Below, in pieces: positions 1 through 50,603 of a DNA stretch of 50,603 nucleotides (position 1 is the first letter of the stretch; each line of letters begins with the position of its first letter). The translations under genes and the position numbers were made by a program. The notes under the pieces are model-generated. The model saw nothing but the letters and a program-made list of their open reading frames with translations. It searched no databases and had not been told where the DNA came from. Source of the DNA: a virus; IMG/VR virus record IMGVR_UViG_3300032309_001784, positions 1 to 50,603 of that record; one strand, written 5' to 3'.

Positions 1-110
1 AGCGGCAGGGCGAGTACCAAATTAGGTACTTACGATGCCGCGATTGCGGCTGCACAGATAAGCACGTGCTGCCGTCTGCCGAGGTTCGCCGGCTCAAGGC
101 CGCGGGCTAG
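1..110 (+). CDS. zinc-ribbon protein, 3' part (continues from 50558-50603)
   Basis: This is the C-terminal 36 codons of a 51-residue protein whose first 15 codons and the first base of codon 16 lie at 50558-50603. Joining the two edges restores a continuous frame with two cysteine pairs: CPQCKC near residue 9 and CRDCGC near residue 28, which would bind one zinc ion. It ends at TAG 108-110. It sits between the prohead protease and the major capsid gene and resembles the short Com/Ogr-like zinc-ribbon proteins of phages by pattern only; its role is unknown. The in-frame join is the evidence that the map is circular. Confidence 0.8.
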   Translation, partial: RQGEYQIRYLRCRDCGCTDKHVLPSAEVRRLKAAG

Positions 111-175
111 TCCTTTACTGCCCGCCGTGCGTGTGCTGCAAGGGTTGGGCCTCGTCTCCGTAGCGTGAGGGTATC

Positions 176-194
176 GGCGGCATCGGTCGCCGCC
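176..194 (+). promoter_or_regulatory. hairpin in leader of capsid gene
   Basis: Perfect 6-bp inverted repeat GGCGGC (176-181) and GCCGCC (189-194) around a 7-base loop, ending 9 bases before the AGGAGA ribosome binding site (204-209) of the capsid gene. It has no following T run, so it looks like a leader structure or RNA-processing site, not a terminator. Confidence 0.45.
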
Positions 195-216
195 CCCGAA
201 CACAGGAGACGCTCAC

Positions 217-1587
217 GTGGCTGTCGAAAAGCTCAAGGCTCTGCTCGATGAACTCGCTGCCGTTGTCGCCGAGATGGAGGCGATGACCGAAGACGCCCCC
301 GAGGGCGGAGAGGCCGCGCCGATGACCGAGGAGCAGGAGGCGTCGCTCCGCAGCCTTGAGACCAAGGCCGACAAGCTCCGCGAGCGGATTGAGTTCGTGC
401 AGCGCGTTCAGGTGAAGGAAAGCGAACTGCGGGCCGTTTTGGAGCGTGCTGCTCCGGCCAAGGCGATCGAGACCCCCGAGTCGAAGGAGACTGCCGTGGA
501 GAAGCGTGAGTATGCCGTGCCCAAGTCGCACAACAACCTCCGCGCGTTCAAGGACGCCGAGACCGCGTACCGCGCGGGAATGCACCTGAAGGGCTACGTG
601 TTCGGCGATGCCGAAGCCCGTCGGTGGTGCCAGGATCACGGCGTCGAGACCCGCGCCCAGGCCGGCGGAATCAATTCGCTCGGCGGTGTCCTTTCGAGCC
701 CTGAACTCAGCAATGAGATCATCAGGCTTGTGGAGGAGTTTGGCGTGTTTCCTCAGTACGCGAAGCGAGCTGTGATGAACAGCGACACGCTCGTTTACCC
801 GCGTCGCACCGGCGGCCTGACCGCCCGTCCGGTCGGCGAGAACGTCGAAGTGACCCAGAGCGACGTGACGTTTGACAACGTCGAGCTCAACGCGCGAATC
901 TGGGGCGTGGCGAACCGCACCCCGAACTCGCTGCTCGAAGACTCGGTGATTGACCTCGCCGATGCGATGGCGGTCGAAGTGGGCCAGGCGTTTGCCGAAG
1001 CCTTCGACAACGCCGGCTTCATCGGTGACGGCACGCTGGCCTACCACGGCGTGACCGGCGTGGCGACGAAGGTTCTCCAGTCGGCCTACTCGGCGAGCGT
1101 CGTGACTGCCACGGGCAACACGACCTTCGGCGACCTGACCATGCGGAACTTCACCGACGTGCTGGCCCGGCTCCCGCTCTTTGCGAGGAACCGGAACGCT
1201 CGCTGGTACATCTCCCCGGCCGGCTGGGGCTCGGCGATGCTGCGGCTCGCCATGCTCCCCGGCGGCACGTCCAACGCTGGCGGAAACAACTCGGGCAACA
1301 TCGCCGCCGGTTTCGGCGAGACGTTCCTGGGCTACCCCGTCACGCTGGTGCAGCCGATGGAAAGCCGCGTGACCGGCACGACCGGCCAGGTGGCCGCCCT
1401 GTTCGGCGACTTGAGCCAGGCGGCGATCTTCGGCGAGCGTCGGGCCATCTCGATCAAGACCGCTTCCGAGCGGTACATCGAGTTCGATCAGACCTTGACG
1501 TTTGCTACGGCTCGCAATGCGATGGTCGTGTCCGACCTGGGCTCGACCACGAAGGCCGGCCCGCTCGTTGCCCTCAAGTTCGGCTGA
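217..1587 (+). CDS. major capsid protein, HK97 family
   Basis: 456 residues forming the icosahedral shell. The first ~75 residues are charged and coiled-coil-like (Leu/Glu/Lys heptads), as in the delta/scaffold domain of HK97-type capsid precursors that the prohead protease removes. The rest has the HK97-fold pattern: an N-arm after residue ~95, a Gly-rich segment, the helix-rich spine and the NTTFGDLTM-RNFTDVLARL region, closing with a beta-rich C-terminus. Start is GTG at 217, chosen because AGGAGA lies 8 bases upstream. Position directly after portal and protease fits. Likely the most highly translated gene here. Confidence 0.92.
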   Translation: MAVEKLKALLDELAAVVAEMEAMTEDAPEGGEAAPMTEEQEASLRSLETKADKLRERIEFVQRVQVKESELRAVLERAAPAKAIETPESKETAVEKREYAVPKSHNNLRAFKDAETAYRAGMHLKGYVFGDAEARRWCQDHGVETRAQAGGINSLGGVLSSPELSNEIIRLVEEFGVFPQYAKRAVMNSDTLVYPRRTGGLTARPVGENVEVTQSDVTFDNVELNARIWGVANRTPNSLLEDSVIDLADAMAVEVGQAFAEAFDNAGFIGDGTLAYHGVTGVATKVLQSAYSASVVTATGNTTFGDLTMRNFTDVLARLPLFARNRNARWYISPAGWGSAMLRLAMLPGGTSNAGGNNSGNIAAGFGETFLGYPVTLVQPMESRVTGTTGQVAALFGDLSQAAIFGERRAISIKTASERYIEFDQTLTFATARNAMVVSDLGSTTKAGPLVALKFG

Positions 1588-1616
1588 TAACGACACCCTT
1601 TAGGAGACCCTGACCC

Positions 1617-2066
1617 ATGAATTTTGGTGCTGCACAGAAGTCGGTGTCGAAGGCCGAAGCCTCAGTGGCCTCGAACGCGACCCACTCGCTTGAAATCGAT
1701 ACGCTCGGATTTGCTTACGCGTCGATCGACGTTCTCTTCACGCCGTTCACGGCCGCTGCCGCCACCGCTGCGACGGCCGCCACGGTGCTGCGTCTGGCCC
1801 AGAGCGACACCAGCGGTGCCGCGGGCACGGCGAACCTCTACGTGCAGGGCGTCGATTACACGGTGGCCGCTGGCACGACCGCCACGGCTGGCGTGGGCTA
1901 CGCCCACCGCTTCGACGTGGACTTGAGGGGCAAGAGACGTTACCTCACGGTGTTCGCGACCCCGGTTTCCACGGTGGGTATCGTGACCTCGTGCCGTCTC
2001 TCGAAGGGCGAGGCCGGCCCGATGTCGGTGGGCGACAAGGGCGTGAACACGCAGGCCGTCGGCTGA
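1617..2066 (+). CDS. putative capsid decoration / head accessory protein
   Basis: 149 residues, Ala/Thr/Val-rich and predicted beta-rich, with no cysteine cluster or membrane segment. It begins 30 bases after the capsid stop with an AGGAGA site upstream and is followed by a strong terminator, so it shares the capsid transcript. Genes in this position in HK97-like phages often encode head-decoration proteins; that is inference from position and composition only. The small proteins at 3665 and 43681 have similar Thr/Ala beta-rich composition but no clear alignment. Confidence 0.55.
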   Translation: MNFGAAQKSVSKAEASVASNATHSLEIDTLGFAYASIDVLFTPFTAAAATAATAATVLRLAQSDTSGAAGTANLYVQGVDYTVAAGTTATAGVGYAHRFDVDLRGKRRYLTVFATPVSTVGIVTSCRLSKGEAGPMSVGDKGVNTQAVG

Positions 2067-2091
2067 TCGGCTTGACACGCGAACGAAAGTA

Positions 2092-2132
2092 GACGGCGGG
2101 AAGGCGACGAGCCTCCCCGCCGTCTCTCTTTT
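2092..2132 (+). terminator. Rho-independent terminator after capsid genes
   Basis: GACGGCGGG (2092-2100) pairs with CCCGCCGTC (2116-2124). The stem continues through one A-C mismatch into AGGC/GCCT around loop GACGA, and TCTCTTTT follows at 2125-2132. This would insulate the abundant capsid transcript from the glycosyltransferase gene that begins 12 bases later. Confidence 0.85.
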
Positions 2133-2143
2133 AGGAGCTCGCC

Positions 2144-2878
2144 GTGATCGTTCAAGTTGGTGATTCCCGCGTCGAAGTGCGTGCCGAAGCCGTCTTGTCT
2201 GGCCCGAGATTCGGGCCGCTCATCAACGCCTTCGGGTTTATTGAGGCGTTGATGCCGCTGCACATCCGCCCGACGCTCGGGCAGGGAGCCTACTGGAGCC
2301 AGGTTCTCACGCGGATGCTAGAGCAGTTCGAGCCGACGACTGAGTTCATTATCACGCTCGATATGGACAGCTTCGTGAGTCGCGAGCAGATTGAACACCT
2401 ATTCGCCTTGGCGCTGACATTTCAGTGCGATGCTTTGGCCCCGCTCCAGACGAAGAGGGAGGACGGCAGGCCGATGCTCACGCTGCTCGACACGCTGGAC
2501 AACCCGCCCGAGGGCGGCGTCACGTCGGTGCCCGTGGAGTGGTTCGGCCACCCGGTTAGGCAAGTCGATACGGCGCATTTTGGGTGCACCATCATCTCGA
2601 CGGCGGCTCTGCGGCGGATGAAAAAGCCGTGGTTCTACGAGCAGGCAGATCCGCAGGGCGGGTACGGCGAAGGCCGAGTCGATGCCGACATCGGGTTCTG
2701 GCGTCAGTGGAAGGCCAGCGGCAACCGGCTCTACGTGACGCCTCGCGTGTGCATTGGGCATGGCGAATACGTAATCACGTGGCCGGGGCAGAACCTTGGA
2801 GGCCCGGTCTATCAGTACACGACAGAGTGGCAGGAAACCCGGAAACCACCGGAAACTGCATGGAGGGTGGGCGAATGA
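2144..2878 (+). CDS. glycosyltransferase-like protein (GT-A fold)
   Basis: 244 residues. A DxD motif (LDMDS, D73 and D75) after a hydrophobic strand is the hallmark of GT-A nucleotide-sugar transferases, where the aspartates hold the metal and sugar nucleotide. A later GHGEYVITWPG segment resembles the C-terminal acceptor side. Start GTG 2144 with AGGAG 7 bases upstream. It lies among head genes, so a structural protein is a plausible acceptor, but this is inferred. Acceptor and sugar cannot be read from sequence. Related in type to the three transferases at 30360-32555. Confidence 0.72.
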   Translation: MIVQVGDSRVEVRAEAVLSGPRFGPLINAFGFIEALMPLHIRPTLGQGAYWSQVLTRMLEQFEPTTEFIITLDMDSFVSREQIEHLFALALTFQCDALAPLQTKREDGRPMLTLLDTLDNPPEGGVTSVPVEWFGHPVRQVDTAHFGCTIISTAALRRMKKPWFYEQADPQGGYGEGRVDADIGFWRQWKASGNRLYVTPRVCIGHGEYVITWPGQNLGGPVYQYTTEWQETRKPPETAWRVGE

Positions 2879-3090
2879 CGAAGATAGAAATGGTGCGGCT
2901 ACGGATGAGAAAGGCACACGGTGCCTACCGGGTCGGCGAGATCGTGGAACTGCCAGAGCGTGACGCCGAGTCGCTGATCGCCTGGGAGTACGCGGAGCGG
3001 GCCGCAGACAAGCAGACGATGATCGAGACCGCCAGCGTGGAGCCGGCGACGCAGACGGCAGACGTGACGCCGCGGAGACGACGCAAGTGA
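2875..3090 (+). CDS. small head protein (SH3-like, unknown)
   Basis: 71 residues starting at ATG 2875, overlapping the previous stop as ATGA. The pattern GAYRVGEIVELPERDAES is the short beta-barrel-like segment common in small proteins encoded between capsid and head-tail connector genes in siphophages. The C-terminus is basic (PRRRRK). It overlaps the connector gene by 4 bases. Function unknown. Confidence 0.7.
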   Translation: MTKIEMVRLRMRKAHGAYRVGEIVELPERDAESLIAWEYAERAADKQTMIETASVEPATQTADVTPRRRRK

Positions 3091-3668
3091 TGCAACGCTA
3101 CCGCAGCCTGAAGCGAACCGCCGCCCCGGCGGTCGAGCCCGTGACGCTCTCCGAAGCCAAGGCCCACTGCCGGGTCGATGCGTCGGCCGACGATACGCTG
3201 ATCACGAATCTGATCACGACCGCCCGCGAGCTCGTAGAGGACTACATCGACCGAGCTCTCGTGACCCAGCGGCTCGTGATGAAGATCGACCAGTTTCCCT
3301 ACGAAATTGAACTGCCTCGCCCGCCGATGGCATCTGGCGGAACCGTCACGGCGGTGACGATCACGTACACGATTGCGGATAGCAGCACGGCGACGCTTGC
3401 GGCAACCGACTACCGGGTGGATCGCGACTCCACGCCGGGCCGCATTCGCACGACCTACAACGGCTCCTGGCCGTCGGCGTTACTGGATGCAAACGCGATC
3501 ACGGTCACATGGTGGGCTGGCTACGGCTCCTCAAGCGACATCCCGCAGCGGGTGAAGTCGGCCATGCTGATGACGATCCTCGAACTCTATGAAAAGCGTG
3601 GCGACGGGCAGATGCCCGATGGTGCCAAGCGGCTGCTCGATACCGTCTCGTGGGGGAGCTACACGTGA
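3087..3668 (+). CDS. head-tail connector protein, gp6-like
   Basis: 193 residues. The N-terminal helical pattern VTLSEAKAHCRVDAS-DDTLI-NLITTARELVEDYIDRAL is the signature of the HK97 gp6-like adaptor that forms the ring beneath the portal. A beta-rich middle and the terminal helix RVKSAMLMTILELYEKRG complete the family profile. Start is GTG 3087 or ATG 3090, both at the overlap with the previous stop. It is translationally coupled to its neighbours. Confidence 0.88.
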   Translation: MMQRYRSLKRTAAPAVEPVTLSEAKAHCRVDASADDTLITNLITTARELVEDYIDRALVTQRLVMKIDQFPYEIELPRPPMASGGTVTAVTITYTIADSSTATLAATDYRVDRDSTPGRIRTTYNGSWPSALLDANAITVTWWAGYGSSSDIPQRVKSAMLMTILELYEKRGDGQMPDGAKRLLDTVSWGSYT

Positions 3669-4111
3669 GCCTGTCGGCAGAAGTGTTTTTCAGCATCGTC
3701 GCGGTGGAGACCGACACGACCGACATTGCGCGAAATAGTCGCGTCACGCGAGCGGATTACTTCCAGGCGCTCACCGAAGGCACCGCCGCGAACCAAGCAC
3801 AGATCGTGTGGAGCGATTCGCGGGTGAGCGGCGGCACCGACACGATCCAGTTGGATAGCCTGTCCGACACCCGCGACGGGGCGAGCGTGTCGGTGGTTTT
3901 TTCCGCCGTAAAAACGATCTACGTTCGCAACACAGGCAGCACGCACACGCTCACGCTGACCGGCTCGTTCTCTGGCAGCGTTGCCCCTGGCGGCATCTTT
4001 GCGGTCGTGAACCCGACGGCGGCGGGGGCGTCGGCTTCGTCGCTGTTCGTGACGAGCACGGCCGGCGCGACCTATGACATCGTCGTGGTCGGCGAGGGCA
4101 CGATCATATGA
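3665..4111 (+). CDS. putative head/neck accessory protein
   Basis: 148 residues from GTG 3665 (overlapping the connector stop as GTGA). It is almost all beta-strand, Thr/Ser/Val/Gly-rich, with no cysteine or membrane segment. It lies between connector and head-closure genes; a capsid- or neck-surface role is possible. I do not recognise a family. Confidence 0.6.
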   Translation: MSLSAEVFFSIVAVETDTTDIARNSRVTRADYFQALTEGTAANQAQIVWSDSRVSGGTDTIQLDSLSDTRDGASVSVVFSAVKTIYVRNTGSTHTLTLTGSFSGSVAPGGIFAVVNPTAAGASASSLFVTSTAGATYDIVVVGEGTII

Positions 4112-4425
4112 TCGACGCCGGGCAACTCCGCGAACGGATCACGGTAGAGCAGCCGACCGAATCGCGGAACCGGCTGGGCGAGACGACCTACACGTACTCG
4201 TCGTTCGCAGAAGTATGGGCTAGCGTCACGGGCGTGACGGCGCGGGAGTTCCTCCTGGCGAACACCCAGCAAACCGAGATCACGCACCGGATTCGGATGC
4301 GGTATCTGACGGGGCTCACGAACCAGATGCGGATCTCGTGGCGGGGGCGAACGCTTCAGATCATCTCGGTGCTAGAGCGCGAGAACCGGAGTGAGCACGA
4401 ACTGATCTGCTCGGAGACCGTCTAG
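4108..4425 (+). CDS. head-closure (head-tail joining) protein
   Basis: 105 residues, the usual size of the Phage_H_T_join family (SPP1 gp16 / HK97 gp9 type). Key pattern: LRERITVEQPTESRNRLGE at the N-terminus, EVWASVTGVTAREFL, then THRIRMRYLTGL and a final RWRGR-like strand pair. It closes the connector channel and docks the tail. Overlaps upstream (ATGA) and downstream (TAGTG) genes. Confidence 0.88.
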   Translation: MIDAGQLRERITVEQPTESRNRLGETTYTYSSFAEVWASVTGVTAREFLLANTQQTEITHRIRMRYLTGLTNQMRISWRGRTLQIISVLERENRSEHELICSETV

Positions 4426-5243
4426 TGGCTGTCGGCGGCGTCCAGATCAATATCAACGCTGAAGAACTGCGCGGGCTGCGTGACAAGCTCGCGTCGTTCT
4501 TTCCGAACAAGCAGGCCGCCGACGTGATCGGCGACGCGGTGCGGAAGGCGATCCAGCCGATGACACGCAGGCTGCGAGAGATCACGCCCGTCGGCCCGAC
4601 GGGCAACTTAAAGCGGGCGGTCACGTCGAAGGTCGTAAAGTACAAGCAGACCGGCGTGGCGGTCGGGATCGTAGGCTACACGCGAGCCGGTGAAAGCGGT
4701 TCCGCGTCGGCGGCTGGCGGGTCCGTTCGCGTTGGCAAAGACCGGGCCTTTCATCAGTGGCTCCTCGAATTCGGCACGAAGCGCCGCGTGCTGACAACGA
4801 TCTCGAACAAGCCGTACCAACGCAAGAGCCCGACGACGCCGTTCACACGCGTTCGCCTGGGGCAGCAAGAGACGGTTCGCGGCAAAGGCGTGGTGCATTG
4901 GGTGAGCGGCCAGAACGCCGTTATCGCAAGTTCTTTCAACAGGCTCGGCCCGTTTCAAGTGGTGAAAGGCCGCAGCGACCGTGCAGGCGTGCAGACCGAT
5001 CCGAACTACCCTGCGGCGTTTTTTAAGAAGGCAAAAAAGGGGCAGCCACTCATTATCGAGGCTTCCCCGGAAGGCGGCGTGAAGGGCATCCCCCCAGTGC
5101 AGACGGCGTTCGTACAGACGCAAGGCGAGATCGCCGCCATCCTCCAGCGGGAGCTCTCGCTGTCGCTGTCTCAGGCGTGGTCGTCGCTCCGCATCCGCGA
5201 CACCGGAAGCGTCTCGGGCACCGACTCGCTCGGGCCGGGCTGA
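4425..5243 (+). CDS. tail completion protein, HK97 gp10-like
   Basis: 272 residues from GTG 4425, which shares a base with the previous stop. Residues ~5-90 carry the gp10-like pattern (helix with LRGLRDKLASF, then ITPVGPTGNLKRAV, typical of proteins that start with a long helix and a PTGNLR motif). The C-terminal part holds a family-typical HQWLLEFGTKRR segment followed by a longer than usual extension. Gene order between head-closure and tail-terminator proteins supports the role. Confidence 0.83.
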   Translation: MAVGGVQININAEELRGLRDKLASFFPNKQAADVIGDAVRKAIQPMTRRLREITPVGPTGNLKRAVTSKVVKYKQTGVAVGIVGYTRAGESGSASAAGGSVRVGKDRAFHQWLLEFGTKRRVLTTISNKPYQRKSPTTPFTRVRLGQQETVRGKGVVHWVSGQNAVIASSFNRLGPFQVVKGRSDRAGVQTDPNYPAAFFKKAKKGQPLIIEASPEGGVKGIPPVQTAFVQTQGEIAAILQRELSLSLSQAWSSLRIRDTGSVSGTDSLGPG

Positions 5244-5272
5244 CGCTGCAAGCGTCGGGGGTGCCGCCGGCA
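5242..5272 (+). promoter_or_regulatory. two adjacent inverted repeats before tail terminator gene
   Basis: GACGCT-GCA-AGCGTC (5242-5256) and TGCCG-C-CGGCA (5262-5272) are two perfect hairpins in a 39-base gap, the only real gap in this stretch of overlapping genes. The next ATG (5283) has no good ribosome binding site and CACAAT lies 6 bases before it. May terminate, process or restart the transcript. Confidence 0.45.
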
Positions 5273-5282
5273 CAATCGGGGT

Positions 5283-5702
5283 ATGGCCTTCAAGAGCCCC
5301 GAAGCCGCCGTTCGTTCAGCCCTCGTAGACAACGCAACCGTTGCCGCGATCATCGGTACGCGGATCTATCCCGTCATCGCCCCGGCCTCTGCGGCGGTCC
5401 CGTTTGCCACGTACCGCCGATCGGCTGTCCAGCGGTCGCAGAGCCTTGCCGGCCCGACGGGCGTCACTACCGTGATCCTGGCCCTCGACCTCTACGCGGA
5501 GTCATACGAGGCAGTAAGAGAACTGGCGGAAGTGTGCCGTCTCGCGCTGGATGGGTACGGGGGACTTACGCCAGACTCAGTGTTAGTGAACAACGTCAGC
5601 CTTGACAACGAGGCTGACGGGTTCGCCCAACTCGCCGGTGGCGAGTCACCACCGCTTTACTCGGTTTCGCAAACGTACTCTATCCTCTGGCAGGAGACAT
5701 AA
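5283..5702 (+). CDS. tail terminator / tail completion protein (DUF3168-like)
   Basis: 139 residues matching the DUF3168 pattern: N-terminal helix SPEAAVRSALVDNATVAAIIG, then RIYP-V-P-A-VPFATYRR, an alternating core and an exposed segment near the C-terminus ending SVSQTYSILWQE. These proteins cap the tail tube and join it to the neck. The gene is followed 3 bases later by the first tail-tube gene. Confidence 0.85.
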   Translation: MAFKSPEAAVRSALVDNATVAAIIGTRIYPVIAPASAAVPFATYRRSAVQRSQSLAGPTGVTTVILALDLYAESYEAVRELAEVCRLALDGYGGLTPDSVLVNNVSLDNEADGFAQLAGGESPPLYSVSQTYSILWQET

Positions 5703-5705
5703 AAG

Positions 5706-6101
5706 ATGTCGGCAACCCCGCATGATGGAACCGGAACAGTTCTTCGCCTTGGTGCTACGGCCTACACGGTGACCAACATCGTGATCACTCAGACCGACCC
5801 GACTGCCGATCAAGAGAAGATTGACGTGAGCCATCTGGGCTTGACCACCGGCAATTCGATCGCCACGATCGACCGGCCGCTCCAGGGTTCCACGACCGAC
5901 ACCGGCCGCCAGGTGCAGTTCGATTACCTGGGTAAGGTGCTGATTGCCGACGCCTCGACGGGCACGTGCTCGATCACGGTGGCCGGCGCGGCTCTGACGG
6001 GGTTCTCTTCGCTCGCGTACACGGTCAACTCCTCGACGCTCACGTTCGCCGTGAACGACGCGATTCGTGGACAGGCCACCCTCCGGGTTGCCCGCGTCTA
6101 A
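5706..6101 (+). CDS. major tail tube protein, candidate 1
   Basis: 131 residues, beta-rich, with the tail-tube pattern TVTNIVITQTDPTADQEKIDVSHLGL at the N-terminus and a closing strand-rich region. Tube proteins of this class mark a start with a small strand followed by a statement of the form 'D-x-S-x-L-G' and end with a beta sandwich. Position immediately after the tail terminator is canonical. A second protein of the same type follows at 6123. Confidence 0.75.
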   Translation: MSATPHDGTGTVLRLGATAYTVTNIVITQTDPTADQEKIDVSHLGLTTGNSIATIDRPLQGSTTDTGRQVQFDYLGKVLIADASTGTCSITVAGAALTGFSSLAYTVNSSTLTFAVNDAIRGQATLRVARV

Positions 6102-6122
6102 TTGCCGTGACGGAGGCCCGTC

Positions 6123-6443
6123 ATGGCGACTGTATGCACGGGCGTAAGCGTAACGTGGGCGAGCGTTAGTCTTGGTGAAGTCACCGAGATCGACGTGAAC
6201 GTGGGCGGCAGTCTGCCGCTCGGGCGCGACTCCACGTTTTCAGTTGACGCAGGCACTATCACTTTGAAGTGTCTGAGCGCGGCAGCAATCGGCTTATCGC
6301 AGTACGGGGTTCAGGGTACGCTCGCTATCACAGGCGGCGGGCTTACTCTGACCCACAAGGCGATCTGCCAGACGTTGACGCTCTCGGGCCGGGTCAATGA
6401 CGTGGCTCGGTATAGCGCGACCTTCAAACTTGTGAGGCAATAG
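6123..6443 (+). CDS. tail tube-like protein, candidate 2
   Basis: 106 residues. N-terminal VTWASVSLGEVTEIDVNVGG and C-terminal DVARYSATFKLV are typical strand patterns of small tail tube proteins. It has the same general plan as the 5706 product though identity looks low. Either this or the upstream gene is the main tube subunit, the other a minor or decorating form. Its stop abuts the chaperone start (TAGATG). Confidence 0.68.
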   Translation: MATVCTGVSVTWASVSLGEVTEIDVNVGGSLPLGRDSTFSVDAGTITLKCLSAAAIGLSQYGVQGTLAITGGGLTLTHKAICQTLTLSGRVNDVARYSATFKLVRQ

Positions 6444-6788
6444 ATGGCACTGACAGCAGACCAGATTCTCGCGGCGGACGACCTTGGGCTGAAGGAGGTC
6501 AAGGTTAAGGAATGGAACGGCAGCGTGTTCATTCGCGTGATGTCCGTGGCGGAACGCGACGCCTACGAGCGGATGTGGATCGGCAAAAAAGATTCCGGCG
6601 TGGCGAACTTCCGCACCGAGTACCTCGTGCGGTTGCTGTGCGACGAGAAGGGGGAACTCCTCTTCACGAAGGAGCAGATCGAGAAGCTCGGGCAGAAGAG
6701 CGGTGCGGTAATGGCGCGCCTGTTCGACGCCGCGATCCGCCACAACGCAATGTCGGAGGCAGATGTCGAAGAGTTGGGAAAAGGTTGA
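6444..6788 (+). CDS. tail assembly chaperone (G-type)
   Basis: 114 residues. Profile of tail assembly chaperones: LKEVKVKEWNGSVFIRVMSVAERDAYE, then FRTEYLVRLLCDEKGELLF and a helical C-terminus. It coats the tape measure protein before tube polymerisation. The last codons are TTG GGA AAA GGT TGA, containing a slippery heptamer, so a fraction of ribosomes should shift to make the longer product (see 6776-6782 and 6782-7096). Confidence 0.85.
   Translation: MALTADQILAADDLGLKEVKVKEWNGSVFIRVMSVAERDAYERMWIGKKDSGVANFRTEYLVRLLCDEKGELLFTKEQIEKLGQKSGAVMARLFDAAIRHNAMSEADVEELGKG
6776..6782 (+). promoter_or_regulatory. programmed -1 ribosomal frameshift site GGGAAAA
   Basis: The heptamer G GGA AAA is in the correct register (codons GGA at 6777, AAA at 6780) for tandem slippage, two codons before the zero-frame stop. 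Shifting -1 enters an open frame that runs from AGG at 6782 to a stop at 7094-7096. This is the same arrangement as lambda G/GT (GGGAAAG). A weak downstream hairpin could assist but none is obvious. Confidence 0.85.
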
Positions 6789-7096
6789 ATGTCTCGCCAG
6801 TTCGCCGGTTCATGTTCCGGCTGGCGGGACACTTGAAGATGACGGTCGGCGAGCTAGCAAGACGAATGGATTCACAAGAACTTGCGGAGTGGATGGCCTA
6901 TACGCGGTACTACGAAGCAATAGGGAACCCGTGGGCAGAGACCGGGCTGATCGTGTCGGCGTTGCTTGCACCGCACGCCCCGAAGGGCAAAGCACCGAAG
7001 CCGAGCGACTTCATTCCGATTGAAACTCCACCGCAGCATGAGGCCCAAGCCCGCGAAGTTCTTCTGGATTTGAAACGGCAACTAGGGATCGAGTGA
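6782..7096 (+). CDS. T-type extension of tail assembly chaperone (made by -1 frameshift)
   Basis: 104 codons read only after the shift; joined to 113 codons of the upstream gene this gives a 217-residue fusion. The sequence has the minor tail protein T pattern: RFMFRLAGHLKMTVGELARRMDSQELAEWMAY. There is no good ribosome binding site or start of its own, which supports expression by frameshift. The T part binds the tape measure protein, recruiting chaperone and tube subunits. Low-level independent start at ATG within RFMF cannot be excluded. Confidence 0.83.
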   Translation, partial: RLNVSPVRRFMFRLAGHLKMTVGELARRMDSQELAEWMAYTRYYEAIGNPWAETGLIVSALLAPHAPKGKAPKPSDFIPIETPPQHEAQAREVLLDLKRQLGIE

Positions 7097-7097
7097 G

Positions 7098-10000
7098 ATG
7101 GCAACGATTCTCGGGCTGGCGCTCAAGATCAACGCGGACGCGAGCGGCGTTCCGCGTTCGCTCACGCCTGTCGAGAAGGCGTTGCGGTCGCTTGACGTTG
7201 AAGCGGCGAAGGTCACGAAGGTATTCGAGAACTTCGCTAAAGCCAGTGGCGCGGCCGCCGACGTGCAGAGGCGATTTGAGTCGGAGATCCAAAGTCTCAC
7301 GCAAGCCCTGCAAGCCGGCGAGATCAACGGGCAGCAGTTTGCGGATGGGTTCGCAGCGATTCGGGCCGCTGCCGGCGACTTGGCCGAAACCTTTGCCGAA
7401 GGTGCCCGCGTCACTGAGCAGTATCGAACAGAGGAAGACCGGCGAGCGGAGACGCTGGAACGCCTGGCGACCTTGCTTGAGGCTGGAGCGATCTCTGAGG
7501 CGACCTACTCTCGGGCTCGGGCCGAAGCAAGCGGCGCAAACGCTGCCGCAGCCAGAGAGGAGCAGACAAGGCTCGCGCAGATCAACAGCCTCCAGTCAGA
7601 GGCCGCAGCCATCACGGCCAGGTATCAGACAGATCAAGAAAAGCGAGCGGCGTCGGAAGCCCGCCTGAACACGCTGCGCGAAGCAGGAGTGTTGAGCGAG
7701 GAAACATACAAGCGTGCGATTGAGGATGCGAGCGGGGCGACGCAGGCGGCAGTAAAGGCAGAGCAGGAGCGATCAGCAGCTCTTGCTGAAGGCAAGAGGC
7801 TGACTGATCAGTTTTTGTCTGCCGACCAACAACGTGCGGCGGAACTGCAACGGCTCAACTCCCTCTACCGCAATGGGACTATCGAGGCCGAGACGTTTGC
7901 CCGAGCCGTTGCGTCATCGTCGCAGCAGGGAGACAGCACGCAGCTACAGCGGTTCGCGGAGGCAATCGGGCCTCTGCGCGAACAAGCCCAATCGGGGGCT
8001 ATGTCGCTTGAGGAGTTCCAGCGTGCGGCGGCTGGTATTGCCGACGCGGTCGCCGCATCGACCGCCCCAACGGTTCGCTCTGCCGAGGCAATCCTTGAAC
8101 TAAAGTCGCGGCTTGATGCCGGGACGATTTCTATTGAGGAATACCGGGCGCAGTTCGCTCAAATCCAGAGCGGCGATTTCCGCAGCACGTTCACTGTGGA
8201 GGTGCTCGGCGTCCGCGAGGGAGTTGAGGCGACCGAGCGCCTGCAATCGGCGGTTTCTAGCCTGCAAGGAACGCAGATAGAAGCCGCGTTGCAGATCACC
8301 GGCACAGAAAGCATCGACCAACTCAGGAGTCAATTCGCCAGCATCGACGGCGCGAAGATCGACGCGATCCTTCAAGTGCTGGGTGTCGAGACTGTTGACG
8401 AGGCAAAGGCCAGGCTGGCGACCATCGACGGCACGACCGTCACTGCTCAGTTGAACACGGTCGGTATTGAAAGCATCGCGCAAGCGCAGCAGGCCATCGA
8501 CAGCCTAGAGGGTAAGCAAGTCGAGGCCGTGCTGGAAATCACAGGCGCAGAGAGCATCGAGCAACTGCGGAGTGAGTTCGCCAGCATCGACGAGACAAGA
8601 ATTGATGCCGTTTTAGAAATCCTTGGCGTCGATGCCGTGGACGATGCCAAGGCTCGGCTGGCATCTCTGCAAGGAACGCAGATCGAAGCTGTGCTGCGCG
8701 TGCTGGGCGTTGATACTGTTGACGAAGCCAGATCGCGACTGGCGTCCCTTGACGGTACTACCGTCACCGCTGAACTAAACGCGGTTGGCATGGAAAGCAT
8801 CGAGCAGGCGCAGCGGGTCATTGACTCGCTGGAAGGCAAGGACATCACGGTCCTCGCCGAGACGCTCGGTGCCAGTTCTGTCGAAGAACTCACACAAATC
8901 ATCAACGCGGTGGAGTCGAAGACAGTATCGGTCGAAACCTCCACGAACGCCGACGAAACCGCCCGTGCCGTCCGGTCTCTGGTCGAAGAGCAAGATGCCT
9001 ACCAGTCGCTCCTTCGCGATGCCGAACGGCTGAACGAGGCGAATAGGTCTTCCGCCGAGAAGCAGGCCAGGCAGTTAGAACGACTCGATGCCGTCTACGC
9101 CACCGGAAAGCTGAGAATTGAGGCGTACAACGCTGAGGCGGCAAGGATTCTTGGCATCAATGAACTTGCGGCAGCGTCGGAGAGAGAGCGTGCTGCTGCG
9201 TCTGCTGCCGCAGCCGCCGACCAAGCCGCCGCGTCGCGGATCATCGAGGCAAACCTTACGAAGCAGGAGCGAGCGCAACGTGATTTTGAAAAATCGACGC
9301 AGGAGCTCAACCGTCTGAGGGCGGCGGGACGACTAACGGAATCCGATTACGCAACCGCGCTTCAGAGGACAGCGGATGCTTATGCCAAGGCCACAATCGC
9401 GGCGTCAAAGTTTGACGCTGCATCAGACAAGGCCAGTGGCGCTAGCGTTTTGAAGTTCAATGAACTGTCAGGAATCCTCTCTGCTCTGCCAGGTCCGATA
9501 GGGAATGTGGCCGGCAGGCTCTCGGGGCTGTCGTCTGCCGGTGAGGGGCTAGCGCGCGTGTTCTCTGGCGGGCTGGCTGGCGGGCTGTCGAGCGTGGGCA
9601 AGAGTGTCGCGGCCCTGGTCAATCCGTTTACGCTGGCGGTGGGTGGCGTTGTAGCGTTTGGGGCTGCGGCCCTTGCTGTCACTCGCGGGCTTGCAGCCTT
9701 GGAGGATCGTGTCGAGAACCTTGGCAACATTGCCGACAAGCTCGGCGTGTCCTTTGAGTTCATCCAAACGCTCGAAGAGGCGGCGAACCGCAGCGGTACA
9801 AGCATCGACGCAGTGAGTGCCGCGTTCGGCAGGCTTCAGAAGAGCGTGCTCGGCGTGGACGAGGAGAGCAAAGCCGCGCAGAAGGCGCTTTCGGAAATTG
9901 GCGTCACCGCAGAGGAGTTGGCACAACTCTCACCGGAGGATCAGTACCAGCGAATCGGGGCGGCTCTCGCCGACATCGAAGACCCGGCACGAAGAACGGC

Positions 10001-12584
10001 CACGGCCACGGCACTGTTCGGCAAGGCCGGTGCGGACCTCATTCCGTTCTTCAACAATCTCCCCGGAGCAACAGCCGACATCGAGCGGTTCGGCCGTTCT
10101 CTTACCGCCATCGACCGTCGTCGCGTTGACGAGTTTGGTGCAGGGCTTGACGCACTAAGCGTTGCCACACAAGGGCTCGGGCAAACTCTGCTTTTGCCGT
10201 TTGTCGGGCTCGGAGAAGGCGTTGCAACGGCATTTGCTGAGATCACTGCGGGCATCACGGCGATCATCGACCCAATTGGCCAGATCCTCGAACCCGTGCT
10301 GACGCAAATCGGACGAATCATTCAACTGCTCGGCACGAACCTTGGAAACTTGGGTCGCGTGATTGGTGCAGTTTTTCAGCCGTTTGCAACAGTTGCGCAA
10401 ACCGTATCGCAAGCCTTGGAGCCACTGTATGACGGGCTTTTTGGATTCCTGGAAGTATTCGGCGACGCCTCCGTTCAGGTTACTGAGTTCCTCGTTTCGT
10501 TCACGTCGATCGGTGCAATCGCCGCGAACGCTTCTGCTCTCGGCGACACGTTGAGCCGCGTTGTGGCGATTGTCACCACGGCGTTCTCGCGGATTGGAGA
10601 GCTGATCGGCAACACGCTCGGACAGGCAGTCGAGTGGGTGTCGCGTAGCGTGACTGCGTTCGTTGAGTTCACGGGGCTCGTTCCGACGCTCGAAGCGATC
10701 GGTGGCACGATCAGCAGTGTCTTCGGTGCTGTGTCGTCTGTGTTTCAGACAATCGCCAGTGCTATCGGCGGAACGGTCGGTCGATTGCTGACGATGGCCG
10801 AAAACTTCCTGGGCATCGAGCGATCCGCCGAAGCGGCGTCTTCCGGCGTGGACCAAGTGACCAACTCAACCGTCCAACTCACCGAAGAACAAAAACGCGC
10901 GGCTGCCGAAGTGCAGAAGGCCGTCGAGAATAGTTCCGGCGTTCTCGACACTGCGATCCAGAAGGCGGGCGAATTCGGCCAGGCGGGCTTCGAGGCAGCG
11001 TTTCAGTTCCAAGAGGCACTCGCCGACCTCAAGGAGCAGGCCGACGCCAACGAACTCAACGCCGAGCAGTACAGTCGCGGCGTTGCGCTTGCGACGGCTG
11101 AGTTCGACAAGCAGGTTGACCGCTTGAAGCAAATTCAAGACGAGACCCGCAAGGCAGCCGAAGAGGCACAAAAGCGAGTCGATGCCGACCGCCAGGTGGC
11201 CGACGCGTTGCTAGAGCAGGCTCGCATCAACGAGCAGTTCGGCGGCGACGCATCGCGCGCGAAGGCTGCCGATGCGGTGCTGGCAGTTGAACGCGAGATC
11301 GCCCGCATCAAGGAGTCGGTGGGCGCGGCTCGCGACAGCGGCGACGCTGAGGCGGTGGCTACCGGCGAGGAGCGGATTCGGCAACTCCAAGAAATCCAGA
11401 ACCAGCAGGCAGCGATCGCCGACGGCTCCGCGAAGGCGGCAGCCGACGAAGCCAAGCGGGTCGAGGATCAGAAAAAGCGGGTGGACGCTCTGATCGCATC
11501 CAGCGACACGCGGAGTGAACTGGAACAGCAACTTATCGACGTTCAAGAGCAGCAGAAGATCACGCTCGATCAACTCATTGTCGCACGCCAGACGTTCAAT
11601 AGAGAGCAGGCGGACGCTGCCGCTGGCCGTCTTGCCCAGCTCGACCAACTGCAAGCCAAACTCGACGATCAGCAGCAAGCCGTCGAGCAAGGCTTTGGGG
11701 AGGGCTTCGCCAAAGCGTTTGACGCGACAAACAAAGGGATTGACGAACTTATTGTTAAGGCCGAGCAGCAATTCGGCACCGTTGGTGCTCTGGCGGGCGA
11801 GGCTCTACGGGCAGGAGTTGCTGCCGCCCAAGCCCGTGCCGATGCTGACAAGACTTTCAGCGCAGAGGCTTACGAGCGCGAAGTTGCCCAGCAACGCGAC
11901 ATCTTCCAGCAACGACTAGACGCCGCCAACCGCGTCGAGGAGTTCCTGCGAAACGGAATCGACGCTCGGCAGCAGGCGGAACTCAAGGCGACCGAGGAAC
12001 TTGAGAAGCGGAAGAAGGAAGCCGCGACCAACGTCCAGGCGATCGAAGCGAAGCTCATTGAGGAGCGTAAGAAGTTGGAAGAGGCCCGCGAGGCGGGCGA
12101 CCTTCGCGGGGCTCGCGCGGGAGCGACGCGCGTCAGAGAACTGGAGCGAGTGCAGCGGCAGGAGCAGCAACTCGCAGACGGTCGCCTGCGGCAGCAAGAT
12201 CAGATTGGGCAACAGTTTGTGTCTGGCCTCAACACTGCCCAGCAATTTCAAACACTCGTCGCGCAGCAAAACGACAACTTTCTAAAGTCGTTCAACGACA
12301 CCTACGCAGGGGCGAACCAAGCTCTCGCCGCTGCCGCAGAGCGAGCGGCGAAGATGGAGCGGCTGCTCACGCCTACAAACCAACTGGCAAACACCGCTGA
12401 CATTCGGACGCAAGAAGGCCAAGACATCCTTCTCGGGCTCGCCGCTAGCGCGCAAGACCCCCGGTTGATCGAGGCGAAGTTGCAAACGAAGCAGTTGCAA
12501 CTCATCGCGCAAGGCATCGGCCAAGCGGCATCAAATTACTTTAACTCGCCCGTCGCTATCGTCGGCGGTGCGGTCCTTGGGTGA
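7098..12584 (+). CDS. tape measure protein
   Basis: 1828 residues, the largest gene, straight after the chaperones. It sets tail length; at ~1.5 angstrom per residue this predicts a tail near 270 nm. Regions: coiled-coil N-terminus (1-330) with repeated helical hairpins of the form RL-x-LxxxG-x-[IL]SEExY-xRAxxxA; eight 27-residue repeats (394-609); more helical hairpins (650-790); hydrophobic, probably membrane-active part (~840-1240, including VNPFTLAVGGVVAFGAAALAV); long Gln/Ala/Glu-rich coiled coil (1290-1780). The hydrophobic part may help DNA cross the inner membrane. Confidence 0.94.
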   Translation: MATILGLALKINADASGVPRSLTPVEKALRSLDVEAAKVTKVFENFAKASGAAADVQRRFESEIQSLTQALQAGEINGQQFADGFAAIRAAAGDLAETFAEGARVTEQYRTEEDRRAETLERLATLLEAGAISEATYSRARAEASGANAAAAREEQTRLAQINSLQSEAAAITARYQTDQEKRAASEARLNTLREAGVLSEETYKRAIEDASGATQAAVKAEQERSAALAEGKRLTDQFLSADQQRAAELQRLNSLYRNGTIEAETFARAVASSSQQGDSTQLQRFAEAIGPLREQAQSGAMSLEEFQRAAAGIADAVAASTAPTVRSAEAILELKSRLDAGTISIEEYRAQFAQIQSGDFRSTFTVEVLGVREGVEATERLQSAVSSLQGTQIEAALQITGTESIDQLRSQFASIDGAKIDAILQVLGVETVDEAKARLATIDGTTVTAQLNTVGIESIAQAQQAIDSLEGKQVEAVLEITGAESIEQLRSEFASIDETRIDAVLEILGVDAVDDAKARLASLQGTQIEAVLRVLGVDTVDEARSRLASLDGTTVTAELNAVGMESIEQAQRVIDSLEGKDITVLAETLGASSVEELTQIINAVESKTVSVETSTNADETARAVRSLVEEQDAYQSLLRDAERLNEANRSSAEKQARQLERLDAVYATGKLRIEAYNAEAARILGINELAAASERERAAASAAAAADQAAASRIIEANLTKQERAQRDFEKSTQELNRLRAAGRLTESDYATALQRTADAYAKATIAASKFDAASDKASGASVLKFNELSGILSALPGPIGNVAGRLSGLSSAGEGLARVFSGGLAGGLSSVGKSVAALVNPFTLAVGGVVAFGAAALAVTRGLAALEDRVENLGNIADKLGVSFEFIQTLEEAANRSGTSIDAVSAAFGRLQKSVLGVDEESKAAQKALSEIGVTAEELAQLSPEDQYQRIGAALADIEDPARRTATATALFGKAGADLIPFFNNLPGATADIERFGRSLTAIDRRRVDEFGAGLDALSVATQGLGQTLLLPFVGLGEGVATAFAEITAGITAIIDPIGQILEPVLTQIGRIIQLLGTNLGNLGRVIGAVFQPFATVAQTVSQALEPLYDGLFGFLEVFGDASVQVTEFLVSFTSIGAIAANASALGDTLSRVVAIVTTAFSRIGELIGNTLGQAVEWVSRSVTAFVEFTGLVPTLEAIGGTISSVFGAVSSVFQTIASAIGGTVGRLLTMAENFLGIERSAEAASSGVDQVTNSTVQLTEEQKRAAAEVQKAVENSSGVLDTAIQKAGEFGQAGFEAAFQFQEALADLKEQADANELNAEQYSRGVALATAEFDKQVDRLKQIQDETRKAAEEAQKRVDADRQVADALLEQARINEQFGGDASRAKAADAVLAVEREIARIKESVGAARDSGDAEAVATGEERIRQLQEIQNQQAAIADGSAKAAADEAKRVEDQKKRVDALIASSDTRSELEQQLIDVQEQQKITLDQLIVARQTFNREQADAAAGRLAQLDQLQAKLDDQQQAVEQGFGEGFAKAFDATNKGIDELIVKAEQQFGTVGALAGEALRAGVAAAQARADADKTFSAEAYEREVAQQRDIFQQRLDAANRVEEFLRNGIDARQQAELKATEELEKRKKEAATNVQAIEAKLIEERKKLEEAREAGDLRGARAGATRVRELERVQRQEQQLADGRLRQQDQIGQQFVSGLNTAQQFQTLVAQQNDNFLKSFNDTYAGANQALAAAAERAAKMERLLTPTNQLANTADIRTQEGQDILLGLAASAQDPRLIEAKLQTKQLQLIAQGIGQAASNYFNSPVAIVGGAVLG
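8277..8924 (+). repeat. eight tandem 81-bp (27-residue) repeats inside the tape measure gene
   Basis: Eight exact-length units run from residue 394 to 609. Consensus: [IV][ED]AxL-[EQN]xxG-[VATI]E[ST][IV][DE][EQ]A-xxx[FLI]-AS[ILD]-[DE]GT. Units 1-3 and 4-8 repeat in the same order of subtypes, so a multi-unit block seems to have duplicated. No unit is broken and no register is lost, as expected for a length-setting spacer. Confidence 0.88.
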
Positions 12585-12587
12585 TCT

Positions 12588-13466
12588 ATGCCAGGAACAA
12601 TCGTCGCTACAAAAGAACTCGCCCGCACTTTTGAGAATGAATTGGGCTCGACCGGCGGCACGGCGAAGCGTCGCTGGGTGTGCATGCTGTCGGACAACAC
12701 GCTCACCAGCGGCGGGCCGCCAGACATTACCACGATCATGTCGGCTACGGCCGGCAACTCGTTTGGCGCGGTTCACCCGGTTCACACGACGCTGAAGCTT
12801 CGCAAAGTGTCGGTGAACGAGCGATACGATGACAACCCATACGCCCTAGAAGTTATCGGCGAGTACAACTTCGTTACGCAGGACGAACTGAAGTCGCCTA
12901 CGAACCGTGCCTCGGTGTGGTCGTTTGAATCACGGCCCGGCCAAGTGCCGGCTCTTTTCTATTACGACGGCTCCACGCAGTATCCGCTGACGAACTCTGC
13001 ATACGACTACTTCCCTGGCCTCGTGACCGAGGAAAGCCTAGTGCAGATCAAGGTGCAGAAAAATTTTTCTGCCGTCCCAAGCAGTTGGCTCTCCCTGCAA
13101 AACTTTGTGAACAATTCGGCTTTTCTCGGCTGTGCAGCCGACACCGTCAAGGTTGCGGGTGTCGATGTGCAGTATGTCGCTGAAGAGTTCAACAACACGC
13201 TGCAACGATACTACGCCACAACTGCCACTCTTGCCTACCGCCAGTCTGGTCACAATTTGTTGCTACCCGATGTTGGGTTCAACTTCTTATCTGGCGGCGA
13301 GAAGCGCCGCGCCATGGTGTTCGATTTCCAAAATTCTGAGTGGGTTCCCAGCCCCAACCCGGTCGGCCTTGACGGCAACGGCGGGCAGACCTTGGGCACT
13401 CCCGCGATCCTGACTCGCCGAGTGAATCCGCGCGGAAACTTCGCCACGTTTGGCACACCGCCATGA
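12588..13466 (+). CDS. putative distal tail / tail tip protein
   Basis: 292 residues, mixed alpha/beta, starting 4 bases after the tape measure stop. Position immediately behind the tape measure is where distal tail or baseplate hub proteins lie. It contains 'LKLRKVSVNERYDDNPYALEV' and 'YYATTATLAYRQSGHNLLLPDVGFNFLSGGEKR' segments which I do not recognise as a named family. Overlaps the next gene by 4 bases. Function is inferred from order only. Confidence 0.6.
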   Translation: MPGTIVATKELARTFENELGSTGGTAKRRWVCMLSDNTLTSGGPPDITTIMSATAGNSFGAVHPVHTTLKLRKVSVNERYDDNPYALEVIGEYNFVTQDELKSPTNRASVWSFESRPGQVPALFYYDGSTQYPLTNSAYDYFPGLVTEESLVQIKVQKNFSAVPSSWLSLQNFVNNSAFLGCAADTVKVAGVDVQYVAEEFNNTLQRYYATTATLAYRQSGHNLLLPDVGFNFLSGGEKRRAMVFDFQNSEWVPSPNPVGLDGNGGQTLGTPAILTRRVNPRGNFATFGTPP

Positions 13467-14101
13467 GCAGCCCACGCGACCCAACGCAGTTCACGCGAGA
13501 AAGCGCCGAGCGGATTGCCAATGTCGTGCGCGCAACCGAGCTCTCGTCTCCGGGTACGAAGCCACTGTCGTTTGCCCGCGAAGATTTTTTCCGCAACCGA
13601 AAAATCTTTCGCATAGCGACATTCGCCGGCGCATGGCCGACCGGCGTCGAGAAGATCGTCACTTTCAAGTATCAGACCGCGACGCCGAACACCGCGTCGG
13701 CGATGAACCTGTTTTTTCCAGTCTCAAACACTGCCACGTCAGGTGATTGTGCAATTGCAAAGGACGGCACCGCGTGGTTCTTGATCGACGTGCCATTTGA
13801 GACGGCCACGGCTGTTTTTGTGTCCAGTACTGTTTCGCAAACGGTGTTTGGCACAGGCAGCACGTCGGTGATTCGGTTCGCTGGGACGGGATCAACCCAG
13901 TCAACGACATACATTACCGGCGTTTCGGCCTCGCTCGACACGGCCAACTGTGCAATCTCTGTGACCGCCGCAACTGCTAGCGCGACATTGTTTTCAATGG
14001 CTGGCACGCAGACTGCGATTAGCGTGTCAATGTCTGGCACGCAGACGATCACGATGGTCGGCGCGACGTTTACTTCCACGTTCCTTAGGTTCCGGGTGTA
14101 G
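13463..14101 (+). CDS. putative minor tail protein
   Basis: 212 residues. Basic, helical N-terminus (~55 residues) followed by a long Thr/Ser/Ala beta-rich stretch with repeated SGTQT-type turns near the C-terminus (TQTAISVSMSGTQTITMVG). Coupled to the upstream gene by ATGA. Likely a tail-tip structural protein; family not recognised. Confidence 0.55.
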   Translation: MSSPRDPTQFTRESAERIANVVRATELSSPGTKPLSFAREDFFRNRKIFRIATFAGAWPTGVEKIVTFKYQTATPNTASAMNLFFPVSNTATSGDCAIAKDGTAWFLIDVPFETATAVFVSSTVSQTVFGTGSTSVIRFAGTGSTQSTTYITGVSASLDTANCAISVTAATASATLFSMAGTQTAISVSMSGTQTITMVGATFTSTFLRFRV

Positions 14102-14103
14102 AG

Positions 14104-14706
14104 ATGGCGTGTGTTTGCTGTGCTGGGCTTGGGCTTCGGTGCAAGGTATGCAGCACGAAAACTTGCGTCGTTGGCGGAACGTGGAGCAAAATTGTAACCG
14201 ACCAGTATTTCGAGCGGTTCGAAGGTAATATCGAGAACCTGCCCGAAGGGCCAATTTCTCTGGGCTACGCTGGGTCATCAAGGCTAAAGGCGCTATGGAA
14301 ATGGCCTCGGGCTTCGTCGATCAATATCCCACAAATACTCTTGCCTTCATTTACATGGCAAGCCGGATTTCCAAACAATCTTGATGGGTGTCTGTATGTA
14401 TCCTTGGAATCCACGACGGCCCAGCTTTACGGGGAAGGCTGCTGCGGAATAGATTTTGGCAACGTAGTTTGCGGAAGCCGTCAAAACGTCATTGGATCTG
14501 AAGGCAAGTACCGCTGGCAAATGATGGTCTTGGACTGCGAGTCCGAAAGTTTTCAGGACGTTACTGGCAGTGCAGTTACGCAGATTCAGCCTTTTGAGGG
14601 TGAGTACAATCAGCTAACAACCCACCCTAACCGTTTTTGTGCAACGGTAAAATCCACGGCGATGCCAGATTACTTCCCTAGCGAAGTTCCTGTGGTGTGC
14701 TCATGA
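14104..14706 (+). CDS. cysteine-rich putative tail protein
   Basis: 200 residues with a cysteine-dense N-terminus (ACVCCAGLGLRCKVCSTKTC within the first 21 residues) that could bind zinc or form disulfides, plus further paired cysteines (GEGCCGIDFGNVVCGS). Base composition is visibly richer in A/T than neighbouring tail genes from here to about 14900, suggesting recent acquisition. Start ATG 14104 directly follows the previous stop. Function unknown. Confidence 0.55.
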   Translation: MACVCCAGLGLRCKVCSTKTCVVGGTWSKIVTDQYFERFEGNIENLPEGPISLGYAGSSRLKALWKWPRASSINIPQILLPSFTWQAGFPNNLDGCLYVSLESTTAQLYGEGCCGIDFGNVVCGSRQNVIGSEGKYRWQMMVLDCESESFQDVTGSAVTQIQPFEGEYNQLTTHPNRFCATVKSTAMPDYFPSEVPVVCS

Positions 14707-15236
14707 GCAACGGCGGCCAGTGGAAGACCACAAGGGCTATTTTTTCTGAATACTGCGAGGGGCTTGGGTACTCCGACGTAGAGTTGAATGAGTTGGTTGT
14801 AGGCAGCGACGGGGAATGGATTTTCGTTGACATCGGCAATCCCTTTTTCCCGCGACTGCCCAAAGTGCTTTCGCACGAAGTAGATTCCCCGCCGCCATCG
14901 CACGGCCCAGGCACAGAACTCAAAGTCCTGCTCGCCGGCTGGCCGTTCTACATCGTTTCGTCGCCAACTTGTAAATGTAACGCTCGCGCACGCTACATGG
15001 ACGAGAAAGGCTGCGATTGGTGCGCAGGCAAGGAAGGGATGGCCGAGATCATGGGCTTCTTACGGGAAGCCGCCGAAGAGCGCGGCCTGCCGTTTCTTGA
15101 CTTGCCCGCTAGGCTCCTCGTGAGACGGGCGATCCACAACGCCCGGCGAAAGGAATCGGTCGCTGATGCCGAAGGATCATCACATCACGATCGACGGGAA
15201 TCGCTGGCTCCTCCGGGTGACGCCGCTCAAGGGTGA
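14703..15236 (+). CDS. putative tail-associated protein with zinc-binding cysteines
   Basis: 177 residues from ATG 14703 (ATGA overlap). A central CKC...C-x-x-C cluster (TCKCNARARYMDEKGCDWC) probably binds zinc, followed by a conserved-looking helical region GMAEIMGFLREAAEERGLPFLDLPARLLVRRAI. The last ~24 residues (from 15166) overlap the next gene in another frame and look low-complexity, so they are probably passenger sequence. No family recognised. Confidence 0.55.
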   Translation: MSNGGQWKTTRAIFSEYCEGLGYSDVELNELVVGSDGEWIFVDIGNPFFPRLPKVLSHEVDSPPPSHGPGTELKVLLAGWPFYIVSSPTCKCNARARYMDEKGCDWCAGKEGMAEIMGFLREAAEERGLPFLDLPARLLVRRAIHNARRKESVADAEGSSHHDRRESLAPPGDAAQG

Positions 15237-15447
15237 CGCGTCGGGCTGGACGTTCTTTGACGGGGCGGCGAACCCTCGCATCTTGATCGACGAGAAGTGC
15301 CGCGGGTGGAGTCGCGTCGAGACGATCCTGCACGAACTCGCCCACGCGGCACTCGGCCCGAACATCAGCGAAGAGGCGATCACGGAACTGGCTCGCGTTC
15401 AGCGGCGCGTGCTGGCAATGCTTTACACGATCACGCCGAAGGAGTGA
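15166..15447 (+). CDS. small HExxH metallopeptidase-like protein
   Basis: 93 residues with HELAH at 56-60 inside VETILHELAHAALG, the zinc-binding and catalytic glutamate motif of gluzincin/SprT/ImmA-like peptidases. At 93 residues it is a bare catalytic helix pair; the third metal ligand is probably an acidic residue or His in the following helix (EEAITELARVQRR). It overlaps the upstream gene by 71 bases, a long overlap here. Substrate unknown; repressor cleavage (ImmA-like) or virion maturation are possible. Confidence 0.65.
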   Translation: MPKDHHITIDGNRWLLRVTPLKGDASGWTFFDGAANPRILIDEKCRGWSRVETILHELAHAALGPNISEEAITELARVQRRVLAMLYTITPKE

Positions 15448-15449
15448 CC

Positions 15450-15707
15450 ATGGCAAGGAAGCCAATGAACTTGGCAGACGATGTCGGCGATGCAGTTGCC
15501 GCGATCAAGCCGAAGACGTGGCTGTCGCAACTGGACGCCGCCGCACGCGAGGAGCTACTCGCCGTTCGCGATCGGTTTCACGCTGGCGGCTACGCCGCTC
15601 GCCGCGGCACGCTCGCCCGCGTTCTAGCCAACGCATGCCGCCAGCGTGGATGGGCAGTGTGCGACCACAAGAGGTTGGCCGAATGGCTCGCAAACACATC
15701 CGACTAG
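15450..15707 (+). CDS. small hypothetical protein
   Basis: 85 residues from ATG 15450. Helical, basic, with WLSQLDAAAREELLAVRDRF and a C-terminal WAVCDHKRLAEWLA. The pattern resembles short helical DNA-binding proteins but I cannot assign a family. Overlaps the phosphoesterase gene by 25 bases. Confidence 0.55.
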   Translation: MARKPMNLADDVGDAVAAIKPKTWLSQLDAAAREELLAVRDRFHAGGYAARRGTLARVLANACRQRGWAVCDHKRLAEWLANTSD

Positions 15708-16867
15708 ACGCTGACGTGTCCTTAAAACTCCCGCCTCCCTCGCCGGCCGCCGACGCCGAACAGGTGACGCAGCGGCAGGAGGGCGAGACTCTTGAAGCCC
15801 GCTCTACGAGCCAGCGGATCAAGACCGTCGAGGATTTGATCGCTCACATCGAAGCGGACATGAGCCGCTTTGAGATCGCCGCATCCGAGGCGACGACCTG
15901 GGAGTGCGGGAACGGTGACGGCGGCACGATCGAACTGCACCGGGTCTTCGTGCGGCTGAAGCCCAAGGCCGGGCCGGGCGTGCGCGAGTGCGTCGAGGCG
16001 ATGATCCAGGCGGCAAGCAAGCCCCTGCGGAAGCCGCTAACCAAAAGCGTAAAGGCCCCAAAGCGTGACGGCCTCTGGCAAGTGCTGTGCGTGGCCGACA
16101 CCCATTTCGGCAATTACGCCTGGAGCCAGACCACCGGGGCCGGCGACTGGGATCTCTCGATTGCCGAGCGTGTCGTGCACGCTGCGGCCGGCGAGCTCCT
16201 GGCGGTGGGAGACTCCCACAACCCCACTCGCCGAACGATCGCCTTTCTCGGTGACTTGTTCCACTACGATCGAGCCGAGCGAGCCGAGACCTCCAGCGGC
16301 ACGCCGCTCGAACGAGACGGGCGTCTTCAGAAGATGATTCAGGTCGGTAGCGACGTGCTGCTCGGCATCGTGGAGCGGTCGGCGGCTACGTGCCCCACCG
16401 ACGTTGTGCTGGTGCACGGGAACCACGATGAGACGTTGAGTTGGGCGTTCCATCGAATCCTTCTAGAGCGGTTCCGAAACGATCGCCGCGTGCGAGTCGA
16501 GGAGCGGTACACAGGGCGGAAGTACCTCGCCCACGGGAAGAATCTGCTCGGCTTCGCCCACGGGCACAAGGCAAAGAAGAGACTGCCGCAGATCATGGCG
16601 ATCGAGGCGGCGTCGGAGTGGGCGCGATGCCCGTATCGCGAGTGGCACACCGGACACTACCACTCATCGGCGGCAGAGTGGTCGCGGCCTATTGAGACGA
16701 TCGACGGCGTGCTCACGCGGGTAAGCCCGTCGCTCTGCGCCCCTGACGACTGGCACGCTTCGCACGGGTTTCTGAACACTAGACAGTGCATGGAGACTTT
16801 CATCTACGCGCCCGAGGGTGGCCTCACCGCGATGCACGTCTCGACACCAACGAAAGGCAGACCATGA
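15683..16867 (+). CDS. metallophosphoesterase (calcineurin/Mre11-type)
   Basis: 394 residues from ATG 15683. Metal-binding motifs in order: DTHFG (D139, H141), GDLFHYD (190-196), GNHDE (246-250), AHGHK (292-296) and GHYH (324-327), the full two-metal set. The first ~125 residues are an extra N-terminal region. Such proteins hydrolyse phosphodiesters; phage members resemble SbcD-like nucleases, so DNA processing is the best guess. ATGA overlap to the next gene. Confidence 0.88.
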   Translation: MARKHIRLDADVSLKLPPPSPAADAEQVTQRQEGETLEARSTSQRIKTVEDLIAHIEADMSRFEIAASEATTWECGNGDGGTIELHRVFVRLKPKAGPGVRECVEAMIQAASKPLRKPLTKSVKAPKRDGLWQVLCVADTHFGNYAWSQTTGAGDWDLSIAERVVHAAAGELLAVGDSHNPTRRTIAFLGDLFHYDRAERAETSSGTPLERDGRLQKMIQVGSDVLLGIVERSAATCPTDVVLVHGNHDETLSWAFHRILLERFRNDRRVRVEERYTGRKYLAHGKNLLGFAHGHKAKKRLPQIMAIEAASEWARCPYREWHTGHYHSSAAEWSRPIETIDGVLTRVSPSLCAPDDWHASHGFLNTRQCMETFIYAPEGGLTAMHVSTPTKGRP

Positions 16868-17310
16868 CAACGACGGTCGAAGAAGCGAACGCCGCACTGC
16901 GGCAAGCGGTGGGCCAGCGAATCAACGCGGCGGCATCTGGGTATGACCCCCAGGATGACGAACGACCGTGGAGGGGCGACGCGTTGCTCGCGGAGCCAAC
17001 CGTGCATCCGACCAGCCAGGCGTTCTTTGATCTCTGCGACGCCTTGAAAGAAATGCACCGCCGCAAGAGTCGGGACTACGGCTGCCCGAACGGCGGCGAT
17101 CCACTCGCCAACATTCGCAACGGCGCGAAGTTTGTCGGCATCGAGGCGTGGAAGGGTGCGATGGTTAGATTGAGCGACAAGGTGACGAGGCTCGCGAGCT
17201 ATAACGCGACGGGCAGGTTAGAGAACGAATCGCTCGATGACAATTTATTCGACCTCGCATCCTATTCGCTTCTCGCACTTTTACTTCACCGGGAGGAGCG
17301 TGATGCGTGA
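16864..17310 (+). CDS. nucleotide-modification-associated (DUF1599-like) protein
   Basis: 148 residues. Core pattern KSRDYG, then GIEAWKGAMVRLSDKVTRL, then DESLDDNLFDLASYSLLALLL resembles the all-alpha MazG/DUF1599 type, in which acidic residues of the D-D-x-x-D-L-A-Y helix bind Mg2+ and nucleoside phosphates. Predicted role: nucleotide pool or modified nucleotide metabolism. First ~55 residues are an extra region. Assignment by motif recall. Confidence 0.68.
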   Translation: MTTTVEEANAALRQAVGQRINAAASGYDPQDDERPWRGDALLAEPTVHPTSQAFFDLCDALKEMHRRKSRDYGCPNGGDPLANIRNGAKFVGIEAWKGAMVRLSDKVTRLASYNATGRLENESLDDNLFDLASYSLLALLLHREERDA

Positions 17311-17425
17311 CGTGATCGCGTGGACGCTGACGATCCTCGCGGCCGCAATTGCACTGCCTGCGCAGTTGCTCATGTTTCTCGCCGAGTGGATCGGAGACAA
17401 AGCGGATGAATGGATTGCCGACTGA
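17303..17425 (+). CDS. small membrane protein
   Basis: 40 residues from ATG 17303 with strong GGAGGAG 7 bases upstream. One transmembrane helix (VIAWTLTILAAAIALPAQLLMFLA) with an acidic tail. Overlaps neighbours on both sides. Could be a holin-like or exclusion protein; nothing more specific can be said. Confidence 0.6.
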   Translation: MRDVIAWTLTILAAAIALPAQLLMFLAEWIGDKADEWIAD

Positions 17426-17618
17426 TCGCCGCGTGCCCTACTCGGAAGAGGAGGCCCAGGAGGCGTGGCTGTTCGTCGGTCGCTACGGGCCGTCGAACTC
17501 GTGGACAGCAACCAACGGCACCGCGGCCAGGATGATCGGGCGATTGCTTGAAGAGCGCGAGCGGCTGCTCGTTATGCTCGCGGCGCGCGAGAACATCGCG
17601 AGGCCCGCGGAACAGTGA
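17406..17618 (+). CDS. small hypothetical protein
   Basis: 70 residues from ATG 17406, overlapping the membrane protein by 20 bases. Helical, with paired segments SEEEAQEAWLFVGRY and ARMIGRLLEERERLLVMLAAREN. Last gene of the rightward late transcript before the convergent integrase. The 69-base gap to 17688 shows only weak dyad symmetry (GTTGC 17631-17635, GCAAC 17664-17668). Confidence 0.55.
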   Translation: MNGLPTDRRVPYSEEEAQEAWLFVGRYGPSNSWTATNGTAARMIGRLLEERERLLVMLAARENIARPAEQ

Positions 17619-17687
17619 GCCGGGCGGCGGGTTGCAGGGCTGTGCAGGGTCGTCCTTTCCCCCGCAACGCCCTCCCCGCCTGCTCGG

Positions 17688-18587
17688 TCACTTTGGCTTC
17701 GGCTTGCCCTTGAGGTCGAGCGGCGGGAGGAAGTCGAGGGCCGATTGCTGCCCCACGATCCGGGTGTCGAGGTAGTGCTTCTGGGTCGTTCGAGCCGACG
17801 CGTGCCCGAGGTGCTCGGTGGCATCGCCGCCGCCGGCCTTCACGTAACTGCCGCTCGCCTTGCGGATTGCATGGAACCCGCGGGGCGTCACGCCCGAGCA
17901 GGCGCAAATCTTACGGAGTATCTGGTAGATCGAATCCTGCTTGCGGTTCTCCAGCCACGGCCACACGAGGCAATTATCGCCGCGCCGCTGGGTCGTGAGC
18001 CAGGCGGCGAGCTCGCCGCTGATCTGCCTCTCGATCGTTGTGGTGCGATCCTTGCGGGTCTCCCCGAGCACGGTGATGACTCGCCGCTCCAGATCCACCT
18101 CGCCCCAGCGGACAGCCAAGAGCCCCCCGACGCGCTCGCCGGTCTCCCAGCAAGCCCGAACGAGAGTCATAAACAGCCAGGCCGCCGGCACCGGGCCGAC
18201 CTTCCCATAGCAGTGCCGGGCCTCGCGGATGATCGCGGACACCTCCTCGACGGTGTATCCGCGCGGCGGTCGCGTGGGCACCTTCAGGCGAGGGAAGTCG
18301 ATGAACTCAGGAATGAGCCTCTTGCGAGCCGCCAGCGAGGCCAGAGACGAGAGATGACTCTTGTCCTTGGCGACGGTCGCCGGCGATGCCAGCCGGCCTT
18401 TACGAGGCGTCGTGGCTCGCCAACGCAGGAATCGTGCCATCGTCAGATCGGTAAAATCCTCAAGCGTCGCCGGCCGCTGGAGAAACTCCTCTAGCCGGTC
18501 GATGGTTTCGTTTATCATGTGCACGGTACGCTCCCTCAGTCCCTTGAGCACGGCGTAGCGATCGTTGGCGAGCTCTCGAATCGTCAT
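17688..18587 (-). CDS. int: tyrosine integrase
   Basis: 299 residues. Start is the ATG complementary to 18585-18587, preceded by GGAGG; a longer upstream frame lacks such a site. N-terminal SAM-like DNA-binding domain (~1-105), catalytic domain with R152 (GERVGG), K179, H239-x-x-R242, H262 (LGHAS) and nucleophile Y272 (HYLDTR). All catalytic residues are present. It is the only - strand gene and shows the phage is temperate. The attachment site should be close to one end of this gene but cannot be located without the host sequence. Confidence 0.93.
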   Translation of the reverse strand: MTIRELANDRYAVLKGLRERTVHMINETIDRLEEFLQRPATLEDFTDLTMARFLRWRATTPRKGRLASPATVAKDKSHLSSLASLAARKRLIPEFIDFPRLKVPTRPPRGYTVEEVSAIIREARHCYGKVGPVPAAWLFMTLVRACWETGERVGGLLAVRWGEVDLERRVITVLGETRKDRTTTIERQISGELAAWLTTQRRGDNCLVWPWLENRKQDSIYQILRKICACSGVTPRGFHAIRKASGSYVKAGGGDATEHLGHASARTTQKHYLDTRIVGQQSALDFLPPLDLKGKPKPK

Positions 18588-18802
18588 CGTTGCACCCTCC
18601 TTTAGTGGTCTGAACACCAGTATATGTACAAGACCAGCGGCGGCATGCCCTCCGCTGGAGATGTTGTTCAGTATCGTATGGGTGTGCCGACCGGGCCGGC
18701 TACGCCAAAATCTGAACGAGCGCACAGGTGGTGATATACGCCGGATTTCAGCGGCGTAGATTGTTGCTTGACCAACTAACGCTCGGTGCTAGATTTCAAG
18801 GG
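18588..18802. promoter_or_regulatory. divergent lysogeny control region with inverted repeats
   Basis: 215 bases between integrase and the HTH regulator. Inverted repeats: CCAGCGG (18634-18640) with CCGCTGG (18652-18658); TGGTCT (18606-18611) with AGACCA (18631-18636); TACGCCG (18737-18743) with CGGCGTA (18752-18758). These are good candidates for operators or recombination arm sites. The rightward promoter for the regulator lies at 18768-18795. Confidence 0.6.
18768..18795 (+). promoter_or_regulatory. sigma70-like promoter for HTH regulator
   Basis: TTGACC (18768-18773), 16-base spacer beginning AACTAACG, TAGATT (18790-18795). The same spacer start AACTAACG occurs in the promoters at 19177 and 19762. 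The ATG at 18803 is only 8 bases past the -10 box, so the transcript may be leaderless. Confidence 0.7.
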
Positions 18803-19087
18803 ATGATCGCTTTGCCACAACAATTTCAGGGCGGAAACTACTTCACCGTGACCGAGGCTGCCTCTTTCATGGAGTGCAGCGTCGGCTGGGTGCGGATGCT
18901 CATTCTCCAGAAGAAGCTCGATGCCACACGGGTCGGCAATCGCACGCTCTTGATCCCGCAGGCCGCGGCCCAGAGGGCGAAGGACTTGCTCACGACCCGG
19001 TCGCTAGGCAAGCAGGGGCAAGCAAAACGCCCAGCGGCAAAGCGGAAGCCCGCCAAGAAGGCCGCGAAGGGCCGGTCGCGGGGCTAG
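18803..19087 (+). CDS. MerR/excisionase-type DNA-binding protein with basic tail
   Basis: 94 residues from ATG 18803 (an upstream GTG in frame lies before the promoter). Winged-helix pattern YFTVTEAASFMECSVGWVRMLILQKKLDATRVGNRTLLIP is the HTH_17/excisionase fold, residues ~12-55. The C-terminal 25 residues are Lys/Arg/Ala-rich like histone H1 tails (QAKRPAAKRKPAKKAAK). Divergent from the integrase, so likely excisionase or regulator of the lysogeny switch. No Shine-Dalgarno at proper spacing. Confidence 0.78.
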   Translation: MIALPQQFQGGNYFTVTEAASFMECSVGWVRMLILQKKLDATRVGNRTLLIPQAAAQRAKDLLTTRSLGKQGQAKRPAAKRKPAKKAAKGRSRG

Positions 19088-19119
19088 CCTTCTCATTTCC
19101 CAAGTGTCCAGCCGCCAGC

Positions 19120-19135
19120 CGGCAGGGCCGTTTTT
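19120..19135 (+). terminator. weak terminator-like hairpin
   Basis: CGGC-AGG-GCCG (19120-19130) followed by TTTTT (19131-19135), 33 bases after the regulator stop. The stem is only four pairs with a three-base loop, so termination would be weak at best. Confidence 0.35.
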
Positions 19136-19176
19136 CACGGGGAATACGCTGTTTCGGATTTTTTCTGGATTCCCCC

Positions 19177-19204
19177 TTGCCGAACTAACGATACTTGCTA
19201 CTAT
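19177..19204 (+). promoter_or_regulatory. sigma70-like promoter, AACTAACG family
   Basis: TTGCCG (19177-19182), 16-base spacer beginning AACTAACG, TACTAT (19199-19204). The leader then holds the inverted repeat GTCAGG (19211-19216) / CCTGAC (19226-19231) right at the expected start of transcription, a possible operator. Confidence 0.68.
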
Positions 19205-19254
19205 GTGGGTGTCAGGCGAGTGAGACCTGACGCAACGCAAACGGGAGACGAATA

Positions 19255-19506
19255 ATGAACGCCGCCTTCACCATCACTGAGCCCCGCGAGATCATCAAGG
19301 CTCTGCTCAAGACGTTCGAGGATGCCCGCGGTTGGAAGTACCCGATCGCTGCCCAGCGGTTCACGCAGGAGCACCTCGCCTTTGAGGTCGCGGCTGCGAT
19401 GGATTTTTACTACGGCGGGCACGAAATGAGCTCGCACGTGAACGATGCCGGCGAGACCGTGTATGCGGTGAGCAGCCGTGGCTACTACCACTACGTGGGA
19501 GCCTGA
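19255..19506 (+). CDS. small early protein, unknown
   Basis: 83 residues from ATG 19255 with GGGAGA 6 bases upstream and its own promoter. Helical N-terminus (PREIIKALLKTFEDARG) and a Tyr-rich end (MDFYYGGHEM, RGYYHYVG). First gene behind an early promoter, so possibly host takeover or regulation; no family recognised. The 115 bases after it show nothing else. Confidence 0.6.
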   Translation: MNAAFTITEPREIIKALLKTFEDARGWKYPIAAQRFTQEHLAFEVAAAMDFYYGGHEMSSHVNDAGETVYAVSSRGYYHYVGA

Positions 19507-19621
19507 CCGACCTCTGCCACCGGCATTCGGGCCGGCGGCAATACCGCACAAGGGTGGGGCCACCCAGCCCGCCGACAGCCGCGAAATGGGTGGCATTCTT
19601 ACACACGCCAAGGAGGGCACC

Positions 19622-19765
19622 ATGCAACGGTTCTGGAATCGACTCTTCGAGCAGTTGGTGATGATCCGCCTGGGCCAGGAGCTCGGGACCGACTCCGACC
19701 TTGCCCAGACGATCGCCGGAGGCATCGACGTTTTCGTGCGAATGCTCGGCGTTTTCTTGTCTTGA
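19622..19765 (+). CDS. small early protein, unknown
   Basis: 47 residues from ATG 19622, selected because AAGGAGGG (19611-19618) lies just upstream; a longer frame reaches back to 19478 but has no such site. Amphipathic helices (MQRFWNRLFEQLVMIRLGQEL and IAGGIDVFVRMLGVFLS). Its stop codon is inside the -35 box of the next promoter. Confidence 0.6.
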   Translation: MQRFWNRLFEQLVMIRLGQELGTDSDLAQTIAGGIDVFVRMLGVFLS

Positions 19766-19789
19766 CGAACTAACGCTACGCACTACTCT
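19762..19789 (+). promoter_or_regulatory. sigma70-like promoter, AACTAACG family
   Basis: TTGACG (19762-19767), 16-base spacer beginning AACTAACG, TACTCT (19784-19789). A related AACTGACGCTA repeat follows at once (19790-19800), giving two near-direct copies of the spacer motif, as expected for a regulator binding site. Confidence 0.68.
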
Positions 19790-19831
19790 AACTGACGCTA
19801 AGTGCCACAACAAATTTTCAGCACTGAACGC

Positions 19832-19859
19832 TTGACACACAAACGCGAAGAAATACATT
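19832..19859 (+). promoter_or_regulatory. strong sigma70-like promoter for replication operon
   Basis: TTGACA (consensus, 19832-19837), 16-base A-rich spacer, TACATT (19854-19859). It lies 43 bases downstream of the preceding promoter and 63 bases before the next start, so the replication genes have tandem promoters. Confidence 0.72.
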
Positions 19860-19922
19860 TCCCCTCAATCGAACCCCACGACTGAACGCGTGTTCACCAC
19901 TCGACAGAAAGGAATCCCCCAC

Positions 19923-20141
19923 ATGGACGCCCATTTTCCTGAATACGCCGCTGCCGCCGCAGCCCTCCACGAGCAAACGCCCTCCCCGATCCACGAGCCC
20001 GCAGTTGGTGACTTCGTGAGCGGCGTCACTGCCGGAAAGCGATGGGCGGGCCGCGTGCAGTGGGTCGCGGACGACGGCCGGATCTCGATCGAACTCGACG
20101 GCGGCTGGCTCTACGTGAGCAGCGGCGACATCACGCACTGA
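19923..20141 (+). CDS. small SH3-like protein, unknown
   Basis: 72 residues from ATG 19923 with AAAGGAA upstream. Second half GDFVSGVTAGKRWAGRVQWV-DDGRISIELDGGWLYVSSGDI is a compact SH3/Tudor-like barrel pattern. First gene behind the tandem early promoters. Function unknown. Confidence 0.62.
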   Translation: MDAHFPEYAAAAAALHEQTPSPIHEPAVGDFVSGVTAGKRWAGRVQWVADDGRISIELDGGWLYVSSGDITH

Positions 20142-20151
20142 AACACAGGAG

Positions 20152-20168
20152 AGGCGGTGGAACCGCCT
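20152..20168 (+). promoter_or_regulatory. tight hairpin upstream of recombination ATPase gene
   Basis: AGGCGGT-GGA-ACCGCCT, seven perfect pairs around a three-base loop, 11 bases after the previous stop and about 88 bases before the ATPase start. No T run follows, so it may stabilise mRNA or attenuate, not terminate efficiently. Confidence 0.45.
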
Positions 20169-20255
20169 GACGCAAGGACGCACGTGCCGTGGAGCCAGGA
20201 GGGCAAAGCGGCTTTTTAAGACGAACGGAAACGACAGAACGAAAGGGACTCGACA

Positions 20256-21188
20256 ATGGTTGCTATCAGAAAGGCCCGCCGCAGTGCCACGAAACTGCGG
20301 CTTCTCCTCACCAGCCCCAGCGGCGGCGGCAAGACCTACGGGGCGTTGCTGCTTGCGAAGGGTCTCGGCGGCAAGACCGTGGTGATCGACACCGAGGAGG
20401 GATCGTCCGACCTCTATGACACGCTCCACGATTTCGACGTGATCGACCTCAAACCGCCGTTCACCCCGGAACGCTACATCGAGGCGATCACGGCGGCAGA
20501 GGCCGCGGGCTATGGAGTGATCGTGATCGACAGCGTGACGCATTGCTGGAGCGGCCAGGGCGGCTGCCTCGAACTTTTGGACGACATCGCCAAGGCCCAG
20601 TTTCGCGGCAACACGTGGTCTGCCTTTTCGGTCATCACGCCACGCTGGCGGGCGTTCGTTGACGCGATCCTGCGAAGCCCGGCGCACGTGATCTGCACGG
20701 GCCGCAGCAAAACTGAGACGGCGCAAGTGGAGGACGGTGGGCGGAAAAAAGTGGCGAAACTCGGGATGAAGCTCGAAGCCCGCGACGGGCTTGAGTACGA
20801 GTTCACGGCGGTGCTTGATCTGATACACGACGGCCACTTCGCCACGGTCAGCAAGGATCGCACGGGCTTGTTTTGCGGCGACCCGAAGCCTATCAGCGTC
20901 GAGACCGGCAAGCGTCTCGCCGACTGGCTCGCGGGCGGCGCGGCGATTGCCACCGAGCCCGGCGTCACGCAGCAACAGCCGCAGAACGCCACGGTCGAAG
21001 CCCATCGGAAGAAGGCCGGCTGGCGCGACCGCGTCGCCCAGGCGGCGACGGTGGCCGAACTGAGCGCGATCTCTGACGAGGCGGATTTCGCCGTGTCCGC
21101 GGGCAAGCTCACCCACGAGCAACGCGACCAACTTGAGACGCTGATCGCCCAGCGTCACGAGACGATTGACGAGGCGTCGAGAACTTGA
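20256..21188 (+). CDS. RecA-like AAA ATPase, Sak4-type recombination protein
   Basis: 310 residues. Walker A SPSGGGKT (residues 20-27), Walker B VIVID (88-92) and a polar sensor region (CTGRSKTE) fit the AAA_24/Sak4 type of phage single-strand annealing or strand-exchange ATPases. Residues ~240-310 form a separate helical C-terminal domain. The next gene is a single-strand-binding protein, the usual Sak4 partner. AGAAAGG-type site upstream. Confidence 0.85.
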   Translation: MVAIRKARRSATKLRLLLTSPSGGGKTYGALLLAKGLGGKTVVIDTEEGSSDLYDTLHDFDVIDLKPPFTPERYIEAITAAEAAGYGVIVIDSVTHCWSGQGGCLELLDDIAKAQFRGNTWSAFSVITPRWRAFVDAILRSPAHVICTGRSKTETAQVEDGGRKKVAKLGMKLEARDGLEYEFTAVLDLIHDGHFATVSKDRTGLFCGDPKPISVETGKRLADWLAGGAAIATEPGVTQQQPQNATVEAHRKKAGWRDRVAQAATVAELSAISDEADFAVSAGKLTHEQRDQLETLIAQRHETIDEASRT

Positions 21189-21231
21189 GTCTGAACGGAA
21201 CGAACCTCAACAACAACAGGAGAAGGAAGAG

Positions 21232-21702
21232 ATGGATTTCACGATCGACATTGCACCGCAGGCAGACAGCATCGACACCGCAGACCGGCCGCTCGTGCCG
21301 GCCGGCACGCACACGCTGACTATCCGCTCGGCGAGTGAAGGCCCGAACGAATACAAGCGAAGCGACGAGAACCCCGAGGGGCTCTGCCTCAAGTTGCGAC
21401 TCGCCTCCGACGGCAATCACAGGTTCGTTTTCGATGACCTCCCCGCTCACTTGGCGTGGCGTGCCCAGCAACTCGCCGCAGCGGTCGGGATCATTCCGGT
21501 GGACGGCAAACTCACGCTGCGGCCCGACGAGCTCGAAGGCCAGAAAGTGAGCGTGGAAATCACGCACTACACGTCGAAGGCCGGCAAGGTCAGCGCCGTG
21601 GTGAAGCGGTATCTGCCCGCTACTGCCACGCCGAAGGCGGTGAAGAGGAGCAACCTCGCCGCCGTGAACGCTGCGTTTCCCGATGACGACATCCCGTTCT
21701 GA
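21232..21702 (+). CDS. single-strand DNA-binding protein (DUF669-like) with DDDIPF tail
   Basis: 156 residues from ATG 21232. OB-like beta-rich body with PAGTHTLTIRSASEG and EGLCLKLRLA, and the acidic C-terminal tip DDDIPF, the same tip by which bacterial SSB recruits replication and repair proteins. DUF669-type proteins next to AAA_24 ATPases play this role in many phages. Poly-A/G rich leader AGGAGAAGG supplies the binding site. Confidence 0.82.
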   Translation: MDFTIDIAPQADSIDTADRPLVPAGTHTLTIRSASEGPNEYKRSDENPEGLCLKLRLASDGNHRFVFDDLPAHLAWRAQQLAAAVGIIPVDGKLTLRPDELEGQKVSVEITHYTSKAGKVSAVVKRYLPATATPKAVKRSNLAAVNAAFPDDDIPF

Positions 21703-21713
21703 GGAGGCCACAC

Positions 21714-21971
21714 ATGAGCATCTTCGGCGACGACGAAGACGACGACCGGCACGCTGCGAATCGACGGTGGAACTCCTACCTCGATGAGATCGACGCCGAG
21801 ATCCGAGAGGAGCAAGCCCAACGGGCGACGTTCACCGCGGACATCGGCAATGTGTTAGAGCCCGACATCGTGATCAAGCCCGGGTCGCATCACGCGGCTG
21901 CGGCTGCGGCGGTCGGGCGTGAGGACGAGTACAGCAACCGAATGCGTCAGAAGTACGGAGGAGAGTGGTAG
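21714..21971 (+). CDS. small acidic protein, unknown
   Basis: 85 residues, strongly acidic N-terminus (GDDEDDDRH) and helical middle (YLDEIDAEIREEQAQRA). GAGGAGG precedes the ATG. Same operon as SSB. No recognised family; a DNA-mimic role is possible but speculative. Confidence 0.6.
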   Translation: MSIFGDDEDDDRHAANRRWNSYLDEIDAEIREEQAQRATFTADIGNVLEPDIVIKPGSHHAAAAAAVGREDEYSNRMRQKYGGEW

Positions 21972-22127
21972 ATGCCCTGGCACGACACGTGGACGCAGAT
22001 GAAACGGAAAAAGGCCCAGCCGCAGGGCCAGATTCGCCAATCGACTAGGGCGAAGCGGACGGTTCGCGGGAGTACCGACACCACCACCGCAGTGAAGGCT
22101 CGCAAACGACCTCCCTTGCCAGAGTGA
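21972..22127 (+). CDS. small basic protein, unknown
   Basis: 51 residues from ATG 21972 to TGA 22125-22127, starting right after the previous stop with GGAGGAGAG upstream. Very basic (KRKKAQ, RAKRTVRG, KARKRPP) with Thr-rich stretch; probably binds nucleic acid. The acidic/basic pair with the preceding gene could form a complex, which is inference. Confidence 0.6.
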   Translation: MPWHDTWTQMKRKKAQPQGQIRQSTRAKRTVRGSTDTTTAVKARKRPPLPE

Positions 22128-22176
22128 CTTCGCCGCCGGCCCGGCGTCACAGGGCTAATACACAAGGATGTGAACT

Positions 22177-22998
22177 ATGAAATCCCTCAACACCTTCTCT
22201 GAGATCGCCCCGCTCTACCTTGCCGAGCGCGTCGTCACCAAGCACTACGCCGCGAACGTGACTCGGGTCGCGGGCCGGGCCGGGCCGCTGTCGGTGGAAC
22301 GGATGAACCGCTACCTCACGAAGCGCGTCGAAGAGACGAGCGGGCTCACGACGCGATCGGAGCGGACGATCCTGCTCTCGCTCTGGAACTGGGGCTACCA
22401 GCGCGGGCTCGTCAAGGAAGCACCCCGCGGCGTGCTCAAGATGAAAGCCAGGCGGAAGCCGACGAAAGCGTGGACGGTGCCGCAACTGAAGGCGGTGCTT
22501 GATGCCGCGAAGGCGAAGACCGGCAAGAGGCTTCGCAGCGGTGCCGATCTCGGCGACCTCCTCGTGTGCTGGGTGCTCGTGGGCTACGAGTGCGGTGCCA
22601 GATTCGGCGACGTGATGAGTTTCACCCGCGACCATATCGACGGCGACACGCTCGCGTGGGTGCAGAGCAAGACGGGCGACCCGATCACCCGCCCGCTCAC
22701 GCCCGCGTGCCTCGACGCGATCGACAAGATGCTCGCGAAGTCGCCCGACGGGCGCATTCTCGGCTGGGCCTGCGGCCGGCGGATGGCGATGCGTTACATG
22801 CGCGAGCTCCTCGACTCGCTCGGAGTCGGCGGCTCCTCGAAGTGGTTGCGTCGCTCTGGAGCCACTCACTGCGAGATGGAAAAGGCCGGGGCCGGAAGGC
22901 TCCACCTGGGCCATCGGTCGCCAGCCCTCTTTGAACAAGCGTATTGCGATTGGTCTCAACTGCGGACGAAAACCCCGAGAACCCCTGCCCTCGTTTGA
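22177..22998 (+). CDS. second tyrosine recombinase, in the replication operon
   Basis: 273 residues. C-terminal catalytic domain carries R142 (CGARFG), K165 (SKTGD), K222-x-x-R225 (KWLRRSG; Lys replaces the usual His), H246 (LGHRS) and Y256 (EQAYCDW). The N-terminal ~95 residues look like a core-binding domain. It is far from the integrase, on the opposite strand, and co-directional with replication genes, so chromosome/concatemer resolution is more likely than integration. Confidence 0.8.
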   Translation: MKSLNTFSEIAPLYLAERVVTKHYAANVTRVAGRAGPLSVERMNRYLTKRVEETSGLTTRSERTILLSLWNWGYQRGLVKEAPRGVLKMKARRKPTKAWTVPQLKAVLDAAKAKTGKRLRSGADLGDLLVCWVLVGYECGARFGDVMSFTRDHIDGDTLAWVQSKTGDPITRPLTPACLDAIDKMLAKSPDGRILGWACGRRMAMRYMRELLDSLGVGGSSKWLRRSGATHCEMEKAGAGRLHLGHRSPALFEQAYCDWSQLRTKTPRTPALV

Positions 22999-23011
22999 CT
23001 GGAGGCTTGGA

Positions 23012-23182
23012 ATGCCACCCCTCAACCGCGTACCCGTCGAACGGGTGCGACAACTGCTTGCCCAAGGCGTCACGGCGTCGGCGATCTGCCGCCGCCTGGC
23101 GATCAACAAGGGCTCGGTGTCGCAGATCAAGACACAGATGCAGAAGGAGTCGCAAGGATGCACGACTACCAGTTCGACGTGA
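23012..23182 (+). CDS. small HTH protein (Hin/resolvase-type helix-turn-helix)
   Basis: 56 residues from ATG 23012 with GGAGG 7 bases upstream. VERVRQLLAQGVTASAICRRLAINKGSVSQIKTQM is a classic recognition helix-turn-helix as in resolvase C-terminal domains, with no catalytic part. Overlaps the next gene by 25 bases. Likely a small regulator. Confidence 0.68.
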   Translation: MPPLNRVPVERVRQLLAQGVTASAICRRLAINKGSVSQIKTQMQKESQGCTTTSST

Positions 23183-23469
23183 TCTCGCGCGTCGCTGATC
23201 TGCCGCTCTTTCGGGCGACCAACCCGGCGACATCACGGGCCGCTGCCGCCGAGGCGAAGAAGTTCCGCAGCCAGCACCACCGGCAGATCCTCGACGCACT
23301 CGCCGCTGGGCCGGCGGGGGCCAGCGGGATCGCGGCACGGTGCGGCATGGTCGCCCACCAGATCGGCAGGCGATTGCACGAGCTCGCCAAGGCTGGGCGG
23401 ATCGTGGAGACGGGCCGTGTGGTGAGGAGTGCGAGCGGGCGCGGGGAGCGTGAGTGGAGGGTGAAGTGA
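23158..23469 (+). CDS. winged-helix DNA-binding protein
   Basis: 103 residues. RQILDALAAGPAGASGIAARCGMVAHQIGRRLHELAKAGRIVETGR is a winged-helix pattern (three helices plus wing with R-rich tip). The N-terminal PATSRAAAAEAKK stretch resembles proteins often found in phage replication blocks. Overlaps the HNH gene start by one base. Confidence 0.7.
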   Translation: MHDYQFDVISRVADLPLFRATNPATSRAAAAEAKKFRSQHHRQILDALAAGPAGASGIAARCGMVAHQIGRRLHELAKAGRIVETGRVVRSASGRGEREWRVK

Positions 23470-23876
23470 TGCGACCCAACATCGACGAATACACGCGATA
23501 CATCGCTAGCCACCGCTGGGCTTGTAAGCGCGACGCTCGAAAGCAAATCGACGGCCATCGCTGCCAGACGTGCACGCACGACGGCACGCTCTGGAGGCTT
23601 GAGGTTCACCACAAGACATATGAACGATTTAAGGACGAGGACGTTGATCGCGACTTGATCACCCTATGCGTCCAGTGTCACGAAGCCGTGACGTGCGTAA
23701 TCCGGTCCCGTCGGTATGACGGCCAGCCGGTGCAAGTGTGTTTTGTTTCGGATGATTTTATTTCAAGAAAGGATGTGTCATATGGCATGGACGACTTTGA
23801 CCTACAAGATCACCGGAGACGCGCCGCTGATCATGCACAACGGCGATCTCGCAAACCCGTTGAGCAAGGCCGCTAA
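23469..23876 (+). CDS. HNH endonuclease
   Basis: 135 residues from ATG 23469. C32-x-x-C35, tandem H47-H48 (VHHKTYER) and C67-x-x-C70-H71 (LITLCVQCHEAV) give a complete zinc-bound HNH motif, with catalytic H48. The last 32 residues overlap the next gene in another frame and are probably irrelevant. It precedes the conserved protein at 23782 and the structured repeat array. Confidence 0.8.
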   Translation: MRPNIDEYTRYIASHRWACKRDARKQIDGHRCQTCTHDGTLWRLEVHHKTYERFKDEDVDRDLITLCVQCHEAVTCVIRSRRYDGQPVQVCFVSDDFISRKDVSYGMDDFDLQDHRRRAADHAQRRSRKPVEQGR

Positions 23877-24408
23877 GGCACTGAAGCAGGTTACATCGAA
23901 GAAGAAAAAGACGGACGCCGATTTTGAGCGGATGGCTGAAATCGAGTTCAAGGCTGGTCTCTACATCGACGAGGACCGCGGCCCGGTCATTCCCGGCGAG
24001 AATATCGAGGCCACGCTCTACAACGCGGCGAAGATCACGAAGGAAGGCAAGATTGCGAAGTCTGCATGCTTCGTTCCCAAGTCTGCGGTGCTTCAGTACG
24101 ACGGCCCGCGTGACGCTAACGGTCTCTGGCAGGAAGAACGCTTCCGCAACTGCGTCGGCGTGAAGGTTGGCATGAGCCGCGTGATGCGGACTCGACCGAT
24201 CTTCCACGATTGGTCGGCGATCGTCGAGGTCAAGTTTGAGGACTCGGTGGTGAACGAAGAGCAGGTCGATCGCTGGGTGCATGCGGCCGGCACGCAGGTC
24301 GGTCTCTGCGATTGGCGGCCCAGGTGCGGACGGTTCACCGCCGAGAAGGTGGCGAACACGACGCCGAAGAAGCGGAATGTTGCACCGGAGGCTGTCGGCG
24401 CGGCGTGA
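23782..24408 (+). CDS. conserved phage protein with RAMP-like sequence features, unknown
   Basis: 208 residues from ATG 23782 (AAGAAAGGA upstream; ATG 23773 is an alternative). Notable motifs: ITGDAPLIMHN at the N-terminus, GPVIPGENIEATLYNAAK in the middle and VGLCDWRPRCGRF near the C-terminus. An opening strand, an IPG-x-x-[IL]-xG/A-x-L helix and a Gly-Arg-rich loop in this order recall RAMP/Cas7-type RNA-binding folds; this is inference from motif order, not a confident family match. I remember similar unnamed proteins in other phages. It lies immediately before the eight-element array, so an RNA partner is worth testing. Confidence 0.55.
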   Translation: MAWTTLTYKITGDAPLIMHNGDLANPLSKAAKALKQVTSKKKKTDADFERMAEIEFKAGLYIDEDRGPVIPGENIEATLYNAAKITKEGKIAKSACFVPKSAVLQYDGPRDANGLWQEERFRNCVGVKVGMSRVMRTRPIFHDWSAIVEVKFEDSVVNEEQVDRWVHAAGTQVGLCDWRPRCGRFTAEKVANTTPKKRNVAPEAVGAA

Positions 24409-24488
24409 TCAATTTGGCTTGGCACGGTTTGACTAATTATGTCCTGGCTCGCTTTGTCCAGGTCGGGCATGTCGGATCGCGGCTGACG

Positions 24489-24536
24489 CCCACTCTCGTG
24501 ATAGGCACGGCAGCACCTTCGACGGTGCGGAGTGGG
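24489..24536 (+). repeat. array element 1
   Basis: P1 CCCACTC (24489-24495) / GAGTGGG (24530-24536); P2 CGTG-ATAGG-CACG (24497-24509); P3 GCACC-TTCGAC-GGTGC (24513-24528). All pairs are Watson-Crick. Confidence 0.78.
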
Positions 24537-24615
24537 ATGGGACACGGTTAGTCATGGTGCGTCAAGTTGGGTTCGGGCGTGTTCCGGTGGTATCGGTTTG
24601 GGCTCGTTATGGAAA

Positions 24616-24661
24616 CCTCTCTCGTGGTCGGCACGGTTGCGTCTTCAAGGGCGCGGAGAGG
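24616..24661 (+). repeat. array element 2
   Basis: P1 CCTCTC (24616-24621) / GAGAGG (24656-24661); P2 CGTG-GTCGG-CACG (24623-24635); P3 GCGTC-TTCAAG-GGCGC (24639-24654) with one T-G pair (24642/24651) that is allowed only if the + strand is the RNA. An extra hairpin GCACTT-AGTT-AAGTGC follows at 24665-24680. Confidence 0.78.
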
Positions 24662-24767
24662 GATGCACTTAGTTAAGTGCTGGCTCATGTCGGTCAAGGC
24701 ATGTTCGGTCCTGTTCCGGTGGGTTTTGTTGTGGCAAGACTGGGCAAGGTTAGTCGAGTTATGGAAA

Positions 24768-24813
24768 CCACCTGCACGGTCGGCGTGATTGCGGCTTCGA
24801 TGCCGCGAGGTGG
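24768..24813 (+). repeat. array element 3
   Basis: P1 CCACCT (24768-24773) / AGGTGG (24808-24813); P2 CACG-GTCGG-CGTG (24775-24787), the two sides of P2 swapped relative to other copies but still fully paired; P3 GCGGC-TTCGAT-GCCGC (24791-24806). Confidence 0.78.
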
Positions 24814-24888
24814 GATGGGTCATGGCGTGTTGGGTTCGCGTTGTATGGGGCAATGTGGGTTCGGGCAATGCGTGTCATGTCATGGAAA

Positions 24889-24933
24889 CCACCATCGTGC
24901 GGGCACGGAGGCCGATCGACGCGGCCGTGGTGG
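24889..24933 (+). repeat. array element 4
   Basis: P1 CCACCA (24889-24894) / TGGTGG (24928-24933); P2 CGTG-CGGG-CACG (24896-24907); P3 GGCCG-ATCGACG-CGGCC (24910-24926). Confidence 0.78.
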
Positions 24934-25048
24934 GATGTATCTAAGTGGTGCGTGGTTTGTCAGCGTCGGTTCAGTCAGTGCAAGGCAGGTTTCGTTCCGT
25001 TGTGGTTGGTCATGTTGTGTTCCGGTCTGGAAGGGCCAGTCACGGAAA

Positions 25049-25094
25049 CCCCACCCGTGCAGGCACGGTTCCCGATCGACGCGGGAGGTGTGGG
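25049..25094 (+). repeat. array element 5
   Basis: P1 CCCCACC (25049-25055) pairs with GGTG-TGGG (25087-25094) with one bulged T (25091); P2 CGTG-CAGG-CACG (25056-25067) with no linker base; P3 TCCCG-ATCGACG-CGGGA (25070-25086). Confidence 0.72.
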
Positions 25095-25160
25095 ATGTGT
25101 CTGGTTGGTGCAAGGCACGGCACAGTGGGTTCCGCTGTGTTCCGGCGTGGCAGGTTTCTA

Positions 25161-25205
25161 CCAAGCTCGTGCAGGCACGGGGCCGGATCAACGCCGGCGG
25201 CTTGG
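25161..25205 (+). repeat. array element 6
   Basis: P1 CCAAGC (25161-25166) / GCTTGG (25200-25205); P2 CGTG-CAGG-CACG (25168-25179); P3 GCCGG-ATCAACG-CCGGC (25182-25198). Confidence 0.78.
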
Positions 25206-25315
25206 GGTGTATTAAGGCAAGGTCCGGTCGGGTTTGGTTTGTTGCGTTCTGTTCGGACACGGTCGAACGGGGCCGGTCAAGGCTGTGTAAGGCACGTCGG
25301 TGCTGGGTATCACAA

Positions 25316-25360
25316 CCGCCATCGCGGTCGGCGCGGTGAGGCTTCGACGCCTCGTGGCGG
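25316..25360 (+). repeat. array element 7
   Basis: P1 CCGCCA (25316-25321) / TGGCGG (25355-25360); P2 CGCG-GTCGG-CGCG (25323-25335), a paired change from CGTG/CACG; P3 GAGGC-TTCGAC-GCCTC (25338-25353). Confidence 0.78.
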
Positions 25361-25430
25361 GATGTCGCTCGGTCAGGTTTGGAATGTCATGGCAGGGCAG
25401 GTTTGTGGAATGTCTAGGCTTGGTTTCTTT

Positions 25431-25471
25431 GCCCTCGTGATAGGCACGAAGCCGCTTCGACGCGGCGGGGC
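25431..25471 (+). repeat. array element 8, next to the replication gene start
   Basis: P1 GCCC (25431-25434) / GGGC (25468-25471); P2 CGTG-ATAGG-CACG (25436-25448); P3 GCCGC-TTCGAC-GCGGC (25451-25466). It ends just before AAGGAGG (25480-25486), so folding could influence translation of the gene at 25491. Confidence 0.75.
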
Positions 25472-25490
25472 GTAATTTCAAGGAGGAAAA

Positions 25491-26285
25491 ATGGCACGCC
25501 AAACAGTTGACCACTACATCCCGTTCTTTGGCCGCGACTTCTTGGCTGCTACAGCCGGATGGACCGCCGAAGAGCGAGGTCATTACGTGACGGCCTTGAT
25601 CGTCCAGTGGGAGCAGGGATCTATCCCAGACTCTCTTGAACGCCTAGAGATCATCTCGCCTGGAATCACGCGTACCTGGGCACTGCTTGAGTCGAAGTTC
25701 CCGGTATGCCGTGACGGCCGCCGCCGGAACCCTCGAATGGAGATTCATAGGGCGAAATCAGAGGCTCTAAAGGAAGCTCGCGTAGAGGCTGGCAGGGCTG
25801 GCGGGGAGGCGAATCAAGCAAACCGCAAGCAAACGGGCAAGCAAAACGGAAGCAAAACGCAAGCAAACGGGGTAGCAAACGGGGTAGCAAAACTGAAGCC
25901 TCCAACTCCAACTCCAACTCCAACTCCATCTCCTCCCCAAGAAAAACAATGCAGCGCACACACACCAGACGGCGAGGCGTGTTTTTCTGTTCAGGGGGAG
26001 GAAGAAGACACGTGGGAGTCGTTTGTCCGGTCGTGGAACGCCACTCACCGGGCCTGCCCGTGGACGCCGCTGGTTCCCCCGGCTGCGTGGGGCGACTTCG
26101 CCACGTCTGACGGGTGGCTGGGGCGAGCCGAGCAGGCGCTTGAGCGGCTGCCGGCGTGCGAGTGGTTCGACACGCCCGTGGCCCTGACGAAGTTCTTCGA
26201 GTACGTGGACCGGATTCTGGCCGGGGAGTTCGACAACCCCAAGCAGGGCCGGCGAGCACGGCAGCCCGCAGGAGGGAACCTGTGA
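25491..26285 (+). CDS. DUF1376/YdaU-type replication protein
   Basis: 264 residues with a strong AAGGAGG site. N-terminal ~90 residues match the DUF1376 pattern (DHYIPFFGRDFLAATAGWTAEERGHYVTALIVQWEQGSIP), found in phage primosomal/initiator proteins. A low-complexity linker rich in Lys/Gln/Asn/Ala, then Pro-Thr repeats, joins it to a C-terminal domain with WESFVRSWNATHRACPW and FFEYVDRILAGEFDN, a helical replisome-type region. The DNA for the linker carries in-phase repeats (25817-25891), as in lambda gene O. Confidence 0.75.
   Translation: MARQTVDHYIPFFGRDFLAATAGWTAEERGHYVTALIVQWEQGSIPDSLERLEIISPGITRTWALLESKFPVCRDGRRRNPRMEIHRAKSEALKEARVEAGRAGGEANQANRKQTGKQNGSKTQANGVANGVAKLKPPTPTPTPTPSPPQEKQCSAHTPDGEACFSVQGEEEDTWESFVRSWNATHRACPWTPLVPPAAWGDFATSDGWLGRAEQALERLPACEWFDTPVALTKFFEYVDRILAGEFDNPKQGRRARQPAGGNL
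25817..25891 (+). repeat. seven in-phase AGCAAA direct repeats, candidate replication origin
   Basis: AGCAAA begins at 25817, 25828, 25840, 25851, 25862, 25874 and 25886: steps of 11, 12, 11, 11, 12 and 12 bases, close to one helical turn, mostly followed by [AC]CG. A CCAACT hexamer repeat (25900-25928) follows. The position inside a replication-protein gene matches the lambda O / iteron arrangement. A simple low-complexity linker is the alternative reading. Confidence 0.5.
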
Positions 26286-26800
26286 GAACGTGGGAAGAAA
26301 ACAAGACGACGATCAACCAACTCTGGCCCCAATGCCGCTGGACCGGCGAGGAGGGCGAGCTCTGGCGTGGCGACCTGTCGCGGCTGGATCAGGACGTGCT
26401 CTATGACGCGATTCGCGACGTGAAGCGAAGCCACGACACGCTGTACCCACAACTTAAGTGGATGCTCGAAACCTACCGCGAACTTGCGGCGCTGAAGAAG
26501 AGCGCCGGCGTCACGAAGACCAGGGCAGAAGTCAAAATAAAACTCGACATCAACGATGAGGAGAATGCCAAGCTCGTTGACGACTGCATGAAAATGATTG
26601 ACGAATCAACACGGGCAGACTTTCCTAGTGTTGAGGAAACGGTTCTCAATCAACTGAAGCAGAAGAACGGGATCTACGCGAGTGCCGCCGTGCGACTTCT
26701 CCGCTACGCGAGGCGTCGGCTGCTCGGCCAGGAAGAGACATTCGGGCGCGTGGCGAAGGATGGGCGAATTGAGCCGATTTCACTTGGAGTAGACAAATGA
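26282..26800 (+). CDS. replication-module protein, unknown
   Basis: 172 residues from GTG 26282 (GTGA overlap, AGGAGGG upstream). Helical and charged, containing WEENKTTINQLWPQCRW at the N-terminus and AVRLLRYARRRLLGQEETF near the end. Directly after the DUF1376 protein, where helicase loaders or primosome partners usually lie, but no Walker motif is present. Family not recognised. Confidence 0.62.
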   Translation: MRTWEENKTTINQLWPQCRWTGEEGELWRGDLSRLDQDVLYDAIRDVKRSHDTLYPQLKWMLETYRELAALKKSAGVTKTRAEVKIKLDINDEENAKLVDDCMKMIDESTRADFPSVEETVLNQLKQKNGIYASAAVRLLRYARRRLLGQEETFGRVAKDGRIEPISLGVDK

Positions 26801-27036
26801 AGATTGCAACGGATTGCGAATCGAACGCACCGAAAGCACTCACGAAGCGACAGCGTGAGCTCCTCGATCTCGTGATCGAGCACTCCCGGCTCTACGGGCC
26901 GACTGTTCGCGAGCTTTGCGCCGCCGCCAAGATCGCGTCGCCGAACGGCGTGGCGTGTCACCTCAAGGCGCTTGAGCGCAAGGGCTACGTGCGACGCACG
27001 CCGGGCAAGGCCCGGGCGATCGAGGTGCTGCAATGA
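26797..27036 (+). CDS. LexA-type DNA-binding domain without peptidase
   Basis: 79 residues. LTKRQRELLDLVIEHSRLYGPTVRELCAAAKIASPNGVACHLKALERKGYVRR matches the LexA N-terminal winged helix (residues ~15-66), including the S-P-N-x-V-x-x-H-L-x-x-L-x-x-K-G recognition region. There is no S24 self-cleavage domain, so it cannot be inactivated as LexA is. It may hold host SOS or phage operators constantly. ATGA overlaps on both sides. Confidence 0.82.
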   Translation: MKIATDCESNAPKALTKRQRELLDLVIEHSRLYGPTVRELCAAAKIASPNGVACHLKALERKGYVRRTPGKARAIEVLQ

Positions 27037-27287
27037 GCGTGCGTGACTTCGTGATGCTCTCGATTGGCGAAATCATCCTGGCGGCGACGTTCGCCCTTGG
27101 GATTTTGGTTGGTGCATCCCTGAGACGAAAGGAATCTTCTCATGACGACAGCAACGGCAGAACGGAAGCGGCGGCGCAGTGGCACCGCCCTCGATATCGT
27201 GACGCTCACGGCAGCGATGAACGCAGTGAAAAACGCGGTGTCCAACCGGCCTCTCAATCCGATCATGAACAACGTGCTGCTCTGTGA
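27033..27287 (+). CDS. small membrane protein overlapping the clamp gene
   Basis: 84 residues from ATG 27033 (ATGA overlap). One transmembrane helix (FVMLSIGEIILAATFALGILVGASL) and then hydrophilic sequence that overlaps the sliding clamp gene by 146 bases, so only the first ~36 residues are independent. Real start context but the overlap lowers confidence. Confidence 0.5.
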   Translation: MSVRDFVMLSIGEIILAATFALGILVGASLRRKESSHDDSNGRTEAAAQWHRPRYRDAHGSDERSEKRGVQPASQSDHEQRAAL

Positions 27288-28260
27288 CGGGCGACTCGTT
27301 GCGGCAAACGGCGAACTGCGGATCGAGTGCTACATCGACTACGCGGGCGAGCCCGTTCTTCTCCCGTACCACCGGACCCTCGCGATCCTGCGGGCGGCGC
27401 GGCAGGGCCAGGTGCGAATTACGCCGAACGGGACGACGTGCACGATCGAGGCGGGCACTGCGCAGTGGACGCTGCCGACCGAGAGCGCCGCTGAGTTCCC
27501 GGGCACGGGGCTTGAGGACGCGCCGGCCTTGGCCCGCATCCCGTGCGACCAGTTCGCCCGGGCGGTAAACGCGGTGAGCTACGCGACCGACACGCAGGGC
27601 ACGCGGTTCGCGCTCGGCGGGATCTGCGTTGAAGTGAGCCGCAACGACGGGACGGTGACGTTCATCGCGACCGACGGCCGGCGGCTCTCGTCGTCTGAGA
27701 TCGAGATCGGGCAGGACACCGACGATGCCCAGCGGCTCGTGCCGGTGGCTGCCATGCAAACTATCCGCGATCTGTGCGACGGGCACGACGAGGAGGCGGT
27801 GCAAATCGACTCGACAGCGTCGGAGTTGATCGCGACGCTGCCAAACGCCCGCGTGATTGCCCGTCTCGTGGAAGGCAAGTTCCCGCGGTGGCGCGACGTG
27901 ATCCCAGAGCACGACACGAGCCCGACCACGGCGACGATTGCCGAACTGCGGGCCGCGACCAGTTCCGCGAGTATCTGCACGAGCGAGCAGTCGAAGGGCG
28001 TCGAGTTCACGTTCGACGGTGACACCATCGCGCTCAAGGGACAGAGCAGCGAGCACGGGACGGCGTCGGTCACGTGCCCTGTCGTGGAGGCCGGGAACGA
28101 GTGCACAGTGAAACTCGACCCGAGCTTCGTGCTCCAGTTCCTCGACGGCCTGCCGGCCGACGGTGAGCCGACGGTGTCGATTCTGACGAAAGACGCTGCG
28201 GGTGCCGTCGTGTTCCGGTGCGACGACTACACCGGGCTCGTGATGCCGCTCGGGGAGTGA
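27142..28260 (+). CDS. dnaN: DNA polymerase III sliding clamp (beta subunit)
   Basis: 372 residues, normal length for DnaN. Three-domain clamp pattern: FIATDGRRL (the ATDG[H/R]RL signature), VIARLVEGKFPRWRDVIP (domain 2/3 boundary signature LI-G-F-P-V-P) and C-terminal GLVMPLGE in place of the usual YVVMPMR(L). It tethers polymerase to DNA. No phage DNA polymerase is present in the window, so it must serve a host polymerase. GAAAGGA upstream of ATG. Confidence 0.9.
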   Translation: MTTATAERKRRRSGTALDIVTLTAAMNAVKNAVSNRPLNPIMNNVLLCDGRLVAANGELRIECYIDYAGEPVLLPYHRTLAILRAARQGQVRITPNGTTCTIEAGTAQWTLPTESAAEFPGTGLEDAPALARIPCDQFARAVNAVSYATDTQGTRFALGGICVEVSRNDGTVTFIATDGRRLSSSEIEIGQDTDDAQRLVPVAAMQTIRDLCDGHDEEAVQIDSTASELIATLPNARVIARLVEGKFPRWRDVIPEHDTSPTTATIAELRAATSSASICTSEQSKGVEFTFDGDTIALKGQSSEHGTASVTCPVVEAGNECTVKLDPSFVLQFLDGLPADGEPTVSILTKDAAGAVVFRCDDYTGLVMPLGE

Positions 28261-28262
28261 GC

Positions 28263-28505
28263 ATGACGACACACTGGAACATCGACGCCGAGGAGTTTCG
28301 CGGGTTGTGGGAGTCGGGAACTCCGGTTGCCACGATTGCGAGCCGCTTCGGCGTGAAAATCAACCACGTGTACAAGCTGCGGCGGCAGTTCGGAATCGCC
28401 GAACGCGACAAGGTGGTGACGAAAGATCCGACACCGTCGCAGATCGCGGAGCGTGCCGCCGCTCTCAAGGTGAAACACTTGCAAGAGATGCGAGCGCTTG
28501 GCTGA
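28263..28505 (+). CDS. small helix-turn-helix protein
   Basis: 80 residues from ATG 28263. FRGLWESGTPVATIASRFGVKINHVYKLRRQFGI is a homeodomain-like helix-turn-helix; the rest is a basic helix. Starts 2 bases after the clamp stop and overlaps the next start by one base. Probably a DNA-binding regulator. Confidence 0.65.
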   Translation: MTTHWNIDAEEFRGLWESGTPVATIASRFGVKINHVYKLRRQFGIAERDKVVTKDPTPSQIAERAAALKVKHLQEMRALG

Positions 28506-28909
28506 TGTTCATCGCCACCGAAACACCGATGACGATTGAGATCGAGGACGCCGAGTACATCGCTCGCGCGTTGTGCAACCCTGGTTCCGAGATGCAACGC
28601 GAGCTCATCGACTCAAGCACCGACACGCCGATGGTCGTCGTGTATGACCCAGAGCCGATCGGCTGGGTGGCGACGCATCTCTGGCGTGGGCTTCAGACGC
28701 TCGAAGGCTACGTTGATCCAGAGTGGCGGCGCAAGGGGCTCGCGAGGATCGCCGCCCTGACGCTACTCGCGACGGGCTACCTTGACCGGACCAAGGCGAT
28801 TGCCGTGTTCTCTACCGAGTGCGTCACGCTCGCGAAGTCGCTCGGGTTTCAGGACGTTCGCCAGTTCCGGCGCAACCGCTACGGCGACTGGGAGCCCGCC
28901 CCGCTCTGA
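28505..28909 (+). CDS. GNAT-family acetyltransferase
   Basis: 134 residues from ATG 28505. LEGYVDPEWRRKGLARIAALTLL holds the acetyl-CoA pyrophosphate loop (V-x-P-x-x-R-x-x-G-[IL]-[AG]) typical of GNAT motif A, and a closing aromatic strand (AKSLGFQDVRQF) matches motif B. It is short for the family. Substrate unknown; phage GNATs can modify host proteins or inactivate toxins. Confidence 0.75.
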   Translation: MFIATETPMTIEIEDAEYIARALCNPGSEMQRELIDSSTDTPMVVVYDPEPIGWVATHLWRGLQTLEGYVDPEWRRKGLARIAALTLLATGYLDRTKAIAVFSTECVTLAKSLGFQDVRQFRRNRYGDWEPAPL

Positions 28910-28930
28910 CTGCACGAGTCACGCAGAAAC

Positions 28931-28949
28931 TTGACGCCGGCGCGAGCAT
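28931..28949 (+). promoter_or_regulatory. promoter-like element with GAGCAT 6 bases before rusA
   Basis: TTGACG (28931-28936), 7-base spacer CCGGCGC, GAGCAT (28944-28949), then ATG at 28956. It belongs to the short-spacer motif set described in the findings; -35/-10 distance is too short for ordinary sigma70. Confidence 0.35.
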
Positions 28950-28955
28950 GGCGGA

Positions 28956-29363
28956 ATGGAAACGCTGACTTTCTCGGTGCCGGGCGACCCGGTGCCGCAG
29001 CCGCGAGCGAGGGTTTCAACGCGCGGCGGATTCGCACGGGCCTACACGCCAGCCGAGCACCCGATACACCGCTACCGCCAGGCGATCGCCGCCGCCGCCC
29101 GCAAGGCGGGTGCAACTCCGACCGACGCCGTACCGCTCACGCTGATCGTGGATCTCGTGTTCGGAAGGCCGAAGAGTCACTACCGCAAGAGCGGGCTGAA
29201 GCCAGACGCTCCTCGGCTGCCGCGGCCCGACTGCTCGAACTGCCTCAAGGGGATCGAGGACGCGCTAAACGGGATCGCTTGGGTTGACGACACCCAGGTG
29301 AGCCGGGTCGTGGTCGAGAAGAGCTATGGCGACGAGCCCCGGACCGTCGTGCGGATTTCTTGA
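28956..29363 (+). CDS. rusA: Holliday junction resolvase, RusA type
   Basis: 135 residues. Opening PGDPVPQPRAR and core PDCSNCLKGIEDALNGIAWVDDTQV match RusA, whose aspartates in the 'KPDxxNLxKxxxDxLxG...DDxQ' motif bind Mg2+ and cut four-way DNA junctions. Here the Asn-Leu-Leu stretch reads SNCLKG, a mild variant. Resolves branched replication or recombination products before packaging. Shine-Dalgarno weak. Confidence 0.88.
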   Translation: METLTFSVPGDPVPQPRARVSTRGGFARAYTPAEHPIHRYRQAIAAAARKAGATPTDAVPLTLIVDLVFGRPKSHYRKSGLKPDAPRLPRPDCSNCLKGIEDALNGIAWVDDTQVSRVVVEKSYGDEPRTVVRIS

Positions 29364-29407
29364 CACGCTCGCGATAGTCGGTCGCAAGTCGCCGATGGAC
29401 CGGCGAC
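29360..29407 (+). promoter_or_regulatory. promoter-like motif and hairpin before secreted-protein gene
   Basis: TTGACA (29360-29365) with GATAGT 7 bases further (29373-29378), then inverted repeat GTCGCCG (29388-29394) / CGGCGAC (29401-29407). AAGGAG follows before the ATG at 29428. Marks the start of a new transcriptional unit. Confidence 0.4.
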
Positions 29408-29427
29408 GAACCTGAAGGAGAAATCCT

Positions 29428-29730
29428 ATGCGACCGTTTGTTCTCGTTTGTTCCCTGTTGTTCTGTGTTCCGGCCTTCGCCGACACGAACATTTACGCCC
29501 GCCGCGTCGTCATCTCGTCTGCCCAGCAAGACGCCGAGGAGATGGCCCGCACCGGCGTCCTTCGCCACTGCGGCCGGGCCGGCGGCCGGCGGGAAGGTAT
29601 CGGCACTGGCAGCACGCCCGACGCTGCGTTCCGCAACTGTTGCTACTACGGGCGGTATCGGATCGTTGAGAAGGGCGTCGCCTACTCGCCGACGCGTCGC
29701 CAGTATTTCGCCGTCATCCGCTACGAGTGA
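29428..29730 (+). CDS. small secreted planctomycete-type protein
   Basis: 100 residues with a signal peptide (MRPFVLVCSLLFCVPAFADT, cleavage after AFA). Mature part: ARTGVLRHCGRAGGRREGIG, PDAAFRNCCYYGRYRIVEKG and a closing YFAVIRYE. I recall families of short exported proteins in planctomycetes with the same HCG...EGIG...NCCYWG pattern. Possibly a host-derived gene whose product acts in the periplasm. AAGGAG site before ATG. Confidence 0.7.
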   Translation: MRPFVLVCSLLFCVPAFADTNIYARRVVISSAQQDAEEMARTGVLRHCGRAGGRREGIGTGSTPDAAFRNCCYYGRYRIVEKGVAYSPTRRQYFAVIRYE

Positions 29731-29733
29731 GTC

Positions 29734-30363
29734 ATGCCCGCTGAGATCAGCACAAGCGATCCGTTTGGCCGGGCGATCGTGCAGACGATTCGCGAGCACG
29801 CGTATGAAAGCGTGCTTGAGATCGGCAGCATGGACGGGCTCGGCTCGACGCAAGTGATGATCGAGGCTCTGCGGCACGCGGGCGACCCAAGGCTAGTGTG
29901 TCTGGAAACCGACCCCGAGCGGTTCCGGCACCTGGCGTGGGTCGTCCGCGAGCACGCGTGGGTGCTGCCGCTGCGGCAGCCGTCGGTGTCGATGGCATCT
30001 CTCACGCCTAGCGACTTCGACCGCGACGTGTGGGGCTCGCCGCACAACCATCTCCGCTACCCCCGCGACCTCGTGGAGTCGTGGTGGGGCGAGATGATGG
30101 ATCAGATGCGAAGCGGCGAGGCGGGGTTTCTGGAGATGAACGCCGACACGTTCGACGTGGTGCTGGTCGATGGCGGCGAGTTCACTGGCTACGACGACTA
30201 CCGGCTCGCAAAGGATCGCTGTCGGTGCATGATGCTCGATGACGTGCATCATGCGTACAAGTGCGCTCGGGCTCACGCTGAACTCGCGGCCGACCCAGCG
30301 TGGCAACTGCACTGGCAGAGCCCTCACGTGCGAAATGGAGCCGCGATCTGGATAAAGAAATGA
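29734..30363 (+). CDS. SAM-dependent methyltransferase-like protein
   Basis: 209 residues. YESVLEIGSMDGLGST is the motif I glycine loop and DVVLVDGGEFTGYDDYRLA the motif IV/post-IV strand of class I methyltransferases (cephalosporin-hydroxylase-like subgroup). Adjacent to three glycosyltransferases, so capping or modification of a glycan is a reasonable guess. Confidence 0.65.
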   Translation: MPAEISTSDPFGRAIVQTIREHAYESVLEIGSMDGLGSTQVMIEALRHAGDPRLVCLETDPERFRHLAWVVREHAWVLPLRQPSVSMASLTPSDFDRDVWGSPHNHLRYPRDLVESWWGEMMDQMRSGEAGFLEMNADTFDVVLVDGGEFTGYDDYRLAKDRCRCMMLDDVHHAYKCARAHAELAADPAWQLHWQSPHVRNGAAIWIKK

Positions 30364-31058
30364 ACATCACCATCAGCGGCTACAACCGGCCTGAGTATCT
30401 AGCACGCACGTGCGAGGCAGTCTCGAAATGCGTCGGCGTTTCGAGTTGCCGGGTCGCTGTTCTGCTCGACCCATGCGACGAGACCGAGAAGTCGAAGCAT
30501 ATCGCCGGCACTTATGGATTTGAGTGCTTGGCCTACGAGCGGCACGCCGGATGCAACGACTCGATTTACACGTCTATGCGGTACGGGTTTGATGTCATGC
30601 AGTCGGAGTTTCATCTGCACTTTGAGGACGACACGGTTCCGACTCGGGACGCGCTGCTCTGGTTCTCGTGGGCTCGCGACAAGTACCGCCACGACGCAAA
30701 CGTGTTCACCGTGAGCGGCTACCAGCAACAGAGCAACGGCAGGCCCGCCGAGTGCGGAACGCGGCGGTGGTTCACGCCTTGGGGTTGGGGCACGTGGATC
30801 GACCGCTGGGCAGAGATGCGCGATCGGTGGACGAGCAAAGAAGGCCCGAGTTGGGACATCATCGTGAACAATGTCATTCGAGGCACGCGGTGGGAGGCGT
30901 TCCCGACTGTCAGCCGCATCCAGAACATCGGAGCCGAAAAGGGCACGCACGTCTCAGGGCCAGAGTGGCACGCGAAGTACCACCACGTGCCGCAGACAGC
31001 CGATGACCTGGGCGGCCCGGTCGTCCGCGACTTCGTAGAAGTGGAGCCGCTCCTGTGA
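30360..31058 (+). CDS. glycosyltransferase (GT-A, EDD motif)
   Basis: 232 residues from ATG 30360 (ATGA overlap). FHLHFEDDTVPTRDALLWF carries the acidic metal site (E-D-D), and FTPWGWGTWIDRW the acceptor-side aromatic segment seen in GNT-I-like and phage/capsular transferases. N-terminal MNITISGYNRPEYLARTCEAVS is the typical nucleotide-sugar strand-turn. Confidence 0.75.
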   Translation: MNITISGYNRPEYLARTCEAVSKCVGVSSCRVAVLLDPCDETEKSKHIAGTYGFECLAYERHAGCNDSIYTSMRYGFDVMQSEFHLHFEDDTVPTRDALLWFSWARDKYRHDANVFTVSGYQQQSNGRPAECGTRRWFTPWGWGTWIDRWAEMRDRWTSKEGPSWDIIVNNVIRGTRWEAFPTVSRIQNIGAEKGTHVSGPEWHAKYHHVPQTADDLGGPVVRDFVEVEPLL

Positions 31059-31696
31059 TCTTGATGATTGAGCACTACGCGTCAACAGACGAGTCCCGCG
31101 CCCGCGAGCTCGCAATGACGCTAGAGGCAAACAAGAACTGCCAAGCGTTCAAAGAAATCTTTGTGATGCAGGGACCAAGCAGGCTGACGTTTGGTCGTGC
31201 TTTTCGCGTGGCCGCCGAGCAGTATCGCGGCCAAGTCTGCGTGCTCGCTAACGCCGACATTCAGTTCGACGCGAGCGCTCATCTGATACGGGCGGCTGTT
31301 GGCGAGAAGGTTCTGGTGACGCTAACTCGATGGGAGACAGACGCGTCGCCTCGAATGATCGGGCAAATGAAGCACGAGCGCTTTTACTCTGGCTCGCAAG
31401 ACGCGTGGGCGTGGATCGGCGGCGAGCTTGTTGGCGTCGGAGAAGCCATTCCTCTTGGCTACATCGGCTGCGATAACGCGATTGCTGGCGAGGCAATGAA
31501 CGCAGGGTATGACGTTGTAAACCCGTCGCTCTCAATCAAGACGCGACACAATCACGCGAGCACCGGCCGTGGCCCAGACGAACTAAGCGTCACTGGCACT
31601 TACGCCTATCCAGAAATGACAACGCTCTTCGTGACAGACCGCATGGCGTTTCATAAGTGGCCGCTGGAGCAACCCGATGCCGCAGATCACGCTTGA
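31055..31696 (+). CDS. glycosyltransferase-like protein
   Basis: 213 residues from GTG 31055 (GTGA overlap). VCVLANADIQFDAS has the A-N-x-D motif of GT-A enzymes and SQDAWAWIGG a later conserved-looking segment; the C-terminal IPLGYIGCDNAIAGEAMNAG is typical of sugar-acceptor regions. Weaker fit than the flanking transferases. Confidence 0.65.
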   Translation: MILMIEHYASTDESRARELAMTLEANKNCQAFKEIFVMQGPSRLTFGRAFRVAAEQYRGQVCVLANADIQFDASAHLIRAAVGEKVLVTLTRWETDASPRMIGQMKHERFYSGSQDAWAWIGGELVGVGEAIPLGYIGCDNAIAGEAMNAGYDVVNPSLSIKTRHNHASTGRGPDELSVTGTYAYPEMTTLFVTDRMAFHKWPLEQPDAADHA

Positions 31697-32555
31697 TGAG
31701 ATCGAGGCCCGCCGGCCCGACGTGCTGCTCCCGCCCGCCGCGGAGTTCGCAGAGGACTACGCTCGCACGGTGCAGGCTGGTCGCGAGATCGCCGCCACGA
31801 GGACGGTCGCCCTGGTTGCGATATGCCGGAACGCTATGCCGTGGGTTGAGCAAACTCTCCCGCTCGTTGAAGAGACCGCCGCGATGTTTCACGACTGGTC
31901 GGCGTTCGTCTACGAGAACGATTCCGCTGACGATACGAAGGACGTTCTCGGGCGGTGGCACGACGGGCAACGACGGCACGTGTCGCTCAATGCGAACGGT
32001 CGCCCGCACTTGAACTTCACGACCGAGCAGGTTCGCACGCACGCGCTCGCGGAGTATCGGGCAGCTTGCCAGACGTTCGTCAAGAACGGCGAGACGCCCG
32101 ACTACGTGGTTGTGTTCGACACCGACCCGTGGGGTGGATGGTCGATCGACGGGGTGGCGAACAGCATCGCGTGGCTAGATCGCGACCCGTCGCTCTACGG
32201 GCTGGCGTCCTACTCGTGGAGCGAGTGGGGGCCGCCGGTTGTGGCGTCGCCAATGCCGCTCCAATATGACGCGTTCGCGGCTCGCTTTAATCACTGGAAG
32301 CAACGTGACCAGCAATGGTTTCACCACTGGCATCCTGCGGTCGGCTCGCCGCCGGTGCCGTTCAACAGCGCCTTCGGGCAACTCGCCATCTATCGCGGTG
32401 CCGACTACCTCGCCGGCACGTATGCAGGGCACGATTGCGAACACGTGTGCTTTCACCGTTCGATTCACGAAGCCACCGGCAAACGGCTCGCACTCAACCC
32501 ATCAATGCGGTGCGTCTCGTTCTGGGTGCCCGACGAGGTGAAGCGTGCGGGGTGA
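31677..32555 (+). CDS. glycosyltransferase (CAP59/mannosyltransferase-like)
   Basis: 292 residues. VFDTDPWGGWSIDGVANSIAW holds the D-x-D metal site, and VYENDSADDTKDVL the 'YENxSxDxT' turn seen in CAP59-type mannosyltransferases. Overlaps the previous gene by 20 bases. Together with the two preceding enzymes it could build a short glycan on a virion protein or on the host surface. Confidence 0.75.
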   Translation: MPQITLDEIEARRPDVLLPPAAEFAEDYARTVQAGREIAATRTVALVAICRNAMPWVEQTLPLVEETAAMFHDWSAFVYENDSADDTKDVLGRWHDGQRRHVSLNANGRPHLNFTTEQVRTHALAEYRAACQTFVKNGETPDYVVVFDTDPWGGWSIDGVANSIAWLDRDPSLYGLASYSWSEWGPPVVASPMPLQYDAFAARFNHWKQRDQQWFHHWHPAVGSPPVPFNSAFGQLAIYRGADYLAGTYAGHDCEHVCFHRSIHEATGKRLALNPSMRCVSFWVPDEVKRAG

Positions 32556-32931
32556 CACAAGCCGGATCGACATCGCAACGCTGAAGGTTCAGTGGGCAAG
32601 CCACTCGTCCTACGCGTCGCTCTGCACGTTCTGGACGGTGACACGCGACCAACTCGTGCGGCTCCGCGACGTGGTTCCGCTGCCGCCACGCCACGACCGC
32701 CGGCTGCGGTACAAGCCGCCGCGCCCCGAGAAGCCGACGCCCGATGAGATCGCCGCGAGCGAGGCAAGCCTAAACCTTGCCCCGATGGTGGCTGCTAGGG
32801 CCACGAACGAGTCGGTGCTCTGGACCGAGGAGGTGCGGGCACTCAGGCAAGTGCGAAAGGCGACAGCGTTCCGCCTGGCCCAAGTCGATGTGCCCGACGA
32901 GCTCCGGCATCTCTTGGATGACGAGCCATGA
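32545..32931 (+). CDS. putative helix-turn-helix protein
   Basis: 128 residues from GTG 32545. VQWASHSSYASLCTFWTVTRDQLVRLRDVVPLPPRHDRRLRY looks like a DNA-binding HTH in which SYASLCTFWTVTRDQLVRLR forms helix-turn-helix and the basic tail follows. No family recognised. ATGA overlap downstream. Confidence 0.5.
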   Translation: MRGDTSRIDIATLKVQWASHSSYASLCTFWTVTRDQLVRLRDVVPLPPRHDRRLRYKPPRPEKPTPDEIAASEASLNLAPMVAARATNESVLWTEEVRALRQVRKATAFRLAQVDVPDELRHLLDDEP

Positions 32932-33179
32932 GCCAGCCCGACGAAGTAGTGCGGCGGATCGTCGCCGAGTACGGGCAGCTTTACGTGTACCTCTACGTGA
33001 CCGACGGGAACGGAAAGGTGCTCGAAGACGATCGGTTCAAGCAGCCGTTTCGGCTGGACAAGCGGGACACAGTCGAGGAAGCCAAAGAGTTCTTTGACCG
33101 GGCGTATGACTGGGTGAACGAAACGATTAACTGGCCGTCTGCAAGTGACGGCGGTGGGAGCGGTAGCGTGGAGGAATAG
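32928..33179 (+). CDS. small hypothetical protein
   Basis: 83 residues. N-terminal LYVYLYVTDGNGKVLEDDRF strand pair and a helix VEEAKEFFDRAYDWVNETI, ending in a Ser-Gly linker. Coupled to the upstream gene. Function unknown. Confidence 0.55.
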   Translation: MSQPDEVVRRIVAEYGQLYVYLYVTDGNGKVLEDDRFKQPFRLDKRDTVEEAKEFFDRAYDWVNETINWPSASDGGGSGSVEE

Positions 33180-33191
33180 GAGACCCCACGC

Positions 33192-33500
33192 ATGACCACT
33201 CCGAACTACACCGCGACGGCCGACGAGTACGCGAAGTACGGCACAAACCTGAATGTGTGGGAGCAGCTTCGCTTGCTCTCCCAATGGGCTCCGCTGCTCG
33301 CCTACGGGCAAGCGTTCATCAACAGCGTCGATCCCTACAAGAAATCTCTTGTCGTGGCGGATGCCGCGGAGTGGATCGCCAGCAAGACCGATGCCCAGGT
33401 GGACGACCAACTTGTTCGCCTGCTCGCGGAAATCCTCAAGACCCCGCAAGGCGAAGCCCTCGTGCGGTGGTGCCTCCTCAAGTCCGAGGGGGCGAAGTGA
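33192..33500 (+). CDS. small hypothetical protein
   Basis: 102 residues, all-helical (WEQLRLLSQWAPLLAYGQAFI, KSLVVADAAEWIASKTDAQVDD). Preceded by AGGAGA. Soluble, not a membrane protein; coupled to the next gene (GTGA). Function unknown. Confidence 0.55.
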   Translation: MTTPNYTATADEYAKYGTNLNVWEQLRLLSQWAPLLAYGQAFINSVDPYKKSLVVADAAEWIASKTDAQVDDQLVRLLAEILKTPQGEALVRWCLLKSEGAK

Positions 33501-33775
33501 GCGGCGATGCCATCATTCGTGTCGTCGCCGCATTGGCGGCAGTGGGTCTCCTCGCTGCTCCCGCGTTGGCCCGCGTGGTGGAAGGCGTCCGCGCGTCGAT
33601 CGCCGCCCGCCGAGCCGAAGCCGGCGGCGAAGAACCCGTGAAGGTCACGCCGAAGGATCTGCACGTCGTGCTCGATCTCGCCACGCGGCTGAAGGCGGCG
33701 GGCCTGGCGGAAGGCGTGGCTCTCTGCCAGCAGTTGATCGAGGTGATGCTCGGGAACACGAAGGCGAAGAAATGA
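33497..33775 (+). CDS. small membrane or exported protein
   Basis: 92 residues from GTG 33497. N-terminal hydrophobic helix IIRVVAALAAVGLLAAPALARVV followed by basic residues, then a soluble helical domain. Could be a signal anchor. First of a run of exported or membrane proteins. Confidence 0.55.
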   Translation: MSGDAIIRVVAALAAVGLLAAPALARVVEGVRASIAARRAEAGGEEPVKVTPKDLHVVLDLATRLKAAGLAEGVALCQQLIEVMLGNTKAKK

Positions 33776-34254
33776 ACGTCCGCATTGCGGCGGGCATCGC
33801 GCTCGCCTTCCTCGCCGTGTTCGGCGTGCCCTCGAAGCTCACGCTCCCGAGCCTGCCGCGCGTCGCCGTCACCGTCACCGAGCCGAGCCCCGAGATGAAG
33901 ACCAAGGTCGCCCCCGTTGCCGAAGCCCTGCGTTCCGCCTCGCCCGTTGATCGGGCGATCTGGGCTTCGATCTGGGAGAAGGCCGCTATCGTCGTGGCCG
34001 GCGACGCCGTCTCGCCCGAGATCGCATTCACCGATACGAGGAGCCTGCGGCAGTTCACCGTGCTCGCCCTCGACATTGCGTGGCGTCGGCTGGGCGGCAA
34101 CAAGGCCGGCAAGTACACCGGGCTCCGAGAGGCTGTCGAGTCGGTGCTCGGCGAGACGGTCGGCAGCGAAGTCGTGCCGGTCACGCCCGACGTGCGGCGG
34201 TCCTACTCCGACGCCGCGAGGGCAGTCGCGTGGGCTGGCATCCACGGGGAGTAG
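33772..34254 (+). CDS. exported helical protein, unknown
   Basis: 160 residues from ATG 33772 with an N-terminal signal-like segment (VRIAAGIALAFLAVFGVPS). Mature part is helical (PVAEALRSASPVDRAIWASIWEKAA, FTVLALDIAWRRLGG). Sits directly before the papain-like peptidase gene, maybe part of the same exit cassette. Confidence 0.55.
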   Translation: MNVRIAAGIALAFLAVFGVPSKLTLPSLPRVAVTVTEPSPEMKTKVAPVAEALRSASPVDRAIWASIWEKAAIVVAGDAVSPEIAFTDTRSLRQFTVLALDIAWRRLGGNKAGKYTGLREAVESVLGETVGSEVVPVTPDVRRSYSDAARAVAWAGIHGE

Positions 34255-34256
34255 CA

Positions 34257-35177
34257 ATGGAAGCCCGGGCCTTCGGATACGATCCCGATCCGGCCGGCGC
34301 GGCGGCGTTCGTCTCTACGCTCGCCCGCCCGACGCTTGCCCAGGCTGGCCCCGAGCTCGCCACCGACGAGAAGACCGACGTGTTTCTCTACGAGGCTCTG
34401 CTCCGGCTGATGCCGTCGTGGGAGCGCGGCTCGCAAGGCAATGTGGGTTCGTGCGTCGGCTGGGCCGCGAGCCTGTGCGTGGACATCCTCGCCGCGTGCG
34501 ACATCGTCTACCGCAAAGAGCCCGAGACGTGGGGAGGCCGCACAATCGAGGCGAGCCTTTATGGAATTTCGAGGGTCGAGAGCCGCGGGCTGCGGGTGAA
34601 TGCGGGCGGGGATGGATCGACCGGCTTCCACGCCGCAAAGGCGATCCGCGACTTCGGGTGCCTGCACTACGGCCAGGACTACGGCGGCACACGGTTCGAC
34701 TCGCACTCGTCGCAGCGTGAACGCGACTGGGGTCGCAACGGTCTTCCCGACGTGCTCGAACCGTTTGCGAAGGAACGCCGCGCGAGCGAGACAACCCTGT
34801 GCACGTCGTTCATGGACGTGGCCCGCGCCGTGTCGAACGGCTACGCGGTCTGTGTCTGTTCGCTCCAGGGCTTTTCGATGAGCCGCGACGAGGATGGGTT
34901 CTGCCGGCCCGGCGGGACGTGGCCGCACGCGATGTGCATTTGTTCGATTCGCTGGGGCAAGCGGCCGGGAGCTCTGATCGTGAACTCCTGGGGTGCGAGC
35001 AACACGGTCGGCAAGCATTACCCAGAGAACATCCCCGAGCCGGTTCGCGTGTGCTCGTTCTGGGCCGACGCCGACGTGATCGACCGCATGTGCCGCGGGG
35101 AGGACACGTACACCTACGCGGGCTACAGCGGGTTCAAGGCGACGAAGATCGAGAACTGGACCGGGGGCACGCTATGA
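34257..35177 (+). CDS. papain-like (C1-type) cysteine peptidase
   Basis: 306 residues. Full catalytic set in papain order: Q60 (oxyanion), C66 in GSCVGWA, H224 in WPHAM, N243 in NSWG. No signal peptide. Such peptidases are rare in dsDNA phages. Between fibre/lysis-type membrane genes and glycosyltransferases it could act as virion-associated protease, tail-fibre maturation enzyme or peptide-bridge lysin. Overlaps the lipoprotein gene by 4 bases. Confidence 0.8.
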   Translation: MEARAFGYDPDPAGAAAFVSTLARPTLAQAGPELATDEKTDVFLYEALLRLMPSWERGSQGNVGSCVGWAASLCVDILAACDIVYRKEPETWGGRTIEASLYGISRVESRGLRVNAGGDGSTGFHAAKAIRDFGCLHYGQDYGGTRFDSHSSQRERDWGRNGLPDVLEPFAKERRASETTLCTSFMDVARAVSNGYAVCVCSLQGFSMSRDEDGFCRPGGTWPHAMCICSIRWGKRPGALIVNSWGASNTVGKHYPENIPEPVRVCSFWADADVIDRMCRGEDTYTYAGYSGFKATKIENWTGGTL

Positions 35178-35446
35178 ACCGCACGCTGCTCCTTGTCGTG
35201 GTGCTGCTCGCCGGCTGCGTGCCGGGAGTGGCGGTGGACGACGCCGCCATCACGGCGGATCTCGCGTGCGAGGCCGCTCGCTCCGCGGTGCTGCTCTCGC
35301 ATCAGATCACGCCGGCCCCGAAGCCGCCCGCCCCACCGAAGCCCACGCCTGGCAAGTGCTCGCGGTGCAGCGGCACCGGCCTCCTGCCGACAGACGGGCG
35401 GATCAAGATCGAGTGCCCCGACTGCAAAGGGACGGGCAAGATATGA
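35174..35446 (+). CDS. lipoprotein with DnaJ-type zinc finger
   Basis: 90 residues. Lipobox LLAGC (C18) predicts a lipid-anchored exported protein; then a Pro-rich linker (APKPPAPPKPTP) and two CxxCxGxG repeats (CSRCSGTG, CPDCKGTG) as in half of a DnaJ cysteine-rich domain. A spanin-like or membrane-anchored chaperone role is conceivable; unusual combination. Confidence 0.7.
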   Translation: MNRTLLLVVVLLAGCVPGVAVDDAAITADLACEAARSAVLLSHQITPAPKPPAPPKPTPGKCSRCSGTGLLPTDGRIKIECPDCKGTGKI

Positions 35447-35802
35447 ACCTCGATCAGTTGCAGGCATACGCGTGGCGGCGGCTGCCGCTCGGCAAGTACA
35501 TGGTCGGCAAGCAGACGACCGACGACCTCGTGCAACTGGCGGTCGAGAACTGGGAGGCCGAGTACTTGAACCACGCCAGGGACGACGAGGGCCGGCAGGC
35601 GGTGTGCCTGTCGATGCTGGCGTCGGTCAAGCGCGGGCACCAGTTGGCGAGCGGGAAAGAGCCGCAGGAGTACGGCTTCATCTGGACGTTCCTCCTCCAG
35701 ATGCTCGCCGGTGCCGTGATTCAGATACTCCTCAAGTGGTGGCAGGAACGTGCAAGCAACCGGGTGTGGATGGTCACAATGAAAGCGGAGTTGACAACAT
35801 GA
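35443..35802 (+). CDS. putative lysis-region membrane protein
   Basis: 119 residues from ATG 35443. Soluble N-terminal part, then one transmembrane helix FIWTFLLQMLAGAVIQILLKWW near the C-terminus. Overlaps both neighbours by 4 bases. Candidate holin/spanin partner by position. Confidence 0.55.
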   Translation: MNLDQLQAYAWRRLPLGKYMVGKQTTDDLVQLAVENWEAEYLNHARDDEGRQAVCLSMLASVKRGHQLASGKEPQEYGFIWTFLLQMLAGAVIQILLKWWQERASNRVWMVTMKAELTT

Positions 35803-36110
35803 CCGCTGACGAACTGAAGCAGGGCGTGCTGGATTCGATGCTGCGGATCGCCGAACGCTTCGGCGTTCCGGTCGTGCTACTCGCCGTAATGATCTGGCTT
35901 GGCCGCGAGGCGGCGATCACGCTGCACGGTTCGTTTGTGGAGCCGGTCGTGAAGTCTCACGTCGAGTTTTTGGAGACGACGAGCGAGACGCTGCGGGAGA
36001 TCGGCAGAACGCAAGAGAAGCAGGCCGAGACGCTCGATGAGCTCGCTCACGGGCAACGCGAAATCCAGCAAGTTCTTGCACGGCCTTCTAAGACCGAAGG
36101 AACAAACTAG
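35799..36110 (+). CDS. putative holin-like or spanin-like membrane protein
   Basis: 103 residues from ATG 35799. One transmembrane helix (FGVPVVLLAVMIWLGREAAITLHG) followed by a long charged coiled coil (LETTSETLREIGRTQEKQAETLDELAHGQREIQQVL), the plan of phage holins of the 'one helix plus coiled coil' type and of i-spanins. Confidence 0.6.
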   Translation: MTADELKQGVLDSMLRIAERFGVPVVLLAVMIWLGREAAITLHGSFVEPVVKSHVEFLETTSETLREIGRTQEKQAETLDELAHGQREIQQVLARPSKTEGTN

Positions 36111-36112
36111 CC

Positions 36113-36181
36113 ATGTTTGAGCACTTGATCTTGGGCCTGCTGGTGGCCGCCGTCTTCGTCTTGGCGATCCGCAGCCGCTAA
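36113..36181 (+). CDS. 22-residue membrane peptide
   Basis: ATG 36113 to TAA 36179-36181, two bases after the previous stop. Sequence is one hydrophobic helix with Arg-Ser-Arg at the end (MFEHLILGLLVAAVFVLAIRSR). Too short for most gene finders but fits small phage lysis peptides. Real expression is unproven. Confidence 0.5.
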   Translation: MFEHLILGLLVAAVFVLAIRSR

Positions 36182-36195
36182 CCGCTGCAAGCCTG

Positions 36196-36215
36196 CTGAC
36201 CGCTCACCGTAGGAT
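36196..36215 (+). promoter_or_regulatory. promoter-like motif with TAGGAT before fibre gene
   Basis: CTGACC (36196-36201), spacer GCTCACCG (8), TAGGAT (36210-36215), then ATG 36222 six bases later. Member of the short-spacer set (see findings). The AGGA inside TAGGAT could instead serve as ribosome binding site. Confidence 0.35.
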
Positions 36216-36221
36216 CATGCT

Positions 36222-36596
36222 ATGGCTGATTACAGTGTCTTGCCGGCTCAGTTGGATCTCGCCTTCGTTCGCGGCGACGAGTTCAATATGAGCATTGACT
36301 TGTCGTTCGACGGCACCGGATACACGTGGTCAGCAGTTGTTTTTGAGGCGTCGCTGGCGGCTCAAAATGCAGGTATCGGGTCTGCCACTGGGACCTACAG
36401 TCAGGGGGCAACGGCTGCGACATTCTCCATCGACACTGTCAGTGCGGCAAATGCTCAGTACATCATCAGCCTGACTGAAGTGCAGACGCTCGCGCTTGAC
36501 GTGACTCTTTCGTACCGTTGGTTTTTCCGTGGCGTGTCGCCCGGTGGCGTGACCCGCACATATCTCTCTGGCTCAGTAAGCCCGAGGACGCCATGA
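36222..36596 (+). CDS. baseplate/fibre-attachment protein, copy A
   Basis: 124 residues. N-terminal segment LDLAFVRGDEFNMSIDLSFDGTGYTWSAVVFEA is the beta-sandwich pattern of BppU-type proteins that anchor fibres. Aligns in plan with the 104-residue product at 39369 ([28 protein letters not shown]), each followed by a collagen-like fibre gene. Confidence 0.6.
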   Translation: MADYSVLPAQLDLAFVRGDEFNMSIDLSFDGTGYTWSAVVFEASLAAQNAGIGSATGTYSQGATAATFSIDTVSAANAQYIISLTEVQTLALDVTLSYRWFFRGVSPGGVTRTYLSGSVSPRTP

Positions 36597-37246
36597 GCGA
36601 GATTACTGTCAGCGCTGGCAGCGGCAGCCCCGTTTCTGTCTCGGTCAGTGGCGGCACTGCCGCAGTCACGGTCACTCAAGTTGGAGGCGACCGTGGGCCT
36701 TCGGGTGCGACCGGGCCGGCAAACTCTCTGACGATTGGAACAGTAACGACGGGAGCCCCCGGCTCAACTGCCGTTGCTGTCATCACGGGCACAGCGCCTA
36801 ATCAAGTAATTTCTTTCACGATCCCAAGGGGAGACGCAGGTCAGCAAGGTGCGCAGGGGCCTGCCGGTGCTAGCGGCGCGTCGGGTAGCGTCGGTGCGAC
36901 CGGCCCTGCCGGGCCTCCTAACTCGTTGACGATTGGCAGCGTTGTCACTCTTGCGGCAGGATCTTCGGCCGTCGCCACCATCACCGGCACGTCGCCAAAC
37001 CAAATTCTTTCACTGTCGATCCCGCGTGGCGATGCCGGTGCCAGCGGATCTGCTGGCGCTGCCGGCCCGGCGGGTCCAGCAAACTCACTGACCATCGGCA
37101 CCGTGACAACTGGCGCGACGGCGTCAGCCACAATCACTGGCACCGCACCAAACCAGACCTTGAGCCTTGTGCTGCCTCGCGGCGAAAAGGGCGACACAGG
37201 CCCTTCCGGCGGCGTCTCCCTCGGCCTGGTACTCGCGCTCTCATAG
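36593..37246 (+). CDS. collagen-like tail fibre, copy A
   Basis: 217 residues from ATG 36593. Three near-identical units: [14 protein letters not shown]-type beta strand, TGTAPNQxxSFxIPRGDAG, then a Gly-x-Y run (GQQGAQGPAGASGASGSVG, GPAGPP). Collagen triple-helix segments are typical of trimeric phage fibres. The C-terminal portion is short, so another protein probably supplies the tip. Confidence 0.8.
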   Translation: MSEITVSAGSGSPVSVSVSGGTAAVTVTQVGGDRGPSGATGPANSLTIGTVTTGAPGSTAVAVITGTAPNQVISFTIPRGDAGQQGAQGPAGASGASGSVGATGPAGPPNSLTIGSVVTLAAGSSAVATITGTSPNQILSLSIPRGDAGASGSAGAAGPAGPANSLTIGTVTTGATASATITGTAPNQTLSLVLPRGEKGDTGPSGGVSLGLVLALS

Positions 37247-37255
37247 GAAAACGCA

Positions 37256-37630
37256 ATGGCAAACCCCAACCTCGCATCCGCCTCCAACGTCCTCGTCGGC
37301 AATGCCCTCATTCGTTTGACAAGCACGTCAGCCACGCAGGTTGTCTCCAACGCTGCGAGCAGCGGCAAGGCGTATTTGATCGACTCGCTGATCGTCTCCA
37401 ACGTGGACGGCAGCAACACGGCAGAAATCACCATCGACCTGTTTGCGAGCGCGACAAACACGGGCACGGCGACGAAGATCGCTCACACCGTAACCGTCCC
37501 GGCCGACGCTACGCTAATCGTGATTGGCAAGGAAAACCCGCTTTCGTTGCTGGAGGCTCAGTCGATTTACGCCACCGCGTCGGCGGCAGACGATCTCCAT
37601 GTGATCGCAAGTTGGAAAGAGCTGTCGTGA
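37256..37630 (+). CDS. putative fibre-associated beta protein
   Basis: 124 residues, beta-sandwich pattern (LIRLTSTSATQVVSNAASSGKAYLIDSLIVSNVDGSN, EITIDLFASATNTGTATKIAHTVTVP). Resembles small decorating or tip domains found next to fibres. AGGAAA upstream. Confidence 0.6.
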   Translation: MANPNLASASNVLVGNALIRLTSTSATQVVSNAASSGKAYLIDSLIVSNVDGSNTAEITIDLFASATNTGTATKIAHTVTVPADATLIVIGKENPLSLLEAQSIYATASAADDLHVIASWKELS

Positions 37631-38520
37631 GTAGGCCACCTGGCGGATACATCGGGTTAAGTCGCGTGCCAACGCTTTCTGCGGCGTCTGGCGTTTGGTC
37701 GCTGCGAGAGGCAGAGACAGCAAAGCGATCGGGCATTTGGCCGGTGCCGGCTGTGCTTGTGGACTATCTGGTAATTGCCGGTGGTGGTGGTGGCGGAAGG
37801 TTTTACTCTGGCGGCGGCGGGGCAGGAGGGTTTTTGTCTGGCTCTGACCTGCCATTGTTAATGGGATCGGCATACACCGTAACCGTTGGCGCTGGTGGCG
37901 CGGCCCTCACGGCTAGTGGCTCCGGGAGCGGTGCGAAGGGATCAAACAGTGTTTTTTCTGCGATTACGGCAGAGGGCGGGGGATTTGGTAGCGGAAATAG
38001 CTCTGGGGGCGTGGCTGGCGGCAGCGGCGGTTCGGGGGGAGGAGGCGGCGGCGCATCTTCTGGCGGTTCCGGCGGGGCTGCGGCATCTGGTCAAGGCAAC
38101 GCTGGTGGCAACGCCAGCAATTTGGGTGGCGGTGGTGGTGGTGGCGCTGGAGCAGTTGGGCAAAACGCATCAGGAAGCACCGCTGGCGCTGGCGGCGCTG
38201 GCTCTGCATCCTCAATCACTGGCTCGTCGATCACCTACGCAGGCGGCGGCGGCGGGTCAGCCAGCACACTTGGATCGGGCGGGGCTGGCGGCGGCGGTAG
38301 CGGAGCTACAGACGCCGTAACTGGAGGCAACGGCGAAACGTCAAAGGGTGCTGGCGGCGGTGGAGGTTCCAGCCCGAGAAACGGAGGCAGCGGAGGCTCA
38401 GGCGTCGTCATCATTCGCTCGTTAGTCGCCGCCGCTTCCACAACTGGCTCTCCGACTGTCTCGACAAGCGGCCCGCATACGATTTACACGTTCGCAGGGA
38501 GCGGGAGCATTACGTTTTAG
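37627..38520 (+). CDS. glycine-rich tail tip / receptor-binding protein A
   Basis: 297 residues from GTG 37627. Starts VDYLVIAGGGGGG and contains long (Gly)n and Gly-Ser/Ala runs, then VVIIRSLVAAA and a C-terminal beta domain. This is the polyglycine type II helix architecture of adhesins at fibre tips (as in phage S16 gp38). Low-complexity DNA invites recombination and host-range change. Confidence 0.8.
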   Translation: MSRPPGGYIGLSRVPTLSAASGVWSLREAETAKRSGIWPVPAVLVDYLVIAGGGGGGRFYSGGGGAGGFLSGSDLPLLMGSAYTVTVGAGGAALTASGSGSGAKGSNSVFSAITAEGGGFGSGNSSGGVAGGSGGSGGGGGGASSGGSGGAAASGQGNAGGNASNLGGGGGGGAGAVGQNASGSTAGAGGAGSASSITGSSITYAGGGGGSASTLGSGGAGGGGSGATDAVTGGNGETSKGAGGGGGSSPRNGGSGGSGVVIIRSLVAAASTTGSPTVSTSGPHTIYTFAGSGSITF

Positions 38521-38522
38521 TC

Positions 38523-38756
38523 ATGGCACACTTTGCTGAATTAGACGAGAGCAACATCGTCACGCGAGTGATCGTCGTGGCAAACGCCGAGCTGGCAGAC
38601 GGTGACACAGAAAGCGAGGCCAAAGGCGTCGCGTTTCTTTCGGCGCTCTATGGTCACGAGCGATGGAAGCAGACCAGCTACAACGCTAACATGCGAGGCG
38701 TCTACGCCGGAATCGGCATGAGGTATGACGAAGCGAAAGACGAGTTTGTGCCATGA
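38523..38756 (+). CDS. small conserved fibre-region protein
   Basis: 77 residues: MAHFAELDESNIVTRVIVV, WKQTSYNANMRGVYAGIGMRYD. This pattern recurs next to tail fibres in many marine phages; exact role unknown. Starts 3 bases after the tip gene. 38757-38820 shows no structure. Confidence 0.65.
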   Translation: MAHFAELDESNIVTRVIVVANAELADGDTESEAKGVAFLSALYGHERWKQTSYNANMRGVYAGIGMRYDEAKDEFVP

Positions 38757-38820
38757 GACACACCCTTGAACCCCTTCCCAGCCGCTAGCTGAGTCCATCA
38801 CCCACAGTATCGCACAAACC

Positions 38821-39198
38821 ATGCCGATCAACCCCCGATTAATGCGACCGCGTGCCCGCCCAGCGGGCAACAGGCTGACCGCAAGCGGCTGGAGCGGCGC
38901 AGGAACGTCGGCTAGCAAATTGGCACCGCCTGCCAGCCCTGCGACGTTTACCAGTTCTGCGTCTATCAGCGTTGCCACGAGCGGCACTTTGAACGTCAGT
39001 ATTGTTTCGGACGATAACTACAACGACCTATGGGAAGTAATCATCCGGCGCAACGGGACTGCGGTGTACTCCAACGACGGCAACGCCGCGAACGGCACGA
39101 CGTTTACTGTCGCTGTCACTGCGGGGCAGACGATCACGCTCGCGGTGAGCGGCGGCGGCGCGAGGTGGTTTGCTGGCACAAGGCTTTGGGTCGCATGA
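38821..39198 (+). CDS. putative fibre-region beta protein
   Basis: 125 residues from ATG 38821. Basic N-terminus then Ser/Thr/Ala-rich beta-strand sequence (SISVATSGTLNVSIVSDDNYNDLWEVIIRRNGTAVYSNDG). Probable accessory fibre or decorating protein. Overlaps the next start by 4 bases. Confidence 0.55.
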   Translation: MPINPRLMRPRARPAGNRLTASGWSGAGTSASKLAPPASPATFTSSASISVATSGTLNVSIVSDDNYNDLWEVIIRRNGTAVYSNDGNAANGTTFTVAVTAGQTITLAVSGGGARWFAGTRLWVA

Positions 39199-39365
39199 AA
39201 TCAGCCCTCATTGAACTGATGATCTGCGGCACAGTCGGAACCTATTGCGTCATGCGGTGTGCATCACTGGTGCCAGCAGCGTTTGCGGAGGCGAGAGCAG
39301 TGGTGGCGGCGGCGTTTGACAGGCAGCGTCGAATCGAAGAAGTCTTGGAGCCAAAGGGAGAGTAA
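39195..39365 (+). CDS. small membrane protein
   Basis: 56 residues from ATG 39195. Hydrophobic helix IELMICGTVGTYCVMRCASLVPAAF and charged C-terminus. Between fibre genes, unlike the cluster's structural proteins. Function unknown. Confidence 0.5.
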   Translation: MKSALIELMICGTVGTYCVMRCASLVPAAFAEARAVVAAAFDRQRRIEEVLEPKGE

Positions 39366-39368
39366 TCG

Positions 39369-39683
39369 ATGCCGTCATACGACCAGACACCGGGCACGCT
39401 CAATCTGTCGTTCAATCGCGCGGATGACTTTTCCGCGCTGATCGACCTGAGTATTTCTATTGTCGGGTACACCCTTACGGCAACCGTCACTAGCCTTGTC
39501 ACAGGAGCGGACGTTGTTCCGTTTACGGTGACGATCCCGTCGGCGGCAAACGGGCAAGTCAACATCGCCCTGACCGACACGCAGACCGCCGCCTTGGCTC
39601 GTGGCACCTACGGCTGGAATATGAAGTGGACTGAGAACGCAGCCACACGCACTGCACTGACGGGCTTCGTGGAGGTGCTCTGA
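39369..39683 (+). CDS. baseplate/fibre-attachment protein, copy B
   Basis: 104 residues, BppU-like beta pattern, homologous in plan to the 36222 product and likewise immediately followed (TGATG overlap) by a fibre gene. Suggests duplication of an attachment+fibre pair. Confidence 0.6.
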
Positions 39684-41746
39684 TGCCGTCCATCAACGCC
39701 AGTGTGACCGGACAGCCGCAGATTCAGGCGAACGTCGGCGAGACGCAGATTGACGTTTCGGTGGGCGGCGGCGAACCGCAGGTTGGCGTTTCAGTTGGCG
39801 GCGGCTTTGGCCCAAGCGGACTCGCCGGGGCGGCGTCAACCGTTACCGTCGGCACCGTGACCACTGGCGCACCGGGTTCTTCGGCAAGCGTAGTCAACGC
39901 AGGATCAAGTAGTGCGGCTGTTCTCAATTTCACAATCCCGCAAGGCCCAGCGGGCAGCAACGCAAGCGCGACAACCGATGCCTCAGCTCTCGTTACCGGC
40001 ACGCTGCCGGACGACCGCCTGTCAAGAAACATCGCCCGCACAAGCGACGTTACGGGCGCCGTGGCGGCAGTCGTGAACGCAGCCCCAGCCTCGCTCGACA
40101 CGCTGAAGGAACTTGCCGACGCCCTTGGCAACGATGCTTCGTTTGCGTCAACCGTGACCAACTCGTTGGCGGCGAAAGCACCGCTGGCAAGCCCGACGTT
40201 CACTGGCACAGTCTCTGGAATTACTAAGAGCATGGTGGGCCTTGGCAACGTCGCAAACGTGGACGCGACGGCCAGGGCAAACCACACTGGGACGCAGGCC
40301 GTGTCCACGATCGACGGCCTCGATGCTGCGCTCGATGGCAAGGCGGCGGCTGGCCATGGGCACGACGCAAACGAGATCACCATCTCCGACGGTGACGGTT
40401 CCTACAGCACGACAATCGATTACATCGTTTCAGAGTTTCTCTACAACCTATCGTTCCAATCCACAACCGGCAACACTGGGGCTGGCTCGGCTGCATCGAG
40501 ACTGGCGGCGAACCGCACAGCGCTTGGCGTAGGGTACGGGACTAGCGCCACGACGGTATGCGTTGGTAACGATAGTCGGTTGAGTAACGCGAGGACGCCG
40601 ACCGGAGCGGCTGGCGGCTCGCTGGCTGGCACCTACCCGAATCCAACGATTGCCAGCACTGCCGTCACGGCTGGCTCCTACGGCAGTGGAACCGAAGTTG
40701 CGACGTTCACTGTTGGAGCCGATGGCAGGCTAACCGCTGCCGAGTCGGCGAGCATCGCCCTGGCGGGATCGGCGATCACCAGCGGCACCGTCGCTGCGGC
40801 GAGACTCGGCAGCGGGACGGCGAACAACACGACGTTTTTACGCGGCGATTCTGCCTACGCCCCCGTCGGCGAGGTCTACGAGTTCACGCGCAGCAGCAAG
40901 CCAGCGGACGCGACCGGCAGCGGCGGGTCCTATTCGTGGACGATTCCCGCCAACGCAAGGCTTGTAGAGTTTTTCGCGGTCGGTGCTGGTGGTGGCGGCG
41001 GGTCTGGCCGTCGCGGTGCTGCTGGGTCGGCTCGTTTTGGTGGTGGCGGCGGCGGCAGCGGCGGCGTGATGTTGTTCACTCGGGCCGTCGCGGACTTGTC
41101 AACGCGGTCAATCTCCATGATTGTCGGCGCAGGTGGAGTTGGCGGTGCTGCCGTGACGGCCGACGACACCAACGGCAACAACGCAGCGGCGGCAACGGAC
41201 ACGCAAATAACGATTGGCTCTCAAGCGATGTACGCCTCGCGCGGCGCTGGCGGCTCCGGCGGCACGGCTGCGGCTGGCGCAGGCGGCAGCGGTGGGAACG
41301 CGCTCTATAACGGAAACGCCGGGGCTAACAGCAGCGCAACGGCTAACCCCAACGGGACGAACGTAAGCACGGTGGCCGGATTTACTGCGGCTGGCGGCGG
41401 CGCTGGTGGCGGAATATCAACCGGCAATGCTTCGTACAGCGGCTCGCTGGCTCGGGCGCAGGGCTGGAACGTCGGCGGTTTGAATGCCAACTCCAACGGT
41501 GGCACGGCCCCAGGCGGCAGCGGTCAAAACGCCACCGACGCTTTCACGACTGCCTTTGCCGGTCAGCCCGGCGGCTCTGGCGGTGGCGGTGCTGCCGGTA
41601 ACGATTCAAATAATGGCGGCACCGGCGGCAACGGCGCTGCGTATGGCGGTGCCGGTGGTGGTGGCGGGGCGTCGGTCAACGGACGCAATAGCGGTGCAGG
41701 CGGCAACGGGGCCGACGGGTATGTCCGAATCACGGTGTGGTACTAA
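39683..41746 (+). CDS. large tail fibre with glycine-rich tip
   Basis: 687 residues. N-terminus has three ~18-residue sheets ([19 protein letters not shown]), then a [15 protein letters not shown] unit shared with the 36593 fibre, coiled/beta region with [23 protein letters not shown] (typical fibre repeats), [10 protein letters not shown]-type units, and a C-terminal ~250 residues of Gly-rich polyglycine sheets ending GYVRITVWY. Main receptor-binding fibre. Low-complexity segment makes recombination likely. Confidence 0.85.
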
Positions 41747-41748
41747 CC

Positions 41749-42072
41749 ATGCAATCTCTTGCAATCATAAACACTGCCGGTCGCGTCGTTACGTTCGTTC
41801 GTCCAGATGTTCCCGAAGGCTGGACGCCGCCGGACGGGTGCACGGCCGTGCCGGACGATCAGCTCCCGGAAGGCTGGGAGATGGCACCCGAGCGGCACGA
41901 TATGGCCGACGTTCGACGCGAGAGGAACGAGCGATTGGCAGCGAGCGATTGGACGCAAGTCGCAGACTCGCCGGTCGATCAGTCGGCATGGGCAGTGTAC
42001 CGTCAAGCCCTCCGCGATCTGCCGCAGGCTTACAGCGGCGAAGGCCCGATCCCGTGGCCTGTCACTCCGTAG
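41749..42072 (+). CDS. tail fibre assembly chaperone (Phage_tail_APC-like)
   Basis: 107 residues from ATG 41749. C-terminal RNERLAASDWTQVADSPVDQSAWAVYRQALRDLP is the family signature. Downstream of the fibre it would help the fibre trimerise. Confidence 0.8.
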   Translation: MQSLAIINTAGRVVTFVRPDVPEGWTPPDGCTAVPDDQLPEGWEMAPERHDMADVRRERNERLAASDWTQVADSPVDQSAWAVYRQALRDLPQAYSGEGPIPWPVTP

Positions 42073-42130
42073 TTCGCTCTTCACCTTAGAGAGAGTCGGT
42101 GCGCTCTTGCACCAGTGTTGAGTCTGTTAC

Positions 42131-42166
42131 GAAACCTCTGCCGTAAGAAAAACGGGCATAGGTTTC
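42131..42166. promoter_or_regulatory. long inverted repeat after fibre operon
   Basis: GAAACCTCTGCC (42131-42142) and GGCATAGGTTTC (42155-42166) are 12-base arms with one mismatch around a 12-base loop. A second hairpin, GGTGC-GCTCTT-GCACC, lies at 42099-42114. Likely transcription end of the fibre genes, although no T tract follows. Confidence 0.5.
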
Positions 42167-42190
42167 TGTCGCACGGGTAGAATTTGAGCC

Positions 42191-42394
42191 ATGATCGCCA
42201 CGCTACGATTCACGCTGCCTGACGAGCAGGCCGAGTACGATGCCGCGAGGCTGGGCAGCGAGGCCATGCAGGTGCTATGGCAAATCGACCAGACCTGCCG
42301 CAGCCTGCTAAAGCACGGCACGCCGACCGCAGAGGAGCGACGGCTGGCAGAGCAGATACGCGAGATGATCCCTGGCGAGATGCTGGAGATTTGA
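42191..42394 (+). CDS. small hypothetical protein
   Basis: 67 residues, helical (PDEQAEYDAARLGSEAMQVLWQIDQTCRSLLKHG). TAGAAT lies 7 bases before the ATG and no ribosome binding site is visible, so a leaderless transcript is possible. Function unknown. Confidence 0.55.
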   Translation: MIATLRFTLPDEQAEYDAARLGSEAMQVLWQIDQTCRSLLKHGTPTAEERRLAEQIREMIPGEMLEI

Positions 42395-42624
42395 GAATTC
42401 AACCGAGTTTAGGGCGGTTTATCGAAAACAGATAAACCGGGCTAACTTCACTACACGCCGCAGAGAGAGTCCCGAGCGGGACACGGCAAGAACAGCAACG
42501 AGTTTTGTTCCCGCACGGGACGCTACTGAAATCAGAGAGCGTCGAATTTTTTTGGTTTACGATCTGACAACGCTCGCTACAGTGGTGGAGTGGGTTCTCT
42601 ACTCACAAACGAAAGGGCGATGCG
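42395..42624. promoter_or_regulatory. regulatory gap with palindromes
   Basis: 230 bases. CGGTTTAT (42415-42422) / ATAAACCG (42432-42439) perfect inverted repeat; GTCCCG-AG-CGGGAC (42469-42482) and TCCCG-CA-CGGGA (42509-42520) share the form TCCCG-NN-CGGGA, like a pair of operators 40 bases apart. A promoter follows at 42556. Confidence 0.6.
42556..42583 (+). promoter_or_regulatory. sigma70-like promoter for accessory genes
   Basis: TTTACG (42556-42561), 16-base spacer, TACAGT (42578-42583), preceded by a run of seven T (42547-42553) as UP-like element. Spacer ends ACGCTCGC, shared with other promoters here. Confidence 0.6.
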
Positions 42625-42858
42625 ATGACCAACAACGAAGCGAAGATGGCGGAAGAGATTTGCAACTTGCGGGCTGCTCTGCGAGATGCCTCCGACCGGC
42701 TAGAGCAAGTGCTGGAATCGGGCCTTCCAGGCAAGGGCCGAAGCCAAGACGAAAAGGATTCGGTTGAGGGCTGGTGGGTCGATATGCACGCCTCCGTCCA
42801 GCGGGCCAATCGGTTGCTGTCGGAAACCAGCGAGTGGGCTGGCGTGATTGTCGGCTAG
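42625..42858 (+). CDS. small hypothetical protein
   Basis: 77 residues, coiled-coil-like (EEICNLRAALRDASDRLEQVLE). Own promoter and possible paired operators upstream, so it is an independent accessory gene ('moron') in the temperate phage. Function unknown. Confidence 0.6.
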   Translation: MTNNEAKMAEEICNLRAALRDASDRLEQVLESGLPGKGRSQDEKDSVEGWWVDMHASVQRANRLLSETSEWAGVIVG

Positions 42859-42927
42859 TGCGCTACTGAGCGAATGTCGCGTCGTTAGGGGCATTTCAGA
42901 ACTGGCGGTCGCGCGTAGCATCGGGGC

Positions 42928-43380
42928 ATGGCCCAGGCGAAGCTCCGAGTGATCCCGTGCGAGTATGACGAAGCAAAGGCTTTCGTCTTGCGGCATCACC
43001 GGCACCACAAGCCACCATGCGGCCACAAGTTCTCTCTGGCGGTCGCCGACGATGCCAACGAAGTGCGGGCCGTGGTGATGGTCGGCAGGCCGGTCGCCCG
43101 CATGAACGATGACGGCATGACGCTTGAAGTCACACGCCTTGCCAGTGATGGCTGCCCTAATGCCTGCTCCTGCCTCTATGGGGCTGCTTGGAGGGCGACC
43201 AAGGCGCTGGGCTATGGACGGCTCATCACCTACATCCTTGATGACGAGCCCGGCGTGACGCTCAAGGCGTCGGGATGGAAATGTCTTGGGCAAAGGGGGG
43301 GGGGCAGCTGGAACTGCCCGAGCCGTCCGCGCGTGGATAAGCACCCACTCCAGAAGAAGCTCCTATGGGAAGCGTGCTGA
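42928..43380 (+). CDS. XF1762-family GNAT-like protein
   Basis: 150 residues. HHRHHKPPCGHKFSLAVADDANEVRAVVMVGRPVAR, EVTRLASDGCPNACSCLYGAAWRATKALGYGRLITY and GASGWK-type end match the XF1762 family widely carried by phages and mobile elements; acetyltransferase-like fold, substrate unknown. TAGCAT lies 6 bases before ATG. Contains a run of nine G (43294-43302), a possible slippage site. Confidence 0.82.
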   Translation: MAQAKLRVIPCEYDEAKAFVLRHHRHHKPPCGHKFSLAVADDANEVRAVVMVGRPVARMNDDGMTLEVTRLASDGCPNACSCLYGAAWRATKALGYGRLITYILDDEPGVTLKASGWKCLGQRGGGSWNCPSRPRVDKHPLQKKLLWEAC

Positions 43381-43435
43381 AGTGCGCTACTGCGGCGAGA
43401 GACGGCCGGTTTGACGCTCGCCGTACTCTGCCCGC

Positions 43436-43633
43436 ATGGACCCCGCCACTCCCACGCTCTTGCGGACGCTCGCCGGCTACCACGCGAGCACGAACCTTGT
43501 CGTGCATGTGCAGCACGCCGAGGAGGTGATCCGCCGGCAGCGGGCCGCTCTGCTCCAGGCGGCAGACCGGATCGAGGAGCTTGAGGCCCGGGCTGCAAGA
43601 GAGCCGGCTCTTCCCGCTAGCGTAGAGAGTTAG
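43436..43633 (+). CDS. small hypothetical protein
   Basis: 65 residues, helical with coiled coil (HAEEVIRRQRAALLQAADRIEELEARAA). No ribosome binding site; TACTCT is 6 bases before ATG and TTGACG 7 bases further upstream. Function unknown. Confidence 0.55.
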   Translation: MDPATPTLLRTLAGYHASTNLVVHVQHAEEVIRRQRAALLQAADRIEELEARAAREPALPASVES

Positions 43634-43680
43634 GCCGCGTGGCTGGCCCGAGACCAGTGCCTTATCCAAGGAGTTGAGCA

Positions 43681-44037
43681 ATGTCCGAAATCAAGATGCG
43701 CCGCCGCTCGCGGCAGATCCCGATCACCCTCACGACCTCGACGGCGAACGCGACCACGCTGTTCACTGAGGACTTCGCGGGCGGTGTGGTTGATCTCGGC
43801 ACGATTGCGACCGCGGCTACCACGCTCCAGATGTGGGGAGCCTCGACTGAAGGCGGGAACTTCCGCCGGCTCTACAACACCGATGGCAGCGTGGCCGACA
43901 TCACGCTCGCCCCGAGCACTTCGGTGGGCACCATCTATGCCCTGCCCGATGCTGTGTTCGGCGTGCCATTCCTCGAAGTGCTGGTAGGCAACACCGCGGG
44001 CACCGGGGTTGTCGCGACTGTCACCCTCAAGAGCTAG
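43681..44037 (+). CDS. putative head decoration or structural protein
   Basis: 118 residues. Basic start (MSEIKMRRRSRQIP) and beta-rich Thr/Ala body (TANATTLFTEDFAGGVVDLG). Composition similar to the head accessory protein at 1617. AAGGAG upstream. Lies just before HNH and packaging genes. Confidence 0.55.
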   Translation: MSEIKMRRRSRQIPITLTTSTANATTLFTEDFAGGVVDLGTIATAATTLQMWGASTEGGNFRRLYNTDGSVADITLAPSTSVGTIYALPDAVFGVPFLEVLVGNTAGTGVVATVTLKS

Positions 44038-44040
44038 CCC

Positions 44041-44364
44041 ATGCCGCAGCGGATCGAGATGTGGAAGCCGCCTCGCGGCACCGCGAAGATCCGCCGGCTG
44101 GAAGCCAGGCCGAACGGCTACCGGCGTGGCTACTGCGACCCGAAGCATCGCGCGTGGCGGCAGGCGGTGCTTGAGCGGGACGCTTACATGTGCCGGCACT
44201 GCTCTCGGGTTCTTGGCCGCAAGGGCGAGGCTCACGCCGATCACGTAATTCCAGTCAAGTTGCGTCCCGACCTGCGCTATGAGCTTTCCAACGGGCAAAC
44301 GCTCTGCCCGTCTTGTCACCAGAGAAAGACGAACGCCGAGACTAGGCGCGCAAACTCAGGTTGA
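44041..44364 (+). CDS. HNH endonuclease, packaging-associated
   Basis: 107 residues. C51-x-x-C54, D67-H68 (HADHVIP), N84 and C89-x-x-C92-H93 give a complete HNH. HK97-like phages place such a gene directly before terminase, where it cooperates with terminase in DNA packaging (HK97 gp74). It fits this place except that another HNH gene intervenes. Confidence 0.85.
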   Translation: MPQRIEMWKPPRGTAKIRRLEARPNGYRRGYCDPKHRAWRQAVLERDAYMCRHCSRVLGRKGEAHADHVIPVKLRPDLRYELSNGQTLCPSCHQRKTNAETRRANSG

Positions 44365-44393
44365 TACATTCCGCCTACCACAAGGATGTGAGT

Positions 44394-45530
44394 ATGGCGT
44401 GCAGGAAATGCGGTTCGTCATGGACGACTATTTATGGGGCCGATCGTGCCTCGTGCCCCGAGTGCTGCAAGATCTCTCGGTTCAAGGAGCGCAAGGCCGG
44501 GCGATACGCCGACCCAATCAAGCACAAGACGTGCGCGGTGTGCGGCGTGCAGTTCGTCGCGGCCGGCTTGGCTGAGATACAGAAACGGAAATGCTGCTCA
44601 GATGCGTGCCGGGCTGTTCGCCGGAAGGAGGGCGTGCAGGCGAGCATAGCGTCAAGGAAAGGAACTCCCAGCAAGCCGAGGGGAAAGAAGACTCCCCTTC
44701 TGTGTGCGATGTGCGGCTCTAAAATCACGTCGAGTAATGGCCGGAAGTATTGCTCGACACGCTGCTTTCATGAGGCAAGGAACGCAGGCATACAAGCGTG
44801 GGACAGGAGCAAGATTGATGAGGCTGCCAGAAGGCGGCCCAACAATGTGTGCCAGTCACCCGAGGCGTATGCGGTTCGGGCCGGAATGAAACACAGGAAG
44901 GCATTCCTGCGGAGTGCCGAGAGGATGTGGAAGTGTGCTTTGCGGAAGCAACCGCGAGCCCCGGTCGCCATCGCTGCTAGTACGTTTGCATTCTTTGTTC
45001 GGCATATCCCGAAGGTTCTTTCGTGCAAATTGTGTGGAGTTCAGTGCGTCAAGCCTGCTTGCTGGAAGTTGCCGCATTGCTCTTGGGAGTGTGCCAAGAA
45101 AGATTGCACTGATGCTGTGTGCACATGCTGCAATCGCGCCATGAAGATTCATTTCATCGGCGGGAGTGTTGAGGCGAGGAAAGCAAAGCCGGTGTGCAAC
45201 AGGTGTGTACTCAAGAGGCACAAGAAGCTGTGCGGAGACTTTGGCAGGCGGTGCAGGAGATTCGGCGTGTTCTATGATCCCAAGATCACTAGACCGGCAG
45301 TCTTTGAGCGGGATGGCTATCGCTGCCACATCTGCAAGAAGAAGACCCTGGCGAAGTATGTTATTCGAGACGGTCATGCTGACCCGATGTCGCCGACAGT
45401 TGACCACCATCCCTACCCTTTGAGTGCAGGCATCAAGGGTCATGAGTGGGACAATGTTCGCTGTGCCTGCTTGAAGTGCAACGTGCGCAAAGGCGCGTCA
45501 TGGTCTGGGCAGATGCTACTGTTTCGTTGA
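44394..45530 (+). CDS. multi-zinc-finger HNH homing-type endonuclease
   Basis: 378 residues from ATG 44394 (AAGGA upstream; an in-frame ATG at 44361 is less well placed). Eight or more CxxC pairs (C3/C6, C21/C24, C47/C50, C67-C72, then more to ~residue 285) precede a C-terminal HNH domain (GYRCHICKKKT, VDHHPYPLSAG, RCACLKCNVRKGA). Base composition is less GC-rich than the neighbours. Inserted between HNH and terminase, it looks like a mobile endonuclease gene. Confidence 0.75.
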   Translation: MACRKCGSSWTTIYGADRASCPECCKISRFKERKAGRYADPIKHKTCAVCGVQFVAAGLAEIQKRKCCSDACRAVRRKEGVQASIASRKGTPSKPRGKKTPLLCAMCGSKITSSNGRKYCSTRCFHEARNAGIQAWDRSKIDEAARRRPNNVCQSPEAYAVRAGMKHRKAFLRSAERMWKCALRKQPRAPVAIAASTFAFFVRHIPKVLSCKLCGVQCVKPACWKLPHCSWECAKKDCTDAVCTCCNRAMKIHFIGGSVEARKAKPVCNRCVLKRHKKLCGDFGRRCRRFGVFYDPKITRPAVFERDGYRCHICKKKTLAKYVIRDGHADPMSPTVDHHPYPLSAGIKGHEWDNVRCACLKCNVRKGASWSGQMLLFR

Positions 45531-45665
45531 TTACCCCCGGGAAACCGCAGGAAGACGCCATACCCCCCCAAGAGGGGTAGGGGCCAACGAGGAAATCCAA
45601 CTGCTCTAACCCGTTCGCGCGTTGCGGAATAGGCCGTCCGTTTTTCCCCTGCCTAAAAAACAAGC
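45531..45665 (+). promoter_or_regulatory. noncoding gap before terminase, candidate cos/packaging region
   Basis: 135 bases. Hairpin TACCCC (45561-45566) / GGGGTA (45574-45579); then CCGTTTTTCC-type T-run before the ATG. The gap upstream of small terminase is where cohesive-end sites lie in HK97-like phages. A promoter-like TAAAAA is 6 bases before ATG. No cut site can be read directly. Confidence 0.4.
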
Positions 45666-46139
45666 ATGGCAACCCGAGGGCGGAAGCCCAAACCAACCTC
45701 GCTGAAGATTCTCAGCGGCACGCAACGCGGCGCGCCGAAGCGCGAGCCGTCCGCGCCGCCGGGCGCGCCGCCGATGCCGGATCGGCTGAACGTCGAACCG
45801 CTCGCGGTGGCGAAGTGGAACGAGCTCGTGCCGATCCTGCTCGGAATGAATGTGCTCACGACAGGCGACGGCGAAGCCCTGGCGACTTTGTGCGAGGTGT
45901 ACGCTGCGGCCCAGGCGTGTCTCCTTGAGTTGCGAGCCAGTGGCCCGACGATCAAGACCGATCTCGGCGGCGTGAAGCCGAACCCGGCGGGCTCGCTCTA
46001 CAAGGGGCTAGTGAGCCTGCAATCGTCTCTGATGACCGAGTTCGGGCTGACGCCTTCCTCCAGGGTGCGACTTGGCACAAAGCAAGATCAGCCACAAGAC
46101 GAACTGGCAGATTTCTTCTCCCGCCATCAAGGCGGCTGA
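45666..46139 (+). CDS. terminase small subunit, P27 family
   Basis: 157 residues. N-terminal RGRKPKPTSLKILSGTQR basic arm and the middle helix-turn-helix with LTTGDGEALATLCEVYAAAQACL and IKTDLGGVKPNPAGSLYKGL fit the P27 family. It recognises the packaging site and hands DNA to the large subunit. Overlaps the large subunit start. Confidence 0.9.
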   Translation: MATRGRKPKPTSLKILSGTQRGAPKREPSAPPGAPPMPDRLNVEPLAVAKWNELVPILLGMNVLTTGDGEALATLCEVYAAAQACLLELRASGPTIKTDLGGVKPNPAGSLYKGLVSLQSSLMTEFGLTPSSRVRLGTKQDQPQDELADFFSRHQGG

Positions 46140-47700
46140 GAAGGCCGGCGTGCTGCCGAAGATCACCGAGGCAAAAGCCGAAACGGTCTTTGACTTCTTT
46201 CAGAGCATCCTTCGTCACAGCAAGGGGCAGACGGCCGGGCATTCGTTCATGCTCCTGCCGTGGCAAAAGCACGTTCTCGGCAACCTGTTCGGCCGTGTTC
46301 GAGGCAACACCCGGCAGTATCGCGTCGGGTATATCGAGTTGCCGAAAAAGATGGGAAAGAGCACCACCCTCGCGGGCGTCGCGCTCTACGGCCTGGTCGC
46401 CGACCACGAGCCGGGCGCAGAAATCTACGGTGCGGCCTGCGACCGCGAGCAGGCAGGAATCATCTACCGCGAAGCGGCGTCGATGGTGCGGTCGTCGCCC
46501 GCGCTCTCTCGCGTTCTTGAGGTCGTGGATTCGCGGAAGACGATCATCCACCGAGCGAGCAACTCGTTCTATAGGGTGCTATCGGCCGACGCGTTCAGGG
46601 CCGAAGGCCTGAACATCCACATGCTCCTTTTCGATGAGCTCCACGCACAGCGCGACCGGCGACTCTTCGATGCCCTTCGGTACGGCGGTGCCGCCCGCCG
46701 GCAGCCGCTTATCCTGTCGATCACGACAGCGGGCTACGATCGCCGGTCGATCTGCTGGGAGCAGCACGCCTACGCGGAGAAGTGTATCGCAGATCCCGCG
46801 TTCGACCCGACGTTCTTTGGGTGCATCTACGCGGCCCCGCCCGAGTCTGCGGCGGATGACACGTGGAAGGAGCCTCGCGTCTGGCGGATGGCTAACCCGT
46901 CGCTCGGCACCACGATCACCGAGGAGTCGTTCGCCGCGGACGCCCGCGAAGCCGAGCAGAGCCCGACGAAACTGAACTCATTTTTGAGATACCGGCTCAA
47001 TGTCTGGACGACCCAGGACACACGGTTCTTCAAGCCGGATTCGTGGGCCGCTTGCGGCGGGCCGTTGCGGGAGTTCGGCGACCGGCCGGTGTACGCGGGG
47101 CTCGATCTCGCGAGCACGTATGACCTCACCGCCCTGGTGCTCGTGTGCCCCGACCCGTCTGACAACTCTCTCGACATCCTGCCGTTCTTCTGGATTCCAG
47201 AGTCGAACGCTGCGGATCGGGCGCACCGCGACAAGGTCGATTATCTCGGATGGATTCGCGACGGGCACATCCGCGTGACCGACGGGAACGTGACCGACTA
47301 CACCGTTTTGCACCGCGACATCCTGCAAATCTGCGAGCAGTATCGGGTGCGGCGACTCGCCGTGGATTTGAAGTTTAACGGCCAGATGCTCGCCAACTTA
47401 CTGCAAGGCGATGGGGTTGACGTTGTAGGGTATCCACAAGGCGGGCGCGCGATGAGCGCGCCGCTCAAGACCCTCGAAAACCTGATCTTGTCGGGCCGCG
47501 TGCGGCACGGTGGGCATCCGGTGTTTTCGTGGAACGCGTCCAACTGTGCGGTGGCCGAAGACAGGCACGGCAACATTTACCCGAGCAAAGCGAAGAGCAC
47601 CGAGCGAATCGACGGCATCGTGGCGTGTTGTGAAGGCATTGCTGCCTGGATGGCGGCCGAGCAGCAGCCCAGCGGCACCCCGGAAATCTTCTTTCTATGA
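46072..47700 (+). CDS. terminase large subunit
   Basis: 542 residues if TTG 46072 is used; GTG 46150 would give 516. ATPase: Walker A ELPKKMGKST (about 89-98), Walker B LLFDEL (about 186-191). Nuclease: LDLASTYDLTAL (~345) and AVDLKF acidic residues. Motor that fills the capsid. TTG would overlap the small subunit by 68 bases, so the later GTG start is a real alternative. Confidence 0.93.
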   Translation: MAQSKISHKTNWQISSPAIKAAEKAGVLPKITEAKAETVFDFFQSILRHSKGQTAGHSFMLLPWQKHVLGNLFGRVRGNTRQYRVGYIELPKKMGKSTTLAGVALYGLVADHEPGAEIYGAACDREQAGIIYREAASMVRSSPALSRVLEVVDSRKTIIHRASNSFYRVLSADAFRAEGLNIHMLLFDELHAQRDRRLFDALRYGGAARRQPLILSITTAGYDRRSICWEQHAYAEKCIADPAFDPTFFGCIYAAPPESAADDTWKEPRVWRMANPSLGTTITEESFAADAREAEQSPTKLNSFLRYRLNVWTTQDTRFFKPDSWAACGGPLREFGDRPVYAGLDLASTYDLTALVLVCPDPSDNSLDILPFFWIPESNAADRAHRDKVDYLGWIRDGHIRVTDGNVTDYTVLHRDILQICEQYRVRRLAVDLKFNGQMLANLLQGDGVDVVGYPQGGRAMSAPLKTLENLILSGRVRHGGHPVFSWNASNCAVAEDRHGNIYPSKAKSTERIDGIVACCEGIAAWMAAEQQPSGTPEIFFL

Positions 47701-49538
47701 TCGCCAAATCCGAGCACCGTATCCTCTGGCTGCCCAACGAAGAGCGCATGTGGGACGACGAAGGCGGCGGCTCGCGGAATGCCGCCGGCGTCAGGATCGA
47801 CTCTAGCAATGCCCACTCGGTCGCGGCGGTCTTCTCCTGCCTGCGGGTGATCGCGGAGACGGTGGCGAGCCTGCCGCTCCACGTACTTGAGCGGACGCCA
47901 GGGGGCGGCAAGCGGATCGCCCGCGAGCTCCTGCTCTACCGCCAACTCCACGCGCAGCCGAACGGCTGGCAGACCTCCTTCGAGTGGCGTGAGCAGGCTG
48001 TCTTTCACATCGGGCTCTGGGGCGACGCGTTCTCGGAACTCAAGGCCGGTCAGATCGTGCCGCTGCATCCGAGCCGCATGAAGGTGGAACGGGTCGAGAA
48101 CGGCAAGATTCGCTACAAGTTCCGCGAGGACAAAGGCACCGAGACGATCTACTCGAACGAGCAGATCCTCCAGATTCGCGGACCTTCCGACGACGGCATC
48201 AACGGGATGTCGATTGTCGAGGAGTGCAAGGACGCGATCGCACTGGCCCGGGCTTGCGAGTTGCACGGGGCTCGCTTCTTCGCGGCCGGTGCCCGCCCCG
48301 GGTTTGTACTCTCGACCGACGGCAATCTGAACGCGGAGGCCCGCGAGTCGCTGCGGTCGCAGTGGGACCGGCGTCACGGCGGCGTCGGCAACGCTCACAA
48401 TACGGCGGTGCTCACGGGCGGGCTGAAGCCCTACGAGATCCCGCAGAGCAGCAATAGCGATGCCCAGTTTCTTGAGCTTCGCCGCTACCAGTTGGAGGAG
48501 ATCGCACGCCTCTTCCGGTGCCCCGGTCATCTGCTCGGCATCGGGGCCGGCAGCGCGCAAGCCGACATCGAGTTCGTGCAGCACACGATCCTGCCGTGGC
48601 TGCGTCGATTCGAGTCGGCGTTCATGCGCGACCTCATCGAAGACGACGATCGGTATCTGATCGAGTTCGACGTGCGCGGGTTGCTCCGGGGCGACTCTTC
48701 GAGCCGGTCGGCCTACTACCGGGCCATGTGGGACATCGGCGTTTTGAACACCGATGACATCCGCGAACTGGAAAACATGGACCCGGTCGAAGGCGGCGAC
48801 GTTCGCTATCGGCCGCTGAACATGGGCACGCTGGGCGAGATGCCGACCGAAGGCGACGTGCTGGCCCAGCAACAGCCGGGAAGCGGCATCGACGGCCAGG
48901 CGGTCGAAGGCGGGCTGGCCGCTGCGGCTGGCGAGCCGGTGGTGCCGGCGGTGCCGGGCGAGCCGGCCCAGCCGGAGGCTCCGCAAGTGGCCGATGTGAG
49001 CCTCAACGGGGCACAGATCAACGGGCTGATTCAGATCATCTCTCAAGTGCCCGCTGGCCTGCTCACAAAGGAAGGCGCTGGGTCGATGATTGCGGCGAGC
49101 TTCCCGAGTATTTCGCCTGCTCAGATTCAAGGCATCCTGGCCGGCGTCTCAGAGAGCCTTCCGCAGCCGATAGAGCCCGCGGCCCCGCCTGCCGGCCGCT
49201 CTCTTGAGGAGCGTGCCAAGCCGGGCAGTGTCTCCGAAGGCGACTTCGTGTCGTGGAATTCATCGGGCGGTCGTGCCCGCGGGCGGGTCGATCACGTGAT
49301 GGACTACGGCACGCTCGATGTCCCGGGCACCGACTTCAAGCTCGACGCGAGCGAGAAAGATCCGGCGGCCCTAATCACTCTGTACGAAGAAGTGAGCGGC
49401 GGCTGGCGTGCGACCGAGACGCAAGTCGGCCACAAGGTCGCGACGCTCACGAAGATCGACCCGCTGCCCGAGCCGCCGCCGGTCGAGGAGAAGGCATACA
49501 GCAAGCCAAAGCGGAAGGGGCGCAAGCGTGGCGGCTAG
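47697..49538 (+). CDS. portal protein, HK97 type, with C-terminal Tudor-like domain
   Basis: 613 residues. Residues 1-400: portal body (SSNAHSVAAVFSCLRVIAETVASLPLHVLER, then YRQLHAQPNGWQTSFEWREQ, LRRYQLEEIARLFRCPGHLLG). 400-505 Pro/Ala-rich, then ~510-590 GDFVSWNSSGGRARGRVDHV and ETQVGHKVATLTKI, a Tudor/SH3-like unit I know mainly from phage proteases. Ends with basic KPKRKGRKRGG. Such a fusion to a portal is unusual. Confidence 0.9.
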   Translation: MIAKSEHRILWLPNEERMWDDEGGGSRNAAGVRIDSSNAHSVAAVFSCLRVIAETVASLPLHVLERTPGGGKRIARELLLYRQLHAQPNGWQTSFEWREQAVFHIGLWGDAFSELKAGQIVPLHPSRMKVERVENGKIRYKFREDKGTETIYSNEQILQIRGPSDDGINGMSIVEECKDAIALARACELHGARFFAAGARPGFVLSTDGNLNAEARESLRSQWDRRHGGVGNAHNTAVLTGGLKPYEIPQSSNSDAQFLELRRYQLEEIARLFRCPGHLLGIGAGSAQADIEFVQHTILPWLRRFESAFMRDLIEDDDRYLIEFDVRGLLRGDSSSRSAYYRAMWDIGVLNTDDIRELENMDPVEGGDVRYRPLNMGTLGEMPTEGDVLAQQQPGSGIDGQAVEGGLAAAAGEPVVPAVPGEPAQPEAPQVADVSLNGAQINGLIQIISQVPAGLLTKEGAGSMIAASFPSISPAQIQGILAGVSESLPQPIEPAAPPAGRSLEERAKPGSVSEGDFVSWNSSGGRARGRVDHVMDYGTLDVPGTDFKLDASEKDPAALITLYEEVSGGWRATETQVGHKVATLTKIDPLPEPPPVEEKAYSKPKRKGRKRGG

Positions 49539-50568
49539 ATATGACCACATCGACTTCACGCCTCCGAGCGGCGTCCGCGACGAAGCCGCGAAGGGGCTCG
49601 CGTGGCGGAGCGAGTACGGCCGGGGTGGCACGGCGGTCGGCATCGCTCGGGCGCGCGACCTCTCGAACGGCGCGACGATCTCGCCCGAGACCGCCCGCCG
49701 CATGAAGGCGTATTTCGACCGCCATGAAATCGACAAGCAGGGCGAGGGATGGAACCCGGGCGAGAACGGATTCCCGAGCAACGGGCGTATCGCCTGGGCA
49801 GTGTGGGGCTCCGATCCCGGCCGAGCTTGGAGCCGTAAACTCGTGGAACAGATGAACGCCGCAGACGAGGAGAACCGAAGCATGGTCAACGCAATCGAAC
49901 GCCGATCCCTAATCCTTGACGAAGTCGAATCCGACACGCCGCTGCTCGCTGTCGAGACGCGGAGCGAGGAAGGCGAAAGCGAGACCCGCGAGTGGATTGT
50001 CGGCTATGCCGCGAAATTTGGAGTTCTCAGTTTGGACTTAGGGGATTTTGTGGAGCGGCTGGACCCCGGCGCGTTCGGCCTTGTCACCGAGCGGCGTGGC
50101 CGCAAGAAGCCGCTCCAGACCCGGGCCTTGTGGAACCACGACGCAAACTTCCCGCTCGCCCGCTACCCCGAGACGCTGCGGCTGACCGTGGACGACATCG
50201 GGCTCCGATACGAGTTCCCGGTGCCCGACACGACCTATGGCCGCGACATCGCCGCCAACATTCGAGCGGGGATCGTGAAGGGCAGTTCCTTCGCGTTCCA
50301 AGTCGCCAAGGGCGGCGATGAGTGGAGCGTCGAGGAAGGCCGCAGCGTGCGGACGATCAAGGCGGTCGATTCTCTGATCGACGTTTCCCCGACCACGTTC
50401 CCGGCTTACCCCGACTCCGACGTGGCGGTGGCGAAGCGGTCGTTCGACCAGTTCCGCCAGACGCGCGAAGCGGAGGTCGAGAAGCGTGTCGCCGCGGTTG
50501 CCAAGCGCGCTACGTTCCGCAAGCAGGCGAACAAACTCCGCGAGTACCTGGGCAAGCATGGCCGCTAA
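49528..50568 (+). CDS. prohead protease with N-terminal accessory domain
   Basis: 346 residues from GTG 49528 (GGAAGGGG upstream). Residues 1-120 YDHIDFTPPSGVRDEAAKGLAWR and GWNPGENGFPSNGRIAWAVWG form a module known from other phage head proteins. HK97 S78 protease from ~145: LDPGAFG, H204 in WNHD, S253/S254 in GSSFAF, then IDVSPTTFPAYP. It trims the capsid delta domain. Confidence 0.9.
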   Translation: MAARYDHIDFTPPSGVRDEAAKGLAWRSEYGRGGTAVGIARARDLSNGATISPETARRMKAYFDRHEIDKQGEGWNPGENGFPSNGRIAWAVWGSDPGRAWSRKLVEQMNAADEENRSMVNAIERRSLILDEVESDTPLLAVETRSEEGESETREWIVGYAAKFGVLSLDLGDFVERLDPGAFGLVTERRGRKKPLQTRALWNHDANFPLARYPETLRLTVDDIGLRYEFPVPDTTYGRDIAANIRAGIVKGSSFAFQVAKGGDEWSVEEGRSVRTIKAVDSLIDVSPTTFPAYPDSDVAVAKRSFDQFRQTREAEVEKRVAAVAKRATFRKQANKLREYLGKHGR

Positions 50569-50603
50569 ATCGGGCGACGACTGCCCGCAGTGCAAGTGCG
50601 GGC
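50558..50603 (+). CDS. zinc-ribbon protein, 5' part (continues at 1-110)
   Basis: First 15 codons plus one base of the 51-residue zinc-ribbon protein, starting at ATG 50558 inside the protease gene's last codons. Contains CPQCKC, the first cysteine pair; the second lies across the join. See 1-110. Confidence 0.8.
   Translation, partial: MAAKSGDDCPQCKCG

What the first reader, a model, noticed from the sequence alone, without database searches (positions are those of the whole stretch)
24409..25490. Eight covarying three-stem elements arranged as four tandem blocks in a 1.08-kb gap
Each element is an outer stem enclosing two hairpins. P2 appears as CGTG/CACG in six copies, CACG/CGTG in copy 3 and CGCG/CGCG in copy 7; P1 and P3 differ in almost every copy yet remain paired. 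Copies lie 126, 152, 121, 160, 112, 155 and 113 bases apart, so elements alternate short and long and repeat as ~273-base pairs. Spacers are G/T-rich and C-poor on one strand. I know no named RNA family, CRISPR or iteron set with this plan. A large structured phage RNA is the leading idea, a folded replication control region the second.
Basis: seen in the sequence. Interest (0 to 1): 0.95.

Follow-up and report, generated by a model that had tools for sequence, protein, structure and literature searches.

The report
Phage VIPR guide-RNA array, three-stem tails
The 1.08-kb gap in this phage very probably encodes eight guide RNAs of VIPR, a recently described RNA-guided weapon that phages aim at each other; the repeated three-stem structures are the constant 3' tails of those guides, and one guide matches the primase-helicase gene of rival phages that carry a lone copy of the same tail.

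Summary
The eight three-stem elements are real, at the stated positions, and strongly covarying. They are the constant 3' tails of guide RNAs. The "G/T-rich spacers" are arrays of degenerate 5-nt units G-[G/T]-[C/T]-N-N, in the window and in relatives. This is the vrRNA code of VIPR (preprint PMC13142463, 2026). The gene just upstream (23782-24408) is 36% identical to the Vipr of phage SUSP1, and its predicted fold matches Cas7/Csm3 RAMPs. Reading the NN pairs of vrRNA3 with VIPR's 1-nt skip gives 27/28 matches in a RepB-primase/DnaB-helicase gene; the skipped base is the codon wobble. A scan of all IMG/VR contigs with that pattern hits only this gene, in seven contigs. Not in the preprint's main text: the tail is a three-way junction with a tRNA-elbow-like GG loop and T-loop, unlike SUSP1's pseudoknot; and the same tail occurs alone, without guide, between genes in dozens of phage contigs with no detectable Vipr, including all seven hit by the vrRNA3 scan. 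That invites a testable hypothesis, RNA decoys against VIPR, like Racr anti-CRISPRs; a cis-acting mRNA element is the rival. Known kind, new variant.

The parts
23782..24408 (+). vipr gene (208 aa; RAMP-like protein, phrog_4652). SD AAAGGA at 23768-23773; the longer ORF from 23716 is less likely
   Evidence: BLASTP 36% over 185 aa to SUSP1 ALH47069.1, E 3e-39; predicted fold pLDDT 86.7 matches Csm3/Cas7 chains, Foldseek 4.9e-5, VIA Z 11.1; start codon read
24409..25490 (+). vrRNA array: eight guide + tail units between vipr and a primosomal-like replication gene
   Evidence: pentamer score 219 bits, 24397-25426, against a maximum of 21.8 in 719 kb shuffled; eight tails
24416..24541 (+). vrRNA1: guide about 24416-24485, tail 24486-24541
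24542..24667 (+). vrRNA2: guide about 24542-24605, tail about 24606-24667
24688..24819 (+). vrRNA3: guide of 14 GKYNN units 24688-24757 (matches primase-helicase gene of other phages), tail about 24758-24819
   Evidence: 27/28 NN bases with 1-nt skip
24820..24939 (+). vrRNA4: guide about 24820-24878, tail about 24879-24939
24940..25099 (+). vrRNA5: guide about 24969-25038 (up to 21 units from about 24942), tail about 25039-25099
25100..25211 (+). vrRNA6: guide about 25100-25156, tail 25157-25211
25212..25366 (+). vrRNA7: guide about 25237-25306 (up to 21 units), tail about 25307-25366
25367..25479 (+). vrRNA8: guide about 25367-25424, tail 25425-25479; the tail closest to the solitary tails, ending 11 nt before the start codon of the next gene
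25491..26285 (+). primosomal-like replication gene (phrog_9327) downstream of the array; in other phages a homologue lies just downstream of a solitary tail (tail-to-start distance about 60-68 nt in many)
23454..23876 (+). HNH endonuclease gene next to and overlapping vipr; a homologue lies beside vipr in the close relatives examined. Whether it is an accessory (vap) gene is unknown

Best explanation
Window 23782-25490 is a VIPR system: a Vipr RAMP protein gene followed by eight vrRNAs. Each vrRNA has a 5' guide of about 12-20 GKYNN repeats and a constant 3' tail, a three-way junction of P1 (7 bp), P2 (4 bp, loop ending GG) and P3 (5 bp, loop UUCRA or AUCRA). Shown here by sequence: the protein homology and predicted fold, the repeat code, the covarying tail, and a specific decoded target for vrRNA3. 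Inferred from the preprint: Vipr subunits coat the guide, the NN dinucleotides pair with dsDNA while one target base is skipped per unit, and binding represses the target gene, here the primase-helicase of competing phages. Also inferred: the tail's GG loop docks into its T-loop as in a tRNA elbow and marks the 3' end for Vipr or for processing.
For: Protein: 36% identity to SUSP1 Vipr; the 42 Foldseek matches at E<=0.001 are CRISPR effector (Cas7/Csm/Cmr-type) chains, VIA Z 11.1. Repeat code: GG autocorrelation peaks at lags 5, 10, 15, 20 in the window and relatives; G 79%, K 88%, Y 96% by position; 219 bits against 21.8 in shuffles. All seven named-phage homologues examined also have such arrays, and the same scan recovers SUSP1's one upstream and three downstream vrRNAs as the preprint reports (PMC13142463). 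Tail covariation. Target: score 25 with a 1-nt skip against at most 16 for other skips or shuffled guides; the IMG/VR scan with the decoded pattern gave 7 contigs, one gene, skip base at the wobble position, identified as RepB primase + DnaB helicase. Three similar pattern scans for other guides gave zero hits, so such patterns do not match by chance. The window has no copy of the target gene (best self match 17/28).
Against: No transcript or binding data for this phage. Only one of the eight guides has a convincing target. The guide consensus is looser than GGY (second position T in 36%). No homologue of SUSP1 Vap1. The preprint is not peer-reviewed and its supplement could not be read.
Confidence: 0.93

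Rival explanations
1. A structured regulatory or scaffold RNA of another kind (ROOL/GOLLD-like, or tandem riboswitch-like elements) unrelated to VIPR.
For: Strong covariation; one strand; no Rfam match.
Against: The spacers carry the 5-nt GKYNN code, the gene upstream is a Vipr homologue, and one spacer decodes to a foreign gene with 27/28 bases.
Confidence: 0.04
2. A folded replication origin or iteron region bound as DNA by the downstream primosomal-like protein.
For: Position immediately upstream of a primosomal-like gene.
Against: Arrays follow or flank vipr, not this gene, in distant relatives (L038, L039 and named phages). Compensatory changes and a strand-specific code fit RNA. Spacers vary between close relatives.
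Confidence: 0.02
3. For the solitary tails only: they are a cis-acting element of the mRNA between a ParB-like gene and the next gene (stability, processing or translation of the downstream gene), or a conserved junction for module exchange, and VIPR arrays of this clade share that sequence by descent.
For: Usually exactly 6 nt after the stop codon and just before an SD; flanking genes differ while the tail is about 95% identical; present in one group of phages.
Against: It has the same fold and loop sequences as vrRNA tails; L069, L132 and L128 carry GGCNN guides directly upstream of the same tail.
Confidence: 0.55

Closest known systems
VIPR of Escherichia phage SUSP1 (type II; PMC13142463)
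   Same: Vipr homologue (36% identity), GGY/NN pentamer guides followed by a constant structured tail, array downstream of vipr, 1-nt-skip target with the skip at codon wobble, target in other phages.
   Different: Tail is a three-way junction rather than a pseudoknot fold; eight vrRNAs in one array; guide consensus relaxed to G-K-Y; no Vap1 homologue, HNH gene next door instead.
tRNA / tmRNA tRNA-like domain
   Same: 7-bp plus 5-bp stems, GG in one loop and UUCRA T-loop in the other; actinophage VIPR tails (L159, L162, L164, L165) contain GGTTCGANTCC-like T-arms.
   Different: No anticodon arm, no CCA, short P2 loop, T-loop often 6 nt; ARAGORN finds nothing.
Class 1 CRISPR-Cas (Csm/Cmr) arrays
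   Same: RAMP backbone protein fold; guide plus structured constant segment.
   Different: No identical direct repeats, noncontiguous 5-nt code, single RAMP protein, phage-borne.
Racr solitary-repeat RNA anti-CRISPRs (PMC10651486)
   Same: Solitary copy of a guide-RNA constant segment in phages without the effector genes: the pattern of the solitary tails reported here.
   Different: Function not tested here; these tails sit between genes right after a stop codon.

Membership tests
VIPR | Vipr protein: small RAMP homologue in a phage | tested here: met
   36% identity to SUSP1 Vipr, profile E 5e-77; Csm3/Cas7 fold
VIPR | vrRNA guide of 9-16 tandem pentamers, GGY alternating with variable NN | tested here: met
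   GKYNN arrays of about 12-21 units; consensus looser than GGY, preprint allows a related consensus
VIPR | Constant structured 3' tail after each guide | tested here: met
   Eight covarying three-way junctions; the fold differs from the SUSP1 pseudoknot
VIPR | NN matches a DNA target with a 1-nt skip, usually at codon wobble, in competing elements | tested here: met
   vrRNA3: 27/28 in primase-helicase genes; no target found for the other seven
VIPR | vrRNA expressed and bound by Vipr | not testable with these tools
   needs sRNA-seq and pull-down
VIPR | Accessory vap gene | tested here: inconclusive
   No Vap1 homologue; HNH and winged-helix genes are neighbours
VIPR | Assignment to one of the seven types | not tested
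   Supplementary data of the preprint not readable; similarity to SUSP1 suggests type II
CRISPR array | Near-identical direct repeats with unique contiguous spacers | tested here: not met
   Tails differ in many stem bases; spacers are periodic
tRNA | Anticodon arm and CCA end | tested here: not met
   Three stems only; ARAGORN none
Rfam families | Match to any curated covariance model | tested here: not met
   None at gathering or E<=5
Racr-like RNA decoy (solitary tails) | Solitary guide constant segment in phages without the effector gene | tested here: met
   34 of 37 contigs searched lack the window-type Vipr, 33 of them tail-bearing; one (L128) has a divergent Vipr-like gene, L069 and L132 carry a guide; other VIPR types not tested and contigs may be incomplete
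Racr-like RNA decoy (solitary tails) | Binds the effector and inhibits it | not testable with these tools
   needs binding and reporter assays

The most novel reading that the evidence does not exclude
The lone three-stem tails in Vipr-less phages are RNA anti-VIPRs: decoys that mimic the constant tail of vrRNAs, occupy the rival's Vipr and protect the primase-helicase gene that the rival's guide is aimed at. This would be the VIPR counterpart of Racr RNA anti-CRISPRs, with attacker, target and decoy all visible in sequence.
Probability: 0.25. Interest if true: 0.92.

Novelty: new variant of a known kind. Interest (0 to 1): 0.77.

Why it matters
VIPR was described only in 2026 and is proposed to predate CRISPR. 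This locus was reached without looking for VIPR and supports its repeat code and skip rule from sequence alone. It adds a tail architecture resembling a tRNA elbow, a decoded natural target (a replication primase-helicase in other phages), and a widespread solitary copy of the tail in Vipr-less phages, including all seven contigs matched by the vrRNA3 scan. If the solitary tails block VIPR, they would be an RNA counter-weapon against it; the test is simple.

Tried and rejected
Rfam at gathering and at E<=5: none. ARAGORN: none. blastn of the region against named phages: none. Self-cleaving ribozyme, riboswitch and ROOL/GOLLD readings dropped for lack of any match and because of the pentamer code. 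TRAP-like (KAGNN) RNA wrapping and a DNA-level origin were considered for the 5-nt period before the VIPR preprint was found. Exact 1-nt-skip patterns for parts of vrRNA7, 5 and 2 found nothing in IMG/VR: those targets may be absent, mutated or in bacteria. Rfam scan of an actinophage VIPR locus gave no tRNA match, so tRNA-likeness rests on pattern only. Model R1 finds no such tail in SUSP1 or the other named phages. Association of the tail with vrRNA3 match quality (27/28: 5 of 5 tail-positive; 26/28: 8 of 19; 25 or less: 4 of 17) is suggestive but confounded by kinship, so it is not used as proof. One scan of genome contigs with the solitary-tail pattern found one MAG contig only.

Full report
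Observation. Eight elements occur on the + strand at exactly the stated spacings. They share one plan: P1 7 bp, P2 4 bp with a loop ending GG, 2-3 nt, P3 5 bp with loop UUCGAC or AUCGACG, then P1' and usually GATG. On 41 distinct tails 15 of 16 pairs show two-sided changes and 98.3% of cells pair (slid structures about 50% at most). The alignment was padded to equal length by hand from a structural descriptor, so it leans towards the structure, but the window copies alone already show it.

The spacers are 5-nt periodic. GG dinucleotides recur at lags 5, 10, 15, 20 and are depleted in between, in the window and in eight relatives. A phase model gives G-K-Y-N-N with G 79%, K 88%, Y 96% and the last two positions nearly free; the phase model was fitted to these sequences, while the autocorrelation was not. 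A log-odds scan scores the window array 219 bits against a maximum of 21.8 in 719 kb of shuffled sequence, and finds further arrays in loci without these elements.

Identification. A literature search on pentanucleotide repeats led to the VIPR preprint (PMC13142463, read): a RAMP-like Vipr protein and vrRNAs of 9-16 YNNGG repeats capped by a structured tail, reading DNA through NN with a 1-nt skip. In SUSP1 (KT454805) the gene ALH47069.1 is the Vipr candidate: it is 36% identical to the window protein over 185 aa, and the pentamer scan recovers one upstream and three downstream vrRNAs, as the preprint states. The window protein (23782-24408) folds with pLDDT 86.7; the 42 Foldseek matches at E<=0.001 are CRISPR effector chains and VIA gives Z 11.1 with Csm3-type chains. 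All seven named-phage homologues examined have flanking arrays. So the "elements" are tails and the "spacers" are guides.

Target. Guides were turned into NN strings and compared with the fetched loci, arrays masked. Guide 3 of the window scores 25 with a 1-nt skip; the best score of any guide with another skip, or of any shuffled guide, is 16. The match is 27 of 28 bases over 14 units, 12 of them consecutive and perfect. The last two pentamers before P1 (GTTAT GGAAA) do not match and are constant among several tails, so the tail begins there. A scan of all IMG/VR contigs with the decoded pattern (22 fixed bases) gives seven contigs, all at the motif PRIMRLPGFVNWKYEQ of one protein with the skipped base at the codon wobble; Pfam: RepB primase plus DnaB helicase. 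The window and the other Vipr phages tested lack this gene. The same slot of L028 carries a related guide to the same motif (score 16), and that of L026 shares part of it. Patterns from guides 7, 5 and 2 gave nothing.

Tail architecture. Among 41 tails the invariant columns inside loops are the GG of P2 and U and A of the P3 loop, with a nearly invariant C and a purine between them. That is the tRNA elbow set (G18, G19; U55, C56, R57, A58; own knowledge), and P1 plus P3 make 12 bp. VIPR tails of actinophages contain T-arm-like GGTTCGANTCC sequences. This is inference from pattern, not a structure; Rfam's tRNA model does not match, and there is no anticodon arm or CCA.

Solitary tails. A pattern for the vrRNA8-like tail hits more than 100 IMG/VR stretches. 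In 59 parsed contexts the tail usually lies 6 nt after a stop codon, mostly of ParB-like genes (judged by eye from DGQHRL/DGMQRL motifs; no Pfam match for the one tested), and just before the SD of the next gene, with no guide. Tails are about 95% identical even where upstream genes are unrelated, while flanks are at chance; the retrieval pattern inflates part of this, but P1 and most of P3 were not in it. Full-record searches found no window-type Vipr in 34 of 37 contigs, and an L128-type Vipr-like gene only in L128; the solitary-tail contigs re-scanned with the covariance model have one tail each. Retrieval by the target gene instead of the tail gives 17 tail-positive and 24 tail-negative loci among those with a readable target, with covarying variants such as CGCG/CGCG and CCGCCA/TGGCGG, so selection on the fold appears to persist without Vipr. 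All seven vrRNA3-pattern contigs carry one. Kinship can explain that association. Decoy (Racr-like, PMC10651486) and mRNA-element readings both remain open. In L069, L132 and L128 the same tail has a GGCNN guide, which ties solitary tails and vrRNA tails together.

Verdict. The locus is a VIPR array (confidence 0.93), a known kind since 2026, with a tail form not described in the preprint's main text and with solitary tails that may be something new.

Noticed in passing
L128:1169-1744 (-), arrays 1981-2115 and 1028-1203: A divergent Vipr-like protein (weak profile match, C-terminal GTFRPFFGRYEV motif) flanked by two GGCNN arrays, the second ending in the window-type tail: probably another VIPR type using the same tail.
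   Followed up: partly
L159, L162, L164, L165 (Gordonia and Mycobacterium phages): VIPR tails of actinophages contain tRNA T-arm-like sequence GGTTCGANTCC without an anticodon arm.
   Followed up: partly
L163:5762-5819 and 7155-7212 (phage wV8): The 'DR_4' direct repeats annotated in Felixounavirus wV8 lie in the VIPR arrays and overlap the tails.
   Followed up: no
L097:7609-7893 (-) and L146:3-147: Long GGCNN arrays followed by terminator-like hairpins; no Vipr gene was found on the fetched stretches.
   Followed up: no
L069:1710-1864 (-), L132:2117-2271 (-): A single guide plus window-type tail next to a winged-helix gene with no Vipr found on the contig: a Vipr-less vrRNA, if the contigs are complete enough.
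   Followed up: partly
L006:4792-5205 and L014:3823-4125: The small genes after the solitary tail encode otherwise dissimilar proteins that end in the same basic motif (about NRxxQxRCRxRKK).
   Followed up: no
window 27142-28260: Phage-encoded DNA polymerase III beta clamp.
   Followed up: no
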